Source of the DNA: Lentisphaera profundi
Lineage (GTDB): Bacteria; Verrucomicrobiota; Lentisphaeria; Lentisphaerales; Lentisphaeraceae
Length of the DNA: 64,000 bases
Reading direction: 5' to 3'
Assembly (NCBI RefSeq): GCF_028728065.1
Contig: NZ_CP117812.1
Coordinates: 1,240,001 to 1,304,000 of the forward strand
Below the pieces are notes generated by a model that was not told the DNA's origin, did not search any database, and saw only the letters and a program-made list of their open reading frames with translations. This document shows, in pieces, positions 1 to 64,000 of the stretch. Each line of letters opens with the position of its first letter. Position 1 is the stretch's first letter. Both the position numbers and the translations under genes were made by a program.

Positions 1-723
1 ATTAAGCAAGAATTTAAACAAGCTATGGATGCTTGTAACGAAGTGAAAGATTTGGGTCCTCTCGCAGAGCTGAATAAAAAATACAGCCAATTAAAAAATG
101 ATGATTCAATTGAATTGAGCCATGAGCAATACCTCGGCTTATTAAAAGAGCTACAAGGAAAGTCATTATCACGGCAGTTTGCCAACCTGATTCATGCAAA
201 AGTCTTTTCAGATTTAAGTACAGAGGAGCGCATCGTTTTTTGTAAGGGAGCCTTGGTAATTCATAATTTGGGAATGAACTTAAAGCACTTTAGTTTTGAT
301 CCAAAATCAAAACATTTAAATGTCTCAGGCAATAAGGGTTTAAAAACTATTTTATGCCTGCAAAACTTCCCTGCCTTATCAGCGGATCTCTCAGGTACTA
401 AGATAGCAGATTTTATTGGTTTTCGAGGTCAGAATCTGCGCTCTCTCAATGTATCTAACACGGCGATATATCAATTACAAAGTCTAGAAAATAAAAACCT
501 ACAGGAACTCAATATTTCTCATACGGGGGTTAGAAATCTTAGCCCTATATTTAATTGGTCGCTAAGAAAACTCAATATAAGTCACACTGAAGTTAAAGAT
601 ATCTTCCAAGTACTCCACTTTCCTTTACTTGAAGAATTAGTCATTCACGAAGGACAATTTAGCGCGAAGGACCTTCAGCAAATTCCGAGTTCCGTTAAGC
701 TTATTCAAGTTAAGTTTAAATAG
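1..723 (+). CDS. Leucine-rich-repeat protein, C-terminal part (5' end outside window)
   Basis: The reading frame is open from base 1, so the Met at 25 is probably internal and the gene begins before the window. The second half (from about base 300) contains irregular leucine-rich repeats of about 22 residues of the type L..LNISHT.V..L, for example at 421-480, 490-540 and 550-600. LRRs form a curved solenoid used for protein binding. The first 80 residues are helical and charged, with no recognised domain. In Lentisphaerae such LRR tails are often attached to protein kinases, but no kinase motif is visible here, so that is only a possibility. About 570 bases separate it from the next gene. Confidence 0.7.
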   Translation: MKQEFKQAMDACNEVKDLGPLAELNKKYSQLKNDDSIELSHEQYLGLLKELQGKSLSRQFANLIHAKVFSDLSTEERIVFCKGALVIHNLGMNLKHFSFDPKSKHLNVSGNKGLKTILCLQNFPALSADLSGTKIADFIGFRGQNLRSLNVSNTAIYQLQSLENKNLQELNISHTGVRNLSPIFNWSLRKLNISHTEVKDIFQVLHFPLLEELVIHEGQFSAKDLQQIPSSVKLIQVKFK

Positions 724-874
724 TAGGAAAATTAAGCATAGCTAAGGATCCAGAGAGTTGATTTTGACCTAAGGCCGAGTTGGTTCTCATCCTTGTCAGG
801 CAATTAAAGATCAATCTAATTCAATGCTGGATTAATAGCTTAGAGGCCTGAAAATCATTTTTTTTAAGAGGGCA

Positions 875-1060
875 TGATCTAGACCCTCGAAGAGGGTTGA
901 TGTACTTAGCCTGGGGTGAAACCCTGGTGGAAAACTACATTATAAATCTCGTCCTCGACGAGGGCGAATTAATTGACCATCTTCGATGATCTAATGATGG
1001 ACAATCAATTCCTTGGGAGTGGGCTTCGCCTTCCCCCCAAGGCTAAAAACATAAGGCATC
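875..1060. repeat. Cluster of REP-like palindromes
   Basis: Several short hairpins are packed together: ACCCTC-gaa-GAGGGT at 883-897, CTCGTC-ctc-GACGAG at 948-962, a CCTGGGGTGAAACCCTGG-type palindrome near 910-927, and a CCTTGGG...CCCAAGG stem around 1012-1044. No open frame is supported between 724 and 1297. This looks like a REP/BIME-type intergenic repeat cluster. It lies 3' of the LRR gene and upstream of the pseudopilin, so it could act as a transcript end. The remainder of 724-1297 shows nothing recognisable. Confidence 0.5.
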
Positions 1061-1297
1061 TTCAATGCTACTATTTTGGCGACAATATAGATTGAATCTA
1101 TGAGTCAAATTAAAGGTCGTCATCTCAATCTAATTCATTGGCCTTTTAATCTATTAGTGATAGAAAATGATCTATCCACACTTAATACGCAAGTACCATT
1201 TTTTATTTTCTCAAAAAAAAGCTAAAACTTGTAACGCTAGTGAATTTACTTGATTTGTTCTATAGATAATGAATTTTAAATGACTGGAGAAAGACGG

Positions 1298-2080
1298 ATG
1301 ACAAAGAATAAATTTACTCTGATTGAGCTCTTAGTGGTGATTGCCATTATCGGTATTTTAGCCTCTCTTTTATTACCTGTCTTAGGCAAAGCTCGTAAAC
1401 AATCACAGTCAGCCGTATGTAAAAGTAATATGAAACAGATGGGCGTTTCTGTGATGATGTATCTAGATGATAGTGAGGGCTTTTTTATGTACGGAGAGTC
1501 CTCTGATGGCAATGCTGGTGCTTATGAGTCATGGGATGATAGTTTAGGGGCCTATGATGGTCGTGACTTAACGAAAGCTGAGAAAAGCTTGGATTTTTTG
1601 TCGTCAGTTAATGCTCCAGGTAAAGGTTCGGATCATTATATTTGTCCATTGGATGATATCGTTCGCAGTACTTGGCCTTCGCCAGATGCGTATAAAAGTT
1701 CATACGCAATGACTCAGCAGAACCCATTTTCAACGAGTGGAAAGGGAATATTTATGTTTAGAAAAGATTGGATTGTGACTCATGGAGTTGGCATTATAAA
1801 CGTAACAGATGTTAGTAATCCCTCTTCAACGATTGCGGCGGGAGAAGAATTTAATCAATTTGGATTCTTGGGATCAAGTGGCTCCCGTTATTTTGCTACA
1901 AGTAATCAGTTTAACGGGATTGCACTTCATGATCCACGCCATCAACAGAAACAAAATTATTTAATGGTGGATGGTCACGTGGAGAGCTTGCGCTACGAAA
2001 GTACTTTAGCTACTGGTGGTGGGTCAGTCGCCTTAGATGGCTCGAATGTGACCGGATCGATGTGGGATGCAACAAGGTAA
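1298..2080 (+). CDS. Type II secretion/pilus-like pseudopilin, H-X9-DG family
   Basis: The N-terminus has the prepilin signature: a short Lys-rich leader, then FTLIELLVVIAIIGILASLLLP, the site for prepilin peptidase cleavage before Phe and the hydrophobic helix used for assembly. The family hallmark CKSNMKQMGV follows. Near the C-terminus H-QQKQNYLMV-DG is an exact H-X9-DG motif. An upstream in-frame ATG exists at 1280, but 1298 is preferred because GGAGAAAG lies just before it and it gives a normal leader length. These proteins are exported and inserted in the inner membrane, then enter a pseudopilus. The gene directly precedes a secreted esterase gene on the same strand. Confidence 0.93.
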   Translation: MTKNKFTLIELLVVIAIIGILASLLLPVLGKARKQSQSAVCKSNMKQMGVSVMMYLDDSEGFFMYGESSDGNAGAYESWDDSLGAYDGRDLTKAEKSLDFLSSVNAPGKGSDHYICPLDDIVRSTWPSPDAYKSSYAMTQQNPFSTSGKGIFMFRKDWIVTHGVGIINVTDVSNPSSTIAAGEEFNQFGFLGSSGSRYFATSNQFNGIALHDPRHQQKQNYLMVDGHVESLRYESTLATGGGSVALDGSNVTGSMWDATR

Positions 2081-2148
2081 ATAGGTGACTTGTTGAGTTT
2101 TTTCACCTAGAAAACGTGTCGGAAATTAACGAGATTATAAGAAATAAC

Positions 2149-3182
2149 ATGAAAAAATCAAATTAGTTCTTAGTATATGTTTATGCCTGGTATTCATTAA
2201 TCCTGCCTGGGCTAATGACTTAAGTCATGAGTCAGTCAAATTGGCTGAAAGCTTCCGCTTTGGTGTACATGAACTGCGTTGGGATAAAGATATCAATGGC
2301 AATAAGGCTATGGATTTCCGGGAAGTATCGCACTCCGCTGATGAAGGTAAAACATGGAAAACAATTGATGATGAGGGCTTTTTTAGAAGTACAGTGGGCT
2401 CTCGACAACAAACACTTGACGATCCTCAGCCTGGAGTCGTTTACAAAGCAGTTACTGGTCGTGAGCTCACGCTGCATATTCACTACCCCCAAGATTGGAA
2501 GGCGAGTGACAAGCGCACAGCTATTCTGTGGTTTCACGGAGGAGGCTTTGCGGGTGGTCATCAATCACAATTTCAAAAATTTGCCAAACATTTCACCCAG
2601 CTCGGCATCATCAATATTCGTGTCGCTTATCGCCTGCGTCTTCTTGATAATGCTAATGGCGGTGGTTTTGATGCTGTCAAAGATGGGCGATCAGCGATTC
2701 GCTGGCTACGCAAAAATGCCGATCGATTTGGTATAGATATAAATAAAGTTATTGCAGGTGGGGACTCTGCAGGAGGGGCGCTAGCTTTAGCCACTTTACG
2801 AGAAGATATCAATGATCCACAAGACAATCTTGCAATTGACGCAAAGCCTAATGCGATTCTTGGTGAAAGTGCTTGGGTACTGCTTCACAAGCCTGGCATT
2901 GAAGCGCGATCTCTCGTATGGCCAATTTTGAATCTTCCGAGCTTGCCCCCCATTTGGATGGGATATGGTGGTCAAGATATTGGCTATAAGGCAGGCAGTG
3001 AACTTGGTGGAGAAGCCTTTGTTAAGGCCCTTAAAGCGAAACAAGGCATTCAGCTCAGTACGCACTTGATTCCCGAGGGTAAGCATGGCTATGGCTTTCG
3101 ACCTCACTACTTCCCACTTTGTCTTGAGTCGATGGAGAAATTTCTGGTGGTTCATGACTATCTACAAGAAAAGCCGAACTAA
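2149..3182 (+). CDS. Secreted alpha/beta-hydrolase (esterase), frameshifted in the signal peptide
   Basis: The mature part is an alpha/beta-hydrolase of the carbohydrate-esterase/lipase type. It has an HGGGFAGG oxyanion motif, the GGDSAGG nucleophile elbow and a C-terminal His in EGKHGYGF. Before these is an EF-hand-like stretch DKDINGNKAMDF. The main frame (clear from 2151) encodes a good signal peptide ending in NPAWA-ND, but has no ATG, GTG or TTG before 2241. The ATG at 2149 is one base out of frame: it reads ATG, six A, then hits TAG. One extra A in the run at 2152-2157 would restore a complete protein. It is paralogous to the esterase at 8922. Likely role: deacylation of polysaccharide outside the cytoplasm. 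Whether the frameshift is real is unknown. Confidence 0.8.
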
Positions 3183-3567
3183 TAGCGCTGTTTTAGTTGA
3201 TAAAATCATGGAAATAGCGTTTTAAGTAAAACGGGCGGAGAGCCTCGCAGCTCCGAGCACAATGCCCGGGGTTGATGATGAATTCGAACTCAAATAATAA
3301 TTAAAAGCGATAAATGCCTTCGGCGAGCGGGGAGCCCCGCTTTATGGCTAATAGTGAGAGCGCTAAGAAGCCTGGTGGGGGCTATTTTATTTATGCGCAG
3401 CTTTGATTAAATCCTCTTATCTAGACTGAAATTCACATTCATATACTGTAATAACTCAACTAAGCAGTAAGAGTCTTTAGGAACATCAGTGTTTAAAATT
3501 CAAAAAAGTGGATGGCTAGGTTTTATGCTAGCACTTATATCAGCGTATTTAAGAGGTATTAAACAGC
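3183..3567. repeat. Intergenic region with a degenerate copy of the multi-hairpin repeat
   Basis: No gene is seen in these 385 bases. The part from about 3222 to 3362 contains hairpins and ends with GCGGGGAGCCCCGC, TTTATGG and CTAATAGTG. This is the same order as the right end of the better-preserved elements at 7056-7188 and 42539-42652 (GC-rich hairpin, then TTATGGGTAAT). It is therefore probably a decayed member of that family. Bases 3363-3567 hold the leader of the next gene. Confidence 0.4.
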
Positions 3568-4329
3568 ATGAAGATCAATGCCCCCTGTATCTCATCAATA
3601 GTAGATGAACATGGCCCCATTAATGTTTACCAAACAAGAACGAGTCTGATTCTCAGCTTTGATGGGGAAATTTATCAAAGTTACATGAAACTCAAACACA
3701 TTAATGGCTTAGAGCTGGCTTATACTCAAGCGATGATGACGGGTTTATTATTTATCCCCGAACTAAAAACGGCTACTATCATGGGTTTGGGTGCAGGCTC
3801 AATGGCAAAGAACCTACTCAGTAGTTTCTCCGACTTGAAGGTACACGCGATAGAATACCGTGAAGAAGTCGTGAATACCGCAAAAAAATATTTTTACTTG
3901 CCCGATAGTGATCGCCTCTTCATTCATATAGATGATGCTGCAAATCATATTAAAAACACCGACATTAAAAGCGATATTATTTTTTCAGACCTCTACACTT
4001 CGCAGGGCATGGAGCCAAAACAAGTTCAATCAACTTATTTGCGTGATTGTAAAAAAAAGCTCAATGAACAAGGGCTTCTAGTGCTCAATATCTGGCATAC
4101 CGCACTTGACTCACGGGAAGAACTAGATGAATTACTGGCAGCGGAATTTGAAAACCGCTTACTGAGTTTCGAAGTAGAGAGCGGAAATACAATTGTCCTT
4201 GCATTCAAAAATGACATTCCCTCGATAGTAAGTAAAGAATTTTTCATGAAAGCAAAAGACTTTCAAGAGCAAATGAAGATTCCGATGGAAGCTCATGCGC
4301 AATTACTCTGGAATACACAAGATTTATGA
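3568..4329 (+). CDS. Spermidine-synthase-like / SAM-dependent methyltransferase-fold protein
   Basis: The protein has a Rossmann methyltransferase fold of the spermidine synthase type. MGLGAGSMAKNL is the glycine-rich nucleotide loop, VHAIEYREEVV is the strand ending in the acidic ribose-binding residue, followed by DDAANHI and DIIFSDLY. At 253 residues it is somewhat shorter than true polyamine synthases, and there is no partner SAM decarboxylase nearby, so the substrate is open. An in-frame stop at 3550 fixes the start downstream of it, and AAGAGG at 3551-3556 serves the ATG at 3568. No signal peptide: cytoplasmic. Confidence 0.7.
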   Translation: MKINAPCISSIVDEHGPINVYQTRTSLILSFDGEIYQSYMKLKHINGLELAYTQAMMTGLLFIPELKTATIMGLGAGSMAKNLLSSFSDLKVHAIEYREEVVNTAKKYFYLPDSDRLFIHIDDAANHIKNTDIKSDIIFSDLYTSQGMEPKQVQSTYLRDCKKKLNEQGLLVLNIWHTALDSREELDELLAAEFENRLLSFEVESGNTIVLAFKNDIPSIVSKEFFMKAKDFQEQMKIPMEAHAQLLWNTQDL

Positions 4330-4735
4330 GCTCACCGGGGGGTGCGCTGCAGAGCGTTTCCTTCATACCTTCGGCATTAATATCATTTTTTTAACAATAC
4401 TCACCGGATAAATCCGGTGGCTACCCTACTACATACCTTCGGCATGTGCTTAAGTTCCCACCCATTAGAGGCCCCTATGTATTAAAAGCTATAAATACCT
4501 CCGGTGGCCGAGGAGCCCTCGGGGCCCTACTAAAAAAGGTGGTAGCAAGTATAAATACGCTTAAGTTCCCATCCATTAGGAGAGCCTCCGCAGGCGGACT
4601 GGCTTCGCGAAAATGTAGCTCGAACCTTTAATGCTCCATCCATTAAGGGTGCTTTTGACAAGCCATTGCCATTCCTTGTCTAAGCGGTATGGTGCTGCGC
4701 ACTCATCTTAGGGCCTTAGCGGCTTAATCGTAAAT
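4330..4735. repeat. Mosaic of dispersed intergenic repeats
   Basis: This 450-base gap has no convincing gene; a 61-codon open frame at 4446 lies wholly inside repeats. It includes the near-perfect palindrome CACCGGAT-aa-ATCCGGTG at 4402-4419 and two copies of CATACCTTCGGCAT. The motif TTAAGTTCCCA(C/T)CCATTAG occurs at about 4450-4468 and 4561-4579. A stretch at about 4494-4579 recurs with high identity at about 41412-41498. Sequence near 4690-4710 (GGTATGGTGCTGCGCACTC) resembles the start of the 7056 element. It separates the methyltransferase-like gene from the U32 gene. Confidence 0.65.
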
Positions 4736-4778
4736 GGGTGTGAGTGCCACAATTAAACAGATGAATAGGTTATCAAAC

Positions 4779-7022
4779 ATGAGTAGAAAGTTAGAGTTAT
4801 TAGCACCTGGTGGTGATATAGAAGCCATTAAAGCAGCGGTTGTAGCTGGGGCCAACGCAGTTTACTGTGGTCTCGATGCATTCAATGCTAGAAACCGTGC
4901 CTCTAACCTTTCCATGGATGAACTCAATGGCGCCATTAGACTGGCACATGAATATAATTGTGAAGTCTTTCTTACCCTCAATGTGGTGATTTTAGAGCAC
5001 GAAATACCCGTTTTAGTCAAGTTGTTAAACCAAGTTGTGAATAGTGGGATTGACGGAATTATTGTACAAGATATGGGTGTGTTTAATCTCGTGAATAAAC
5101 ACTTCCCGACTCTTGATATACATGCATCAACTCAAATGACGACGCATAATGAAGGCCAGATCTTATTTCTGCATAAAATAGGAGCCAGCCGCGTCAATCT
5201 TTCTCGAGAATTGAACCTTCCAGAAATTACTAAATTAACGGCACTTGCCCATGAAAATAATATTCTGACTGAGGTCTTTGTCCATGGGGCGCTTTGTATT
5301 GCCTTTTCGGGTCAATGTTATTCGAGTTCAGTAAGTGTGGGTAACTCTGGGAATCGTGGTCGTTGTAGCCAAGCTTGCCGTGATGAATATGAAGAGACGG
5401 CAGCAGGAAATAAGTATCCACTCAATTTAAAAGATAATTCAGCCTATTTTGATCTGCCACAACTCATAGAAGCAAAAGTAGATTCGCTAAAGATTGAGGG
5501 TCGTATAAAAGGCGCTCACTACGTTTACACAGTCACTGATACTTGGAGAAAGCAAATTGATAGCTTTATAGAATCAGGTGAGCTTGTGGGCGATGATGCA
5601 AATCTTCATAAAGTATTTAATCGCAGTTTCACCAATTCATTCCTCACGGGAAAGCTTACAAAAGACATGTTCATTGATAGTCCAAAAGACTATAGCGCCA
5701 AGTATGCTCTTGAAGAAAGTGGGGCCCTAAGTGAGCAAAAAACTGAAGAAGTTCAAAAATCTCTCTATGATGATAAACAGGCCTTAGGTGCCACACTTGC
5801 GGACAAAATAAAAGGTCTTAATATAGATAAGGCCGACTTAGCCATCTCAATTACGGGCGTGCTAGGAGATAAACTCATTTTCTCTGCCCAAACAGCTGGT
5901 CGTGAATTTATTATCACCTCAAGTTCTTTACTACGCCCATCAAAAGAGGCGGCTATCACTGCGGATCTCTTAACAAAGCGTTTGCGCAGTTTTAATAACG
6001 CAGCTTATATCTTAGGCCCGATCGATTGCACTCATTTGAATGCCGGTTTAGGGATCCCCTTTAAAGAACTCACGGCAATGAAAAAAGAACTGGCCTTTGT
6101 TCTTAACGGATCAATTGAAATTGTCCCCCATACCGATGTGCCAAAACTTGCACAAAATCCAAAAATTGAAGATGTGCCCAAACTATCTCTTCTGATTAGT
6201 GATGAAAATGATGCTCATTTATGTGATGTAACGAATGCTGATATCTATTTCAAAATACCCGAGAGTTTAAAGATTGGCTGTGATAAATATAGCGAAATTC
6301 TACTGAGAAACCCAAGGTTTATCCCATGGTTTCCAGCCGTACTGATTGGCAAGGATTATCTTGAGGCGGTTAGAATATTAGAATTAAGTAAGCCAAAGAG
6401 CATTGTGACTAATAATTCAGGGATCGCATACAAGGCCTATGAGATGGGTATTGAGTGGATTGCGGGCCCACTCCTGAATACGACGAATTCACATGCTTTA
6501 ATCACGATGCAAGAGGCTCTTGATTGTAAAGGCGCTTTCATTTCAAATGAAATCAATCGCAATCAAATCAGGAATATTAGACGACCAAAGAATTTTAAGC
6601 TGCTCTATAGTATTTATCACCCCATCTTGATGATGACTTCTCGCCAATGCTTTTTCCAAAGAACCGTGGGTTGCAAGAAGAAGGCCATTGAAGATAACTG
6701 TATGCTTAGTTGCGAAAAGGCGACAACGATTACCAATGTAAAAGGGATCTCTTTTGCCGTTGACAAGCAAAAAGGCGGGTACCCGAGTATCTATAATCAC
6801 GAACAATTTTTAAATCTTGAAGCCGTTAGAGACTTTTCGGGTCTCTTTGATGAATTCTTTATTGATCTAACGGATATTGGTTCGGGATCAAAAGAAAAGT
6901 TGGATAAAGCTACACTTATTCAAGAATTCGAGAAATTCCTTGCTGATGAGACTCAAACAAAAGCAGCTCTCCATCAAATGGTCGAGGTCAAAACTAATGC
7001 TCAATACGTACAGGGCCTTTAA
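4779..7022 (+). CDS. U32 family protein, RlhA-like (probable 23S rRNA hydroxylation factor)
   Basis: The N-terminal two thirds match the U32 family: an ELLAPGGD start, then AVYCGLDAFNARNRASN, an HASTQMTTHN stretch and the cysteine signature EVFVHGALCIAFSGQC...GRCSQACR, followed by SLKIEGRIKG. Family U32 proteins of this length (RlhA, YegQ/TrhP) use an Fe-S cluster and prephenate-dependent chemistry to hydroxylate RNA; others were named collagenase-like proteases. The C-terminal part has a second Cys-rich patch (QRTVGCKKK...CMLSCEKA). Earlier in-frame ATGs at 4734 and 4761 exist, but 4779 gives the family-typical start (MSRKLELLAPGG) with AATAGG upstream. Cytoplasmic. Confidence 0.82.
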   Translation: MSRKLELLAPGGDIEAIKAAVVAGANAVYCGLDAFNARNRASNLSMDELNGAIRLAHEYNCEVFLTLNVVILEHEIPVLVKLLNQVVNSGIDGIIVQDMGVFNLVNKHFPTLDIHASTQMTTHNEGQILFLHKIGASRVNLSRELNLPEITKLTALAHENNILTEVFVHGALCIAFSGQCYSSSVSVGNSGNRGRCSQACRDEYEETAAGNKYPLNLKDNSAYFDLPQLIEAKVDSLKIEGRIKGAHYVYTVTDTWRKQIDSFIESGELVGDDANLHKVFNRSFTNSFLTGKLTKDMFIDSPKDYSAKYALEESGALSEQKTEEVQKSLYDDKQALGATLADKIKGLNIDKADLAISITGVLGDKLIFSAQTAGREFIITSSSLLRPSKEAAITADLLTKRLRSFNNAAYILGPIDCTHLNAGLGIPFKELTAMKKELAFVLNGSIEIVPHTDVPKLAQNPKIEDVPKLSLLISDENDAHLCDVTNADIYFKIPESLKIGCDKYSEILLRNPRFIPWFPAVLIGKDYLEAVRILELSKPKSIVTNNSGIAYKAYEMGIEWIAGPLLNTTNSHALITMQEALDCKGAFISNEINRNQIRNIRRPKNFKLLYSIYHPILMMTSRQCFFQRTVGCKKKAIEDNCMLSCEKATTITNVKGISFAVDKQKGGYPSIYNHEQFLNLEAVRDFSGLFDEFFIDLTDIGSGSKEKLDKATLIQEFEKFLADETQTKAALHQMVEVKTNAQYVQGL

Positions 7023-7055
7023 GCCCGAGCCGGACAGTCAGATAAAAAGTATTTA

Positions 7056-7188
7056 TGATTATCCAGAAGAGAGGGTATGATGCTGCGCATACGAGAAGGA
7101 CGCTGTCCCTCTCGAGCTCTCCCTGTAAGGATTTGCCAATCCTTAAGCAGGCGAGTAGGGGCTGTGCCCCTTGTTATGGGTAATCGTG
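7056..7188. mobile_element. MITE-like multi-hairpin element, copy 1, with 10-bp flanking direct repeat
   Basis: The element is bounded by AAAGTATTTA at 7046-7055 and an exact copy at 7189-7198, as expected of a target-site duplication. Its ends are imperfect inverted repeats (TGATTATCC left, GGGTAATCGTG right). Inside are four hairpins: ATGCTGCGCAT at 7080-7090, GGACgctGTCC at 7098-7108, AAGGATT-tgcc-AATCCTT at 7127-7144 and GGGGC-tgt-GCCCC at 7158-7170. It carries no gene, so it would be non-autonomous. It lies in the 190-base gap between two convergent genes (U32 and GST). Related copies are at 42539 and 60264. Confidence 0.75.
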
Positions 7189-7212
7189 AAAGTATTTACC
7201 CACAAGACAGTC

Positions 7213-7860
7213 CTAGTTAAAAAGAAATTGCTCATGGTTTTCATTCCATAGAGGATACTTTCTCATGACTTTTGAGAATAAAGCACTCGCCATGAAATCC
7301 GATAACCATTGAGAGAGATTTTCATAAGGAGCGTCTCTAAATAATTTCTTATCGGCATTAGCGAATTGTCTGACAAAGGGTAGGATAGCCAGGTCTGCCA
7401 AGCTCAGTGATTCACCAAAGAAGTAGCTTTGATTTTCTAATAGGGCTTCAAGTTTTTGAATATATTTTTCACATTCAGATCTCAGATAGTTTTCAGTATC
7501 AATATGAAATCGTTTTGCGTGTTTATAAGCACTTAAATTGGCTCGATAGCCCACATCACATTCATCTATTAGTGCTAAGATATTTATAAGTATTGAGGGA
7601 TCACTTGCTTTGAGGAGGTCATGAGGATCATTCTTCTTGAGTGCCCATAACATTATATCTAAACTTTCATCAAGAAATTTCCCGTTTTCGAGCACAAGTA
7701 CTGGGACAGTTCCCTTGGCAGAGACAAGTAACATTTCTTTGGGTTTATCTTTTGTTGAAATGGCGCGGAGCAGAACATCTTCTTGGGCCATTAATAAGGC
7801 CATACGGGCACGCATTGCATAAGGGCAGTGCTGAAGAGAATATAAGATGGGGTAAGTCAC
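7213..7860 (-). CDS. Glutathione S-transferase family protein
   Basis: The N-terminal thioredoxin-like domain starts with ILYSLQHCPYAMRARMAL; HCPYA is the active-site region, resembling glutaredoxin-2/GST forms with a Cys at residue 12. KGTVPVLVLENGKFLDESLDIM contains the cis-Pro and the E-S pair that binds the gamma-glutamyl group. The helical C-terminal domain has ESLSLADLAILPFVRQFA, typical of GST. At 215 residues it is full length. Likely cytoplasmic, acting in thiol or stress metabolism. Its natural substrate cannot be told from the sequence. It converges on the U32 gene across a MITE-like element. Confidence 0.88.
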   Translation of the reverse strand: MTYPILYSLQHCPYAMRARMALLMAQEDVLLRAISTKDKPKEMLLVSAKGTVPVLVLENGKFLDESLDIMLWALKKNDPHDLLKASDPSILINILALIDECDVGYRANLSAYKHAKRFHIDTENYLRSECEKYIQKLEALLENQSYFFGESLSLADLAILPFVRQFANADKKLFRDAPYENLSQWLSDFMASALFSKVMRKYPLWNENHEQFLFN

Positions 7861-8012
7861 TATTAGCGCTCGGATTATTCAGGGTCTTTCTTTTTCAGTT
7901 GGCATCATTTATTGAGACTTGAATGTGGTCTATTAAATTTTGTACTTGCCATTCTTTCTAAGGTGAGGAGGACTCCTCGTTTTTACTTTGAGTATGCCAC
8001 AAAGAGCAATAC

Positions 8013-8041
8013 TCAGCTGACGTGTTAGACACGTCAGCTGA
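8013..8041. terminator. Strong perfect hairpin downstream of the SWIB gene
   Basis: TCAGCTGACGTG at 8013-8024 and CACGTCAGCTGA at 8030-8041 form a perfect 12-bp stem with a 5-base loop. It lies 27 bases beyond the stop of the SWIB gene (minus strand). No T-run follows on the minus strand, so it is not a classical intrinsic terminator. It may protect the mRNA 3' end or be a protein-binding palindrome. CAGCTGACGTG also occurs as a direct repeat at 8035-8045. Confidence 0.45.
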
Positions 8042-8067
8042 CGTGAGTTGTACTAGATAACTAGTGC

Positions 8068-8394
8068 TTACTCTACATTGGCTCCTACAACAGCAGCCAT
8101 CTGCATCATGTTAATAGTCTGACCTTCTTTCAGTGCAGTAAAGTTAGTCACTTTACCAGACTTACTTTTAGAATTTGTGTTTTTGAAGACTGGTAGCAAT
8201 TTCGCATCTGCAACAATGAACTTTCCGCCATTTTCAGCTTTGCCATTTTCAGTTTTTGTCTGAAGTTTATTTGCTTTAATATACTCCCATAGTTTTTTAG
8301 TAATCTCAGTTCTAGGAAGTTCAGTTGCTCCTAATAATCCTGCGAGGTCACTCTTCAACTTTACTGGCTTGTTCAATCCTTTTGCTTCAGACAT
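8068..8394 (-). CDS. SWIB/MDM2 domain protein
   Basis: A stand-alone SWIB domain of 108 residues. The centre, TEITKKLWEYIKANKLQ, is the characteristic SWIB helix, followed by a lysine/asparagine-rich segment and KFIVADAKLLPVF. SWIB domains occur in eukaryotic chromatin remodellers and, among bacteria, mainly in Chlamydiae and relatives, alone or on topoisomerase I. A role in chromosome organisation or DNA topology is inferred from that. The start at 8394 is preferred over a TTG four codons earlier because GGAG sits eight bases upstream of this ATG. The product is small, basic and cytoplasmic. The gene stands alone, followed by a strong hairpin. Confidence 0.85.
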   Translation of the reverse strand: MSEAKGLNKPVKLKSDLAGLLGATELPRTEITKKLWEYIKANKLQTKTENGKAENGGKFIVADAKLLPVFKNTNSKSKSGKVTNFTALKEGQTINMMQMAAVVGANVE

Positions 8395-8921
8395 TTTAGT
8401 CTCCAATCTATTTTTTGTTGTAAATTACTTTTTGATGATTTTAAATCAGTGTTTAAATCTTGGCGAAGAATTTTTTCCTCCAAGGTCATAAGCAACACTT
8501 TTTTATGTTTCACTACATAAATCTAGCTTTACCACTTTGCTTGTCAAACGTGTGTAGCTAAGTATTTCAGTCAAGAAGCATCAAAATAGCCCTTGAAACT
8601 CACTAGCCTGATGAAAATAGGGCGTTAAGTGACTTTTTAAGCTGTAATTTAACTTTCATCTTGCTTCGGTCAATCAATCGACGAAGCATGCTCAACTAGC
8701 AAATAGTAAGCATTTGGCCCGTTTTTATTGGGGTAATGATTAATGGGATTAAGAGGTTTGTATTGAGTCAGAGATCATTTCGTGGTCTAGTATGGGCTAG
8801 GGTAAGCATTGCAGGGCGGTAGTTTTTTGAGGCTTATTAGATTTTTGATGTAACAAGTTGATATATTCTGTGTTTATTATTTTGATTATAATTAACTTTT
8901 TTAAGTACAGGACTCCCATCA
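8395..8921. other. Intergenic region without recognisable gene
   Basis: These 527 bases separate the divergent SWIB (minus) and esterase (plus) genes and must hold both promoters. I see no open frame with family resemblance, no RNA gene and no clear repeat. The part nearest the SWIB gene is AT-rich. Confidence 0.6.
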
Positions 8922-10076
8922 ATGATATCACCAAAGCCATTACTGCTGCTTGCCTTCACTAGCCTGATTTTTATGGGCTCAAGTCGTGCCATATCTGAAG
9001 AGGCCCAAAGCCCCAATAGAGAGGGGGTCTCGCCAGGGGCGGAATTTACTTATGGTTTTCATCAATTAAAATGGCGCGCCGATAGCAATGCTAATGGCTT
9101 GATGGAAGTCGGTGAAGTTGAAATCAAAAAGAGAGCGAAATGGCAGCGTATTAATGAGGCTGAGTTTAAGCAAGTGGTGTTGCGTCGCCGGGCACAAGTC
9201 TACATGAAAAATGCTTATGTGTACAAAGAGACCCCAACGCGAGATTTAGAACTCTATGCAGATTTCCCCAAAGACTGGAAAGCGAGTGATAAGCGCCCGG
9301 TCATGATATGGTTTTTTGGTGGAGCCTGGAATACTGGTACGCCTTTTGCTTTTAAACCCCAAGCTGACTATTTTGCGCGTCGCGGTGTGGTGGGCATTCG
9401 TGTAGATTATCGAATTCGCACTGTTGATGGCATCAAAAATGATGGTTATGTTTCTGGCTTGGATGCCAAGACGGCCATTCGCTGGGTACGCAAAAATGCG
9501 GCTTCTTTAGGCATTGATCCCAATAATATAATGGCCGGCGGTGATTCAGCGGGCGGGCACCTCGCCATAGCGACTCAGATTTCCGAACTCAATGACCCTA
9601 TAGATGACTTATCAATTTCGAGCAAGGTATCGGCGCTACTACTTCACAACCCCTATGTGGTGTATATCAATCCAAAGAGCTGGATCTACCAAATTGATTT
9701 TAAGACTTTGCCACCGGTCTGGGTGGCTTATGGTCTCAAAGATAAGGCCGCTTATAATGATGATCCATCGACTAAGCGAACGGAGCGCAATGGCGAGAGT
9801 TTTGTCAAAGAATTAGGCCAAGCGGGAATCCCCTTGCGAACATATATAAAAGCGGATGGCGGACATGGTTTTTGTTCCGGTTCGGTGCATTTAAATCCCA
9901 GTACACTGGATATCGATGATTTTCTCCAAAGCTGTGGACTTTTGCCTAAGGGTAAAGTTGAGGGACCAGGGAAGAAGACTGCCGGTGCTTGGGCTTCCGA
10001 GCACAGGAAAAATATTATGCAGGGCAGAGCGACACTGAGTCAGCCTCAAACCCTACAGTATGTAAATAAAAAATAA
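8922..10076 (+). CDS. Secreted alpha/beta-hydrolase (esterase) with EF-hand-like site
   Basis: A signal peptide (PLLLLAFTSLIFMGSSRA) precedes a DSNANGLMEVGE segment at residues 54-65, which fits a 12-residue EF-hand calcium loop. The alpha/beta-hydrolase domain follows: GGDSAGGHLA gives the nucleophile Ser at about residue 209, and a His in DGGHGFCSG near the end completes the triad. The oxyanion-hole motif, normally HGG, reads FFGGAW here (Phe at about 132), which is unusual. The protein is paralogous to the esterase at 2149: same order, plus shared DWKASDKR, AIRWxRKNA and GIDxN segments. Likely an exported esterase acting on acylated polysaccharide. Convergent with the PhoD-like gene. Confidence 0.87.
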   Translation: MISPKPLLLLAFTSLIFMGSSRAISEEAQSPNREGVSPGAEFTYGFHQLKWRADSNANGLMEVGEVEIKKRAKWQRINEAEFKQVVLRRRAQVYMKNAYVYKETPTRDLELYADFPKDWKASDKRPVMIWFFGGAWNTGTPFAFKPQADYFARRGVVGIRVDYRIRTVDGIKNDGYVSGLDAKTAIRWVRKNAASLGIDPNNIMAGGDSAGGHLAIATQISELNDPIDDLSISSKVSALLLHNPYVVYINPKSWIYQIDFKTLPPVWVAYGLKDKAAYNDDPSTKRTERNGESFVKELGQAGIPLRTYIKADGGHGFCSGSVHLNPSTLDIDDFLQSCGLLPKGKVEGPGKKTAGAWASEHRKNIMQGRATLSQPQTLQYVNKK

Positions 10077-10119
10077 AAACCCGACGAGATTCTACAAAAG
10101 CTAGATCCCGGATTCAGGT

Positions 10120-11214
10120 TTATTTGAAAGTCAGTTCTTTGAATGGGATCGTTTGCTGAATGAGGGGCTTGCCATCCACACTAAAGCATCCGAGTTGAAG
10201 AGATTTTTTAGTCCAATCAATTTCTATCATGCCTGCATTTCTTTCAGCGGAAGCCTTGCCAACGCGGAATGAATTATGAGCTTGTGACCAGCCTTTGCTA
10301 GTGTTGGTAATGCCACTACTAGTCATATCGTAGAAGGGGTAGCTACCAATATCTTTTTTCGAGAGTTCAGCAAAGTGAACGTCACCAGAAATAGCGATGG
10401 TATTGTTACATTTGTATTTTTTGAGTAAGTCAAAAAATCTTTTTTGCTCGTGGGGGACATTGCCCCAGTTCTCCATGCCTTTTTCATAGGAAAGCATTTG
10501 AATACTACTAGCAATAATACGCACATCGGCAGGGGTTTGGAGTTCTTGTTCGAGCCATTTCCATTGAGCTTCACCCAAGAGTGTTTTACTCGTGTCTTTA
10601 GTGGGCTCATACCAACCAACTACACCCTTTTTCTTTGGGCCTTTTACGCGAGGTATTAGGTCGCGAAAATAACGTGTATCGAGCACGATGATTTGACAAC
10701 GCTGGCCCATATCACCGAAAGTATAAGAAGTATAGACACCAGGGCGTTGACGTCTGGGTGAGTCAGCAGGATCTTTGAAGAAATCGAGGAAGAGTTTTTG
10801 TGATTCTACGCGTTTAGGATAAGTCTTGCCACCATCATTGACGCCAAAGTCATGGTCGTCCCAAGTAGCAATAACTTGAGTCTTGTCGCGCAAGTTACGG
10901 AAACTCTCTATATCTTCTAATGCTTGATACTTTTTCTTAAAAAGAGCCATGTCTTCGGTGTCGCCATAAATGTTATCACCTAGAAAAACAAAGACATCAG
11001 CTTGCTTTTTTATCACCGTATTAAAAAGCTCATGACTCAGACCTTTTGATTTTTTATAAAGTTTAGGGTTGCTACAAGAACCGAAAGCGATTTTTGTGAT
11101 GGCTTTCTCATTGTGAAACTCTGATTTTATATCATTATTAGAATCCTGAGAAGCTGTGCATGAGAAGAGGCTTATACAGGCTAATAATTTACTGAGATGG
11201 GTGAGAGTCTTCAT
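10120..11214 (-). CDS. PhoD-like metallophosphatase lipoprotein
   Basis: The N-terminus is a lipoprotein signal ending in the lipobox-like LFSC, so the mature protein should be lipid-anchored in the cell envelope. The catalytic domain shows the PhoD/calcineurin-like metal-binding series: IAFGSCSNPKL, FLGDNIYGD, ATWDDHDFGVND and ISGDVHFAEL. PhoD enzymes are Ca/Fe-dependent phosphodiesterases or phosphatases acting outside the cytoplasm. At 364 residues it is shorter than Bacillus PhoD because the N-terminal extra domain is absent. Its role in this organism is probably phosphate scavenging or phosphoester removal, inferred from family only. Confidence 0.87.
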   Translation of the reverse strand: MKTLTHLSKLLACISLFSCTASQDSNNDIKSEFHNEKAITKIAFGSCSNPKLYKKSKGLSHELFNTVIKKQADVFVFLGDNIYGDTEDMALFKKKYQALEDIESFRNLRDKTQVIATWDDHDFGVNDGGKTYPKRVESQKLFLDFFKDPADSPRRQRPGVYTSYTFGDMGQRCQIIVLDTRYFRDLIPRVKGPKKKGVVGWYEPTKDTSKTLLGEAQWKWLEQELQTPADVRIIASSIQMLSYEKGMENWGNVPHEQKRFFDLLKKYKCNNTIAISGDVHFAELSKKDIGSYPFYDMTSSGITNTSKGWSQAHNSFRVGKASAERNAGMIEIDWTKKSLQLGCFSVDGKPLIQQTIPFKELTFK

Positions 11215-11436
11215 TGCTTGTTCCTTTAAAGTAGGGTGGTTATGTTAATTAAAATTTAAATATTGATATTAACTACTTAACACGGATTTTCTGATGTTGA
11301 TACATTCTAGCTAGACTTTAGTTATTACTTAAGGTGAGTTGTAAAACAGAGGGGCTAAAATTGAGTGCTTTACAATTTAATGTATCATTATTAAAATGCC
11401 TTTGTTTATATATAAAAAGCTGATAGGAAATTCAAT

Positions 11437-13614
11437 ATGAACACGATCAAAATACTTCTCGTAAATTTATCCGTATTATGTATGACATATGGTATCGATA
11501 AGGGGCCCGATTTAGTTCCCGAAGCAGCGGCTGAAGTCGCTAATTATTGGTGTACTTGGTACGCACAGAATTATTGGATTGGGCGCGGTACCGACTTACA
11601 AGATTTAAAGGGAGTGACCAATTCAGCCGCTCGCGAAGAAATTAATTACCACACGATCTTTAATCCGAAAGATGGCTGGGCATCGACTTATTTAGATAAG
11701 GAGAGTCGCAAGGATTATATCTTTCTCATTGATCATGGTTGGCAGAGTAAAAACAAAGAAGAATATATTGCTGGTGGTTCTGCCTTCTTTAATATGATCA
11801 CAGATCCGCGTGATTTTGCGGAGTACGCACATTTGGAACCGAAAGAACGCTTGAAGAAATTTAATGAAGAAATCAAGGCCTTGGGCTGGAGCTCATTGGG
11901 TTTATGGACACGAGGAAATATCAATGAAAAGCAGGCACGAACTTTTGTTGAGTGGTCAAAATATGCGGGTATTAAATACTGGAAGATAGATGGCGGTACT
12001 GGCGGTGGAAAATTCTTTTCCCAGAAGGTCAAAGAAGATATTTATCCTGAGCTTATTTTAGAGTACATCACTGGTTCAGGCGGCAATATCAATCCAAAAT
12101 GGAATCAAGAGCATTGCTCTTATCCTTCCGTCTATGATTTTGGGGGTAACCTACGTAAAGGAATGTTGAAAATGGTTCAGCATGTTGATGTTTTTCGTAC
12201 TTACGATGCCTCACCTCTACTAATGACGACAACTACTTTGAGAAGAACTCACGATGTCCTTAAGCAAACTCAACAGCAAGCTAAGTATAAATCGGTACTC
12301 AATATCCAGGATGATTGTAATGTAGCGCTGGGCTTGGGGGTCTTGGTTGCGAGTAAACGTCACCCCAATATGGGGGAAAGAACCTTAAAAGGCCAAGATC
12401 TTCATCATCAATTATCGGGTCCACGTTTGATGCAAAAGCGTATGAACGAAGTACAGCGTCTGGGGCGTTGGGCGAGAATTGCACCAGCATTTTCTGCGGG
12501 CATAGGAACGTACTTATCCTCGTCAAATAAATTGATTGATCGCTGTGTTTATACTGCTTGGGATACTTGGGCAGGAGCGACTTATGGAAAAATGGTCAGT
12601 CAAAGTGCACCTGCTATTATGGCGCGTAATATGCCACTACCCATTGTGGAAACAGATGGCGTTGCGCCCTTTGTTTGTGTGAGTACTTATCCTAATGGTC
12701 CCACAGGCATTGCTACAGATGGTCGCGTATCACCTAAAAAACGTTGGTTTGAACCAAGAGCTAAAGTGACGGTGCAAATTAAGGATGCCTCACAGCCTAT
12801 TGGTGTAGTGGGGCGTTATACTGAACTCGTACTTAAGTTTTCGGGCGATTTAGCTGGGGTGACAAATATTTGGGCGCAAGATCTTTTAGACGACAAGTCA
12901 GTGGATATCCGCACGCAAGTGAAAATTGATAAAAACACACTGATCATCCCTGGTGCGCTAATTGATCGCATTGGTTTGTCTGCGGGTGATAAGGGTGATC
13001 TTTCAGTGCCAGGTTTGGTGCTTCAACTCAGGGGCGAGAATTTACCCATTGCGGGGAATGAGTTTTATCCAAAAGTCGAAATCCCCCAAGAATTGCTTAT
13101 CAAAGAAGAATTAAAAGAAGTTAAATCAAAAGGTTTTGCGGGCCCCGCATCGATTGAGAAAGTCGGCTATGGTTACAAGGTTTTTAAATTTAATCAGAGT
13201 GAATTAGCATACACACTGAAAAAACTTTCCGAGCCAATTACGAGTGGGAAAGTGACTTTCGAATGGAAAATGAAGGATGTGGATATAACTGACGCAACAC
13301 GCAATGCATTTCTGGTGCTCAGCAGTGATGAAGATGCCTTAGCTGCTCTCTTTGCGGGTGCTTGGACGGGCTCTAGACAAATGGCTCTTTTTGAAAATGG
13401 GGGTCAGAATAAGGCCAAGAAAATAAACTTTAATCCCGCTAAAGAAATGAAATGTCAATTATTGATTGATATGGATCAACGCCTTGCTGAACTGACCATT
13501 AATAGTGTGAAGACTCAGACAAGTTTTAGCGAAAGTTTTACTAGCATAAGTTACCTAGGCTATGCGGTACGCGATGCCACCACATTGTTTACGATGCCAA
13601 AGATTATAAAATAA
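11437..13614 (+). CDS. Large secreted glycosidase-like protein (alpha-galactosidase-type barrel)
   Basis: A short signal-like N-terminus is followed by a 450-residue region resembling a (beta/alpha)8 glycosidase. Key stretches are WCTWYAQNYW near residue 40, YIFLIDHGWQS, LGLWTRGNIN and KYWKIDGGTGGG near residue 190; YWKID is the usual site of the catalytic Asp in alpha-galactosidase-like (clan GH-D) enzymes. From about residue 450 come beta-rich segments typical of C-terminal accessory domains. The exact family cannot be fixed by eye. It stands alone between divergent PhoD and convergent MscS genes; its stop is only 3 bases from the MscS stop. Confidence 0.6.
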   Translation: MNTIKILLVNLSVLCMTYGIDKGPDLVPEAAAEVANYWCTWYAQNYWIGRGTDLQDLKGVTNSAAREEINYHTIFNPKDGWASTYLDKESRKDYIFLIDHGWQSKNKEEYIAGGSAFFNMITDPRDFAEYAHLEPKERLKKFNEEIKALGWSSLGLWTRGNINEKQARTFVEWSKYAGIKYWKIDGGTGGGKFFSQKVKEDIYPELILEYITGSGGNINPKWNQEHCSYPSVYDFGGNLRKGMLKMVQHVDVFRTYDASPLLMTTTTLRRTHDVLKQTQQQAKYKSVLNIQDDCNVALGLGVLVASKRHPNMGERTLKGQDLHHQLSGPRLMQKRMNEVQRLGRWARIAPAFSAGIGTYLSSSNKLIDRCVYTAWDTWAGATYGKMVSQSAPAIMARNMPLPIVETDGVAPFVCVSTYPNGPTGIATDGRVSPKKRWFEPRAKVTVQIKDASQPIGVVGRYTELVLKFSGDLAGVTNIWAQDLLDDKSVDIRTQVKIDKNTLIIPGALIDRIGLSAGDKGDLSVPGLVLQLRGENLPIAGNEFYPKVEIPQELLIKEELKEVKSKGFAGPASIEKVGYGYKVFKFNQSELAYTLKKLSEPITSGKVTFEWKMKDVDITDATRNAFLVLSSDEDALAALFAGAWTGSRQMALFENGGQNKAKKINFNPAKEMKCQLLIDMDQRLAELTINSVKTQTSFSESFTSISYLGYAVRDATTLFTMPKIIK

Positions 13615-13617
13615 TAG

Positions 13618-14481
13618 TCAAGTAATATTAGCTGTTGGCTTTTCATCAAAGTGAATGTCCATCTGAGGAAAGGCAATCGTAATATCGGCATCTTTAAGGC
13701 CCCACCAGATCGCCTCGTTTAGAATGGAGGTGAGTTTGGGCTCTGCCCATGGATTATCAGTCCACATATAAATAGCATAATTGACTGAAGAACTGCCGAA
13801 TTCTTTAAGCAATATTTGAGCTTTTGGGGCTGAAATAAAACCATCCAAAGAAACACAAGATTTTTCAAGAACGTCCCTAACTTTTTTTAGATCTGAGTCA
13901 TAGCTAACACCAAGGGATGTCTCTAAGCGACAAATTGAGTCTCTAAGAGTATAGTTGCCTACTGAATTCTCGACTAAAAGAGCATTTGGGATCAGTATGT
14001 CTTTATCGTTTTTGGATCGTACTATAGTATCTCGAAGGCCAACACTTTTAACTTTTACCATAATTCCTTTTACATCAAGAATGTCACCATGTTTAATGGA
14101 ACCTTCAAAACGAAGCATTGCGCCAGCGGCATAATTCTCCATAGTACTTTTTAAAGAAAAACCTAGAGCCACAGCAAATAGACCACTGGTAGTAAAGACC
14201 GAAGATAAATCAAGCCCTAAAGTGTGTACTGTAACTGTAGTTCCAATAGCCCATAAAAGGTATGAAATGAATTTTATATATATTTTAATGGATACTTCAT
14301 CGGCTTGCTTATTCGTTTTAAGGTGTTTTTCAACTATACGAGGTAGAATACGGCCAATAATGACGAATAAACCAACAACAAATAAGGCTCGAATAAAGTG
14401 AATTATAAAAGAGTCTACTCCGGATAAAGGCGTATGACCAAAAAATTTACTTAACCAATCTAATATACTACTCTCAGTCAT
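13618..14481 (-). CDS. Small-conductance mechanosensitive channel, MscS family
   Basis: The 287 residues show the MscS layout: a hydrophobic helix at about 27-45, a second at about 70-88, and the pore helix GLFAVALGFSLKSTMENYAAGAMLRF. After the pore comes the beta domain (DILDVKGIMVKVKSVGLRDTIVRSKNDKDILIPN) and the C-terminal alpha/beta domain. Such inner-membrane channels release solutes on hypo-osmotic shock, sensible for a marine cell. It is close to E. coli MscS length (286). Its 3' end nearly touches that of the glycosidase gene. Confidence 0.93.
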   Translation of the reverse strand: MTESSILDWLSKFFGHTPLSGVDSFIIHFIRALFVVGLFVIIGRILPRIVEKHLKTNKQADEVSIKIYIKFISYLLWAIGTTVTVHTLGLDLSSVFTTSGLFAVALGFSLKSTMENYAAGAMLRFEGSIKHGDILDVKGIMVKVKSVGLRDTIVRSKNDKDILIPNALLVENSVGNYTLRDSICRLETSLGVSYDSDLKKVRDVLEKSCVSLDGFISAPKAQILLKEFGSSSVNYAIYMWTDNPWAEPKLTSILNEAIWWGLKDADITIAFPQMDIHFDEKPTANIT

Positions 14482-14608
14482 TGTGTGATATGCCTTTGAA
14501 TCTTGTTAAATTAGATCATAATACATCAAATAAATTAACAATCCAGTCTCCTTTATAGGAAGTAGATTTTACCAAGTGTTGTACACATGGAGATCGGGTT
14601 CATAAAAT

Positions 14609-14714
14609 ACTAGCGATCACTTTGAGGACTTAAAATGTCTGGATTGTAAAAAGTCAGCAAAGAGTCAAGAATGCGCAGCGGGCTACGCGGTCTGAATGTT
14701 AATGGATCGCTAGT
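14609..14714. repeat. Small inverted-repeat-bounded element interrupting a pseudopilin remnant
   Basis: ACTAGCGATC at 14609-14618 and its exact reverse complement GATCGCTAGT at 14705-14714 enclose 86 bases with no open frame of note. The recognisable similarity of the neighbouring pseudopilin remnant stops at the right inverted repeat. The element may be a short non-autonomous insertion or the junction of a deletion. A 10-bp match could arise by chance, so the coincidence with the breakpoint is the main support. Confidence 0.4.
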
Positions 14715-14998
14715 GAGACTTTATTGTAGTCAAGAAGATAAATAGCTTGCGTTTTTCAGCATCGGTGAGCTGTGTTATTCCGTCGTAAGCTAATAAATGG
14801 TCATCATAAGATGACTCCTCCTGAATACATATGTGGGTGTTTATTATCGTTGTTACATGAAAAAGAAAATGAAGCGATGCCAATCTGTTTTATATTATTC
14901 ATACATCCGGGTTTTCTAGTCTCTCTTCTAGTGCGGCTTAAGTGGGGAAACAAATTGCGATAAGCGCAATGATCACTAATAATTGAAGTGTAATTTAT
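14715..14998 (-). pseudogene. Broken pseudopilin (prepilin-type) remnant
   Basis: Pieces of a pseudopilin are readable in order on the minus strand but in different frames. The hydrophobic helix remnant LLVIIALIA comes from about 14955-14985. A frameshift leads to LFPHLSRTRRETRKPGCMNN and then IKQIGIASFSFSCNNDN (14956-14820), matching the LLPxLSxAR...CxxNxKQIG hallmark. A stop and another frameshift lead to YDDHLLAYDG and QLTDAEKRK (about 14800-14740), matching the (W/Y)DD..(A/G)YDGR.LT.A segment of the intact family. The C-terminal half is missing. It lies directly downstream of the intact pseudopilin gene at 15036, so it may be a decayed tandem copy. Confidence 0.75.
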
Positions 14999-15035
14999 AT
15001 TTATATTATTTAGTTTTTGTTGAATTACTTGAAAC

Positions 15036-15788
15036 TTAACGACCTGCATCCCACATGGTATTACGAGCATCGGAATCTGAAGGGAGTTGCTCCAGTAGTG
15101 TCCCATAATAATTCAAGACTTTGGCATGCCCGTCAGCAAATAAATAATTGAACTTTTCAAAGTGAGGAAGAGGGTTTGATACTGTAGCCGTTTGTGTTGA
15201 ATAGTGATTACCTGCAGTAATACTACCCCAGTGAACACCCATATTGTTGTCTCGATTGAAATTTTCACTAAGAACAATAGTGCCCGTAGGAGAACTTAAA
15301 GAAGTAAGTTGTCGTGAGAGGTCAGTACCATCATTTTGACCACCCGATATGCCAGGATTTGATTTTTTTACATTTGAATTTGCGACTCGATATGATGAAA
15401 TCCCATAGGAACGCCTAGGAGCTCCTTCATTACGCGGTTTAACGGTATCTTCAGGACATTGATACAAGGGGTTTACTTCGTCAACGGTATCAATTGATGA
15501 GTGCATTTCCGCATATGTCATACTTTCACGGCCGTCGTACCCAGCAATGAGGTCATCCCAGCTGATTTTAGACCCTCCAGATATTCTGGTGTAAGGGAAA
15601 TAGCTGGCACTATCATCACTAATGTACATTTGCATAGCTATGCCGAGTTGTTTTAACTGATTTAAGCAAGTGACTTGCTTTGCGCGAGCTCTGGCTTTGC
15701 TTAAACTTGGTAAGAGTAGACTGGCTAAGATGCCGATGATGGCTACGACGACTAAAATTTCTATCAGCGTAAATTGTTTTTTGTTCAT
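15036..15788 (-). CDS. Type II secretion/pilus-like pseudopilin, H-X9-DG family
   Basis: The leader MNKKQ is followed by FTLIEILVVVAIIGILASLLLP, the prepilin cleavage site and assembly helix. CLNQLKQLGIAMQMY and WDDLIAGYDGRESMT follow, then H-FEKFNYLFA-DG, an exact H-X9-DG motif. The ATG at 15788 is preceded by AAGGGG at a good distance, which favours it over the in-frame ATG at 15845. The gene is divergent from the sulfatase at 16103, with about 314 AT-rich bases between them that must hold both promoters. A decayed relative lies just downstream. Confidence 0.92.
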   Translation of the reverse strand: MNKKQFTLIEILVVVAIIGILASLLLPSLSKARARAKQVTCLNQLKQLGIAMQMYISDDSASYFPYTRISGGSKISWDDLIAGYDGRESMTYAEMHSSIDTVDEVNPLYQCPEDTVKPRNEGAPRRSYGISSYRVANSNVKKSNPGISGGQNDGTDLSRQLTSLSSPTGTIVLSENFNRDNNMGVHWGSITAGNHYSTQTATVSNPLPHFEKFNYLFADGHAKVLNYYGTLLEQLPSDSDARNTMWDAGR

Positions 15789-16102
15789 AAAAAGCCCCTT
15801 AGAATTATTGTACATTATAATAAAAGACAAGACAAAAAGCTTCATGTTACAAAATAAATAAAAGTATTTATAAATAAGGAATAAAGAACTTTTTATAGAG
15901 CGAATAAATATTGACTTTTTGTAACAAAAAATAAATACAGCTGTTTACTTCACTAAATAGATCCCCTTCGAAGTCTACAAAGGCTGATGAGATCGTTTAT
16001 TTTTTCTAATGGCGTAGGATTTTATCAAGCCTAGATGGGATGAAATATTTTGTATTTATCTAGAAACTTAAAGAGACAACTAATAGGAGAAAAAAAAATA
16101 GA
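15789..16102. promoter_or_regulatory. Divergent intergenic region (pseudopilin / sulfatase)
   Basis: A 314-base AT-rich spacer between two divergent start codons. It must contain promoters for both, but I cannot assign -35/-10 boxes with confidence. AGGAG about 13 bases before 16103 is the sulfatase ribosome-binding site. Confidence 0.5.
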
Positions 16103-17401
16103 ATGAATATATTTAAGATTTTGGTAGGCTTGATCGTAAGTGTCAGTAGTTTGTGGGCTGAGCAAGCCAGCGCACCCAATGTGGTGATGATCCTCAGTGA
16201 TGATCAGGGCTACGCTGATTACAGCTTCATGGGTCACGAATTCATTGCAACTCCCCGCATTGATAAACTAGCTTCAGCGAGCCTAGTCTATGAGCGAGGT
16301 TACGTAACGACCGCAGTTTGTTGTCCGTCAATTTCCACCATGCTCACAGGTCTTTACCCTCACCAACACGGGACTACCGGCAACGACCCTATAAAAGGAG
16401 TGAATCGTAAAGCCTGGATAGATAAATTTCGTAATTCACCACAACTACCGCGACTCTTAGGTGAGGCCGGCTACCTTTCAATGCATACCGGAAAATACTG
16501 GCATGGTGATCCCGCAGTCTCAGGTTTTACTGATAGCATGGGCTTGACTCAACGTCACGGTTCGGAATATTCGCTCAGTATTGGACGCAAGACGATGCAG
16601 CCCATTTACGACTTCATCCAGAAATCTCAAGATCAGAAAAAACCTTTTTTTGTCTGGTTTGCCCCATTTATGCCTCATACGCCTCACACTCCCCCTGAAC
16701 GTTTAGAAAAAAAATATCAGAAGCTCGGAGCTAAGAATCAATCGAAATATTACGCTATGTGCGAATGGTTTGACGAAAGTTGCGGAGAGCTTCTTGATCA
16801 CCTCGATGAAAAGGGGCTGACAGAGAATACTGTCATCGTGTATATTTGTGATAATGGTTGGGGAAGTATGGGTTCAGGTTCGGTAAAGGCATCTCCCCAT
16901 GAACTCGGTGTTCGGACTCCCATTATGATCAAATGGCCAGGCAAAGTTTCTGCTCAGCTCGATAAAGTCAATATGGCTAGTAACATCGACCTCGTACCGA
17001 CAATTTTGGCCGCCTGTGGGGTGGAGATTCCCAAAGTATTACCAGGAATCAACTTGTTGGATATTGATGCGGTGGGCGCACGTAAGAATTTATTTCTCGA
17101 ATGCTTCACTCACGATATGCTTGCTATAGATCAGCCCGAGGCGGGACTGCGAGCGCGTTCCTATGTGGACAAGCAATGGAAACTGACCGTTTGGCGCAAA
17201 CCCCATACCTTGCTAGATCTGAAGGGATGGCAGAAGGAGACTCCTCAGGAGGAGATCCAACTCTTCAATATCAAGGATGACCCGATGCAGAAAAACAATC
17301 TTGCTGCACAGCACCCAGAGAAAGTAGGGGACTTGATGAAAGAACTCAATCGCTGGTGGAATCCTGGCCCCGTCAAAAATTCTGTGCAGAAAACTCAATA
17401 A
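16103..17401 (+). CDS. Secreted sulfatase with altered formylglycine motif
   Basis: A signal peptide (ILVGLIVSVSSLWA) leads into a type I sulfatase domain: VVMILSDDQGYADY carries the first metal-binding Asp pair, TPRIDKLA follows, and VIVYICDNGWGSMG holds the late metal site. The maturation motif C-x-P-x-R appears as CCPSISTMLTG (residues 73-83), with Ile at 77 in place of Arg. The Arg is normally needed for Cys-to-formylglycine conversion and catalysis, so activity is doubtful or the enzyme departs from the standard mechanism. Length (432) is normal. It lies divergent to a pseudopilin gene. Confidence 0.88.
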   Translation: MNIFKILVGLIVSVSSLWAEQASAPNVVMILSDDQGYADYSFMGHEFIATPRIDKLASASLVYERGYVTTAVCCPSISTMLTGLYPHQHGTTGNDPIKGVNRKAWIDKFRNSPQLPRLLGEAGYLSMHTGKYWHGDPAVSGFTDSMGLTQRHGSEYSLSIGRKTMQPIYDFIQKSQDQKKPFFVWFAPFMPHTPHTPPERLEKKYQKLGAKNQSKYYAMCEWFDESCGELLDHLDEKGLTENTVIVYICDNGWGSMGSGSVKASPHELGVRTPIMIKWPGKVSAQLDKVNMASNIDLVPTILAACGVEIPKVLPGINLLDIDAVGARKNLFLECFTHDMLAIDQPEAGLRARSYVDKQWKLTVWRKPHTLLDLKGWQKETPQEEIQLFNIKDDPMQKNNLAAQHPEKVGDLMKELNRWWNPGPVKNSVQKTQ

Positions 17402-17994
17402 AAACTGAAGGGCTTATTCCCTAGGAGAAGAAACTGTTCGTCTGGTTAAAATGGGGGTGGTGAGAAGGCACTTAAGTTTTTAAGCTTGTGCACAAGATTT
17501 CAAGTGATCTGCGGAGGCTAACCGGCAGGCGGAGAGTGCTGCCACACAGGCAACAAAGTTATTGCCCGTAGGGTGAGTACTCCCTTGAGGATCCTAAGGC
17601 TAGTCGCTACGCGCCCGCTCTTAGCTTTAATTAGTGCGTGACCGAAAACCCAGTGTGTATAAGTTTTTTCAGAATTTCAAATTAAGGTAAAAATCAAAAC
17701 TTCCTCTGGAGATGCCATGTCGTCATGGCACGAGCACTTAGTCCAGGCAGGAGCAAGTACGCCGTTAATGGCGTTTTGTATTATCATGAAGGCATTTAGG
17801 CGCTTTTACTTTTTCTACGTAGTGCTTGGATTTCTCTGGGCATGATGATGGATATTACTATTTCTTGTAAAATCACGCATACTAACGAAATTTTTCAGGG
17901 TGCTTCACGACTCTTTTTTAGAAAAACTCACAATTTATTTTTCTCGTAAATTATTATATTTAAAAGACTTAGGTTCATTTCGCTCAGGTACTAA
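17402..17994. other. Intergenic region with small palindromes
   Basis: 593 bases without a supported gene, between the 3' ends of a plus-strand sulfatase and the minus-strand cluster. It contains short palindromes such as GCCATG-tcgt-CATGGC near 17713-17728 and GC-rich segments around 17510-17640 that look like REP-type repeats, but I found no second copy in this window. Confidence 0.45.
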
Positions 17995-20091
17995 TTAGGG
18001 TTTTGTGATATTCTTTATTCCTTCCAGTTCAATTTCTGCGAACTGGTAGTGCCCATCGCCTTGGTTAGCCAGGAGCGTGAGGCGATAAAAAGTATAGACT
18101 TGGGTATTCTTAAAGGTGTAGCTTCTTTTGGAGAGCCGCTTGGCGAATGGGGGTTGATTTTTGCGGTGATCCAGTAGATTCCAGTTCACACCATCCATGG
18201 AGCCGTGCCATTTCCATTCTTTAGGGTCGCGCTTTGGTACGTCATTTGCGGAGGTGAATGAGTAGGCCCTGACCACGCGCGGTGCCGGCAATTGCACTTG
18301 CCACTGTAAGGGGCGGTCATGATGAACGTAACACCATTTTGTTTTTAGATCGCCATCCACGGATTTATCAATATGTGCCTCCGAGAGGTTTCTCCAAGGC
18401 AAGTGACCGCTGGGACAAGTTAAGGTGGCTTGAGCTGGCGCTTGAGTTTGAGCAGAGGCAGAGCCCTGTGGCCAGCGGGTACTTAGCGCTTTTATCCAGT
18501 GCCGAGCGATGAGTTCATGGCCTTGTGGTAAGGGATGAATCCCATCCCACAACCAGTAGTCTGGAGACGACGATTTGCTTGCCGCATCGAAAAGATCCTG
18601 GGTCTTGATGTGAACGGCGTCAAACTCCTTGGCCAGTTTGGCAACAATGGGGCGCAATTGATCAGTTGCTGAGCGACGTGCATTCCAGGTCCGCTCGTTC
18701 TTTAAGCCACCTGACTGTAGAACAAATGGATCTAGGAGGATGATTTTGAGCTTTGGGTTGGCTTTGCGACTGGCACTTAGAATCGCACGATAGTCATCTT
18801 CAAATGACTGTGGCTTTACTTTTTTACCCACATCATTGGTTCCGATCAGGATGGTCAAAAGATCCGGTCGCATATCGATGGCATCCTTTTGCCAGCGCGC
18901 TTTGAGTTGCGCCACTGTATTGCCACTGATTCCTCGATTATAAAAATCCAATTGTTCCTCGGCTAGGTCCATGCCCAAGCGGGCGGCGATCATAAAGACA
19001 AAACTATGGCCAAGGTAGTGATTGCGATCACGCTCATTGCGGCCACGGTTCATATCCGTAATAGAGTCGCCGATGAATAGCAAGCGTCTGCCTTTTTTAA
19101 AGGCGGGAAGACTGTACTGACTCGTGTTAATATTAAACTTTTCGGACGTGTTTTTAGGAGCTGGACCCTTTAGGGTTTTGATCAAATAACGCGTTGCCTC
19201 ATATTGTCTATAGCCATTGAATTCAGCATAGCGGACTTCGCAAAATAGATCCAATTCTTGGCAGCGTTTCTGAAGCTGAAAGGCAAATTGTGGGCTATGG
19301 GCGCCGAGATCATCTTTCAAGTTCTTATCGTAATAGATGGCGACTGGTGGATCATCTGCGCTGACATGGGCATAGGGAGAATATTCTTTGATCCAAGGGA
19401 GAAGGTTAGGGCGCGATTGCAAAAAATCCTGATTGCTCACATTGAAGGCATGGCCCCCGTAGGTGATGCGGCCTAGCCAATCCTTCATCTGTTGTGGGTC
19501 AAGTGATGTTTGCGGAACTCGCACAGATGCACAAAAAAGGCGGGTCGATTGACGCGCAATAGGATCAAGGCTCGCTGGATCGGCCATGTCATCGTGATAC
19601 GCTAACCAAAGAGAAGAACACCCGCCGGCGGAGGCACCCGTTGCCCCGATACGAGTGGTGTTGACATGCCATTCCAAGGCTTTGCTACGCACAAACTGTA
19701 GAGCGCGGGCGGCATCGTTTAAAGGCGCTTTAACTGGTGGTGTAATTCCCGCTGCTTTTGCCTGACTGACATAACGGTAGTTAATAGCGACCACGGAAAT
19801 ACCTGCCTCTAGTAAGGCCTTTACATCGACGCAACCGCGGATGAGTTCCTTACTGCCCGTCTGCCAAGAGCCCCCATGAATATAGAAGACTAAGGGAGTG
19901 GGGTGAGAGCTTGATGCCGAGGGTGCCATCCAGAAATCGAGTAGCTGTCCTTGGTGTGCCCCGTAAGCAACATTTGTCTGTGTTGGCTTGGGCACCGAGT
20001 CGGGATAGGTCGGTGGAGCAGCGTGAACGAGTGTATTTACGAGGCATACGATCGCGATAATTATGCTTGTTTTCATCTTCTTTAAATCCAT
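17995..20091 (-). CDS. Three-domain secreted protein: alpha/beta-hydrolase, SGNH/GDSL esterase, discoidin-like domain
   Basis: After a signal peptide ending HAA, residues 40-310 are an esterase domain with HGG at 72-74 and GASAG at 152-156. The place where the catalytic His is expected reads EFNGYRQYEAT, so this domain may be impaired. Residues 330-540 are an SGNH hydrolase with all four blocks: GDS at 341-343, Gly in RGISGNT, GTND at 417-420 and D516-x-x-H519. Residues 560-692 resemble an F5/8 type C (discoidin) carbohydrate-binding domain, with DGDLKTKW and KEWKWHGSMDG. It probably deacetylates polysaccharide outside the cell. It is last in a seven-gene minus-strand cluster, 13 bases after the glycosidase gene, and is GC-richer than most of the window. 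Confidence 0.85.
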   Translation of the reverse strand: MDLKKMKTSIIIAIVCLVNTLVHAAPPTYPDSVPKPTQTNVAYGAHQGQLLDFWMAPSASSSHPTPLVFYIHGGSWQTGSKELIRGCVDVKALLEAGISVVAINYRYVSQAKAAGITPPVKAPLNDAARALQFVRSKALEWHVNTTRIGATGASAGGCSSLWLAYHDDMADPASLDPIARQSTRLFCASVRVPQTSLDPQQMKDWLGRITYGGHAFNVSNQDFLQSRPNLLPWIKEYSPYAHVSADDPPVAIYYDKNLKDDLGAHSPQFAFQLQKRCQELDLFCEVRYAEFNGYRQYEATRYLIKTLKGPAPKNTSEKFNINTSQYSLPAFKKGRRLLFIGDSITDMNRGRNERDRNHYLGHSFVFMIAARLGMDLAEEQLDFYNRGISGNTVAQLKARWQKDAIDMRPDLLTILIGTNDVGKKVKPQSFEDDYRAILSASRKANPKLKIILLDPFVLQSGGLKNERTWNARRSATDQLRPIVAKLAKEFDAVHIKTQDLFDAASKSSSPDYWLWDGIHPLPQGHELIARHWIKALSTRWPQGSASAQTQAPAQATLTCPSGHLPWRNLSEAHIDKSVDGDLKTKWCYVHHDRPLQWQVQLPAPRVVRAYSFTSANDVPKRDPKEWKWHGSMDGVNWNLLDHRKNQPPFAKRLSKRSYTFKNTQVYTFYRLTLLANQGDGHYQFAEIELEGIKNITKP

Positions 20092-20104
20092 GTGTTGTGG
20101 TGCT

Positions 20105-22837
20105 TTATTTTTGGTGTTTGAAATCGGCTGCCATCACCACGTCCTTCATGCGTGATTTGGGTGATACCTTTATTTCAACGAGCTTGCCGTTTTCAACACG
20201 GCCCTGAATAGTGGTCTTATAGGGCGCGTGAAGTTTGAAGGTGACGTTCCAATCTTTGGGCCAAGCGGGCTGTAGAAAAATCTGTTTCCCTTCCGTTTGC
20301 AAGAGCATTGATTGGAAAGCTTTCATGATTACCCCACCGTGGGTTTGGTCAGGGATCCAGTCCATATTGGGTCCCCAAAATGCAGGGAAACGGGAGCCGT
20401 CGTGTTTGACAGAAGCTCGGTTAACGAGGAATTCCTGGGCCTGAGCGGTCAGCCCGAGGTAGGTCATGAAAATATCGTCCTGGCGCCAACCTTGATAGCC
20501 TTTCGGTCGACGGTGTGTTAAGGCCTCAATGGCGAGTTGCGCATTCGGTTTTTCAAAGGAACTCAGTCGAAATGGGTAGACGCAGTAGAGCTCTGGTACT
20601 TCGCTATTTCGGTAATTTGCGAAGGAAGCGGCGGGCGCGAACATTTTTACACCATTAAGCATACGTGTAGGTATTGGCGGAAGTTTCCTTTTTAACTGGG
20701 TCCAGTAGGCACGTTGTTTTAGGGAAGTTGATTTTTCCGGTAGAGGCAGTAGTTGCGCGGTCACTCCATGGAGCCCAGCGACTTCTGGCATGGGATTAGT
20801 ACACTCCCACCAAGTCTCAAGTGCCTGCGAGGGATGCATGATTAGTTTTCCGTCCGCTCCCGTTTTGTATTGCAGGTCGAAAAAGGTCAAAACCTCGTGG
20901 GCAAAGGGAATGATCGTTTCTTGCAAAAATTTTTCGTCGAGTGTGTGTTTGTAACGATCGAGCATCATGTAGCTCAGTTCGAGTCCAGAGACCCATTCCC
21001 ATTTGTGCCAGGGGCTTTCCTGCAGCTTGTCTGTTCTCTCGTGAAAAGGCCTTGATCCGTAATCACTGACGCGATGATTTCCATAAAAATGCATGGTTTC
21101 CGGAACATAGAGTCCCTTGTGTCCTGTATGCTTTAGTGTGCGATGTTTATGATATTCAAGGAGCTCCTTGCAGTACATGTTGTACAGCGAATCGGTCATC
21201 TCAAAATCACCGGAAGTGCACATGCTCATGTAGGGCATGCGGGTGTTCTGCCACCAGTAGGCAGGGCCCCATTGACGATAATCTGGATTCCCCGAATCTG
21301 CGCGTGGATTTGTTGGGTGTCCCACCGTAAAGATTGACCCGTTAAATTTGATGGGGTAAGCCCCTCGTGCGGCACAGGCATTGATGTAGCGTTGCAATGC
21401 ATAGGCGCGACTCACAATGTAGGCATCGCTAAGTGAGCGATCAGGTTTTTCCTCAGCGATTTTTTTTCCATTGTGGTAGAGCGAAATTCTTCCCGCTTGG
21501 GAATCTATTACGACGGCAATGTGGTTCCATTCATTGGGGGTGAGGCAGTCCTTTACCATTAAGATTTTTTTACCTACGATGAGGCGTAAGCTATTGCCTG
21601 GATGCGTATCCAGCAGAAAACCCTCATTGCTACCCACTAAAATCTTATTTAAAATTCGAACGCTGCCCGCGTGAGCGTCGGGCCTAATCCAGGTTTCAGT
21701 CGTTAGAACGGGGGAGTTGGTCCATTGATTTGAGTTGGGGATCTCAGTATGTAAGTTTGGCCTTGCAGAAAAAAGAATGTCTTTGGGATCGAAGGCACTT
21801 AAGGGTTCTCGATTTTGAGAGAGCTTGTTAATTGCCTTGTGATCCAATGCTACTTTTAGCAGGGAAGAACGCCCCATTTCTCCTGCGAATCGGCTGTAGC
21901 CATGGGAATCGATACCGAAGCTAAAATTGAGTTTATTCGGCGGGATGAGGCTTTGGCTAAGTCCACTCTCGGTGCTTTTAGTGGCGTGAATCCAACTGCG
22001 TTGCCAGAAGGATTTCCACCAGGATTCATGAGCGGAACGACGATCTTCAAAGTCAATGGCCTCTACTTTAGAAATGGTTTGAGCCATCTTTGCCAACCAC
22101 TCTTTTTCTGTCGCGGGGTGTTGAGCCACCACATAGAGATCAAAACGGTGCTTGTGGGATTTTGGTGAGAGCAAATGAGTGCGATCTACAGGTTTTGCAT
22201 CCTTGGCTTTAATCAGCGCCCCAAAGGTACGGTGAAGTAGTGGATCGATTCGTTTGAACGTGGCTAGGCCTTGAGTCTCAGCCAATTGCTCAGGTTCTTT
22301 AGAGTAAAGGTTGCGATGATACCAAGTCAAGTGATCGGCCTGATTCTCCACTACCGTATCCGCATCTTCAGCCTTGCGCCAAAGTTCGATAGAGGCCGTC
22401 GCGGTACTTGCTTCGGAGCCATTGATCTCCGCATGAATAACGGGATGATTGGCATCGACCCAGAGGCGGATATCGGTCTTGCCATAGCGAGCCTGTAGAG
22501 TGCCGTCCACTAAGCTTAGTGTTTGCAGGAGATAGTCAGTAGAAGGTGCTGGATTGAGCCTAATTCTCACTCGACCAAGTTTTAGCAATTTTCCGTCTCC
22601 ACCCCAAGAATCGGTTCGGGAGATATAGAAGACTAGGTCTCCGTTGGTTTCAATCCAAGCGTTGATGCCAGTGGAACCATTGCCCAGTGGCATTGAACCA
22701 TTCTGATCCTTACTGGGGCTATCCCAAACCACATTGTAGCGCTTGGGCGAAAAAGCGGAATCCATCGCATGGGCGATTGGCAATAAAAACAGTAGGCTGA
22801 CGACTAGCAATAAAGCGCTTATTTTTTCACTTATCAT
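20105..22837 (-). CDS. Large secreted glycoside hydrolase with DUF5703-like N-terminus and LamG-like insert
   Basis: A signal peptide (ALLLVVSLLFLLPIAHA) is followed by SMPLGNGSTGINAWIETNGD and DLVFYISRTDSWG, characteristic of the DUF5703 N-terminal domain found on (alpha/alpha)6-barrel glycosidases. Around residues 380-475 is a concanavalin-like LamG region (TTETWIRPDAH, NEWNHIAVVID, ISLYHNGKKIAE). From about 500 the barrel part contains YWWQNTRMPYMSM, YVPETMHFYGNH and FPAFWGPNMDW. The domain plan resembles GH95-type enzymes, but the exact family and sugar are not certain. Exported. It is in the same operon as its downstream esterase fusion. Confidence 0.7.
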   Translation of the reverse strand: MISEKISALLLVVSLLFLLPIAHAMDSAFSPKRYNVVWDSPSKDQNGSMPLGNGSTGINAWIETNGDLVFYISRTDSWGGDGKLLKLGRVRIRLNPAPSTDYLLQTLSLVDGTLQARYGKTDIRLWVDANHPVIHAEINGSEASTATASIELWRKAEDADTVVENQADHLTWYHRNLYSKEPEQLAETQGLATFKRIDPLLHRTFGALIKAKDAKPVDRTHLLSPKSHKHRFDLYVVAQHPATEKEWLAKMAQTISKVEAIDFEDRRSAHESWWKSFWQRSWIHATKSTESGLSQSLIPPNKLNFSFGIDSHGYSRFAGEMGRSSLLKVALDHKAINKLSQNREPLSAFDPKDILFSARPNLHTEIPNSNQWTNSPVLTTETWIRPDAHAGSVRILNKILVGSNEGFLLDTHPGNSLRLIVGKKILMVKDCLTPNEWNHIAVVIDSQAGRISLYHNGKKIAEEKPDRSLSDAYIVSRAYALQRYINACAARGAYPIKFNGSIFTVGHPTNPRADSGNPDYRQWGPAYWWQNTRMPYMSMCTSGDFEMTDSLYNMYCKELLEYHKHRTLKHTGHKGLYVPETMHFYGNHRVSDYGSRPFHERTDKLQESPWHKWEWVSGLELSYMMLDRYKHTLDEKFLQETIIPFAHEVLTFFDLQYKTGADGKLIMHPSQALETWWECTNPMPEVAGLHGVTAQLLPLPEKSTSLKQRAYWTQLKRKLPPIPTRMLNGVKMFAPAASFANYRNSEVPELYCVYPFRLSSFEKPNAQLAIEALTHRRPKGYQGWRQDDIFMTYLGLTAQAQEFLVNRASVKHDGSRFPAFWGPNMDWIPDQTHGGVIMKAFQSMLLQTEGKQIFLQPAWPKDWNVTFKLHAPYKTTIQGRVENGKLVEIKVSPKSRMKDVVMAADFKHQK

Positions 22838-23099
22838 AAGGTCTTCCTTTTTTTATCTTAAACATTATTCAAATTTGCAGTAAGAGGCCATAGCCACTTG
22901 CATTGGGTCGTTAATTTTATTGATTTATTTGGGTGCTGAAAGTGCCCTACTGGCCAGAACCAGGGCAGACAGCAAGGCATTTGTTGGAAGCTATCGTGAT
23001 ATTCTCATATTAATGTGTCATCAGTGAATGGAAGATGAGATACTAATGCTTATCCGATATTTTTAACGACGCTCAACTCCTTAGCCACATCATAGTCAG

Positions 23100-24311
23100 T
23101 TACAGCTCACGACTTAAAGAACTAGACATACGACCGTCTGAATCCGTCACGTTGAAAAAGAAGACGGTGGTACCTGCCGGAAGTTCAGCACTCGCTTTGC
23201 CGGATTGTAGCTGTGCGGGAACCGTGTGCCATTTGCGATCCTTACTGAGGCCGTCATCGGTGGTGTAGCACAGCTCAGCAAGCTTCAATGGAAATGGCGA
23301 TGTGAACGTGACCGACCATGCCTGCCCCTTCTGCACAAGCTCGCCTCGTGTAGGCAAGGGATGCCCGCCTTTGACGACACTGTCTGCAAAGATGAAGGGC
23401 TCCTTCTTAGGCCTACTCGCATGGCCCCATCCGACCTTGATCCAAAGATAAGTGGGTCCGTTTGTGGCTAGAGCTGACTTCTGCTCACAGGCCAGTGGAA
23501 AATGCATGTCGGTAGGGGATGAGGTCCGCAGCATGGGAAAGGTCACGTTGGGCAAATACGTCGATGCTTCGTAAAGCGCCAGGCTCTGCTTCAGTTTCTC
23601 AGGGCTTCTTCTTTTGAAACTTTGGCCTAGATAGCTATCACCTTCGTGTAGGAAGCCGCAACCTGTATGTGTAATTCCAAACTTGAATCGTGAATCAACG
23701 CCAACCGAAACACTCGTCAATACGCCGCCCCATGAATAGCCTTCAATTCCGATGCGCTCTTTATCCACTTCGGGGAATGAGCGCAGTAATGAATCGGCGC
23801 GTACAACTCCACCAATGGCGTGATAAAACCAGTGCTGATCCACTGACTGCCCCTGATTTATAGGCGTTTCTTCAAAGTTGCTAGCCCTATGAGGTCCTGA
23901 CCAGCTATGACTGGAGCGTTTCTTGGAGCCTTTTAAGTTGGGTATACGCCCTTCCAAATCCATGCTGATCGCGGCATAGCCATGTTCATTCCATTCTTTG
24001 ACCCAGTTGGCACTTGCTGTTCCACCGCCACCGTGAACGAGTACAACTCCAGGCCAACCTTTTGCAGGTGTGTGGCCCATTGGAACTCCGTAATAGGCAT
24101 AGAATCGCGTAGTCTTACCATGGTAGTTCAAGCCCTCGTAGAGGATCGATTTCACGCCAGGAGCAGTGGATTGATCCGAGGGGTAATACTTGGGTGTGGC
24201 AAACAAATCACCCTTGTTCCAGGGGCCGATGGTCTCTTGAGCATTAAGAGTCGCACCACAAATCAGTAGCAGGGCAATGACGCCAAAAGCACTTTTTATT
24301 TTACTTGTCAT
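23100..24311 (-). CDS. Secreted dienelactone-hydrolase/acetylxylan-esterase-type hydrolase
   Basis: A signal peptide (VIALLLICGATLNAQ) leads an alpha/beta-hydrolase domain. VVLVHGGGGTASANW provides the oxyanion hole, GIEGYSWGGVLTS the nucleophile Ser, and KVGWGHASRPK the likely catalytic His. The last 80 residues form an extra beta-rich domain ending ELPAGTTVFFFNVTDSDG. A similar ending (TLPEGSTHYIFNLIDDQ) closes the sulfatase at 45369. It probably removes acyl groups from carbohydrate. It is 75 bases after the propeller glycosidase gene and likely co-transcribed with it. Confidence 0.8.
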   Translation of the reverse strand: MTSKIKSAFGVIALLLICGATLNAQETIGPWNKGDLFATPKYYPSDQSTAPGVKSILYEGLNYHGKTTRFYAYYGVPMGHTPAKGWPGVVLVHGGGGTASANWVKEWNEHGYAAISMDLEGRIPNLKGSKKRSSHSWSGPHRASNFEETPINQGQSVDQHWFYHAIGGVVRADSLLRSFPEVDKERIGIEGYSWGGVLTSVSVGVDSRFKFGITHTGCGFLHEGDSYLGQSFKRRSPEKLKQSLALYEASTYLPNVTFPMLRTSSPTDMHFPLACEQKSALATNGPTYLWIKVGWGHASRPKKEPFIFADSVVKGGHPLPTRGELVQKGQAWSVTFTSPFPLKLAELCYTTDDGLSKDRKWHTVPAQLQSGKASAELPAGTTVFFFNVTDSDGRMSSSLSREL

Positions 24312-24386
24312 AAGATTTTCCGTTTTATATTTAAAATTATTCTACAGAAAGAGGGTTTAGCCACTTGTGTTCATTGGTCATTCCAT

Positions 24387-25505
24387 TCACTTTTTGGATG
24401 GTGAAAGTGGCTTACTAGTGATCAGGCCGATACCTCGCCCCTTGTTGCCGACGGCATTATAGAATAGGTAGTAGGTTTCATTTTTTGGATTCCAGACGAG
24501 TGATATTTTATGGGCATGATTACGGTCCAGTCCGGAGGGATGGCCACCCGCTTTGTAGAGTGGTTCAGGGTCGGCAACCCAATGATGGAGATCACGGGAA
24601 AAGGCGACCATAATGTGAGCGTGACCACGACCGACACCAAAGTAGAACATCACCCAGTGGTCACCATCTCGAAATACTTTTCCATCGGCACAGAATTTTT
24701 CATCGTAGCCTTTAGGCCGTACGCGAAGGACAGGGTTATTTGGATAGCGCTTCCAATTTAGGAGATCAGTAGATTTGGCCAAACCAATTTGTTCGATCCA
24801 TTGGGGCATTTTTTTGGCATTGTAGAAATTATAAAAGAGACCCTCGTGCTCCACCAACCAAGGCATATAGATACAGTCCTTTTCCCATTCACCGACATCC
24901 GGTTCATGAATTGAGAGGATGTATTGATCCTTAGCCCGCTGCCAGTTTATCCCATCTTTACTGGATGCGACGCCTTCATAGCCCGGGTCAATTTCATAAG
25001 CGCCTTGCTTAGCGTAGGCGCCATAAAGTGACCAGAATTTCCCATCTTTCTTTTTTAGTGTGCGCCTTGCTTTAATCCCGTAGTCCTCATACAGATATGC
25101 ACCAAGAACGCGGCCACCATAGTCAAATTCGCCTTTTTTCCCGTATCCCATGGCAAGGCGCATCTGGCTCCAGTGTACCAAATCATCGCTCTCGGCAAGA
25201 AAGGATTGATAACCTTTGCCATCGAAGCCAATGAAGCTCATATACCATTTGGGGTCACCTGGACGTTGAAAAATGGTGGGGACATCTGTTTTGTTCACCT
25301 TTTCAAAGCCATTGATATTGGGTTTTTTGGGAATCACATGCTTAGGGTGATAATGCCATCCTCGATAGGGGGCGGACCATTTTTTGACGGTTTCTAGGCT
25401 GATTTCCTGACTGCCGTCAATTCGTTGTGCTGATGCCATATTGACTAAAGATAAGGAGATGATGATCGAGTACAGTAATTGAATGCGTGATTTTGAGATT
25501 CTCAT
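24387..25505 (-). CDS. Secreted five-bladed beta-propeller glycosidase (GH43/GH32/GH117-like)
   Basis: The signal peptide ends NMASAQ. The body has repeated blades of the arabinanase/invertase type: PKWYMSFIGFDG with SDDLVHWSQM, FWSLYGAYAK with SSKDGINWQRA, GLFYNFYNA with STDLLNWKRYPN, HWVMFYFGVG with SRDLHHWVADP, and YYLFYNAVGN. Each blade pairs a 'YxxFYxG' strand with a 'S.D...W' loop, as in clan GH-F/J enzymes. The sugar specificity cannot be read by eye. The Met at 25505 is chosen because TTAGGAAAG lies 7 bases before it; an earlier ATG at 25535 lacks this. Exported; part of the minus-strand degradation cluster. Confidence 0.75.
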   Translation of the reverse strand: MRISKSRIQLLYSIIISLSLVNMASAQRIDGSQEISLETVKKWSAPYRGWHYHPKHVIPKKPNINGFEKVNKTDVPTIFQRPGDPKWYMSFIGFDGKGYQSFLAESDDLVHWSQMRLAMGYGKKGEFDYGGRVLGAYLYEDYGIKARRTLKKKDGKFWSLYGAYAKQGAYEIDPGYEGVASSKDGINWQRAKDQYILSIHEPDVGEWEKDCIYMPWLVEHEGLFYNFYNAKKMPQWIEQIGLAKSTDLLNWKRYPNNPVLRVRPKGYDEKFCADGKVFRDGDHWVMFYFGVGRGHAHIMVAFSRDLHHWVADPEPLYKAGGHPSGLDRNHAHKISLVWNPKNETYYLFYNAVGNKGRGIGLITSKPLSPSKK

Positions 25506-25622
25506 CTGGTACTTTCCTAATTTTATAATCTTCATGAAAAAACAAAAAATATTGAGCGAGGACGAAATTTTTGACGCTCATTGATTGGATGATGTTCTTA
25601 TATTATTTTAACTGCAAGATGC

Positions 25623-28600
25623 TTACTCATCCTTTTTCGCCAAGTGTGCGAGATAATCTAAGAGGCTGGCAAATTCATGTAGCGTATAGGTATTCATCAG
25701 GCCAGCAGGCATCAGAGAAGTTGGCAACTTCTGACGACTCGCAATCTCGCTTTTCTTGAAGTCATGCTGCTTACTAGAGATGTCACGCATGGAGATGCTA
25801 TCGCCTGATTCATTAGTCACAAAGCCCATAATGCTTTGACCATTTTTCAAAGCGATCATTTGCGTACTGAAGCCCTGTGAGATTGCCTTGTTGGGTAAAA
25901 TAATGGCTTCGGCGAGTTCTTGGCGTCGGAGAATACTGGCAATACTACCAAGGTAAGGCCCCTTGGGAGCTTCATCTTGGCTAACGGTATGGCAGGCGAC
26001 GCAACTCGCGCGGGAAAAAATGGCTTCACCGAGGGCTATGTCACCCTTTTTGTAGGCGCTGGCCTGAGCAATGGCTTCTTCAGCTTTGAGGGTAGAAATC
26101 TTAGCGGTTTTATCCGCACCAGGCATTTGGATACGCAAGCTGCGTACGGCAGTTTTTGCCCAAGCGACCACTGTTTTGTTAGAGTGATTAGTCACTAAGC
26201 GGATACGGTCATTGAGATAAGAGTTTTTCGATCTATGTGCAGCCTGGATGAGGTTGGCTTTTTTGAGATCATTTTGCCACGCCTTATCGATAGCAGCGCG
26301 ACTTTTATGTTGAGCTTCTTTACCTATGCCTTTGGCCTTCGCTAAATGCAAGAGTGCTTGAGCGGCCCATTGTTCTTCAGAAGTATTTGTTTGTGTATTT
26401 AGGCTAAGGATAAATTGGTCGGTGAAGTTTTCGAGCTTCGGTGAGTTAAATAGTTGTTTGCGTACGTTTCCGCGAACTGTAACGGCCTTATTATCTTTGA
26501 TGAGGGTACTTAATGCAGCGATGAGCGCTGAGTAGACTTTGGGATCTTCGATTTTGACAAGAAGTTGAATTGCCTGTTGTAAACTTGTTGCCGAAGTATT
26601 TGGATCGAATGCAGCAGCAATAATGAGTTCGTTCGCTTGAACAGGAATGGCCTCTTTATCGACGAGCTGATTAAGCACGGTGGGTAGGAGCGAGGGATCA
26701 TCATTGGCGAGTTTGAGAATTTGCTTGAGTCCACGGTCATTTTGAATGCGGTTTTTGCCTAATTGGGCGACGATGTGAGACTTGAGGTCCTTGGAGCTAC
26801 TCGGGTCTTCGAGTAGAGTATTAAGGGTATTGAGGATTAAATCAGAGGACTCCCAAGTGTCTAGCTGGTAATATGGCCCACGTGTATCGGGGCGCGTTGA
26901 CCAAGAGTCACCTTGCCATTTGGCTTCACGGTGGTAGAGACGTGCTAAAGTACTGATGACCGATTTGCGAATAGCGCTATCAGTGTTCTTTGCCAAAATT
27001 TCCAGCAAACCTTGAACCGTTTCACTTTGATGGATTCTCATCAGAGCGTGTGATGCACCCATTCTATCTTTGGGATCCTCGGATTGAATGTATTTTAGAC
27101 CTACTTCAATACTTTGTAGTTGTGCGAGGGCCTGAAAACTTGTGTGGGCAAGTAGTGGGTCAGCGCTAGCAAGGTGCTGAGCAATGACAGGGGCGAGTCC
27201 AGTTTTTCCTTGGCGTACAGCTGCGACAATAGCTTCTAGAACGGTACGTGGATTTGTTGAGGATAATTGTTTTGTTAAAAAAGCATTGGGGGTGGGGCCT
27301 TCTTTGCCTTGAGTGCGCAAGTCAATGGCCATGTCACCACAAGCACGTACGAGGATGGGCATCAGTGCATCATTATCTTTGAAAGCAGCTAATAAGAGAG
27401 CGAGTACTTTTTCACTATAGCGACTATCGAGACCATATTGACTGGTGGCATAGAGGGCTACAATTCGATTCTCTAATGGGAGGCTTGCGTTTTGTGCGAG
27501 CTTTAATAATTGAGTATTTCTTTGTTCATTGAAAGGCTTCCTTAGGAGCATGCGTTGCGCATTAATACGGCGGATATGACTTTTTGAAGAGCTGATAATG
27601 GCGATTAATTGATCGTCAGAGAGTTTAGCAAAATCGGGGAGGGCTTTGGCTTGGTAATTCGTCGGACGAACTTTGGCAATATAGCCAAGTTCTGGGCCCT
27701 TCCAGAAAAAACTGGCCGCTCCTTTCCAGGAAGCTTGATAGATATTGCTGAGGCCATCGACGTCGCCATCGGTGGGGCGCGTCATTTTGATGAGTAGCTC
27801 TGGCTTGCTTATTTCTTTAAAGCCAGCACCATTGGGAGAGAGGGTATGGCGGTAGGAGCCTTGACGGCCCCAGTCACAAGTATAGGGGAACTTATTCCAT
27901 GCCGCAGGGATGCCGGGTTCGCCAAGGTAGAAGGCGCCGACGCCTGAGCCACCACCATAGTCTGCTAAAGGAGCCACGATTTCGTCCTGAAAGTTTATGT
28001 AGAGGCGGGGATATCCATGATCCTCTAAGCCCGTGTGTTGATGAAAGCGCACATCCCATCCACCACCATCATTAGTATTATCGCGTGAGAACATTTCCAT
28101 ACTAGGTGTAATAGCGAGGCCATAGATATTACGCGTGCCAGCAGAGAAAAGTTCCATACCAGTTCCATCAGGACGGAAACGCACGACACCACCACCACGC
28201 AGTTGGAGTTCGCGACCATCAGTTCCCGTAGCGTTCATAAAGCCAAAATCACCCACGGCAATATAGATCCAGCCATCGACACCCATATCGAGGCCATTAG
28301 TTGTATGATCGGCAGAACGATCCTTGAAACCAAAGGCGATATTCGAGATCAGGCGCTTAGATGAGTCGGCAACGCCATCGCCATCTTGATCATGGAAAAC
28401 GGTAATATGCGGGGGGTGCAATACATAGAGGCGATCGTGATCCCACACAATGCCACGAGGAGAATCAATATCCCGCACAAATTCCGTAACTTCATCAGCG
28501 CGGCCATCGGCATCGGTGTCGCGTAAACGCAGTACACGTCCGCGTCTGGGAGAGCGATTGCCCGAGGCGTTGCCATCGGAAGAAACATAGAGATCACCAT

Positions 28601-30122
28601 TAGGTGCAGCGGCGACATAAGTGGGGTAGTTAGCCATTTGCCAAGGGGCAAAGAGAGATTTTTCGAAGCCTGCAGGAACGGAAACATCTTTGAGTAATTC
28701 AGCTTCTTCGGTGGCAGATAAACGGTGAGGGTGGGCTTTATAATTGCCCTCTTTCTTGAAAAGGTCTAGGCTTAATGGCTTCGTCGCCTTTTGTCCACTT
28801 TCGTGAAGCTTAAGTTTTTTTCCTTGGCTATCAAAGAGGCTGAGTTCCCAAAAGCTGGGCCACATGCCTCTTTTTTGTTTTAGGTAAACGACGCGCAAAT
28901 ATTTGATATTTTGAGCATTGAAAAGATCTTTGCGAACGCCACCTTGAGTATTGTTTGAAGCATCGAAAGCGATGTTCCATTTTTTACCGTCTAGGGAAGT
29001 TTCAATTTTATAACGCGTCCACTCATCGCGCATTTCCCATTCGATTTGAGCGGCACTGAGTGAAATAGCTTTGTCGAATTGAACTTGTAGCCAAGCGGGA
29101 GCTGTTCCTGCATTTGCACACCAACGAGTTTTGGGATCATTATCAATGGCATTGGCCATATAATTTTTGTTACTACTTTGAGTAGAGCTAGCAGAGAGTG
29201 TTACAAAAGTCGCATCGGCGGGGGCGGGCTTTGGTTGAGGGGCAATTTTTTGTTTGGCATCTTCGTTTATGATAGTGATTAAATTACTGCCAGTGTAGGG
29301 CAGGAGGTAATTTTCATCATCGAGCTTATTGCAAGCCCAAAGAGCGCCGCGACTGACGAGTTCGAGGTATTCATCGCTAGCCACAACTTCGTTATAGTGA
29401 CCGAGAGACGTGGAAAATGAGCGAGCACCATACTGTGTGTTGACCCAAGCCACAGTGGCAGTATCCACAATATCTTCACCTTTTTTATTATATTTTTGTG
29501 TACCTTTGAGAAGCGGCTCAGCAGTGTAAACTTCGGTGTTATTGTAGAGTTCTTCTTTGCCCGTCACCCAATTTTTAAAATTCTTGGTGATGGGGTGATT
29601 TTTGTTTGTGACTTCAATGGCAACGGGAAGGTGAGGTCCATGGCGAGTTGATTTGAGGCCGATATGTTTGCACCATTCGGTATTTTTACTTCCACGAAAG
29701 GAGTGCATGGCGCAATGCAGGTGTACCGCGGGGATAGTTTTATGTACATTAAGGATATTATCGACAACTGAATTATCTCTATTGCCGGCAGCACATTCAT
29801 CGTGAATGATGAGGTCATAGCCTTTGGCCCAATTGGGATCATCGTAAAGGGGAAGAGGAGGATTAGGTGACTTACTGGGGCTTATGTAGACATCGACGCG
29901 TATATTAGCACGTTTTTGAATACCATCAGAAAGTATTTTAGTTTGAGCTTCATAATCATGGCAGCAGCCGCCGGCAATCAGCAGAGCCTTAATGGGTTTT
30001 GTGGCGGGGTCTAAAGTTTTGGCGAGACCAGTACTTTGGCTATATAAACTAAAGCTAGAGAAAAGTATGAGGCTGAGAGAGAGTAAACGCGATTTTGTCT
30101 TGATGATCATTGATGATTCCAT
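25623..30122 (-). CDS. Giant PVC-type haem protein: ThuA, discoidin, dehydrogenase propeller, HEAT repeats, cytochrome
   Basis: Domain order in 1499 residues: signal peptide; ThuA-like domain about 40-270 (ALLIAGGCCHDYEAQ, DLIIHDECAA, VHLHCAMHSFRG); discoidin-like about 305-430 (WCANAGTAPAWLQVQF); a six-bladed sugar-dehydrogenase-like propeller about 455-830 with calcium-type loops DTDADGRADE and DQDGDGVADS; alpha-helical HEAT repeats about 850-1330; and a C-terminal haem domain with CVACH at about 1374-1378. This matches the PVC membrane-bound dehydrogenase and haem-binding families. It should act outside the cytoplasm, oxidising a sugar and passing electrons to c-type haem (inference). A second Met at 30110 has GGA upstream and may be the true start. 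Only 25 bases after the gene at 30148. Confidence 0.88.
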   Translation of the reverse strand: MESSMIIKTKSRLLSLSLILFSSFSLYSQSTGLAKTLDPATKPIKALLIAGGCCHDYEAQTKILSDGIQKRANIRVDVYISPSKSPNPPLPLYDDPNWAKGYDLIIHDECAAGNRDNSVVDNILNVHKTIPAVHLHCAMHSFRGSKNTEWCKHIGLKSTRHGPHLPVAIEVTNKNHPITKNFKNWVTGKEELYNNTEVYTAEPLLKGTQKYNKKGEDIVDTATVAWVNTQYGARSFSTSLGHYNEVVASDEYLELVSRGALWACNKLDDENYLLPYTGSNLITIINEDAKQKIAPQPKPAPADATFVTLSASSTQSSNKNYMANAIDNDPKTRWCANAGTAPAWLQVQFDKAISLSAAQIEWEMRDEWTRYKIETSLDGKKWNIAFDASNNTQGGVRKDLFNAQNIKYLRVVYLKQKRGMWPSFWELSLFDSQGKKLKLHESGQKATKPLSLDLFKKEGNYKAHPHRLSATEEAELLKDVSVPAGFEKSLFAPWQMANYPTYVAAAPNGDLYVSSDGNASGNRSPRRGRVLRLRDTDADGRADEVTEFVRDIDSPRGIVWDHDRLYVLHPPHITVFHDQDGDGVADSSKRLISNIAFGFKDRSADHTTNGLDMGVDGWIYIAVGDFGFMNATGTDGRELQLRGGGVVRFRPDGTGMELFSAGTRNIYGLAITPSMEMFSRDNTNDGGGWDVRFHQHTGLEDHGYPRLYINFQDEIVAPLADYGGGSGVGAFYLGEPGIPAAWNKFPYTCDWGRQGSYRHTLSPNGAGFKEISKPELLIKMTRPTDGDVDGLSNIYQASWKGAASFFWKGPELGYIAKVRPTNYQAKALPDFAKLSDDQLIAIISSSKSHIRRINAQRMLLRKPFNEQRNTQLLKLAQNASLPLENRIVALYATSQYGLDSRYSEKVLALLLAAFKDNDALMPILVRACGDMAIDLRTQGKEGPTPNAFLTKQLSSTNPRTVLEAIVAAVRQGKTGLAPVIAQHLASADPLLAHTSFQALAQLQSIEVGLKYIQSEDPKDRMGASHALMRIHQSETVQGLLEILAKNTDSAIRKSVISTLARLYHREAKWQGDSWSTRPDTRGPYYQLDTWESSDLILNTLNTLLEDPSSSKDLKSHIVAQLGKNRIQNDRGLKQILKLANDDPSLLPTVLNQLVDKEAIPVQANELIIAAAFDPNTSATSLQQAIQLLVKIEDPKVYSALIAALSTLIKDNKAVTVRGNVRKQLFNSPKLENFTDQFILSLNTQTNTSEEQWAAQALLHLAKAKGIGKEAQHKSRAAIDKAWQNDLKKANLIQAAHRSKNSYLNDRIRLVTNHSNKTVVAWAKTAVRSLRIQMPGADKTAKISTLKAEEAIAQASAYKKGDIALGEAIFSRASCVACHTVSQDEAPKGPYLGSIASILRRQELAEAIILPNKAISQGFSTQMIALKNGQSIMGFVTNESGDSISMRDISSKQHDFKKSEIASRQKLPTSLMPAGLMNTYTLHEFASLLDYLAHLAKKDE

Positions 30123-30147
30123 TGATTCGGTAGCTTAAAGAAAGTTA

Positions 30148-31497
30148 TTATTTATTTTCTAGTGTGAGTTGAGTTCCGGTGTAATCGAAAAAACGAATTT
30201 CGCGAATACTGGGCCACATATCATTTTCTTGGCCGAGGATATTGATACGCATGTAACGCATATACTGAATCTTGGCCTTATCTTTCCGTGTTCCAGCTTG
30301 AGTATTCTTTGAGGCATCAACAAGGGGAGTCCATTTTTTGCCGTCACGAGAGGTCTCGATAGTGTATTGCGTCCATTGGTTTTTGATTTCCCAGTCAATT
30401 TCAATCGCACTGAGGGAAGTCATCCTAAGAAACTGAATTTGGAACCAAGTGGGCTTTTTTGCGGAACTCGCACACCAGCGTGTTTCTGCTTTGCCATCAA
30501 TAGCGAGTCCAGGAATATTTGAGTTTTGAGCACTTTGGCTTGTGACTTTTAGCGTAGTAGTAAAGGGCATTTCAGTCACAGTATTTTCACCTGTGTAGGC
30601 TTGATGATAGGCAGGCTCTTCAATCTTGCCACAGGCCCAGAGAGCACCACGTGTAATGAGTTTAAGGTAACGAGGGTCTGCTACATTGTGGGTGAAGTGA
30701 CCCATGGATGTAGAGAAGGAAGGCGCACCGTATTTTGTGTTAACCCAGGCAACGATGGCTTTTTCGCTTATCTCTTTTCCATTTCTTTGATATTTTTGCG
30801 TGCCCATAGCAAGGGGGGTGGCACCGTAGACTTCGGCATTATTATAGAGTTCTTCTTTGTCAGTTATCCAATTATCTAAACCAAGCATTATGGGATGCTT
30901 TGGAGCGACTATTTCTACTGCGATGGGGACGTGGGGTCCGTGTTTAGTTGATGATAAACCGATGTGTTCATGCCATTGATTATCCGAACCGCGAAAAGAG
31001 TGGATCGCACAATGGAGGTGGACGGCGGGCACAGTCTCATGAGCTTTTATAATGTTGTTAATGAGTTCTGCATCTTGCGTCATGGCAGCACACTCATCGT
31101 GAATGATGAGGTCATAGCCTTTGGCCCAGTTTGGATTTTTGAATATGGGTAGAGCCGTGTTGTGGTCCTGGTCACGAGTCCAAGTTACATCAACGCGGAT
31201 GTTAGCACGTTCTTGGATACCTTTTGATAAAATCTTAGTTTGCTCAGCGTAATCGTGGCAGCAGCCACCCGCAATGAGCAGGGCTTTGAGCGGTACCATT
31301 TTCTGTGGGGCGGGGCTAGCCAGTGAAGGTGAATCATTTGTTTTGAGAAACTCTTCTGAATCAAGAGTATTGACGACGCCTGCGTTTAATTGTCCTCCGC
31401 AGCAATCCTGATAGGAAAAGGCGCTTTGAAATGAGAAAGTTGTTAATGCGACTATTAAGGTGAGTTTGATTGTATTGAGTGTTTTTAAGTGAGGCAT
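30148..31497 (-). CDS. Secreted ThuA-discoidin protein, half-paralogue of the downstream haem protein
   Basis: A signal peptide (VALTTFSFQSAFS) is followed by a ThuA-like domain (KALLIAGGCCHDY, QTKILSKGIQERANIRVDV, GYDLIIHDECAA) and a C-terminal discoidin-like domain (TRWCASSAKKPTWFQIQF, SRDGKKWTPLVDASKNTQAG). Both domains align along their length with the first 430 residues of the next gene, but the propeller, HEAT and haem parts are absent. It is a tandem partial duplication, or the 1499-residue gene arose by fusion. ThuA proteins are linked to keto-sugar/trehalose metabolism in rhizobia. Extracytoplasmic. Very likely co-transcribed with the giant gene. Confidence 0.85.
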   Translation of the reverse strand: MPHLKTLNTIKLTLIVALTTFSFQSAFSYQDCCGGQLNAGVVNTLDSEEFLKTNDSPSLASPAPQKMVPLKALLIAGGCCHDYAEQTKILSKGIQERANIRVDVTWTRDQDHNTALPIFKNPNWAKGYDLIIHDECAAMTQDAELINNIIKAHETVPAVHLHCAIHSFRGSDNQWHEHIGLSSTKHGPHVPIAVEIVAPKHPIMLGLDNWITDKEELYNNAEVYGATPLAMGTQKYQRNGKEISEKAIVAWVNTKYGAPSFSTSMGHFTHNVADPRYLKLITRGALWACGKIEEPAYHQAYTGENTVTEMPFTTTLKVTSQSAQNSNIPGLAIDGKAETRWCASSAKKPTWFQIQFLRMTSLSAIEIDWEIKNQWTQYTIETSRDGKKWTPLVDASKNTQAGTRKDKAKIQYMRYMRINILGQENDMWPSIREIRFFDYTGTQLTLENK

Positions 31498-31630
31498 GTG
31501 AATCCTTTAGAAAAATTAGTTATATATATTTAAACTGTAAAATATGTTTTTTGTGACAGCAGTTTTAATGAAATCCTGTTTTTTTATATAAAATGACATT
31601 TTAATACAAAAATAATAAATGTAAAAATAC

Positions 31631-31711
31631 ACGCGAGTCATGCTGTCACGCTACGACCTTGCCTTGTAAGCATGGGACAATCCTCGACCAGAGGTTGAGG
31701 GGGAGTTATCT
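31631..31711. repeat. Hairpin-rich 3' region (REP-like or terminator)
   Basis: The minus-strand isomerase gene ends just here. CCTCGACC-aga-GGTTGAGG at 31682-31700 forms an 8-bp stem with one G-T pair, and CATGCTGTCACGC...GTAAGCATG around 31639-31673 could pair at its ends. It resembles the other GC-rich palindromes in this genome. Confidence 0.35.
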
Positions 31712-32794
31712 CTAATGGATATCTGCCAGCATATTACAAGTATAGTTAAGTTGATTGATCAGGACGCCAAGAGGATGAGCGAATTTTTTGCGATTGATTT
31801 TGGCGACTTCGACAACAGGATCGGTGGCGTCGAAAGTTTCAATAGCAATTTCACCGTCAAAGCCATGTTCAAAGAGCGGGCCAAAGAAGTCGTTAAAGAA
31901 TTGCTGATTAAACCAAGATTCATAAATTTTTCCACGATGAACAGCGGAAATATGGGCGCCACTAAGTTTATTGGCCTCAGCGAGTTGTTTGACATGGTGA
32001 CGGTAGGCTTCGGGGCCTTGGCCATCGGCAAATTCATGGCAGGTATCAATCATGATGCTGAATTCATCCATTCCTTCAGATAAGGCGAGTTTTGTACATT
32101 CTTTGAGTCGAGCCGGCATGCGTTCAAAGCGTTGCAGGGGTTCCTCGCTCATGGTAATACCGAGTGATTTCAGGTAGGGGCCGATTTCCTGCTTAAATAA
32201 TTTTTGAAAATCTAAATGTTGCTGCTCAAGCCATTCAGTTGAGGCTTGACCACTAGAGGCGCCTTTGGGAAAAAGTAAAAAGGGAGTGGAAAAGGGACCG
32301 TAGAGAAATTTGGAGCCCATAAGCTGAGCTGCTTGTCCCTGTGGTTTGATGCACTGCGTCCAGTCTGGATCCCAAGAGCCACCAACGGCGGAAATGTTAA
32401 GCCCTGCGGACGCTATTATAGAGATTTGTTGCTTAATCAAAGTAATGGCCTCGGGGGTGAGTAGGCCATTTTTATCAAAAGGGATACTACCCACGGGAAC
32501 TTGAACGCCATAATAACCCGCTTTGGCATGCATCTCCATAATTGCAGGGAAAATTTGAGAGCGATACTCATCGGCGTTAGCGGGCATCTCAATATCATAG
32601 CCATAATGACGTAAATCGCTAATAGTCTCGGGCAGATTACAATTAGCAAAATCATTGTTGCGGACTTCGCAAAACTGCTCTTCAGAAATATAAAAATCTA
32701 AAAATAGCAAGAGTAAATTACTGATTTTGCGTTTTTGTGCAATGGCTTTGAGTGCAGCTGGCAACGATTCATTGGGAAGGTCGGGGTAGATCAT
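31712..32794 (-). CDS. Sugar isomerase/epimerase-like TIM barrel protein
   Basis: The C-terminal 200 residues look like an AP-endonuclease-2/xylose-isomerase-type TIM barrel: GAHISAVHRGKIYESW, SIMIDTCHEFADGQ (Asp/His metal ligands) and FDGEIAIETFD (Glu near the end). The N-terminal part (PDLPNESLPAALKAIAQK) lacks a signal peptide, so it is cytoplasmic. Members of this fold isomerise or epimerise sugars and keto-sugars. Its position at the head of a minus-strand cluster with ThuA, dehydrogenase and glycosidase genes suggests it processes the released sugar; the substrate is not known. Confidence 0.7.
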   Translation of the reverse strand: MIYPDLPNESLPAALKAIAQKRKISNLLLLFLDFYISEEQFCEVRNNDFANCNLPETISDLRHYGYDIEMPANADEYRSQIFPAIMEMHAKAGYYGVQVPVGSIPFDKNGLLTPEAITLIKQQISIIASAGLNISAVGGSWDPDWTQCIKPQGQAAQLMGSKFLYGPFSTPFLLFPKGASSGQASTEWLEQQHLDFQKLFKQEIGPYLKSLGITMSEEPLQRFERMPARLKECTKLALSEGMDEFSIMIDTCHEFADGQGPEAYRHHVKQLAEANKLSGAHISAVHRGKIYESWFNQQFFNDFFGPLFEHGFDGEIAIETFDATDPVVEVAKINRKKFAHPLGVLINQLNYTCNMLADIH

Positions 32795-33178
32795 TTAAGT
32801 CTCCGTAGTTTTATCAATACTATAAATAGACTAAGAGCTAGTGATAGAATGATAAAGTCATTTCTTTGTTTATTTATACAAATTTCTTATGCTGAAATTA
32901 TTGGGTTTCTAGCAGTTTTTCACTTGCTAATACCCGGGATATAAATTCATAGTGCTGTGTTAATAGGGGGAGGTGAAAAGTAGCGTACAGATATGTATAT
33001 AATTAAATAAATTTTAAATACAATTTAATATAGCTATTGTGCTTGCTTGCATATTGATATAAATTTGTAGACATAGATCAATAGTAAAGAGAACTTTAAT
33101 TTAAATTTCATTGATGATTTGTATCACTTTGATATTTAATTTGTTAGATACTTATAACAGTAGAAAATAAGGCGTCCA
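32795..33178. promoter_or_regulatory. AT-rich divergent intergenic region
   Basis: 384 AT-rich bases between the divergent isomerase (minus) and pseudopilin (plus) genes. It must contain the promoter for the seven-gene minus-strand cluster and one for the pseudopilin. No repeat or open frame is supported, and promoter boxes are not distinct enough to mark. Confidence 0.5.
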
Positions 33179-33952
33179 ATGAAAAAATTCAGTTTAATAG
33201 AGTTGTTAGTAGTCGTTGCCATTATCGGTATTTTAAGCTCTTTACTTTTACCGGCATTGGGTAAATCGCGTGATAAGGCAAAAATGGCAGCATGTAAAAA
33301 TAACATGAAGCAAATTGCTTTTATGTACTCTATGTATTCAGATGATAATGACGGTTATTACATGTTCAATGAAGTGGGTATTAACTGGAATGATCGACTT
33401 AGTGATTACGACGGCCGCAATTTAACTCTTAATCAAAAAAAAGCGCAAGGGAATTTGCCTTCTTCGATATTTGGTGAAGATAGTATTTACGCTTGTCCAG
33501 CGGATGATGTGGTTACCAGTTTTGGTGGAAATCTAGATTGTATCAAGCTTTCTTACTCTCCAAATGGTTTAGCTGGTGGAGATGGTGCTGGTGGTATATA
33601 TGATAATGGAAGAGGCATTACAGGTTCTTATAATTACGGTAATGGCCATGTTCCAAGAAGTCAGAGGATTTCTGATATTTCTAAAAGTTCTGAGTCGATT
33701 TCGACTTTTGAATTTAGTGATCCTAGCCGTATGCTGGGTCGGAATTGGTGGAGTGCGGTAGGTGTAAGTGGGGCCTGGGGACTAGAAGACCATTTAGAGA
33801 AGCTTCCTCATGAAGGTGTAGAAAAGGCCAATTACATGATGGTTGACGGCCACGTGGAATCATTGAATTTTTATAAAACCTTGCAAACGAGTGGAGGTAC
33901 AATGGGCTCTTTTTCTGATACCCGCAATACTATGTGGGATAGTTTTAAGTGA
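33179..33952 (+). CDS. Type II secretion/pilus-like pseudopilin
   Basis: A very short leader MKK precedes FSLIELLVVVAIIGILSSLLLP. It is followed by CKNNMKQIAFMYSMYSDDN, WNDRLSDYDGRNLT and the YACPADD cysteine segment. The C-terminal motif is H-x11-DG (HEGVEKANYMMVDG), two residues longer than the usual spacing. It ends NTMWDSFK, like the other paralogues (xxMWDAxR). It precedes the 1501-residue ThuA/cytochrome gene on the same strand by 115 bases, so the two could be co-expressed. Confidence 0.92.
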   Translation: MKKFSLIELLVVVAIIGILSSLLLPALGKSRDKAKMAACKNNMKQIAFMYSMYSDDNDGYYMFNEVGINWNDRLSDYDGRNLTLNQKKAQGNLPSSIFGEDSIYACPADDVVTSFGGNLDCIKLSYSPNGLAGGDGAGGIYDNGRGITGSYNYGNGHVPRSQRISDISKSSESISTFEFSDPSRMLGRNWWSAVGVSGAWGLEDHLEKLPHEGVEKANYMMVDGHVESLNFYKTLQTSGGTMGSFSDTRNTMWDSFK

Positions 33953-34067
33953 TTTTAATAGTTAACTACTAAAGTTTTTGTTATAAAAAATGAATTAATC
34001 ATTCAATTATTTAAGTTTAGATCAATTATAGTGATGAATAATTAATTCTAAAAGGTTTATAACAATC

Positions 34068-37000
34068 ATGATATTTAGATTCAGTTTATTACTGCTCTGT
34101 ACATTAGCTGCCTTCGCGGATCAGCATGTTTTAAAATTTCAAGGAAAAGAGGGTGCCAAGACAATAGTCTTGGTAGCTGGTGACGAAGAGTACCGCTCAG
34201 AAGAAACAATGCCGATGTTAGGCAAGATTTTGGCCAAGCATCACGGCTTTAATTGCATTGTTTTATTCTCCTGGGATAATAGTGGTCAGTATATTGATCC
34301 TAATGGACAGGCCAATGTAAAAGGTTGGCATTATCTTAATGATGCAGATTTGATGATTATTGGTACACGCTTTAGAAAACCAAATGCTATGGATCGTCAA
34401 ATAATTGGCAAGTACTTAAAGGCAGGTAAGCCCGTTATTGGCATTCGCACTTCAACTCATGGCTTTAAGGGAAAAGACCTGATTTGTGAAGGACTTAATT
34501 TAGATCAATTTGGTCCTGAAATTATTGGCGATGGCTGGGTGAGTCACCATGGGCATCATAAAAGACAGGGTGCGCGTGGAGTGATTGAAAAGAAAAATGC
34601 GGACCACGCAATTTTAAATAATATAAAAGATGTATTTGCACCGAGTGATGTTTATGGGATTCGAGCATTGACTGCAAAAGATACCATACTTTTACGTGGA
34701 GCGGTCACTAAGACTTTAGACCCGAAATCTGAAAAAATCGCGGGTCCAAAAAATAATCCGATGCAGCCTTTAGCGTGGTTGCACCCCTATCAAGTCAAGG
34801 GTGCTAAGCAGGGTTTAACTTTCACTACGACCATGGGTTCATCAGTTGATTTTGTAAGCGAAGATTTGCGACGTTTACTTGTGAACGCTTCATACTTTTT
34901 ATTAGGCATGGATGTTCCTGTAAAAGCACAAGTTGATTATATTGATCCCTTTTACCCCTCTTTTTATAGTGCTAATGGTAAAGTCTGGAAAGAAAGAAAA
35001 TTACAAATTACAGAGTTCGCTCTTGGTAAAGCCACGCATTATCCCGATTTACCTGGCTCGCCCAAATGGCCTTTTCGTCCAGTGCCCAAGGATAAAGAAA
35101 TCCCGGAGGCACCAAAAAAAAAAGTCATTAAAGGTGCAAAAGCGCTCTTCAATAATCCCGCGATTGAACTAGGGCGCTCGAAGAATGATAAGGGAGTCTT
35201 GATTAGTGATCAGGCTCCCTTAGTAGCTGAAAATAGCGTACAGAACTTTGAGTTATCATTTGATTATGCGCTGCCCGCAAGAAGTCTGGCTCAAGTTGAG
35301 CTCGTTTTTAATGGTACGCATAAACTCAGCTTACCCGCCGTGCATGAGCAGGCTAAGTGGTATGCTGCGAAACTTGAAGTGAATCAAGAACAATCACTCG
35401 CCTCATTATTCATAGACGGCAAAAAAGTTTTTGAGAAAAGCCCTTTGCTGACTACGGGGGCATCCACTCTGCCGCTTAAACTCCCCCTTGCGGAAAGCGC
35501 AAAAATTAATTTAGGTGGAGAAAAGCCTTTCAGTTTCATCACTCGTTTTCGAACGACAAAAAATGGGGCGATTTTTTCTAAATGTTTGCCCAAGGGGAAA
35601 TGGATTTCCGGAGGAAAAACGCTTTTAGTTCGTGAGGGGAAGTTAGTGTATGACATCGGCTGGCGTGGTGCGGTCAGTGGTGGGAAAGACTTTGATGATG
35701 GCAAGTGGCACACGGCATTGGTTGTTTACGATGCGGGAACGTTAAGTTTGTATGCAGATGGAGTAAAACTCGCCGAAGAAGAGAACTTTAAAAAAGATGA
35801 CAAGGATAATTTTGTTTTTAAAATTGGCGAGGCAGGTGATGACTTCGGCGGACACTTTTATGGTGATATTTCCCATGTGAATTTTTTTCAAAAAGCCTTC
35901 TCTCAGCAAGAGGCTCTTCATTTAAGTACACAGTCTATGGCTGATCCTAAAGCCACTTTTTCTTGGAGTCCGGTTCAGAACAAACAAAAAACACCAGTAA
36001 GATTGACTTCTATTGCCATACAAACTAGTCGTCCTGGAGTTCATTTTTCTTCTTTGCAGATCCGCCCTTTACTCGATATTGATATGGTCAAGGAGATTCA
36101 AGCTTGGAGTGAGCTTTCGCTTGAACGAGGCGAGAAGATTTATAATAGCCTCTGCATTACTTGTCACGGAAACACGGATAAAGAAGGCTCGTTACCCACC
36201 GCACTGAAATTTCATGAAGGACCACTCAAAAATGGTCAGGATCCGCTGAGCATGTATAATACCCTTACTAAGGGCTTTGGTCAGATGATGCCCCAAGCTT
36301 GGATGACGAGTCAACAGAAAATGGATGTAATTCAGTATATCCGGGAGATCCAAATTGCGGGCAATAATGATTCACAATACTTTAAAGTGACTCCAGCGTA
36401 CTTGGCCTCCTTGCCAGGTTTTGTCGATGTTCCCAAAAAGAAAATACGAGTGAAGCCAAGGCCTTATTTGGAAATGGATTATAGCTCGAGCTTAATGTGG
36501 ACCTTAGAAGTAGAGCAGGGCAATATCGTTCAGAAGGGCATTGCTACTCGTCTTGATCAAGGTCAAGGAGGCATCGCCAAAGGCAAGTCTTGGTCCCTCT
36601 TTGATCACGATACCCTGCAATTAGCCGCGGTATGGACGGGAGATGAATTTATCGATTGGAAAGGCATTGCTTTTGATGGTTCTCATGGAAGTCATTCATC
36701 AATCCAAGGGGATATATTATTTGCTAATCCTCAAGGGCCGGCGTGGGCAAACCCTAAGACAGGCCAATGGGATGATCCGCGCTTCAGAGCTGTAGATAAT
36801 CGTTTCTACGGTCCATTGCCACGTGATTGGGCTCATTATAAGGGCACCTATAAGCATGGCGATAAAAGGATTATTCATTATACTGTAGGGGAAAGTCAAG
36901 TATGGGATTACACGAGTCTTGAGAGCACAGAAGATAATTTAGTCATTGCACGGACATTAAATTTTACGGATATCAAAAATGACTTATCAATGCGCGTCGC

Positions 37001-38573
37001 ACCCACAAGTATTTCCTGCAAGATTTTAGCAGATGGTAAGTTTAAATTAGAAGAGTTCAATGGCTTTTACATTTTAAAAATACCAGCGAATCAAGCGAAA
37101 CTTAAACTTAAGATCTTGCTGTCAAAACTCAGCTCGGATCAATTGGCTAGCTATGCGAAAAATTCTGCAAAAGCAGAAGACTTGTTAGTATACACTAAGG
37201 GGGCTCCCGCGCAGTGGAATCAATCAGTTGAAACGAGCATTAAAGTCGCTGCAGATAAGTCTGCTTATGTGAGTGATGAATTTGAAATCCCACTTATGAA
37301 TCCTTGGAAAAGCTGGATGCGTTTATCTGGGCTCGATTTTTTTGCCGATGGCAAAGGGGCGATTGTATCGACTTGGCAGGGTGATATATGGCGACTTGAG
37401 GGGCTTACGCAAAAGCAGGGAAAAATAAAATGGCGACGCATTGCCGCTGGTTTATATCAACCCTTGGGCGTGAAGATTGTTAAGGAGCAAGTTTATATCA
37501 TTTGTCGTGATCAGATTGTGCTACTAAAAGATTTAAATGGTGATGGTGAGGCGGATTATTACCAGAGCTTTAATAACGATCACCAAGTCACTGAACATTT
37601 TCATGAATTTGCGATGGGACTAGAGACGGATAAAGCGGGTAACTTTTATTACGCTAAGTCCGCACGTCATGCCAAGCCTGGTTTAGTCCCCCATCATGGG
37701 ACTTTATTGAAAGTTAGCAAGGATGGATTAAAAACCGAAATACTGGCTACAGGTTTTCGTGCGGCCAATGGTATTTGTGTGAATGATGATGGAAGTTTTT
37801 TTGTCACGGATCAAGAGGGTCACTGGACGCCAAAGAACCGCATTAACTGGGTTGAGCCAGGAGGCTTTTATGGAAATTTCATGGGCTATCACAAGGCAAA
37901 GAGTAGCGCTGATAAGGATATGAAAGAGCCGATGATTTGGTTAACGAATAAGTTTAATCGTTCACCTGCCGAATTGATGTGGGCCAAGAGTGATAAGTGG
38001 GGGCCGCTAGAGGGGCAATTACTCGAGCTCTCTTATGGTATGGGTCGAATATTTTTGAACCTTTACGAAAAGGTCAATGGTCAGCGTCAAGGTGGTCAAG
38101 TTAAACTGCCGATTGAAGATTTCAAATCAGGCGTAATGCGTGGACGCTTTAATGCTATTGATGGTCAGCTCTACGCCTTAGGGATGTTTGCGTGGGCCGC
38201 GAATAAGCATGAAGCGGGTAGTTTTTATCGAGTGCGTTACACGGGAAAACCTACTTATGTGCCAACGGGATTACAGACCTCCAAAAGTGGCTTGGAATTA
38301 GAGTTCCCAATTGCTTTGGCTAATGTGAAAGCAGAACAATTTCAGCTAAGCTCTTGGCGTATTAAGAGAACTAAAAATTATGGCTCTAGGCATGAAAATC
38401 TCAAGAGCCTGAAAGTTGAGGCCGTGCGCTTGAGTGCAGATAAGAAAAAAGTCTTTCTGAGTATTCCTGAAATTGCGCCGACGCGTTGCATGTCAATCAA
38501 AGCTACAATGCAGGCGGCGGATGGCCATCAATTCACTTTTGAGATCAATAATACCATCCATTCCTTGAAATAA
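34068..38573 (+). CDS. Giant PVC-type protein: ThuA, LamG, cytochrome c, C-terminal propeller
   Basis: 1501 residues with a signal peptide (FSLLLLCTLAAFA). A ThuA-like domain spans about 25-290 (TIVLVAGDEEYRSEE, LMIIGTRFRKPNA, GIRTSTHGFKG). A LamG/concanavalin-like domain lies around 480-620 (FITRFRTTKNGAIF, DDGKWHTALVVYDAG, LSLYADGVKLAEE). A cytochrome c domain has CITCH near residue 697 and a distal Met in GFGQMMPQAW. A DUF6797-like stretch (YLEMDYSSSLMWTLEV) and a dehydrogenase-type propeller follow (DLNGDGEADYY, GICVNDDGSFFVTDQEGHW). It should work outside the cytoplasm as an electron-transferring sugar-modifying protein (inference). It has a different domain order from the 1499-residue protein and is not a simple duplicate. 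Confidence 0.85.
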   Translation: MIFRFSLLLLCTLAAFADQHVLKFQGKEGAKTIVLVAGDEEYRSEETMPMLGKILAKHHGFNCIVLFSWDNSGQYIDPNGQANVKGWHYLNDADLMIIGTRFRKPNAMDRQIIGKYLKAGKPVIGIRTSTHGFKGKDLICEGLNLDQFGPEIIGDGWVSHHGHHKRQGARGVIEKKNADHAILNNIKDVFAPSDVYGIRALTAKDTILLRGAVTKTLDPKSEKIAGPKNNPMQPLAWLHPYQVKGAKQGLTFTTTMGSSVDFVSEDLRRLLVNASYFLLGMDVPVKAQVDYIDPFYPSFYSANGKVWKERKLQITEFALGKATHYPDLPGSPKWPFRPVPKDKEIPEAPKKKVIKGAKALFNNPAIELGRSKNDKGVLISDQAPLVAENSVQNFELSFDYALPARSLAQVELVFNGTHKLSLPAVHEQAKWYAAKLEVNQEQSLASLFIDGKKVFEKSPLLTTGASTLPLKLPLAESAKINLGGEKPFSFITRFRTTKNGAIFSKCLPKGKWISGGKTLLVREGKLVYDIGWRGAVSGGKDFDDGKWHTALVVYDAGTLSLYADGVKLAEEENFKKDDKDNFVFKIGEAGDDFGGHFYGDISHVNFFQKAFSQQEALHLSTQSMADPKATFSWSPVQNKQKTPVRLTSIAIQTSRPGVHFSSLQIRPLLDIDMVKEIQAWSELSLERGEKIYNSLCITCHGNTDKEGSLPTALKFHEGPLKNGQDPLSMYNTLTKGFGQMMPQAWMTSQQKMDVIQYIREIQIAGNNDSQYFKVTPAYLASLPGFVDVPKKKIRVKPRPYLEMDYSSSLMWTLEVEQGNIVQKGIATRLDQGQGGIAKGKSWSLFDHDTLQLAAVWTGDEFIDWKGIAFDGSHGSHSSIQGDILFANPQGPAWANPKTGQWDDPRFRAVDNRFYGPLPRDWAHYKGTYKHGDKRIIHYTVGESQVWDYTSLESTEDNLVIARTLNFTDIKNDLSMRVAPTSISCKILADGKFKLEEFNGFYILKIPANQAKLKLKILLSKLSSDQLASYAKNSAKAEDLLVYTKGAPAQWNQSVETSIKVAADKSAYVSDEFEIPLMNPWKSWMRLSGLDFFADGKGAIVSTWQGDIWRLEGLTQKQGKIKWRRIAAGLYQPLGVKIVKEQVYIICRDQIVLLKDLNGDGEADYYQSFNNDHQVTEHFHEFAMGLETDKAGNFYYAKSARHAKPGLVPHHGTLLKVSKDGLKTEILATGFRAANGICVNDDGSFFVTDQEGHWTPKNRINWVEPGGFYGNFMGYHKAKSSADKDMKEPMIWLTNKFNRSPAELMWAKSDKWGPLEGQLLELSYGMGRIFLNLYEKVNGQRQGGQVKLPIEDFKSGVMRGRFNAIDGQLYALGMFAWAANKHEAGSFYRVRYTGKPTYVPTGLQTSKSGLELEFPIALANVKAEQFQLSSWRIKRTKNYGSRHENLKSLKVEAVRLSADKKKVFLSIPEIAPTRCMSIKATMQAADGHQFTFEINNTIHSLK

Positions 38574-38679
38574 GAATTTACTTGTTGACGATTTTGTTCA
38601 AAAAATTGAATAAAATTAACAATAATTAAAGCTTGTTCATGACTATTTTATACAAAATAATTTAATGGTTGAGTGATAA

Positions 38680-40350
38680 ATGAAAGAATATGTGATTGGT
38701 TTAGATTATGGCACCAATTCTTGCCGCGCGGTACTTGTAGAAGTGGGCTCAAACGAGGAACTTTTTTCAGAGGTTTACCCTTACCCTAGTGGTAATCAAG
38801 GCGTTTTGCTGAGTGCGCAAGATCCGCATCTAGCGCGGCAGAGTCCAGCAGATTATCTCAATGGTATGCAATACATTATAAAATCAGTGATTGAGCAAGC
38901 TCAAAGTGATCTTGAAAACTTTGAGGCCAAGCAAGTGATAGCTCTAACTTGTGCGACGACGGGAAGTACAGTGATTCCGGTAGATAAATTCAACCAAGCA
39001 CTAGGCTTACTTGAGCCAAGAAATCTCAATGCCCAAGCTTGGTTATGGAAAGATCATACCTCACATAATGAAGCCGCTATTATTACAGCGAAAGCAAAAG
39101 AAATGCGTCCACAGATGCTCGAACCTTGTGGTGGAACTTATTCGAGTGAATGGTTTTGGGCCAAGATTTTACGCCTGAAAAATATTGATCCCGAGACCTT
39201 TGGCAAAGCTTATAGCTTTGTTGAACTCTGCGACTTTCTCCCTGGAGCACTCGCGGGAGTGAAAGATCCTAAAGAACTTAAGCGCAGTATTTGTGCAGCG
39301 GGTCACAAAGCCATTTACGCCGATGAATGGGGTGGCTTGCCCGATAAAGAATTTTTAAATGCCTTAGATCCAGAATTATCTGATTTACGAGATCGACTTT
39401 ATGATAAAGCTTTGGAATCCGATCAAGTTGCAGGTCACGTTTGTGAGTCATGGGCCAAGCGTACAGGTTTAGCGGAAGGCACAGTCATTGCCGTGGGTGC
39501 TTTTGATGCACATATGGGTGCAGTTGGAGCAGGAATCAAAGAGGGTGCTTTGGTTAAGATTGTCGGCACGAGTACTTGCGATCTGATGATTTCTAAATCT
39601 AAGCAAGCTATTGCTGGAGTCTGTGGTGTAGTGGAGGGCTCGGTGATTCCGGGTTTTGTGGGCATTGAAGCAGGGCAGTCGGCCGTTGGCGATCTCTTTT
39701 TATGGTTAGTGAATCACTTGGGCACGAGTGAATACGGCAATAATCGAGATGAAATTTTCAAAAATATGACTGAGCAAGCGGCCGCCATGTCTGCGGGTCA
39801 GAGTGGTTTACTCTCACTTGACTGGAATAATGGCAATCGTTGTACGCTAGTGGATATGCAACTCAGTGGCTTAATGCTGGGCCAAACACTGCATAGTAAA
39901 GTTCACGAAATTTATCGCGCACTAATCGAAGCGACTGCTTTTGGCGCTTTGAAAATAATTGAGCGCCTCGAGGATTCGGGCACTCAGGTAGAGGAGATCA
40001 TTTGTTGTGGTGGTTTAGCGCAAAAAAATAAATTGATGATGCAGATTTACGCCAATGTATTTAATCGACCCGTGCGTATTGCCGATAGCGATCAAACTTG
40101 TGCACTTGGGGCCGCTATTTTTGCGGCCGCAGCAAGTAAGAAATTAGCTGTTTTAGAACTGCAAAAACAAATGACCACCGAATGCCGTCGTGAGTACCTT
40201 CCTGAGTTAAAAGAAGTTCAAACTTATGGACAGTTATATGAAATATATAGTCAGTTATACGAAGCCTTTGGGGTAGAGGGATCTAGTGATGATCTCTTTG
40301 GAGTGATGAAGCGTTTGATTAAAATTCAGCAAGAAGTTAATCGTGCTTGA
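38680..40350 (+). CDS. araB: Ribulokinase
   Basis: The FGGY carbohydrate kinase of the AraB type: GLDYGTNSCRAVLVEV is the first phosphate loop, TSEC-like THSTTGST is represented by LTCATTGSTVIPVD, and PRNLNAQAWLWKDHTSHNEA and ICAAGHKAIYADEWGGLP are ribulokinase hallmarks. A later KIVGTSTCDLMIS with GIEAGQSAVGDLFLW and CGGLAQKN forms the C-terminal ATPase lobe. At 556 residues it is normal length. It phosphorylates ribulose (L-, also other 2-ketopentoses) in the cytoplasm. Its last 8 bases overlap the araD start, a tight operon. No araA is present nearby. Confidence 0.93.
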   Translation: MKEYVIGLDYGTNSCRAVLVEVGSNEELFSEVYPYPSGNQGVLLSAQDPHLARQSPADYLNGMQYIIKSVIEQAQSDLENFEAKQVIALTCATTGSTVIPVDKFNQALGLLEPRNLNAQAWLWKDHTSHNEAAIITAKAKEMRPQMLEPCGGTYSSEWFWAKILRLKNIDPETFGKAYSFVELCDFLPGALAGVKDPKELKRSICAAGHKAIYADEWGGLPDKEFLNALDPELSDLRDRLYDKALESDQVAGHVCESWAKRTGLAEGTVIAVGAFDAHMGAVGAGIKEGALVKIVGTSTCDLMISKSKQAIAGVCGVVEGSVIPGFVGIEAGQSAVGDLFLWLVNHLGTSEYGNNRDEIFKNMTEQAAAMSAGQSGLLSLDWNNGNRCTLVDMQLSGLMLGQTLHSKVHEIYRALIEATAFGALKIIERLEDSGTQVEEIICCGGLAQKNKLMMQIYANVFNRPVRIADSDQTCALGAAIFAAAASKKLAVLELQKQMTTECRREYLPELKEVQTYGQLYEIYSQLYEAFGVEGSSDDLFGVMKRLIKIQQEVNRA

Positions 40351-41038
40351 GCAACTTAAAGAAGAAGTCCTACAAGCTAATAAGCTCCTACAATCCAGTG
40401 GATTAGTTAAGCTGACCTGGGGCAATGTAAGCGGAATCGATCGTGAGCGTGGCTTGGTGGTTATTAAAGCTAGTGGAGTCTCCTATGAAAAAATGGGGCT
40501 CGATGATTTAGTCGTGTTGGATTTGCAGGGCAATATTATTGAGGGTGAGCTAAATCCATCTTCAGATAGTGCTACACATTTACATCTGTACCGTGAATTT
40601 ACTTCCTTGGGAGGCATCTGCCATACTCATAGTTTATTTGCGACCACACTTTGCCAAAATGGTCGTGAACTGCCCTGTTCAGGAACAACGCATGCGGATC
40701 ATTTTTGCGGCACCGTACCCTTAGCACGGGCCTTAAACGAGAGTGAAGTGCAGGGTGATTATGAGCTCAATACGGGTAAAGTCATAGTTGAAACTTTTGT
40801 AGAAAAAGGCTTAAATCCGATGGAAGTCCCGGCAGTCTTACTACATTATCATGCACCCTTTACCTGGGGGGAAAGTCCTATGGAATCATTTAAGAATAGT
40901 GTCGCCCTAGAATCCTGTGCGGAAATGGCGGTCCGTAGCTTACAAGCAACAGAGTTACCCTTGATTCCAGCTCATATATTAGAAAAGCATTATCAACGCA
41001 AGCATGGCAAAGATGCTTACTATGGGCAAAAGAAATAG
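40343..41038 (+). CDS. araD: L-ribulose-5-phosphate 4-epimerase
   Basis: A class II aldolase/adducin family member with the AraD signature: KLTWGNVSGIDRERGLVVIKASGVSYEKM binds the phosphate, then HTHSLFATTLCQ (His pair for zinc), CSGTTHADHFCGTVPLAR and HYHAPFTWG (third zinc His). It converts L-ribulose-5-phosphate to D-xylulose-5-phosphate. It starts with GTG at 40343, 8 bases inside araB, so translation is probably coupled. At 231 residues it is full length. It is followed by about 540 bases of repeats. Confidence 0.93.
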   Translation: MLEQLKEEVLQANKLLQSSGLVKLTWGNVSGIDRERGLVVIKASGVSYEKMGLDDLVVLDLQGNIIEGELNPSSDSATHLHLYREFTSLGGICHTHSLFATTLCQNGRELPCSGTTHADHFCGTVPLARALNESEVQGDYELNTGKVIVETFVEKGLNPMEVPAVLLHYHAPFTWGESPMESFKNSVALESCAEMAVRSLQATELPLIPAHILEKHYQRKHGKDAYYGQKK

Positions 41039-41049
41039 TGATTAAGTAT

Positions 41050-41510
41050 CTAAAACAGTAAGCTGAGTACGAAGTGCTTAATTTGCCGGGTCAAGGGCTG
41101 GCAAGTCCTTGGTGGGAGTGTAAGGGACTCGTCCCTCATAATAAGTCGGGGTCAAGCCCTAATGGGTGGGAACTTAATCTTTAGGTGGGTTTAATTCCCC
41201 GACGCTAGCGTCGCAGCAACATCGCTTGTTAAAAGTAATGAGATACCTCGTGGGCTTGCCCCGAGGAGCTTCATTAGAATCTTAGGTGAAATTAATGTTC
41301 AATACGCATTATCTGATTGTTCAGGTAAGCGCTGGAGCGAAGCTCCGAGTGTTGGGATTGTTAAGGGTCCAAGCACCCTTGAGCGGGGTGTGGGGCGGAG
41401 CCCCAGATGGTAAACACCTCCGGTGGCCGAGGAGCCCTCGGCGCCCTACTAAAAAAGGTAGCAGTACGTATAAAAATCCTTAAATTCCCACTCATTAGTG
41501 GTCAAGCCCG
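41050..41510. repeat. Mosaic of dispersed GC-rich palindromic repeats
   Basis: The gap between araD and the isomerase gene is filled with hairpins such as GACGCTAGCGTC near 41200, GGAGCGAAGCTCC near 41335 and GGGGCGGAGCCCC near 41392. The part at about 41412-41498 closely repeats 4494-4579, sharing CCTCCGGTGGCCGAGGAGCC and CCCTACTAAAAAAGGT. The motif TTAAGTTCCCACCCATTAG is present reversed at about 41159-41177, and as a variant at 41480-41498. A 65-codon frame at 41286 falls inside the repeats and is not credible as a gene. Confidence 0.7.
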
Positions 41511-41551
41511 TATCCCGACGATGCTTAATCAAGAAAATAATTAAAACAGGA

Positions 41552-41597
41552 AAAATTTTATGAAAACAAGTAAAATTTTATGAAAACAAGTAAAATT
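41552..41597 (+). repeat. 20-bp tandem duplication covering the isomerase start codon
   Basis: Bases 41552-41577 recur exactly as 41572-41597 (period 20). This doubles the ATGAAAACAAGTAAAATT start. The first copy sits behind AGG (41548-41550). Confidence 0.85.
41560..41583 (+). CDS. Seven-codon leader ORF overlapping the isomerase start
   Basis: The upstream copy of the duplicated start reads MKTSKIL then TGA. That TGA overlaps the next ATG as ATGA (41580-41583), the classical geometry for termination-reinitiation coupling. The ribosome-binding sequence ACAGG at about 41546-41550 is placed for this first ATG, so the real gene may rely on coupling. It could equally be an accidental duplication without function. 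Confidence 0.4.
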   Translation: MKTSKIL

Positions 41598-42479
41598 GCA
41601 ATAGGCTCATGGGCTTTTTCATTTGGCCCTTACGAAAAAAATCCATGGACTTTTGAGCAAGTCTGTAAATACGCTGGTGAGCATGGTTATGATGGGATCG
41701 AAATCAATGGCTTTCGTCCTCATCCCCATCCAGACGATTACGCTACAGATGAAAAATGTGCTCAACTCAAAGCAATGATTGAGTCTTATGGACTGGGCAT
41801 TTCCGGTTTTGCTGCCGATTTTCGCGATGTGCCTCCCGCACTCGTGAGTGAGGCTGAATTTTTAAGCGAAGTCAAAAAATGTCTTGAGTTTTGTCGACGC
41901 ATGGGGATTGATGTTTTACGAGTCGATACGATTACTGCTCCCGATGCAGTCGCCCCAGAACTCTATCATCAACACTTTAAAAACTTAACGGATAACTGGC
42001 GGGCGGCGGCGGAGCTTTGCAAAGCTTACGACGTGCTTATGGTGTGGGAATTCGAACCTGGTTTTTGGCTGAATAAGCCCTCAGAAGTAAAGCTTGCAGT
42101 TGATACAGTTAATCATCCCAATTTTAAATTGCTCTTTGATAGTTCACATGCCTATATGTGCGCCGTCGTGGGTGCACGTCATAATGGAGAAAAAGAAATT
42201 TTAAAGGGTGGGGTCAATGAATTTGCCGCCATGGTCAAAGATCAGATTGGTCATTGGCATTTAATTGATTGTGATGGCACGCTACATAATGATGAAACAT
42301 CAACTCATAGTCCTTTTGGTACGGGCCAGGTGGATTTTAAATCATTTATGCAAGAATTTAAAGATGATTTAGAACAAGCTAATTGGTGGACTTTTGATTT
42401 TTGCTTTTGTCCGACGACAGAGATCGATGCCAAGGATGCTATCCCCTATATCAAAAGATTAGCGGATCAAATTACTTAG
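41580..42479 (+). CDS. Sugar phosphate isomerase/epimerase (AP-endonuclease-2-like TIM barrel)
   Basis: A cytoplasmic TIM barrel of the xylose-isomerase-like/IolE type. YDGIEINGFRPHPHPDD is the first strand, VWEFEPGFW gives the metal-binding Glu, LLFDSSHAYM the Asp and His, GHWHLIDCDGTLH another His, and the C-terminal strand reads WWTFDFCFCP. The family converts ketose/aldose or epimerises sugars with a divalent metal. Lying after araB-araD and before an AraC-type regulator, it may supply ribulose or a related ketose in place of the missing araA; this is inference. The start region is duplicated. Confidence 0.82.
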   Translation: MKTSKIAIGSWAFSFGPYEKNPWTFEQVCKYAGEHGYDGIEINGFRPHPHPDDYATDEKCAQLKAMIESYGLGISGFAADFRDVPPALVSEAEFLSEVKKCLEFCRRMGIDVLRVDTITAPDAVAPELYHQHFKNLTDNWRAAAELCKAYDVLMVWEFEPGFWLNKPSEVKLAVDTVNHPNFKLLFDSSHAYMCAVVGARHNGEKEILKGGVNEFAAMVKDQIGHWHLIDCDGTLHNDETSTHSPFGTGQVDFKSFMQEFKDDLEQANWWTFDFCFCPTTEIDAKDAIPYIKRLADQIT

Positions 42480-42538
42480 ATGTTTTCACTTAAGAGCCCT
42501 TTATGTTTAGTTATCATTAATTATTGAACTTAGAATAA

Positions 42539-42652
42539 AGGGCATGATGCTGTGCATACGAGTGGGACGCTGTCCCCTCGAACTCCCCTGCAAGGAAATA
42601 CCTTTCCTTGACCAGGCGATCGGGGCTTTGCCCCGCTTTATGGGTAATTATG
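42539..42652. mobile_element. MITE-like multi-hairpin element, copy 2, between 22-bp direct repeats
   Basis: The sequence has the same arrangement as the element at 7056: ATGCTGTGCAT, GGGACgctGTCCC, AAGGAAA-tacc-TTTCCTT at 42592-42609, GGGGC-ttt-GCCCC at 42622-42634, then TTTATGGGTAAT. The central stem differs from copy 1 on both sides in a compensating way. It is flanked by a perfect 22-base direct repeat beginning TTAATTATTGAAC at 42517-42538 and 42653-42674. It has no coding capacity. It lies just before the AraC-type regulator gene and may affect its leader. Confidence 0.78.
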
Positions 42653-42703
42653 TTAATTATTGAACTTAGAATAAGTTTCAATTTACAAAACAAGAGTCAG
42701 ATT

Positions 42704-43459
42704 ATGTTCATGACGATGAGCAATACAGAGAAGATTCAATATGCCAAGGACTTTTTAGATAGTGCTGAGCCCTTCTGCGTATCGCAGCTTTTTGAATATA
42801 TGAGTGATACGTACTTCTTTGTCAAAGACTGCGAAGGCAGATTTATCAAAGCAAATAAAGCCTTTCTTAAATTATTTGGTTATGATAAATTAGAGCAAAT
42901 TATTGGCTTAACAGATTATGATATGGTGAGTCGTGAACTTGCGGTGCGCTACGAAATGGATGATGCACGAATTTTTGCAGGAGAGAAAGTTTGTGAATTA
43001 TCTGAACCAGTAAGTTCAGAAGATGGTGTAGTTAGTATGCATGTATCTACCAAGCTGCCGGTTAAGGATAAAGACGGTCAAATCATTGGTCTCATTGGTA
43101 TTACTCGTGATAGCGTAAAAACCTTGGATGCTCTGAGTCCCTTACAGGAATTTAAGAGTGTTTTAGATATTATTGAAAGAGATTATGATAAGACCATTAA
43201 AATTGATGACTTAGCTAAAAAACTTTGTATGTCATCGAGTACTTTTCTAAGGCATTTCAAGAAGCAGTTCGGGGTATCACCCACAACTTATATCAAACAA
43301 GTTCGCCATAAAATGGTCTCTCGTTTATTAATCGAATCATCCAAATCCTTAAGTGAAATTGCTTATAAATGTGGTTTTTCAGATCAAAGTCACATGACGC
43401 GTGAATTCAAAAGAATGGCTGGCATCACTCCCAAAGCTTACCGAAGTAAATTCTCTTAA
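42704..43459 (+). CDS. AraC-family transcriptional regulator with N-terminal PAS domain
   Basis: Residues about 20-140 form a PAS sensor domain (YFFVKDCEGRFIKANKAF, GYDKLEQIIGLTDYDM, VKDKDGQIIGLIGITRD). Residues about 155-250 are the double helix-turn-helix of AraC/XylS regulators: IDDLAKKLCMSSSTFLRHFKKQFG and SLSEIAYKCGFSDQSHMTREFKRM. PAS-AraC pairs sense a small ligand or redox state and bind DNA near sugar operons; control of the upstream araBD-isomerase genes is likely but unproved. The ATG at 42704 is preferred to an upstream frame that runs back into the repeat element; AAGAG precedes it. Its 3' end is 2 bases from the RIO kinase stop. Confidence 0.88.
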   Translation: MFMTMSNTEKIQYAKDFLDSAEPFCVSQLFEYMSDTYFFVKDCEGRFIKANKAFLKLFGYDKLEQIIGLTDYDMVSRELAVRYEMDDARIFAGEKVCELSEPVSSEDGVVSMHVSTKLPVKDKDGQIIGLIGITRDSVKTLDALSPLQEFKSVLDIIERDYDKTIKIDDLAKKLCMSSSTFLRHFKKQFGVSPTTYIKQVRHKMVSRLLIESSKSLSEIAYKCGFSDQSHMTREFKRMAGITPKAYRSKFS

Positions 43460-43461
43460 AT

Positions 43462-44313
43462 TTAGCTTCTTTGTTCAGCGTAAAGTCTTGCTGCTTCAGC
43501 TTCTTCTCTGGCGACTTCAATTTCTTCAAGAACTTCATCGACGTTGGCGAGTTCTTCGTCAGCCGTGAATTTACCACTCAGAGATATGCCTGGTTTGAGT
43601 TTCCCGTTCTCGAAAATTTCCCAAATTTCGGGACCATATTGACTTGTTAAAATCTCAGGTGCATGACGACCAAAAAAGAGTCGTAGATTATTGACGTCGC
43701 GCTCGAAAATCATTTTGGCATTATTGTTGGCGGCAGCGTCTACTGCTTGAGGGAGATCAATAATGACAGGACCGTGGGCATCAACGAGAATATTATATTC
43801 CGATAAATCACCATGGACTAAACCTGCACAGAGCATGCGAACTAATTCAGCTATAAGTAACTGATGGTACTCTATGGCTATATCAGCATCCATTTCCACT
43901 TCACTTAAGCGCGGAGCAATATTACCTTCGGCATCGCTGACGAGGTCCATGAGCAGGACGCCATCAAAGCAACCGTAAGTCTTTGGTACGCGTACGCCAG
44001 CATCAGCTAAGAGATTCAAGGCATGAACTTCGGCATTTTGCCAGGAACTCTCTTCTTCTTGACGGCCATAATTGGAGCGCTTGGCCATAGCACGCGCTTT
44101 ACGTGAGTTGCGTTCTTTGCGGCCTTCGCGATAAATAGATGAGTTTTGAAAGCTTCTTTGGTGCACATCCTTATACACTTTTGCGCAACGATATACATCA
44201 TTGACCTGAACGAGATAAACTTTCGCTTCTTTACCACTCATAATAGGGCGAATAACTTTGTCGATAATACCATCATCCAAAAGAGGTTTGAGGCTTTTTG
44301 GGGTTTTCTTCAA
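43462..44313 (-). CDS. RIO-family protein kinase
   Basis: The RIO fold is evident. IMSGKEAKVYLV is the RIO nucleotide loop, YRCAKVYKD carries the ATP-binding Lys, LVHGDLSEYNILV is the catalytic loop with Asp, and VIIDLPQAVD is the RIO metal-binding loop. The flexible insert between strands (SIYREGRKERNSRKARAMAK) is of RIO1 type. The C-terminus ends in an acidic, coiled helix (ELANVDEVLEEIEV). RIO1/2 act in 40S ribosome maturation in eukaryotes and archaea; bacterial members are less well understood. Cytoplasmic. Convergent with the PAS-AraC gene. Confidence 0.9.
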   Translation of the reverse strand: MKKTPKSLKPLLDDGIIDKVIRPIMSGKEAKVYLVQVNDVYRCAKVYKDVHQRSFQNSSIYREGRKERNSRKARAMAKRSNYGRQEEESSWQNAEVHALNLLADAGVRVPKTYGCFDGVLLMDLVSDAEGNIAPRLSEVEMDADIAIEYHQLLIAELVRMLCAGLVHGDLSEYNILVDAHGPVIIDLPQAVDAAANNNAKMIFERDVNNLRLFFGRHAPEILTSQYGPEIWEIFENGKLKPGISLSGKFTADEELANVDEVLEEIEVAREEAEAARLYAEQRS

Positions 44314-44575
44314 GTGGGCTCCCTAGATAAATGACTGAATAATGAATAAATAAGCATAGAGCAAAAAACCCCTATATATTATAAAAGCAAGTATACCTAT
44401 TCAAATAGATGGGAATTCATAGTTATACGAACAGAAGTCTCATTCTTTTTTTTGATTAAAGAGCCATTTTATGAATTGATTCTCAGGATCGCAGCGTGAT
44501 CCATTACTACTTGTGATACCACTCGAACAGCCCTAGATGAAGCGAACAAAACACCATGGTTTTCGCCTTTAAAAA

Positions 44576-45163
44576 TCACTTAGCCTTAGTGATCTCCATG
44601 TCACCACGTTTCACTTTTGGAGAGGCCGTAGATCCTTTCAGTTCAACAAAAGAAAGATCACTGATAGTCACCTCACCTTGGTATTCACCAAGCATAAAAA
44701 TGAGACTTTCGATAAGATGTGAAGCAGGGTTCTTTTCAGCTTTGAAAATACAGTTGGCTTCTTGCCACTCACTAGTGGGCTCAAATTTCTGGAAGAGTCC
44801 AAGATTAAGGAGTTTATCATCGGCTTGAAATTTTTTGCCTTTAAAAATATTGGGGTAGGAACGTTCACCCACATAAACATGTCCTTGACCACTTCCTTTA
44901 AATTTAAAGCGAAGCTGGTAAATGCGTCCTTCTTTAACGGGAGCTTCAGTAACTAAGCTCACATAATAGTTTTCAGAAGTATGTGTGGTAGTTAGGCTAA
45001 TACTTCCTTTTTTGTATTCAGATTTTAAGCCTCGGTATTCACTTTTTAATTGTAAAAACCAGTACTTATCCTTTTTCTTAAAAGTGGGATCTTTGATGAT
45101 GTCTTTGGCATTTAAAAGTGAAATTGAAAAAATGATTGATAGCAATAAGGCCGTTGTTTTCAT
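44576..45163 (-). CDS. Small secreted carbohydrate-binding-like protein
   Basis: A signal peptide (TTALLLSIIFSISLLNA) precedes about 170 residues with the look of a CBM4/9-type jelly-roll: NAKDIIKDPTFKKKDKYWFLQ at the start, IYQLRFKFKGSGQGHVYVG in the middle and EVTISDLSFVELKG at the end. These read like the 'ligand-binding at the sandwich' family that binds glycans. No catalytic motif is seen. It follows a sulfatase gene on the same strand (205 bases), so it may help bind the sulfated substrate. Confidence 0.6.
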   Translation of the reverse strand: MKTTALLLSIIFSISLLNAKDIIKDPTFKKKDKYWFLQLKSEYRGLKSEYKKGSISLTTTHTSENYYVSLVTEAPVKEGRIYQLRFKFKGSGQGHVYVGERSYPNIFKGKKFQADDKLLNLGLFQKFEPTSEWQEANCIFKAEKNPASHLIESLIFMLGEYQGEVTISDLSFVELKGSTASPKVKRGDMEITKAK

Positions 45164-45368
45164 GGATAACTCCGTAGTTTTTGTTATAGCTGAATTCTAA
45201 TAATAACGAGAATATTAGTACCGTGATACAAAATTCAGAAAATTTTTACAGATTAAGATGATAATAAGGTCAGTATCTACTCAGTGCTTTCTGAGTAGCT
45301 ACTCGGTGTTCCCAGAGCTTAAGTATCCTCAATTAGACTCTCATAAAGAGTACGTGATTTTTTAGTTG

Positions 45369-47204
45369 CTACTTAACTTTAAGCGCTTTTATTGAGTAGT
45401 TACCTCGTTTGAAATCTCCTACTTGGCCCATGCGTGGATAGGAGACGAGGAAGTTTTGATCATCAATGAGATTGAAGATGTAGTGAGTAGAACCTTCGGG
45501 TAAAGTAGCATTGACTTTGTTTCCTTGGATTTGCGCATCCATGCGGTACCACTCTTCGGATTGTTGTCCCCCATTAAGAGTATACATCAAGTAAGCTTTT
45601 GAAAGAGCGTTGCCTTTGTTTTCATAATTCAAGGAAAGTTGGCGGCCATTTTGTTCTTGGGATGTCACAATGGGAACCTGCTTTTTTCCGGCTAGTGAAT
45701 TCTTGAAATAGGGATTTTTATAGGGGTAGTCGGCATCCATCTCGTCAAGGCGCTGCTGGAGCAGACGATTCATTTCAGCTGCTTTTTCAGGCATCTGACT
45801 GACGAGGTTTTTGCTTTCTTCAATATCGACCCGTTTTCCTGAATCATCATAGAGTTGATAGAGTTCAATTTTTGCTTTATTGGGTTGATAGTTGCGGATG
45901 ATTTTCCAGCCATCAATACGCAGGGTAGAATGCATGGAGGCACTATTGGGGAAGTGATGCATGACAGAGTTGCGGACTTCGCCATTAGCTTCTTTGATTA
46001 AGTTTGGGTCTTGTGGATTATTTGTGATAAGACTAGAAAGGTCGGAGCCATCAAATTGTAGATCAGTAGGTTTCTTTGTTTTGGTCCATGAAAGGATAGT
46101 GGGAAATAAATCCATGCCATTAGCTATGACATTAGTTTGCACCGCTTTAGGGACCATGGGTCCACTGATAATGAATGGGACGCGCGTGCCGCCTTCTTGA
46201 GCGTTTATTTTACCTTTGTCGAGTGGGTAGTTATCGGTGATGACTTCACCGGGGTGACCTTCCATTCCACCATTATCGGAAGTAAAGATGATGTAAGTAT
46301 TTTCAATGAGTTTATGACCGGGCCAGCGGGGGTCATCAGTTTCTTTAAGTGAAGTAATCACTTGTCCAAGGTAGTAATCGAGCATCTCAATCATAGCCGC
46401 GTAATAAGGGTTCTGCTGGCCTGGGAGAGTCCAGCCTTTAGGATCCGTGGGGAAATCTATGCCGATTTTCTTGCAGTACTTCTCGAGTAGGGGACGACTG
46501 CGAGTATGAATGGGGGTGTGGACTAACCAAGTTGCGTAGTAAAGAAAGAAGGGTTTTGCTTTGTTGTCTTGAATAAAGTTGAGGGCATCTACATTATTTT
46601 GATGGAAGGGGAAATTGTTTTCATCGAGACGATAAGGATCATCTTTTGCTGTAGTCGCAAAATCACTGAGTCGATCTTTGCGTGATCCACCCGTTGCACC
46701 TCGATCACTTCGAGTGAAGTCAAAACCATGGTCTTTAGGTTGAGGGTAGGCGTGGTGGTCAATAGCGATATGCCATTTGCCAACGTGACCAGTGTAATAG
46801 CCATTCGTTTTCAGAACCTCGGGAATAATAATATTTGAAATAGGAAGACGGCCGCGATACCAAGGAGCAATCATCGACCAAGCTTTTTCATGATTAGGAA
46901 TGGGGGGAGCGCCACCAACGACATGAGGACGCTTAAGACGCACAGGGTGTTTCCCTGCAAGAATGGCACCGCGAGAAGGAGCACAGGTAGGAGCGGGCGA
47001 ATAGGCCTGCCAAAACATAATACCGTCTTTTGAAAGTTGATCAATATGTGGGGTTTCATAGGGGGAGGGTTTATCGATATCGTAGCACTTTACATCTTGC
47101 CAGCCTAAATCATCAGCGAGTATGAGGATCACATTAGGCTTGGGACGTTCACTTGCGCAAAGCGCAAAAGAGAGTGTGAATAAAAGACTGAGCAATGCTT
47201 TCAT
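45369..47204 (-). CDS. Secreted sulfatase with extra C-terminal beta domain
   Basis: A signal peptide (LSLLFTLSFALCASE) is followed by NVILILADDLGWQDV (metal Asps). The formylglycine motif TCAPSRGAILAG has Cys74 and Arg78 intact. GHVGKWHIAIDHH carries the Lys/His pair and YIIFTSDNGGMEGH the late metal site. The domain belongs to the arylsulfatase A-like family. After about residue 510 an added beta-rich segment ends TLPEGSTHYIFNLIDDQ, like the end of the esterase at 23100. It should cleave sulfate esters of polysaccharides outside the cell. The gene is divergent from a pseudopilin-like gene. Confidence 0.93.
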   Translation of the reverse strand: MKALLSLLFTLSFALCASERPKPNVILILADDLGWQDVKCYDIDKPSPYETPHIDQLSKDGIMFWQAYSPAPTCAPSRGAILAGKHPVRLKRPHVVGGAPPIPNHEKAWSMIAPWYRGRLPISNIIIPEVLKTNGYYTGHVGKWHIAIDHHAYPQPKDHGFDFTRSDRGATGGSRKDRLSDFATTAKDDPYRLDENNFPFHQNNVDALNFIQDNKAKPFFLYYATWLVHTPIHTRSRPLLEKYCKKIGIDFPTDPKGWTLPGQQNPYYAAMIEMLDYYLGQVITSLKETDDPRWPGHKLIENTYIIFTSDNGGMEGHPGEVITDNYPLDKGKINAQEGGTRVPFIISGPMVPKAVQTNVIANGMDLFPTILSWTKTKKPTDLQFDGSDLSSLITNNPQDPNLIKEANGEVRNSVMHHFPNSASMHSTLRIDGWKIIRNYQPNKAKIELYQLYDDSGKRVDIEESKNLVSQMPEKAAEMNRLLQQRLDEMDADYPYKNPYFKNSLAGKKQVPIVTSQEQNGRQLSLNYENKGNALSKAYLMYTLNGGQQSEEWYRMDAQIQGNKVNATLPEGSTHYIFNLIDDQNFLVSYPRMGQVGDFKRGNYSIKALKVK

Positions 47205-47426
47205 GAAAAGATCCTTTTTATATTTCTTTATTAAACAATTTAAAGTTTAAAACGCTACATCTTCAGCTTTTAAAATAGAAATTTATTGAGCAATAAATCA
47301 TAGGAAAAATTAAGTTTTGATGAAATGTAAAAAATACTGAAGCGTTTCGTTTTTTCGCTTGTTTATAATTGAATACTTTATTTAAGCTTAGAAATAGAGA
47401 ATTAATTTTTCAAAGGATGAAAAAAA

Positions 47427-48050
47427 ATGAAGTGTTTTACTTTGACAGATATGTTGATAGTTATGGCAATTTTAACAGTACTCATGAGTTTGTTTGTAAG
47501 TTCTGTTGAGATAAATCAAGAGAAAGCAGATTTGAGAATTTGTAGTGAGAATCTACATCAAATTTACAGGTTACAGGAACAATACCTAATGGACTCTGAT
47601 GGAATGTATCCCTCTGCATATGTAAATAGGGGCAAAGGGAAAACTTGGGATATGGCCTTGGACTTCTATGGAGATGTGGAATCAAAGGATATATACGCGT
47701 GCCCCTCTGATGCTGATATAAATGATCGTACGAGATCCTATGCCCTAAATGATGGAGGTCGGGGGAGTTGGGCGAGTGAAATACTTGAAAGGATGAGAGG
47801 GCTTGGTAATGAAAAAGGCCTCAGTAATCATCAATCTGTAGTGCGCAAGCCAGATCAGTTTATCGCTTTTGCAGAGCTACCAGGAACTAAAAGTTTACGC
47901 GCAAATAAATCTCATGCAGGTACTCATGCGCTTGATACTTATCAAGGAGCGGGAGTTCATGGTGAAGCGGATAAAATCATGACCGTTATGTCCTGTGGAC
48001 ATACAGAGTTTATGAGTGCAGAAAATGCGGCAGAGAGACAGAAGCACTAA
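47427..48050 (+). CDS. Divergent pseudopilin-like protein
   Basis: The start MKC-FTLTDMLIVMAILTVLMSL aligns with FTLIELLVVIAIIGILASL of its paralogues. However, the usually invariant Glu at +5 is Asp and the proline after the helix is missing. It keeps CSENLHQIYRLQEQY, TWDMALDFYGD and DIYACPSDADI. The H-X9-DG end has become HGEADKIMTVMSCGH, with Cys in place of the Asp. At 207 residues it is shorter than the family (about 250). AAAGGA lies upstream of the ATG. It may be a minor pilin or a decaying gene. Divergent to the sulfatase at 45369. Confidence 0.75.
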   Translation: MKCFTLTDMLIVMAILTVLMSLFVSSVEINQEKADLRICSENLHQIYRLQEQYLMDSDGMYPSAYVNRGKGKTWDMALDFYGDVESKDIYACPSDADINDRTRSYALNDGGRGSWASEILERMRGLGNEKGLSNHQSVVRKPDQFIAFAELPGTKSLRANKSHAGTHALDTYQGAGVHGEADKIMTVMSCGHTEFMSAENAAERQKH

Positions 48051-48092
48051 TCTTTAATTGGGTATATCAAGGATAGTGCTATGCAGAGATTA

Positions 48093-48115
48093 GAAAGGCT
48101 TATTTAGAGCCTTTC
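48093..48115. terminator. Hairpin between convergent genes, possible bidirectional terminator
   Basis: GAAAGGCT-tatttag-AGCCTTTC is a perfect 8-bp stem in the 81-base gap between the convergent pseudopilin-like and pseudokinase genes. There is no clear T-run on either side. Confidence 0.4.
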
Positions 48116-48131
48116 ATAAGAGCAAGACAGT

Positions 48132-49235
48132 CTAGTGAGAGATATTTTGACTATCTAAGTGAAAGAAAAATTCGCGACATTCCTTAAGCTTTGGTCTATA
48201 TTTAGGATTTCTATCGAGCATGCTTTGTAAGAATGATGGAAATTTCTCTGTTGAGAAATTGTCAAAATAGTCTTGACGTTCCTGAATGACTTTATGAGGG
48301 TCGTTTTCACTGAAAACTTGTTGTCCACCAATGAATGCAAGTGCTAAAATTCCCAATGAATAAACGGTAGAGGCTTCATTATGAACTTTACTAAAAATGG
48401 TCTCTGGCGCTGATTGCGGCAAGGGGAGATAGTTATAGGCTTGATTGATAGAATGAAGGGCTTCACGAAAGCCATAATCACAGATCTTCACACTGCCATC
48501 TAGTTCTAGCATAATATCTGAGGGTAACACAGCACCGTAGCAGGAATATGTAGCGAGCTTCGCTAGTGTTTTTGTGACGTTATAAAGGACGTGAGCAGCT
48601 TGATGATCCGGAAGTGCCCCAAATTCTTCGAGATAAAGATTCATTCTATAAGGTGCATTTTTTCGAGTGATGTAATAGGCATTTTCATCTTTGTCGAAAG
48701 TTAGAGGTCTTATATAGTTTTCTATATCTAGTTTATTGTAATGCTTGAAAATTTCTTCTACATTAGAAGTTTTGTTGGGTGCAGGTGGGATTTTTTCATA
48801 AACGACGACATCACCATAAAATTCACTTTGTTTATGATGAGCTCTAAAAATATTAATAAAGGGGCTCTCAAAAATATGCTTATCGTAAAGAAAAAGTTCT
48901 GTTTCTATGGGAATTCTAAATTTGAGCTGGCAGGAAGGACATGCGACTTTTTCGAATAAATTAGTACTCGTGAAGGTAGATGTTGTGTGGCATTGAGAGC
49001 ATGTAATATCGGTAGTGTAGTTATTTTGCGATATCCCTGCAATTTTTGTACGGTCGAGATTATCGATCGTTTCTTCGGCAATAAATGAATAATTATCACT
49101 GGCATTGACGTGTTTAGCATCCACAGTTAAGCTGATCTGCTCCAAAGGAGAGAGTGCCGAATCCAAGTCACTTCTTTTAAAAACGAAGGTAGTGGTTTGT
49201 TTATTTTTCCTCAAACTAGCTAGCGATGTACTCAT
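48132..49235 (-). CDS. Protein-kinase-like protein with zinc ribbon, probable pseudokinase
   Basis: Residues 79-102 contain CSQC...CPSC, a zinc-ribbon of the same style as those in the protein at 57101. The C-terminal half follows a serine/threonine-kinase C-lobe: CYGAVLPSDIMLELDGSVKICDYGF aligns with HRDxKPxNILL...DFG. The catalytic Asp and Lys are replaced, and DFG reads DYG; then SAPETIF and STVYSLGILALAFIGGQQVF match the activation end and helix F. No glycine loop is seen. It is therefore probably inactive and acts as a binding or signalling scaffold. The start is uncertain: Met at 49235 (AAAGGA upstream) is chosen over 49259 and 49286. Confidence 0.65.
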   Translation of the reverse strand: MSTSLASLRKNKQTTTFVFKRSDLDSALSPLEQISLTVDAKHVNASDNYSFIAEETIDNLDRTKIAGISQNNYTTDITCSQCHTTSTFTSTNLFEKVACPSCQLKFRIPIETELFLYDKHIFESPFINIFRAHHKQSEFYGDVVVYEKIPPAPNKTSNVEEIFKHYNKLDIENYIRPLTFDKDENAYYITRKNAPYRMNLYLEEFGALPDHQAAHVLYNVTKTLAKLATYSCYGAVLPSDIMLELDGSVKICDYGFREALHSINQAYNYLPLPQSAPETIFSKVHNEASTVYSLGILALAFIGGQQVFSENDPHKVIQERQDYFDNFSTEKFPSFLQSMLDRNPKYRPKLKECREFFFHLDSQNISH

Positions 49236-49919
49236 CAATTTATTATCCTTTATTGCATCCATGATCTTTCTTAAAACTAAAGCCATGAACGATTTTGATA
49301 ATCTATCTAGAGATAAGGCTTTATGTGTTTTTCGGATGTACTTATAATTTATCTTAAAAAAGTAAGTGACTCAGCTTCTAATGCAATTCAAAATTCATGA
49401 AGCTTTGGACTTTCGTTAACCTTATTTTAATATTTCCTCGTATTTAGCCTATTTAGAGAATTCTAATGAATATTTAGAGCACTCTTAATTTACGTAATTT
49501 GATTAATTATAGTTCGATATCAGAGTTCATTTCTTTAAAAATATTATAAGTCAAATTAAGGCTTTTTTAAGTATGGGTATACATTGAACACCGAAGGATT
49601 TTTCATTTCTCCGGAATATGGACTTAAGAAATACGATGGTCGAATTACTATTATTTAGACAGATCTTTATATATTGTAATTCATATGGAAGACTTATCAG
49701 TAAAGCTTGAGAGAGATTTAAGTGTGTAGAAAACTAGTCACTTTTGTTAAAGTGACAGGGTGTTAATTCTCTTTAGTCAGCTTAGAGAAATATGGCTAAA
49801 TCTAGTAAGCATGGATGCCTTAAACTCAGATGGAATCTGAGTACGGGGAAAAGAAAAAGCCTCCTTATTCATCAAAGAATCAAGGAGGCTAAAATTAGAT
49901 CAGGCCTAGGAAAACTTAT
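49236..49919. other. Long intergenic region, mostly featureless
   Basis: About 680 AT-rich bases with no gene support. It holds the pseudokinase promoter side and, at its far end, a terminator and the near-perfect hairpin CTCAGAT-gga-ATCTGAG at 49825-49841. Confidence 0.5.
49853..49890 (-). terminator. Intrinsic terminator of the PVC cytochrome gene
   Basis: On the minus strand, GCCTCCTT...AAGGAGGC (8-bp stem, arms at 49882-49889 and 49859-49866) is followed by TTTTTC. It lies 31 bases after the stop codon of the gene at 49920-52100. Confidence 0.85.
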
Positions 49920-52100
49920 TTATTTTTTCTTAAGTTCTTCCAAAGTCCAAGGTTTATTGCGTTTTCTATTGCGTTTACGGGTCGATTTAACTTCTTTCTC
50001 ATTGATCATTTCGGCTGTATTGCCCCAAGAATTTCGGATGTAGGTTAAAACTTGGGAGAGGTACTTGTCATTATGAGCTGCGAGTGATTCCATTGCGCCA
50101 GGATAAGTTTTTCCATCTACAGGGCCCATGAGTCCATGCAAGGTTATTTTAATAAGTTTATCCTTATTGCCAAGAACACGTGGAGAAGCTTTAAGTGGAG
50201 GAGCAAGAGTTATATTTGTTCCAGCCATGGGGGTTCCTTGACCTTCGGAGCCATGACAGGCAAAGCAGAGTGTTTTGTAATGTGTTTCACCCGCTTTCAT
50301 GATTTTTTCAAACACGGGCCCTTTGCCTTTAAGAGCATTTATCTGATCCATGCGTTTTTTATGAGCGGCTTTATCGCGATCCCATTGAGCTAAGTGGTGT
50401 TTTAGTACTTTATCATTTTTGTATTTCTCAGCGATTTTTTGGAGGTAGGGGCCAGAAATATGACCTGGTCCAAATTTTTTCATACTAAGGAAGGCTTGTC
50501 CCAGAAGGATTGATGAAGAGGGTTTATCTAAGATGTGTTGATAGGCCGCGAGGACTTGCTTGTGACTCGCCTGTAGCCAAGGTTCAGAAACTCGTAAGGC
50601 ATTGCTTGCGAGTCTGGCATCGGAAGAGTGGATAAGAGGAATGACAAATTTGGCATCAAGAGATTTAAGGCCTTCTAGAGTCCATAAAATTTCGATTTTC
50701 CCTTGAGTACTTTTTGCTTGAGTCAGCGCTTTCATGAGGGCTGGCGTGATGCTTTTATCATTTCTTAGAATAAGAATTTTTCTTGCTGTGCTTCTCATCC
50801 AGCCATTTTTATGATCTAAATAAGGAATTAAAGCAGTAGAATCCTTTTTTAGCATTTCAGGGCGTGTGAATTTGGCCTGAAAGTCTTCGGGGACTAAGCG
50901 ATAGATACGTCCCATCTGTTTATTTTTTGCAAAGCCATACTGGTCGATAATACCACGGAGGTAAGATCCTTTCTTGGTCCAATTTCCTTCTTGAATAATA
51001 CCGCGATACATATCCACGATGTAGAGAGCTCCATCGGGGCCAGTTTTTAAATTGACAGGACGAAAGTTGGCATCAGTAGAGCGAATGAATTCTGATTTTG
51101 GGTAAACATTCTGCAATTGACGAAAGCCTTGGCTTTGATCGACTTTAGCCATGCGAATAAGGCGTCCCACGGGTTCGGCCACAAGATAATTGCCGTAAAA
51201 TTCGGGCATGAGTTCGCCTCGATAGACACCATGGCCGCAAGCTGCGGTCATGTGATTCAAAGTATTGTTTTCTCTGAGACGACGTCTACCACCTTGGGTA
51301 TCAGGGATATCATCAATAGGCCAAACTGTATTAAAGTCTTTTTCCAATTCATTTGGGTAGCTAGGCATGCCATAAATGGTAGGTGTTTGAAAAAATTGAA
51401 AACTCTTTTCAGCACCGGAAAAACCGCTGGCAATATGACCGTCATCATCATGATCTAAGCCCCACTGGGTATTGATGAAGCCACGATTCTGCTTGACGAC
51501 TTTACCATCGTCCACTTTAAAGGCATCCCCACTTTTAGTCATGCAGATCCAGTTGTCTAAATTCCAAACCAAACCACTGGGTTGATGTTCAAGATTCCCA
51601 CCTCTAGCACCACCTTTCGCCCAAATCTTCTTTTCATCGGATTTGCCATCACCATTGGTGTCGCGGTAGGAATAGATATCAAGCGTATTAGTTTCGCAGA
51701 TCAGAATACGATCATCTAAAGGAAGAATCATGCGAGGAAGCATGAGGCCGTCGGCAAAAACAGTAGATTTGTCCATTGTGCCATCACCATTAGTGTCAGT
51801 CAGCTTCATGACACGACTCGTCTTATCGAACTGACCGGTAGCATCGGCATCCTGCATATAAGTTTTCATCTCAATGACATACATATCGCCATTAGCATCC
51901 CAGACACAATCCACGGGCTCACTAATCATCGGCTCAGAAGCCACGAGTTGAAGTTTGTAGCCCTTGGGGACTTGGATGGTTTTCATGCTTTCTTGAGGGC
52001 TCAAACTCTTTACTTTTTGATAAAGATCGGGAGTTTTAGCGGGCTCATTTGCGGCTAGAAGTAGGCTTGGTAATAAAATTAAAGATGAGATTTTTCGCAC
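49920..52100 (-). CDS. PVC-type membrane-bound-dehydrogenase/cytochrome protein
   Basis: A signal peptide (ISSLILLPSLLLAANE) leads a sugar-dehydrogenase-like propeller typical of the PVC 'membrane-bound dehydrogenase' family: VPKGYKLQLVASEPMISEPVD, calcium-type loops DTNGDGTMD and DTNGDGKSDE, GLDHDDDGHIASG, and CGHGVYRGELMPEFYGNY. An alpha-helical HEAT-like region (about 440-590) follows. The C-terminal cytochrome c has CFACH at about 612-616 and ends in a Lys/Arg-rich tail. The protein probably oxidises a sugar outside the cytoplasm. It has its own terminator. A pseudopilin gene lies 170 bases upstream on the same strand. Confidence 0.87.
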   Translation of the reverse strand: MRKISSLILLPSLLLAANEPAKTPDLYQKVKSLSPQESMKTIQVPKGYKLQLVASEPMISEPVDCVWDANGDMYVIEMKTYMQDADATGQFDKTSRVMKLTDTNGDGTMDKSTVFADGLMLPRMILPLDDRILICETNTLDIYSYRDTNGDGKSDEKKIWAKGGARGGNLEHQPSGLVWNLDNWICMTKSGDAFKVDDGKVVKQNRGFINTQWGLDHDDDGHIASGFSGAEKSFQFFQTPTIYGMPSYPNELEKDFNTVWPIDDIPDTQGGRRRLRENNTLNHMTAACGHGVYRGELMPEFYGNYLVAEPVGRLIRMAKVDQSQGFRQLQNVYPKSEFIRSTDANFRPVNLKTGPDGALYIVDMYRGIIQEGNWTKKGSYLRGIIDQYGFAKNKQMGRIYRLVPEDFQAKFTRPEMLKKDSTALIPYLDHKNGWMRSTARKILILRNDKSITPALMKALTQAKSTQGKIEILWTLEGLKSLDAKFVIPLIHSSDARLASNALRVSEPWLQASHKQVLAAYQHILDKPSSSILLGQAFLSMKKFGPGHISGPYLQKIAEKYKNDKVLKHHLAQWDRDKAAHKKRMDQINALKGKGPVFEKIMKAGETHYKTLCFACHGSEGQGTPMAGTNITLAPPLKASPRVLGNKDKLIKITLHGLMGPVDGKTYPGAMESLAAHNDKYLSQVLTYIRNSWGNTAEMINEKEVKSTRKRNRKRNKPWTLEELKKK

Positions 52101-52270
52101 AGGTGAGGATTCCTATAGTATCTTTTTGAATTTGAGTTCTTATGGCTAATAATTCAGAGGAGCTAAATTTTTAGAAGTTTATATACTATAATATAACACT
52201 GAAAACATAAAAGCGTTACAAAATATGTTAAAATAGAATTCATAAATAGTATGTGTTAACTCGCTAATGG

Positions 52271-53077
52271 TTATTTTGTGGCATCCCATTTACTTCCAAA
52301 AACATTAGAAGAAGTTGCTATCGAACCATCGCCTTTCACTAACGATTGTAGGATAGTCATTGATTTTACACTACCATCAGTCATAGCATAATTATATTTA
52401 TTATTGGGGTGATGAGATAAGACTGCTATTTCCTGTTTGTCAGCACGTATACCAGTCCAAGTCCAAGAGACACCTAGACTAGAGCGGAGGTGGTTATTAT
52501 CATTGCTAGCGGTCTGATCTTCATCTGCTAATTCTGTAAATGCAATAGTTTCGGAAGGATTAGAAATGTCTGTTATTGAACGAGAGAATGGAAGAAAAAT
52601 ATCCCATCTAGCTCCAATTATTCCAGCACCTTTATCATAAACATTATCCCACTGCTGACCATACCATGCTTGAGTATGGGAATAAGTTCTTAAAACACGA
52701 TTTTGAACAGCTGATCTGTCATCTAAAGGACAACGATAGAGAGGAGAACTTTCTTCACCTCCTGGAAGATCACTAGCGGATGGACCATAAATCCCGCCTG
52801 CTTTCATTTGCGCGTCTGTAAGGTTACGTCCATCATAGGAACTGAGCATGTCATCCCAGCTAACTCCATTGGCATAGCTACCAGCAGGATAGTAGCCCTC
52901 ACTGTCATCCTGATATAGAAAAGCTGCCGTATTGATTTGACGCAAATTACTGGTGCAGACGGCAACTTGGCCTTTTTTTCTTGCTTTTCCTAAAGAAGGT
53001 AAGAGCAAGGACGCGAGAATACCGATAATGGCAACGACAACTAAGAGCTCAATGAGAGTGAATTTATTTGTTTTCAT
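52271..53077 (-). CDS. Type II secretion/pilus-like pseudopilin
   Basis: The start MKTNK-FTLIELLVVVAIIGILASLLLP is a perfect class III-type prepilin leader and helix. CTSNLRQINTAAFLYQDDSE, SWDDMLSSYDGRNLT and LYRCPLDDR follow the family order. The C-terminus has HHPNNKYNYAMTDG, an H-x10-DG version of the usual motif, and ends VFGSKWDATK. Exported to the inner membrane and assembled into a pseudopilus. It lies directly upstream of the PVC cytochrome gene on the same strand, repeating the pairing with a secreted enzyme seen elsewhere. Confidence 0.93.
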   Translation of the reverse strand: MKTNKFTLIELLVVVAIIGILASLLLPSLGKARKKGQVAVCTSNLRQINTAAFLYQDDSEGYYPAGSYANGVSWDDMLSSYDGRNLTDAQMKAGGIYGPSASDLPGGEESSPLYRCPLDDRSAVQNRVLRTYSHTQAWYGQQWDNVYDKGAGIIGARWDIFLPFSRSITDISNPSETIAFTELADEDQTASNDNNHLRSSLGVSWTWTGIRADKQEIAVLSHHPNNKYNYAMTDGSVKSMTILQSLVKGDGSIATSSNVFGSKWDATK

Positions 53078-53371
53078 ATTTATAATCCGTGGCGTTTATA
53101 TTAAGTATCTACATATAAAAACCAAAGAAAATTTCAAGAGCTACATCTAGTGTTATAAAACATGATAAAAATATTTTTCAGACCGATTAATTAAGGTGTA
53201 AACAATCATTTTATTTTTCTTAAATTTTTATTTATATCGAATAAGAGTAACAATTTAAAATAGTCATTGTCTATCATTTACAAGACTTCATTTCTAGGGT
53301 CATAACTTGTACTAATAATGATCAGTAAAATGGAAGTGATCATCTCAATATGTATAAATGGAGAGTTCTCA

Positions 53372-53998
53372 ATGAAATTATTTCACCTTATCTTAGTCTT
53401 GGTATTTTCGCTTCCATTGTACTCAGAAAATTTATCAGTCATAGCCAACTCCGACATGAGAAAGGGTGAGCAAATTGATGTGCCTCAGCTAATGGATGGG
53501 GACTTAGAGACTAGCTGGAGTGAAACGTTTAACAAAAAAATGCAAATCTTTATAGTCCTTTCTCAAGCTGAAACGATAAACTCCTTAGGAATCATTTGGG
53601 GGGATGAATTTGCGGAAGAAATAGAATTAGAACTTAAAACGCGAGGGGGCTGGAAGGGGCCTGAGAAAATTAAAGGAAAACAAAATGCTAAAGCAAGTTA
53701 TTTTGATATGGATAAAAAAAGGTCCTCAAAATACATCCGTATTACATTGAAGACTGATAAAGGCCCAAAGTTAATCACCATTAAAGAGCTGAAAATTAAC
53801 GGAGAAACTTCTATATTGAGCGCAGTAAAAAGTGATGTACCAAACAAGACTGTAGAAACAGAAATTGAAGAGCCAAAACCAGCTCAAGCAATCAAGCCTA
53901 AAGATGAATCAAAAAATGAACTTGATTCAGATAAAGAGCAAGATTCTCCAGAGCAACCCATCCAAATAGAAAAAGTCAGAAAAAAAGTTTTTATTTAG
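53372..53998 (+). CDS. Secreted discoidin-like protein with charged tail
   Basis: Signal peptide MKLFHLILVLVFSLPLYSE, then about 120 residues resembling an F5/8 type C (discoidin) domain: LMDGDLETSWSETF, INSLGIIWGDEF, ELKTRGGWKGPE and KYIRITLKT. The last 55 residues are low-complexity and rich in Glu, Lys and Pro. No catalytic motif is visible; a glycan- or surface-binding role is plausible. The ATG at 53372 has GGAGAG 8 bases before it, favoured over the one at 53318. It stands alone between a divergent pseudopilin and a convergent sulfatase. Confidence 0.65.
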   Translation: MKLFHLILVLVFSLPLYSENLSVIANSDMRKGEQIDVPQLMDGDLETSWSETFNKKMQIFIVLSQAETINSLGIIWGDEFAEEIELELKTRGGWKGPEKIKGKQNAKASYFDMDKKRSSKYIRITLKTDKGPKLITIKELKINGETSILSAVKSDVPNKTVETEIEEPKPAQAIKPKDESKNELDSDKEQDSPEQPIQIEKVRKKVFI

Positions 53999-54202
53999 AG
54001 CTAGGTGGGATTAATAAGGTTTACGAATTGCCACTAATAAAGCGGAGGATGCTAATCGCAGGAGAGGAATGGCTACAATTATTGTTGTTTAGGTAAATGC
54101 GTTTTCTTCCTCCCTAGCAAGACCTATGATAAGCTTTGCTCAACTAAGGCAGTGAGGCTGTCTTAACTGAGTCATCGATTTAGATTTTCACTATATTCGT
54201 GC

Positions 54203-55564
54203 TTAGTGGAACTTCTTTTTGTAGCTTTCAGCAGCCTGTCGTAATTCGTCAGTTAGTTCAGGCGAGTTTGAGATCACATTTTTTGATTCCATGGGATCAT
54301 TTTTTAAATCATAGAGGGCAAGTTCTTGTTTCGGCCTAGAGTACTTAGCATCATAGCCATCTTTACCCGCAATTTCGATGTGACGGTATTTATGTGGGAG
54401 GTGGAGTTTCCAACGTCCATCTGCACTCATAATGGCTTCAAGTTTTCTACCAATAGAAAAGTAATAATAATCATGGGGATTTTTTGCGCCTTTTTGATTT
54501 GTTAATAAAGCTAAAATATTCTTGCCATCGATTTCATTTTCGGGGTGGGGCGCAGCGCCGAGATCTAAAATTGTCGGCATGAGATCTATGGAACAAAAAA
54601 CTTTTTTTGAATGAGTACCAGCTTGGATCATTTTTGGGTACTTGACGATGAGTGGGCTGCGTGTGCCCCCGTCAAAACTTGTGGCTTTAGCCTCGCGGTA
54701 GGGTGTTTTACCAGCGTGATCGCCGTAGCCTGCCCAGGGACCATTATCGGAACTAAAGATCACCATGGTGTTATCTTCAAGACCATTATCTTTTAAGGCT
54801 TTGGTAATCTGACCAACTGACCAATCGAGTTCGGCGACAACATCGCCATAGAGGCCTTTACCTGAAATGCCCTCGAAATCTTTGCTGACATAGAGCGGTA
54901 CGTGTGGCATGGAGTGAGCCGTGTAGAGGAAAAAGGGTTTATCCTTGTGGCGTTTAATAAAGTCCACAGATTTTTCTGTGGCCCATTTAGTGAGCTTCTT
55001 TTGGTCTCTTGGCTGAATATCTTCAATTTGAATCTTTCCATTATTCCAGAAGCGCAAAGGGAACTTTCCCCAGTGCTCGGGTTTCATGGGGTGCAGGTGC
55101 CACATATCATTAGAATACATCAGGCCAGCGTGTTCATCAAAGCCTCTAGCCAGTGGACGTGTCGCTTCGGTATCACCGCAATGCCATTTACCAAAATGAG
55201 CTGTGCTATAGCCGGCTTTTTTGAGCTGTTCCGCGATGGTCGCAAATTTAGTGGGGAGACCTTTTCCATTGGGACCATGAGCCCCAAAGACCTTGGTTCT
55301 TCCAGGGTATGAGCCACTCAAGAGGGCCGCACGTGAAGCTGAGCAAATGGCCTGAGGAACGTAAAATTGAGAAAAGACCGAACCTTCTCCGGCAAGTTGT
55401 TTTACATGGGGTGTTTGATAGTGATCTTGTCCAAAAGGCTGGAAATCTTCCCAGCCGGCATCGTCGAGAAAAATAATAACAAAGTTCGTTTGCTCTTGAG
55501 TGGGCTGATCCTTTGCCCAAGAAAAGGTACAGGTAAGAAGTAAAAGACTGGTCAGTAATTTCAT
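54203..55564 (-). CDS. Secreted sulfatase
   Basis: A signal peptide (LTSLLLLTCTFSWA) precedes NFVIIFLDDAGWEDF with the metal Asps. The maturation motif CSASRAALLSG (Cys74, Arg78) is the C-x-A-x-R form recognised by formylglycine-generating enzyme. STAHFGKWHCGD provides Lys/His and MVIFSSDNGPWAGYGDHAG the late metal site. The family is arylsulfatase A/GALNS-like. At 453 residues it is full length. It should act on sulfated glycans in the periplasm or outside. No close operon partner: about 250 bases to the next minus-strand gene. Confidence 0.93.
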   Translation of the reverse strand: MKLLTSLLLLTCTFSWAKDQPTQEQTNFVIIFLDDAGWEDFQPFGQDHYQTPHVKQLAGEGSVFSQFYVPQAICSASRAALLSGSYPGRTKVFGAHGPNGKGLPTKFATIAEQLKKAGYSTAHFGKWHCGDTEATRPLARGFDEHAGLMYSNDMWHLHPMKPEHWGKFPLRFWNNGKIQIEDIQPRDQKKLTKWATEKSVDFIKRHKDKPFFLYTAHSMPHVPLYVSKDFEGISGKGLYGDVVAELDWSVGQITKALKDNGLEDNTMVIFSSDNGPWAGYGDHAGKTPYREAKATSFDGGTRSPLIVKYPKMIQAGTHSKKVFCSIDLMPTILDLGAAPHPENEIDGKNILALLTNQKGAKNPHDYYYFSIGRKLEAIMSADGRWKLHLPHKYRHIEIAGKDGYDAKYSRPKQELALYDLKNDPMESKNVISNSPELTDELRQAAESYKKKFH

Positions 55565-55653
55565 GTAAGGTCTCAGTGGTTATTTAATTTTTTGCTTAGT
55601 GTATAAGCAAAATAAACAAACGTTACGGAAGTAGATAAGGAATTATTGGTTTT

Positions 55654-55817
55654 AACCTGAATCCGTGAGCTGGCTTTGTAATAATCTCGTAGGGATTTTA
55701 TTTTCAGAACTTTACAACTTTTTGCAGAAATACCCGTAGGTCTTTTGAAAAAAGTTGTAAGTCAATGAAGGTGAAAGACCAAGATGATTAACTTAATGTA
55801 GCTCACGGATTCAGGTT
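55654..55817. repeat. Nested inverted repeat (18-bp outer, 11-bp inner arms)
   Basis: AACCTGAATCCGTGAGCT at 55654-55671 is exactly reverse-complementary to 55800-55817. Inside it, TACAACTTTTT (55713-55723) pairs exactly with AAAAAGTTGTA (55749-55759). The right arm runs into the stop codon of the DUF1552 gene, so the transcript would form a large two-part stem. It could be a terminator-like structure or a MITE-like element. A partial match (GGATTCAGGTTTA) occurs near 10110, at the 3' end of the PhoD-like gene. Confidence 0.65.
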
Positions 55818-57085
55818 TAACTTAGGAGTTCGGGTAAGCTACCCGTACTCGTACTGAAATTTTTAATGGGGATGCCATTTTCCTGAAGCAGGGTTAACCA
55901 AACATTTTGTAAGGCCGTATCTTTTGGAAGAAAGAGGCTTTCACCGCGCCGCAAGTTCTTGATGCCTCCACCCGTAAGAAACATGGGCATGCCAGTCATA
56001 GTATGCTTGGAACGAAGGTTTGTGCCAAAGCAAAGCGTGCTTGAATCGTAAATGCTCTGGCCTTGACGATCTCGAGTCGATTTCAACTTAGAAATCATGT
56101 AACTATAGAGTTGCATGTACTTAGCGTCACGAGTTTTGGCCACTTCAGTTCTTTCTTCGGAAGCCGTGTAATGAGATAAGCTATGCGTATTGAGTTTAAT
56201 CCCCATGCTTTTAAGCAAAATACTTGAAGGCATCATGTAGGAACTGACACGAGTCTGCTCGGTTTGCAAAGCTAAAACCATGAGGTCAAACATGAGCTTT
56301 ATCTCTGTTTCACCATTCATGGCCTTGCCAGGGTACTTGAATGTAGGCTTTGGTTTAGCAACAGAGGACCACTCGACTTCTTTTTTTAGCTTGAGTTCGA
56401 TTTGGCGAATAGCTTGAAAATACTCATCCAATTTATCTTTATCATTAAGAGAAATATTTTTTGTAATGGACTTCACATTGAGTTTCAAGTCGTCCAGTAT
56501 ACTACGTTTTTTCTCAATGCGGTTCATAATACTTTTCGTATCTTCGTTACTAGCAAAGAGGGCTGAATAAGCTTTGAAGGAATCAGTATGACCACTCAAG
56601 GGTTTACCGTTCTGATCCCAAGAGAGTGAGAGGCCTCCGCCATGTCCTGCTCCACCATCTTTAGTGGACAAGATATAAGATGTGTAACGGGTATCTTTAC
56701 AAAGGTATTGTGCAGCCACTTGGTCACATGAAACGGTATTCTTGATACCCCTTGGACTTGAATATGCAGCGCCAGTGAGCAGAGTTAAACTACCGCAGTG
56801 AGGGTTGCCCACACCCTTGTTAACTAGATTTCCCAAGAGTGTCACATCATTCTGATGTTCTTTTAAATTTTGGAGACCTTCGCTTAAACCGATTTTAGAG
56901 AACTTGCCCGCTTCAGTTGGGTAAAAGGATTTATTAACAAAGCCATAACCTTGACCGAGGAATAACATTTTTTTCTTGATTTGCGAATTTTTCTCATCTC
57001 CAAAAGTCTCTAAGTAGGGAAGGGCTAGCAGAGCAGAAGCGGATCTGATAAAGGAGCGTCGTGTAATGGCATTTTTTATTATCAT
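55817..57085 (-). CDS. DUF1552 family secreted protein (Tat-type leader)
   Basis: The N-terminus carries TRRSFIRSASALLALPYLE, a twin-arginine export signal. The body matches the DUF1552 family found in Planctomycetes and relatives: KKKMLFLGQGYGFVNKSFYP, LLTGAAYSS, SCDQVAAQYL, STLCFGTNLRSKH and a C-terminal GGGIKNLRRGESLFLPKDTA with NVWLTLL. The biochemical function is unknown; the family nearly always lies beside a DUF1592-type cytochrome protein, as here (15 bases downstream of it). They probably form an exported protein pair. A frameshifted relative of its C-terminus occurs at 60501. Confidence 0.87.
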   Translation of the reverse strand: MIIKNAITRRSFIRSASALLALPYLETFGDEKNSQIKKKMLFLGQGYGFVNKSFYPTEAGKFSKIGLSEGLQNLKEHQNDVTLLGNLVNKGVGNPHCGSLTLLTGAAYSSPRGIKNTVSCDQVAAQYLCKDTRYTSYILSTKDGGAGHGGGLSLSWDQNGKPLSGHTDSFKAYSALFASNEDTKSIMNRIEKKRSILDDLKLNVKSITKNISLNDKDKLDEYFQAIRQIELKLKKEVEWSSVAKPKPTFKYPGKAMNGETEIKLMFDLMVLALQTEQTRVSSYMMPSSILLKSMGIKLNTHSLSHYTASEERTEVAKTRDAKYMQLYSYMISKLKSTRDRQGQSIYDSSTLCFGTNLRSKHTMTGMPMFLTGGGIKNLRRGESLFLPKDTALQNVWLTLLQENGIPIKNFSTSTGSLPELLS

Positions 57086-57100
57086 TTTGTAATCTCCATC

Positions 57101-60082
57101 TTATTTCGTTCTAAAAGTTTTTGAATTGACAAGCGCAAAGATCATATCCTTTAGAGGATAATTACTGCGTTTTAATGAGTCTAAATTTTCTTGGATGTCT
57201 TCTTGATCAATAAATTCAATATTGCGCCCGAGTCCATAGGATAAAAGTGATGCGTAGAGCGATTCAGCTAGCTTACGCTTATTTTTCAAAAGAGCTTTTT
57301 GTAAGCCATTAAAGTCGGAGAAGCGCTCATTTTCAGAGAGGTAGCCATTGGTGTCGAGGGGGTAGTGCTTGTACCTCATGTTTCTTTTTTTCTTGGGTCC
57401 AACCCTAAGTGATTCTTTATCTCTCCAAGCGCCAAAACGATCAAAGTTCTCTAGTCCAAGTCCGACGGGGTCAATTTTGTTGTGGCAAGATGAGCATTGC
57501 GGCAAACTCTTGTGATGCTCAACTAATTCTTTGACGCTCACAACACCATCTTTTGTCTCTTCAATTTCGGGAACATTTGCAGGAGGCTCAGGGGGTGGAT
57601 CATTGAGTAGTATGGTTCTGACAAGAGTGCCCCTAATCGTGGGCGAAGTTCTTTCTCCAGAAGTCCCCATAATTAGGAAAGCCGCCTGACCTAAAAGGCC
57701 GCCACGTGGATTAGATGAAGCAAGCTTTACTTTTGTAAATTTTTGGCCCAGGGAACTAGCTTCTTTAGTCATGCCATAATGAGTGGCTAAAGCTTGATTT
57801 ATAACCACAAAATCCGAGCTGATGAGTTTATCTGCGGCTAAGTTTTCGTGAACCAAGACTTTGAAAAATTCGCTAAGTTCGGCACGGGCCGCTTTTGAAA
57901 ACCCTCCTTGAAGTTCCTTGGGAAGGTCAATTTGATCAAAGCGTTTGATGTCCGCCCACTGATTGACAAAACTCGTTAAAAATTTACCAGCTTTGTCGGA
58001 TTTTAGCATGCGTTCAAACTCTTGCTTAAGTACGGTTTCTTTATAGAGTTGCCTGGATTCAGCGAGTTTGTATAAGGTTGCGTCGGGAGGGCTTTCCCAC
58101 AAGAAGAACGCTAGACGGATGGCGAATTCTTTTTGACTCATTTCTTGGCGGGAACCATTATTTTTTTCTGCTATGTAGAGGAATGAGGGGGAAGCTAGAA
58201 TGAGGGAAATTGACTTTGATAAAGCGCTTATGGGATCTTTCGTTTTGCTCAGATCCTTTTTGAAGCGTTCAGTGATCGCAGCAATGAATTCATCATTGCC
58301 CGCTTGGTGGCGAAAGGCCCTGTGGGAAAATTTTGTAATGGCTTTAGAGAAATCTTCACCACGAGTATTTTTCTTGCTTAATAAAGGCTTAAATATTAGT
58401 TCGGAAAATGAGGGGTCGCTAGGATAGGGACCCTTTATTTCTACCGCGTCGATATAGGTTCCCTCAGGATTGAGAAGAGCGGATTTAAGCCTCAACTTTG
58501 AATCGTTGATACCCGCTCGGAACGGCAATTCAATACGCTGACTTTTATCACTTGTGGGTATGAGTGTCACTTTACCATAGTCAGTCGACTGAGCATTGAA
58601 CATAATTTGTATGGGCTGCTTTCTTTTTTCTAGGCTACCTGCCGTGATAATAAACTTGTAGTGCATTCCAGCTTCTACATGAGTAATGAATATGGGAGAT
58701 CCAGTGCTACCATATTTATGTTCGGGTTTTGCTAGGTATTCTTTTGCTTCTGCGATTCTATCTGGAATGCGTCGCTTCTCAAGGATTAAACGTCCTTCAT
58801 CTTTAAAGCCAAAGTCTTTGTAAGTGGCACCACTATCAACTTTAGCTTTTAGCTTGAGGTTTGCAGCAAGTTGTTTTTTCATGAATTTTGTTTTATTTAT
58901 CTCAGGATCAAACTTTGTACTACGCGGTTTTTTTAGTGCTTTGGTATAGCCTTGAAGATTCAGCTTTGCGATTATTTCTCCCACTTCTAGATAGTTGTCT
59001 AAGGAAGCGGATGTGAAAAATTGATCGGCACCATTAGTGTCAAAACCGGGGGCGGCATCATCGTATAAAAAATCATTGGGTAAATCATAATCAAATAAGT
59101 CTTTAATACTGGCGTAATACTCTCTCTTATTGAGATGACGCATCTTAATCTGTCCCCCAGTCGAGGCCAAGCGGCGCTTCGCTAAATTGAGGCGTTCGGT
59201 AATTTGGGCAATAGCATCTCCGATTTCCGCCCCTTTGGGTTGAGTTTCCTTTTTTGGAGGCATCTCCCCAGCATTGAGGACATCTAAGATATCTTGCCAT
59301 TCATAAACAGATTCATGATTATTGACATAGAAATTTAAACCATCGAGCCTGATATCGCCTTTTTGTTTTTGCTCATTATGGCAATCTAAGCAGTACTTCT
59401 CCATGAAGGGTTTTAACTCTTTGATCATATTTTCCGATGCCTGTGTTTCTTCTTTTGAAAAGTTGACTAGTAGCGTATTGTTGACTACTCCGTCAAGTTC
59501 ATGCTCTTGAGTGAGCTCAGTATTGATTTTACCCTCAAGTTCTTGAGCGAATTCAGTATTGACTTCGGAAGGTTTTTTAGGTATCAAGTAATAGCTAGCA
59601 ACAAGCCCCCCCACAAGGATGAAACATAAAATTAGGATAAGGGGAGTTTTAGATTTTTTAACGGCTCTTTGACGAGCTTTTGAGCGCCGCGCTGTTTGTT
59701 GAGGATTGACTCCACGCTGAGTATGCAGTCGCTTTTTAGCTTTATTTTTGGTACTTATTTTTTTCTTGATTTCTGGTGGAATTCTTTCTTCTAAAACGTC
59801 GACTGGTTCACTTTGATTAGCCTTTGCTAAATTAAAGGGATCCGGGATGAAAATCATTTGAGTACATGCGGGACAAGCAATTTCAGAAGCGATTAAATCT
59901 ACCGTGCTACTGAGCCTTTGTTCACAGAGAGGGCAATGAAATTTAAAAACTTCCGTAGAACTTTCTTCAGCTTTAGGGACTTCATTGCTATGCTCGCAAT
60001 CTGGACAAATAATTGCGGAGCCCGCAAACTCTTCTAATGCCTTGAGTTGTTGATCGCAATGCTGACAGTTAAATTTTATCAT
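57101..60082 (-). CDS. DUF1592-type PVC cytochrome protein with N-terminal zinc ribbons and membrane helix
   Basis: Domain order: two zinc ribbons (Cys 6, 9, 26, 29 and 50, 53, 70, 73), a basic stretch, one transmembrane helix at about 147-167, then a long extracytoplasmic part. CLDCH at 231-235 is a PSCyt1-type haem site; MRHLNKREYYASIKDLF is DUF1587-like, followed by DUF1595/1592-type helices. RTSPTIRGTLVRTILLNDPPP is DUF1588, CSSCH at 863-867 is a second haem-type motif, and the C-terminus is DUF1585-like. The zinc ribbons should face the cytoplasm and the haems outside, an unusual fusion. It is translated before the DUF1552 gene in one operon. Confidence 0.88.
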   Translation of the reverse strand: MIKFNCQHCDQQLKALEEFAGSAIICPDCEHSNEVPKAEESSTEVFKFHCPLCEQRLSSTVDLIASEIACPACTQMIFIPDPFNLAKANQSEPVDVLEERIPPEIKKKISTKNKAKKRLHTQRGVNPQQTARRSKARQRAVKKSKTPLILILCFILVGGLVASYYLIPKKPSEVNTEFAQELEGKINTELTQEHELDGVVNNTLLVNFSKEETQASENMIKELKPFMEKYCLDCHNEQKQKGDIRLDGLNFYVNNHESVYEWQDILDVLNAGEMPPKKETQPKGAEIGDAIAQITERLNLAKRRLASTGGQIKMRHLNKREYYASIKDLFDYDLPNDFLYDDAAPGFDTNGADQFFTSASLDNYLEVGEIIAKLNLQGYTKALKKPRSTKFDPEINKTKFMKKQLAANLKLKAKVDSGATYKDFGFKDEGRLILEKRRIPDRIAEAKEYLAKPEHKYGSTGSPIFITHVEAGMHYKFIITAGSLEKRKQPIQIMFNAQSTDYGKVTLIPTSDKSQRIELPFRAGINDSKLRLKSALLNPEGTYIDAVEIKGPYPSDPSFSELIFKPLLSKKNTRGEDFSKAITKFSHRAFRHQAGNDEFIAAITERFKKDLSKTKDPISALSKSISLILASPSFLYIAEKNNGSRQEMSQKEFAIRLAFFLWESPPDATLYKLAESRQLYKETVLKQEFERMLKSDKAGKFLTSFVNQWADIKRFDQIDLPKELQGGFSKAARAELSEFFKVLVHENLAADKLISSDFVVINQALATHYGMTKEASSLGQKFTKVKLASSNPRGGLLGQAAFLIMGTSGERTSPTIRGTLVRTILLNDPPPEPPANVPEIEETKDGVVSVKELVEHHKSLPQCSSCHNKIDPVGLGLENFDRFGAWRDKESLRVGPKKKRNMRYKHYPLDTNGYLSENERFSDFNGLQKALLKNKRKLAESLYASLLSYGLGRNIEFIDQEDIQENLDSLKRSNYPLKDMIFALVNSKTFRTK

Positions 60083-60263
60083 GTATTACTTGAATAGATC
60101 TCTATTTTTATTAGTATGGGCGAAGAAGGTATTTTTTTGCTTGGTTCGGAGATTATAAAATATAGACAATTATTTTTGTGTGTTGTTACAAGAAAATAAT
60201 TTAATATTGATCCTAGTAAAATGAAGGACTGAATTCTAGCTACCGTTGGCTTATTTTTGAATA

Positions 60264-60393
60264 CGATTAATAGAAGAGGGGGTATGATGCGGGGCATACG
60301 AGAAGGGCGTTGTCCCTCTCGAGTTCATCTTTTAAGCTTTTATCTCCTTAAGTAGGCAATTAGAAGATCTGCCCCTTGTTATGAGCAATCGTG
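60264..60393. mobile_element. MITE-like multi-hairpin element, copy 3 (degenerate)
   Basis: This 130-base stretch matches copy 1 in order and spacing: CGATTA..AGAAGAG at the left, GGTATGATGCggGGCATACGAG, GGGCgttGTCCCTCTCGAG, then CCCCTTGTTATGAGCAATCGTG at the right. The central and GC-rich stems have decayed. Left and right flanks (ATTTTTGAAT / GTTTTTTAAT) may be a worn target duplication. It lies between the DUF1592 gene start and a DUF1552 remnant. Confidence 0.65.
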
Positions 60394-60500
60394 TTTTTTA
60401 ATGCCCACTGAGTATTTTCAGACTTAGACTTATACTATTGATCATAGACTTATATAAAGCATATAATGTGAACAAGGGATATCTAAGAGTTTGATATTCC

Positions 60501-60743
60501 TTACACGAGTATAGGTACTGTGGCTGAAAGTATCGATATCAATTCCCGTCTGTTGAAGAAGGGTTAGCCAAACGTTTGCTAGCGGCGTATTTTTTGGAAA
60601 TTTAATACTTTCATCCAGCCGAAGGTTTTTTATGCCACCTCCCGATAGCAATAAGGGGAAATCTTTAGTCCCATGGCAGACTTAATGTTAGTCCCATAGC
60701 TCACAATGCAGCTGTCGAAAATACTTCGGCCATTGGCCAGCAG
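60501..60743 (-). pseudogene. C-terminal remnant of a DUF1552 gene
   Basis: On the minus strand, LLANGRSIFDSCIVSYGTNI matches the QSIYDSSTLCFGTN region of DUF1552. A one-base frameshift near 60680 then leads to KDFPLLLSGGGIKNLRLDES and NTPLANVWLTLLQQTGIDID, matching the C-terminus of the intact gene at 55817. A second shift gives TVPILV and a stop at 60501, the expected family ending. Everything upstream is missing, replaced by palindromic repeat sequence (60744-60790). Confidence 0.8.
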
Positions 60744-60846
60744 CTTTGGGGGATAGTGGAATGAAGCTGTCCCCCCAAGGCCGTCTCGCAGAAGTATCTT
60801 CCGCTTGCTCCCTCTCAGTACAATATATATATTAGTCAGATTATTA

Positions 60847-60876
60847 TTTCTATATTTCTATATTTCTATATTTCTA
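60847..60876. repeat. Short tandem repeat TTTCTATA, about 3.75 copies
   Basis: Three exact copies of an 8-base unit and a partial fourth, ending TTTCTAGG. It lies between a pseudogene and the 3' end of the sulfatase gene, so it is not in a coding frame. Confidence 0.8.
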
Positions 60877-60937
60877 GGAATAACACATTTTTTAAAAGTG
60901 CGCTGTGTTTTTGACTCCATTAGAGCCACAGCAAGTG

Positions 60938-62359
60938 CTACGTATAAATCATTACCTTTTTGATCTTCTGTGGGATCGTTACTGCTTCTTGCTTAAGTCG
61001 AAGGTCGAGTTGACTTCTTAAGTTCTTTAGGAGCTGTGAATATTCAGGGTTTTTAGCGAGGTTATTAAATTGTTTGGGATCCTTGTTCATATCATAAAGT
61101 TCCTCACTATTATCTTTATAGCGCATATAAGTGTTGTCTTTTGTTCGAATCGAATAGCCTTTACCGTTAGTTAGTAGTGAAAGTGCTTCGGTACGAATAG
61201 TTTTATTCTTTTGCTCGAATAAGGGGAGGAAACTTTTGCCTTGAACTTCTTGTGGAGTCTCAATTCCTAGTAGTTCTGTTAAACTTGGATAGATATCTAC
61301 TAATTCAGTAATGGAGCTTGTTCGCCCGGCTTTGATTCCAGGTAGATACACCATGAGGGGAACGCGGGTTACTTCTTCGTGGAGATTTTCCTTTTGCCAA
61401 AAGCCGTGTTCGCCTAGGTGGTAACCATGGTCGCTTAAAAAAACGATGGCGGTATTTTCCTTAAGCCCCAGGCGCTCAAGTTCATCTAGGATACGACCGA
61501 CTTGTTCGTCCATGAATTGCACTGTGGCATAATAAGCTGACCACATTTTCTTCTGATTATCAATATATTTTCCGATGGAATTATTGGTATTCATGATTTT
61601 GGATTTCCCCAAATTTGGAATGTCACTTAAATCATTTTCAGGTATTGTTGGAAGTTTTATCTTCTCCCAAGGGTAGGGCGTGAAGTACTGCTCTGGAGCT
61701 ACATTCGGGTAATGAGGACGAACGAGCCCCGTGGCAATAAAAAAGGGCTTATCTTTATGTTCATTGAGCAGTGCTATAGTCTTGCTGGCACTTTTATAAT
61801 CGGGTTGATCGGAACCATCTCCTTCATAGCTTACTGAAACGAACATCCTGTTGGGCATCTTGGTAGATTCACGATGCTCTAACTTGTCGGTAAAAATATT
61901 TAAGTTGAGACATTCGTAATCTCCTGGAGTATGAGCTTCCCGTCCCGAAGAATTAAAACGCTCGGTCCATGAACTCGCGATATCTTGACCATCGGTTCCA
62001 TTAATAATGTCGTAGGGGACTCGCATGTGGTAAATCTTACCGACACGCGCAGTGTACCAACCATTGTTTTTAAAGTGTTCCGCGAGGTTGGTTCCCATGG
62101 AACCTCGGTAGCGACTATGCATAAAAGAAGTACGCGACGGACCGCAGACGACCCCCTGGCAATAGGCGCGGTCAAAGACCAGGCTTTGTTCAGCGAGTTT
62201 ATCTATGTTTGGAGTTTTGCAGACTTTATCTCCGTAGGTACCGAGCACACTGGCTTTTAGGTCATCGGCAATGATGAATAAGATATTAGGTTTTTGACTT
62301 GCGCTCAATAAGCTACAGAATAAGAAAAAAATCATCTCTATTAATCTTAATTTGTTCAT
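60938..62359 (-). CDS. Secreted sulfatase (iduronate-2-sulfatase-like)
   Basis: A signal peptide (IEMIFFLFCSLLSAS) is followed by NILFIIADDLKASVLGTYGD (metal Asps). VVCGPSRTSFMHSRY is the formylglycine motif, with Cys72 and Arg76. WYTARVGKIYHM and FLSDHGYHLGEHGFWQK are typical of the iduronate-2-sulfatase/choline-sulfatase branch. At 473 residues it is full length. It probably acts outside the cytoplasm on uronate- or hexose-sulfates. It lies 61 bases after the ThuA-DUF1080 gene on the same strand and is probably in its operon. Confidence 0.92.
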   Translation of the reverse strand: MNKLRLIEMIFFLFCSLLSASQKPNILFIIADDLKASVLGTYGDKVCKTPNIDKLAEQSLVFDRAYCQGVVCGPSRTSFMHSRYRGSMGTNLAEHFKNNGWYTARVGKIYHMRVPYDIINGTDGQDIASSWTERFNSSGREAHTPGDYECLNLNIFTDKLEHRESTKMPNRMFVSVSYEGDGSDQPDYKSASKTIALLNEHKDKPFFIATGLVRPHYPNVAPEQYFTPYPWEKIKLPTIPENDLSDIPNLGKSKIMNTNNSIGKYIDNQKKMWSAYYATVQFMDEQVGRILDELERLGLKENTAIVFLSDHGYHLGEHGFWQKENLHEEVTRVPLMVYLPGIKAGRTSSITELVDIYPSLTELLGIETPQEVQGKSFLPLFEQKNKTIRTEALSLLTNGKGYSIRTKDNTYMRYKDNSEELYDMNKDPKQFNNLAKNPEYSQLLKNLRSQLDLRLKQEAVTIPQKIKKVMIYT

Positions 62360-62420
62360 GTCTAGGTGCCTATTAATGGTTATTGTTATCGTGCTTGTAC
62401 AAGTCGAGAATTTCTAAAGC

Positions 62421-64000
62421 TTACAATTGCTTTATCGCAATATTCGCAAATCGTACCTTGGAGCATTCGGACTGTAGTCTGATCGGGCCACTCTGTGAAG
62501 CAGGAAAGCCATAGAGCGTTTGTTTTTTTATAAGAATTTTATCCTGTATGATTTTCCCGTTTAATGTGACAGTTAGGGTATTGTTAATACAGGTGATTTC
62601 TAGGCTCTGCCATTGACCTGCTTTTTTTGAGGCCTCGACTATGGGTGCTGCTTGTCGGTAAAGCGCTCCATTAGTTCGTTTAGTAGGTTCTAATCCGAAG
62701 CTATTGTGAATAGCAATTTCGAAAGAACCGTGAATGTAGACTCCGCTATTACCTTTCCATTCATTTTTGACCCACTCAGGTTCTTCAGGAACGAGGAAAT
62801 TCAGGTGTAATTTATAGTTCTCATAGCTCTTGGTGGTCATGATATCACCATAGCCGGGTCGAGCAATCACAGCTGAATTCTCGATTTTCCAACGCGCACC
62901 AGTCTTATTATAATCCTCGGCATTAGAAGAGGCCGCACGTGCATCAATACGAATGAGACCAGGTTTTTGATGTGAGGTAATCGTAGTGTTTCCACTGCTT
63001 TAAATCTTGGCCATTAAAAAGAGTCGTCCAGCCCTGTGGCAGGGAATAAGAGGGCGCTTCAGGATATTGAAGCTGAGGAACTAGGTAAGCTTTGGCTTCT
63101 TTCTCAATGCGAATATCTTTGCCTTTGGATAAAACACCACCCTCGGGGACTTCATAAGAGAGCGCCCAAAAGACTGAGTTATAAAAAATATTTTGGGCCC
63201 ATTTGGAATCTTGCGTACCAGCGCGATAACTCATGGGGGTGATCATGGCGCGTCGAGCACCCTTATCCTTGAAAGTCCATACAATCGGTGCCACCGGAGA
63301 ATCAAAACTATCCGAGCCGATGATTTTATCAAAAGCCTTATTTTTCTTTGAGGTACGTTTCTCACGGCTACCATAGGATAAAATTAAGGGCTCTGCACCT
63401 TCGGTTAGGGGAGTTGAAAGATAAGGGCCTTCATGCTCGGCAAACTTTCGATCAACACCCCTTAAAATGGGATGTCCTAAGTACTGAGGATTGACCTGAG
63501 CAACTGTTAAACGATGCTTGTGGGTTTTATAATGACCGCCAAAATGTACAGGAGCAAAAGTTCTGTCTTTCCAAAAGCCATGTGTCGTGGTACGAATTGC
63601 GAGTGCGGGTTTTCCTGAATTAAAATGATCCATAAAAAATTTTAATGATTTGGGCTCCCAGTTGCGAAAACGCATAAAGACAATGAGTAGATCGGCATCT
63701 TTTATTTGTGCCGCACCTTTTAAAATAGTCGGCTTTGGATCATGATCTTTGTCGCCATTAATACCAGGAGCATCATCGTGAATTAAAATGACCTTAAAGC
63801 CAAAATCATCTTCTAGTTTTTTGGCGAAAGGCTTCATGATCTCGCCGGAATTATATTCATCGCCTCCTGTGATAATGGCAATAGTCGCTTTTTTGTCAGA
63901 GCTAGAAGAAGGCGTATTCGCTGAGGCGGCAGAGAGCAAAGGGTAAGAGAGCCACAGTGTGGCGACAAGTATTTGCTGTAAATATTTCCGTGGAGTTCGT
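62421..64000 (-). CDS. ThuA-DUF1080 fusion protein, frameshifted and cut by the window edge
   Basis: The first part (from beyond 64000 to about 62965) encodes a signal peptide (LVATLWLSYPLLSAASA) and a ThuA-like domain (TIAIITGGDEYNSGE, LLIVFMRFRNWEP, AIRTTTHGFWKD). The DUF1080 domain then begins (WTTLFNGQDLKQWKHYDYL). A T-run at 62964-62968 (A-run on the coding strand) has one base too many: the frame ends at TWSHSY-stop. The next frame continues perfectly as PGLIRIDARAASS and then IMTTKSYENYKLHLNFLVP and GNSGVYIHGSFEIAI, the rest of DUF1080. DUF1080 is the 3-keto-glycoside hydrolase-type concanavalin fold. Sequencing error or a real lesion cannot be told apart. Confidence 0.85.

Follow-up and report, generated by a model that had tools for sequence, protein, structure and literature searches.

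The window, a stretch of 64,000 nt from one of the two contigs of the 5.46-Mb Lentisphaera profundi genome (C2:1240001-1304000), carries three main copies of a short, hairpin-rich element. Copy 1 occupies 7055-7188, its best-folding strand being the minus strand, and is supported by BLAST, alignment, folding and a covariance model (155 bits, E 2.6e-36). From left to right it contains four hairpins: H4 (7080-7090, ATGC-TGC-GCAT), H3 (7092-7114, CGAGAAGGACGCTGTCCCTCTCG, whose plus-strand mismatch becomes a G-U pair when the minus strand is read), H2 (7126-7145, TAAGGATT-TGCC-AATCCTTA, the stem bearing the compensated changes described below) and H1 (7158-7170, GGGGC-TGT-GCCCC). Flank comparison identified the target-site duplication AAAGTATTT on either side, at 7046-7054 and 7189-7197. 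The initial annotation had reported an exact 10-base direct repeat here; the duplication is real and is 9 bp long, because the tenth base, an A, matches on both sides yet belongs to the left end of the element. No ortholog of the gene adjoining copy 1 is present in the sister species, where the best match reaches 37% identity. A perfect palindrome with a 12-bp stem, TCAGCTGACGTG-TTAGA-CACGTCAGCTGA, lies at 8013-8041.

Copy 3 (60263-60393, minus strand, 93.6 bits) is flanked by TTTTTGAAT at 60254-60262 and by TTTTTTAAT at 60394-60402, which are identical in 8 of 9 positions by flank comparison. Copy 2 (42539-42652, minus strand, 117.7 bits) lacks its left terminal repeat and bears on both flanks an exact 22-bp repeat, TTAATTATTGAACTTAGAATAA, the left unit of which (42517-42538) stands in place of the terminal repeat, while the right unit follows the element directly (42653-42674). 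The bases that replace the left terminal repeat are thus those of the right flank. The simplest account would be that a 9-bp duplication, TTAATTATT, arose first and was then lengthened when a few bases copied from the right flank overwrote the left end, perhaps through a short templated copying event that joined TTAATTATT to AGAATAA, which is present in both the element and its flank. A variable-length duplication of the IS1634 type was rejected as an explanation of the 22-bp repeat, since the duplications of the other copies measure 9 bp and the 13 additional bases are found just where the left end was lost.

All three copies had been recognized from the sequence initially, and only their limits are refined here; the repeat flanking copy 2 had been missed, as had a core-only relative on the plus strand at 41085-41154, which consists of the H2 and H3 double hairpin without the terminal repeats (model match 41041-41178, E 1.2e-5). 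A further, decayed copy had been placed near 3222-3362. This hairpin-rich stretch does resemble the element at its right end (GGGGAGCCCCGCTTTATGGCTAATAGTG, a terminal-repeat match), but the covariance model does not find it and it is not a full copy. The window gave no match to Rfam at the gathering score.

Ends, duplications and distribution of the MITE family

We compared three Lentisphaera genomes: that of the window, that of L. marina IMCC11369 and that of a third species (6.0 Mb, 80 contigs). An alignment of 27 copies defined a MITE of about 135 bp without a coding gene, with the ends CACGATTACCCA...TTATGGGTAATCGTG and imperfect terminal inverted repeats (CACGATTACCCA / TGGGTAATCGTG); the aligned termini read CACGATTACCCA-GAATAAAGGGC... 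and ...GCCCCGCTTTATGGGTAATCGTG. Variants with a long centre measure about 163-189 bp, and in seven of the longer variants an extra hairpin-bearing stretch (GGTCTTGCCAGACAGGCGGATAAAAAGCATTTGCCCATACGGCAGTAT) is located in the H2 loop. A BLAST search with copy 1 returned 45 matches at more than 40 places in the genome, which excludes chance. The genome-wide covariance search that had been proposed, made with a model built on 25 copies and counted at E up to 0.01, gave 106 matches; among the weaker ones are tandem and core-only copies that lack terminal repeats. With the same model, 3 of 60 genomes were positive, all of them Lentisphaera, and the other 57 relatives gave no match. Neither the plasmid records nor a scan of viral contigs with a large neighbouring protein yielded anything, and a limited literature search brought up no account of Lentisphaera repeats.

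To assess the duplications, we took the best 9-base match between the flanks of 56 copies from the three species and, as a control, paired the left flank of one copy with the right flank of another. The A/T-rich duplications were exact over 9 of 9 bases in 12 of the 56 copies, compared with 0.6% of the mismatched pairs, and the flanks agreed in at least 8 of 9 positions in 26 copies, compared with 3.9%. Every one of the 27 copies checked for placement is intergenic, barring overlaps of a few bases or overlaps with short, doubtful open reading frames, and at least one neighbouring stop codon lies within 55 nt of the element in 19 of them, as measured with a simple ORF finder. Within tandem gene pairs, 11 copies are in the sense and 6 in the antisense orientation, which is no clear bias.

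Searching the relatives for empty alleles revealed two sites that are empty in a sister species. L. marina lacks the MITE at the site of copy L004, where the homology of the right flank begins exactly at the duplication and the left flank is too diverged to align. The third species lacks copy L011, which is inserted between the end of a conserved gene and a terminator-like hairpin; this hairpin follows the gene in both species. Another insertion (L039/L129) is common to two species with a conserved flank; the family is thus mobile and at the same time old, with insertions that have become fixed. The initial proposal of a MITE-like family with target-site duplications is thus borne out by copy number, terminal repeats, duplications and the two empty sites: the copies are many, the duplications exist and so do the empty alleles. 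We conclude that the copies in the window belong to a genuine, genus-restricted MITE family that was formerly, and possibly still is, mobile.

Internal hairpins and the shared core

Both strands of the element fold far better than shuffled sequences (z of -4.8 to -6.3), and the strand that folds best, in the one copy tested on both, is opposite to the strand initially read. The compensating difference noted between the central stems of copies 1 and 2 was confirmed and is a genome-wide polymorphism, in which the versions GGATT, GGAAA and GGAAT each occur with a matching arm. Pairing is kept in 95-98% of the alignment cells in H1-H3, in 87% in H4 and in 79% in the terminal stem. On a tree, 10 compensated changes fall in the internal stems H1-H3, 7 of these in H2, and none in the terminal stem, which gains mismatches about equally on both strands. 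The initial annotation had read the conserved stems as a sign that selection acts on an RNA, or on single-stranded DNA that folds to serve as a transposition substrate. This suggestion is partly supported: the internal stems do covary, but the terminal stem decays uncompensated and the duplications are 9 bp long, and we consider a single-stranded substrate unlikely.

The two central hairpins form a core with the layout GGTCAAGG-stem-CCTTG, GGGGAG, then TTTGAGGG-stem-CCCTC. This core also occurs without the MITE ends, for example as three- to five-unit arrays in each of the three Lentisphaera species. At five intergenic loci that cover all three species, the tandem arrays hold three to seven core units with small hairpins such as TGCGAAGCA and GGGCGAAGCCC interspersed. 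A core model built on 22 varied sequences, with matches counted at E up to 0.001 (the E-values of such models being rough), found matches in 4 of 195 genomes of the class outside Lentisphaera (G052, G118, G159 and G184). A model built on the same sequences reversed, which served as an uncalibrated control, gave 0 matches in 198 genomes. In one genome (G159) the core copies are part of a separate MITE, about 290 bp long, which has the ends GGCTCTGTACTAAAC / GTTTAGTACACAGCC and 8-bp duplications, exact in 2 of its 5 complete copies (TTTTGTTG and TTTTTGAA); in two others (G052 and G184) the core layout is present in other sequence contexts. Neither the MITE body nor the core matched an Rfam family at the thresholds used.

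The core looks like an independent structured module, separate from the MITE ends. We prefer the explanation that it is shared across genera by ancestry, with convergence between simple hairpin pairs as the alternative. An integron attC reading, prompted by the inclusion of L. araneosa in a paper on integron integrases, was dropped because the array units that were read have no cassette genes between them.

A different origin of the compensated changes is possible, though less likely than not. They could have arisen by template-switch correction of quasi-palindromes during replication, with no selection on folding; this would concern the hairpins only and leave the MITE itself unaffected. The seven paired changes in H2 include no wobble pair, which is the pattern that copying of one arm onto the other would produce. 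On the other hand, G-U pairs are tolerated in H1 and H3, and template switching alone leaves unexplained why the sequence and layout of the core are kept across genera. On one strand of these two stems, G-U pairs account for 11 events compared with 4 A-C mismatches, a difference that is suggestive but not significant (two-sided binomial about 0.12), and we do not claim this strand bias as proof of an RNA function. The same bias, the covarying stems and the presence of the core in several genera would also fit a functional non-coding RNA family spread by duplication, with incidental terminal repeats, but the terminal repeats, 9-bp duplications and empty sites show that the unit transposes as a whole, the copies have no clear orientation bias with respect to the genes beside them and the window lacks an Rfam match, which together make that account improbable.

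The usual view of a MITE family is that it derives from a single parent IS by shortening, so that the insides of different families should be unrelated. Here a structured centre is common to two MITE families that differ in their ends, in the length of their duplications and in the bacterial family that carries them, within one class. We tentatively propose, at somewhat less than an even chance, that the core is a structure-conserved module of the class that was acquired separately by MITEs with unrelated ends and different transposases, and that also exists alone in tandem arrays. If this proposal is true, the core would be a functional part, of RNA or DNA, that aids the success of its carrier and is not a relic of a parent IS. 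As for its role, we infer weakly that the core most plausibly acts as a folded part of mRNA 3' ends, in which case insertion there would be harmless or useful. Whether the interior of a MITE affects its spread or the adjoining genes is a testable question, and the many natural insertions at 3' ends, some with empty counterparts, provide material for expression comparisons in Lentisphaera.

The candidate transposase

As had been noted initially, the window holds no transposase, judged from searches with two families, DDE_Tnp_1 (PF01609) and Y1 (PF01797). The proposed search for a matching transposase led to candidate IS4-family elements elsewhere in the genome, with ends similar but not identical to those of the MITE. 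The resident element is 1,424 bp long and occurs in 5 near-identical copies, flanked by 9-bp A/T-rich duplications and with the ends CACAGCCATCCCATA. Its transposase scored 246.7 bits against NCBIfam NF033592 (cut-off 115) and contains the Y(2)R(3)E(6)K (YREK) motif as YKSRWGIEVFFKQIK from residue 301. IS4 elements in the sister species, at 70% protein identity, make 9-bp duplications too and have the right end CACAATCATCCCATAA. This is the end closest to that of the MITE; two substitutions and a single gap separate it from CACGATTACCCATAA, and in 2,000 shuffles the likeness gave p 0.0005 for the CACAATCATCCCATAA pair and 0.005-0.18 for seven others, although it is short and varies with the choice of ISs compared.

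The IS4Sa subgroup is characterized by CA ends, a T at position 9 and duplications of 8-10 bp (PMC2266710, Table 1). The MITE resembles it in its CA-beginning ends and in a duplication within that range, but at position 9 it carries a C, in contrast to the T of the resident IS4 element. It differs from the IS4 family in having no transposase gene, and its end is several changes, one of them a gap, away from that of the resident IS. The mapped ends of two other multi-copy DDE_Tnp_1 families are different from those of the MITE. Lone terminal-repeat matches followed up in the three genomes proved to be MITE variants, truncated copies or chance hits inside genes, and none led to an autonomous element whose ends are exactly those of the MITE; the identity of the driver can thus only be inferred. 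At an apparent long-centre MITE copy (C2:693248 of the window's genome), an IS with a 487-aa transposase is inserted in the element. In the same genome, all five copies of an element with a 519-aa transposase lie inside a palindrome of the CCTGGGGCTTCACCCCAGG type, as if the hairpin were the target.

Because the ends and duplications of the MITE resemble those of the 1,424-bp element, cut-and-paste transposition with a transposase acting in trans fits; the 9-bp duplications likewise point to a double-stranded DDE mechanism and not to the single-strand mechanism of IS200/RAYT elements. From these sequence features, an IS4-family transposase, with the IS4Sa subgroup closest, is probably the mobiliser. 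A DDE transposase of this family, provided in trans from a related element or from one that has since died out, would cut MITE copies out as double-stranded DNA, and the excised MITE would be inserted with a 9-bp stagger.

A REP-like element moved as single-stranded DNA by a hairpin-recognising Y1/RAYT transposase is, by comparison, quite unlikely. The genome does contain 17 Y1 transposase matches, some flanked by arrays of other hairpins, and the core double hairpin occurs in tandem arrays without terminal repeats. HUH/Y1 transposition makes no target duplications, however, whereas the full element makes them at 9 bp, and no Y1 gene was seen with the core on its flanks, one gene (L207) having an upstream core fragment only. 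Y1/RAYT mobilisation could nevertheless apply to the core-only copies. Two Y1/RAYT-like genes of the window's genome (C2:575922 and C1:185004) are flanked by repeated GCCAAGCAGGTGCTTGGC hairpins in a classic REP layout unrelated to the MITE core. A family of Y1-domain proteins of about 340 aa (MAHNRVKESCSDQ...) was read at three places and occurs, at similar size, in at least two others; the stretches read show no obvious flanking hairpins. Taken as a whole, we consider it likely that the family is a genus-restricted MITE, mobilised by an IS4-type transposase in trans and carrying an independent hairpin core.

Relation to known systems

RAYT/REP elements are dispersed intergenic hairpins, as are the elements described here, and the genome holds Y1 transposases of its own with hairpin arrays; the terminal repeats and 9-bp duplications of the full MITE are incompatible with the RAYT/REP and IS200/IS605 mechanism. 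The Acido-Lenti-1 RNA (RF01687), listed for Acidobacteria and Lentisphaerae (PMC2864571), is a two-hairpin candidate RNA from the same phylum as the core, but its sequence and spacing differ and neither the MITE nor the core gives a hit to it. Between the tandem core units of one array (L137), two Acido-Lenti-1 matches are located at 2808-2855 and 3042-3089, at 35.9 compared with the Rfam cut-off of 37.

The closest likeness in form is to ERIC, NEMIS/Correia and the QMITEs of Coxiella, which, like the Lentisphaera MITE, are short, non-coding and intergenic, with terminal repeats and target duplications, those of QMITE2 being 7-9 bp long (PMC10969869). The transcripts of these elements are folded, and their ends, host and internal sequence differ from those of the Lentisphaera MITE. 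The family described here is itself another MITE family with IS4-like mechanics. Unlike ERIC, NEMIS and the QMITEs, its internal module recurs in a second MITE, whose ends are unrelated, and in arrays that lack the ends described here, and this shared core, independent of the ends, is the part worth following.
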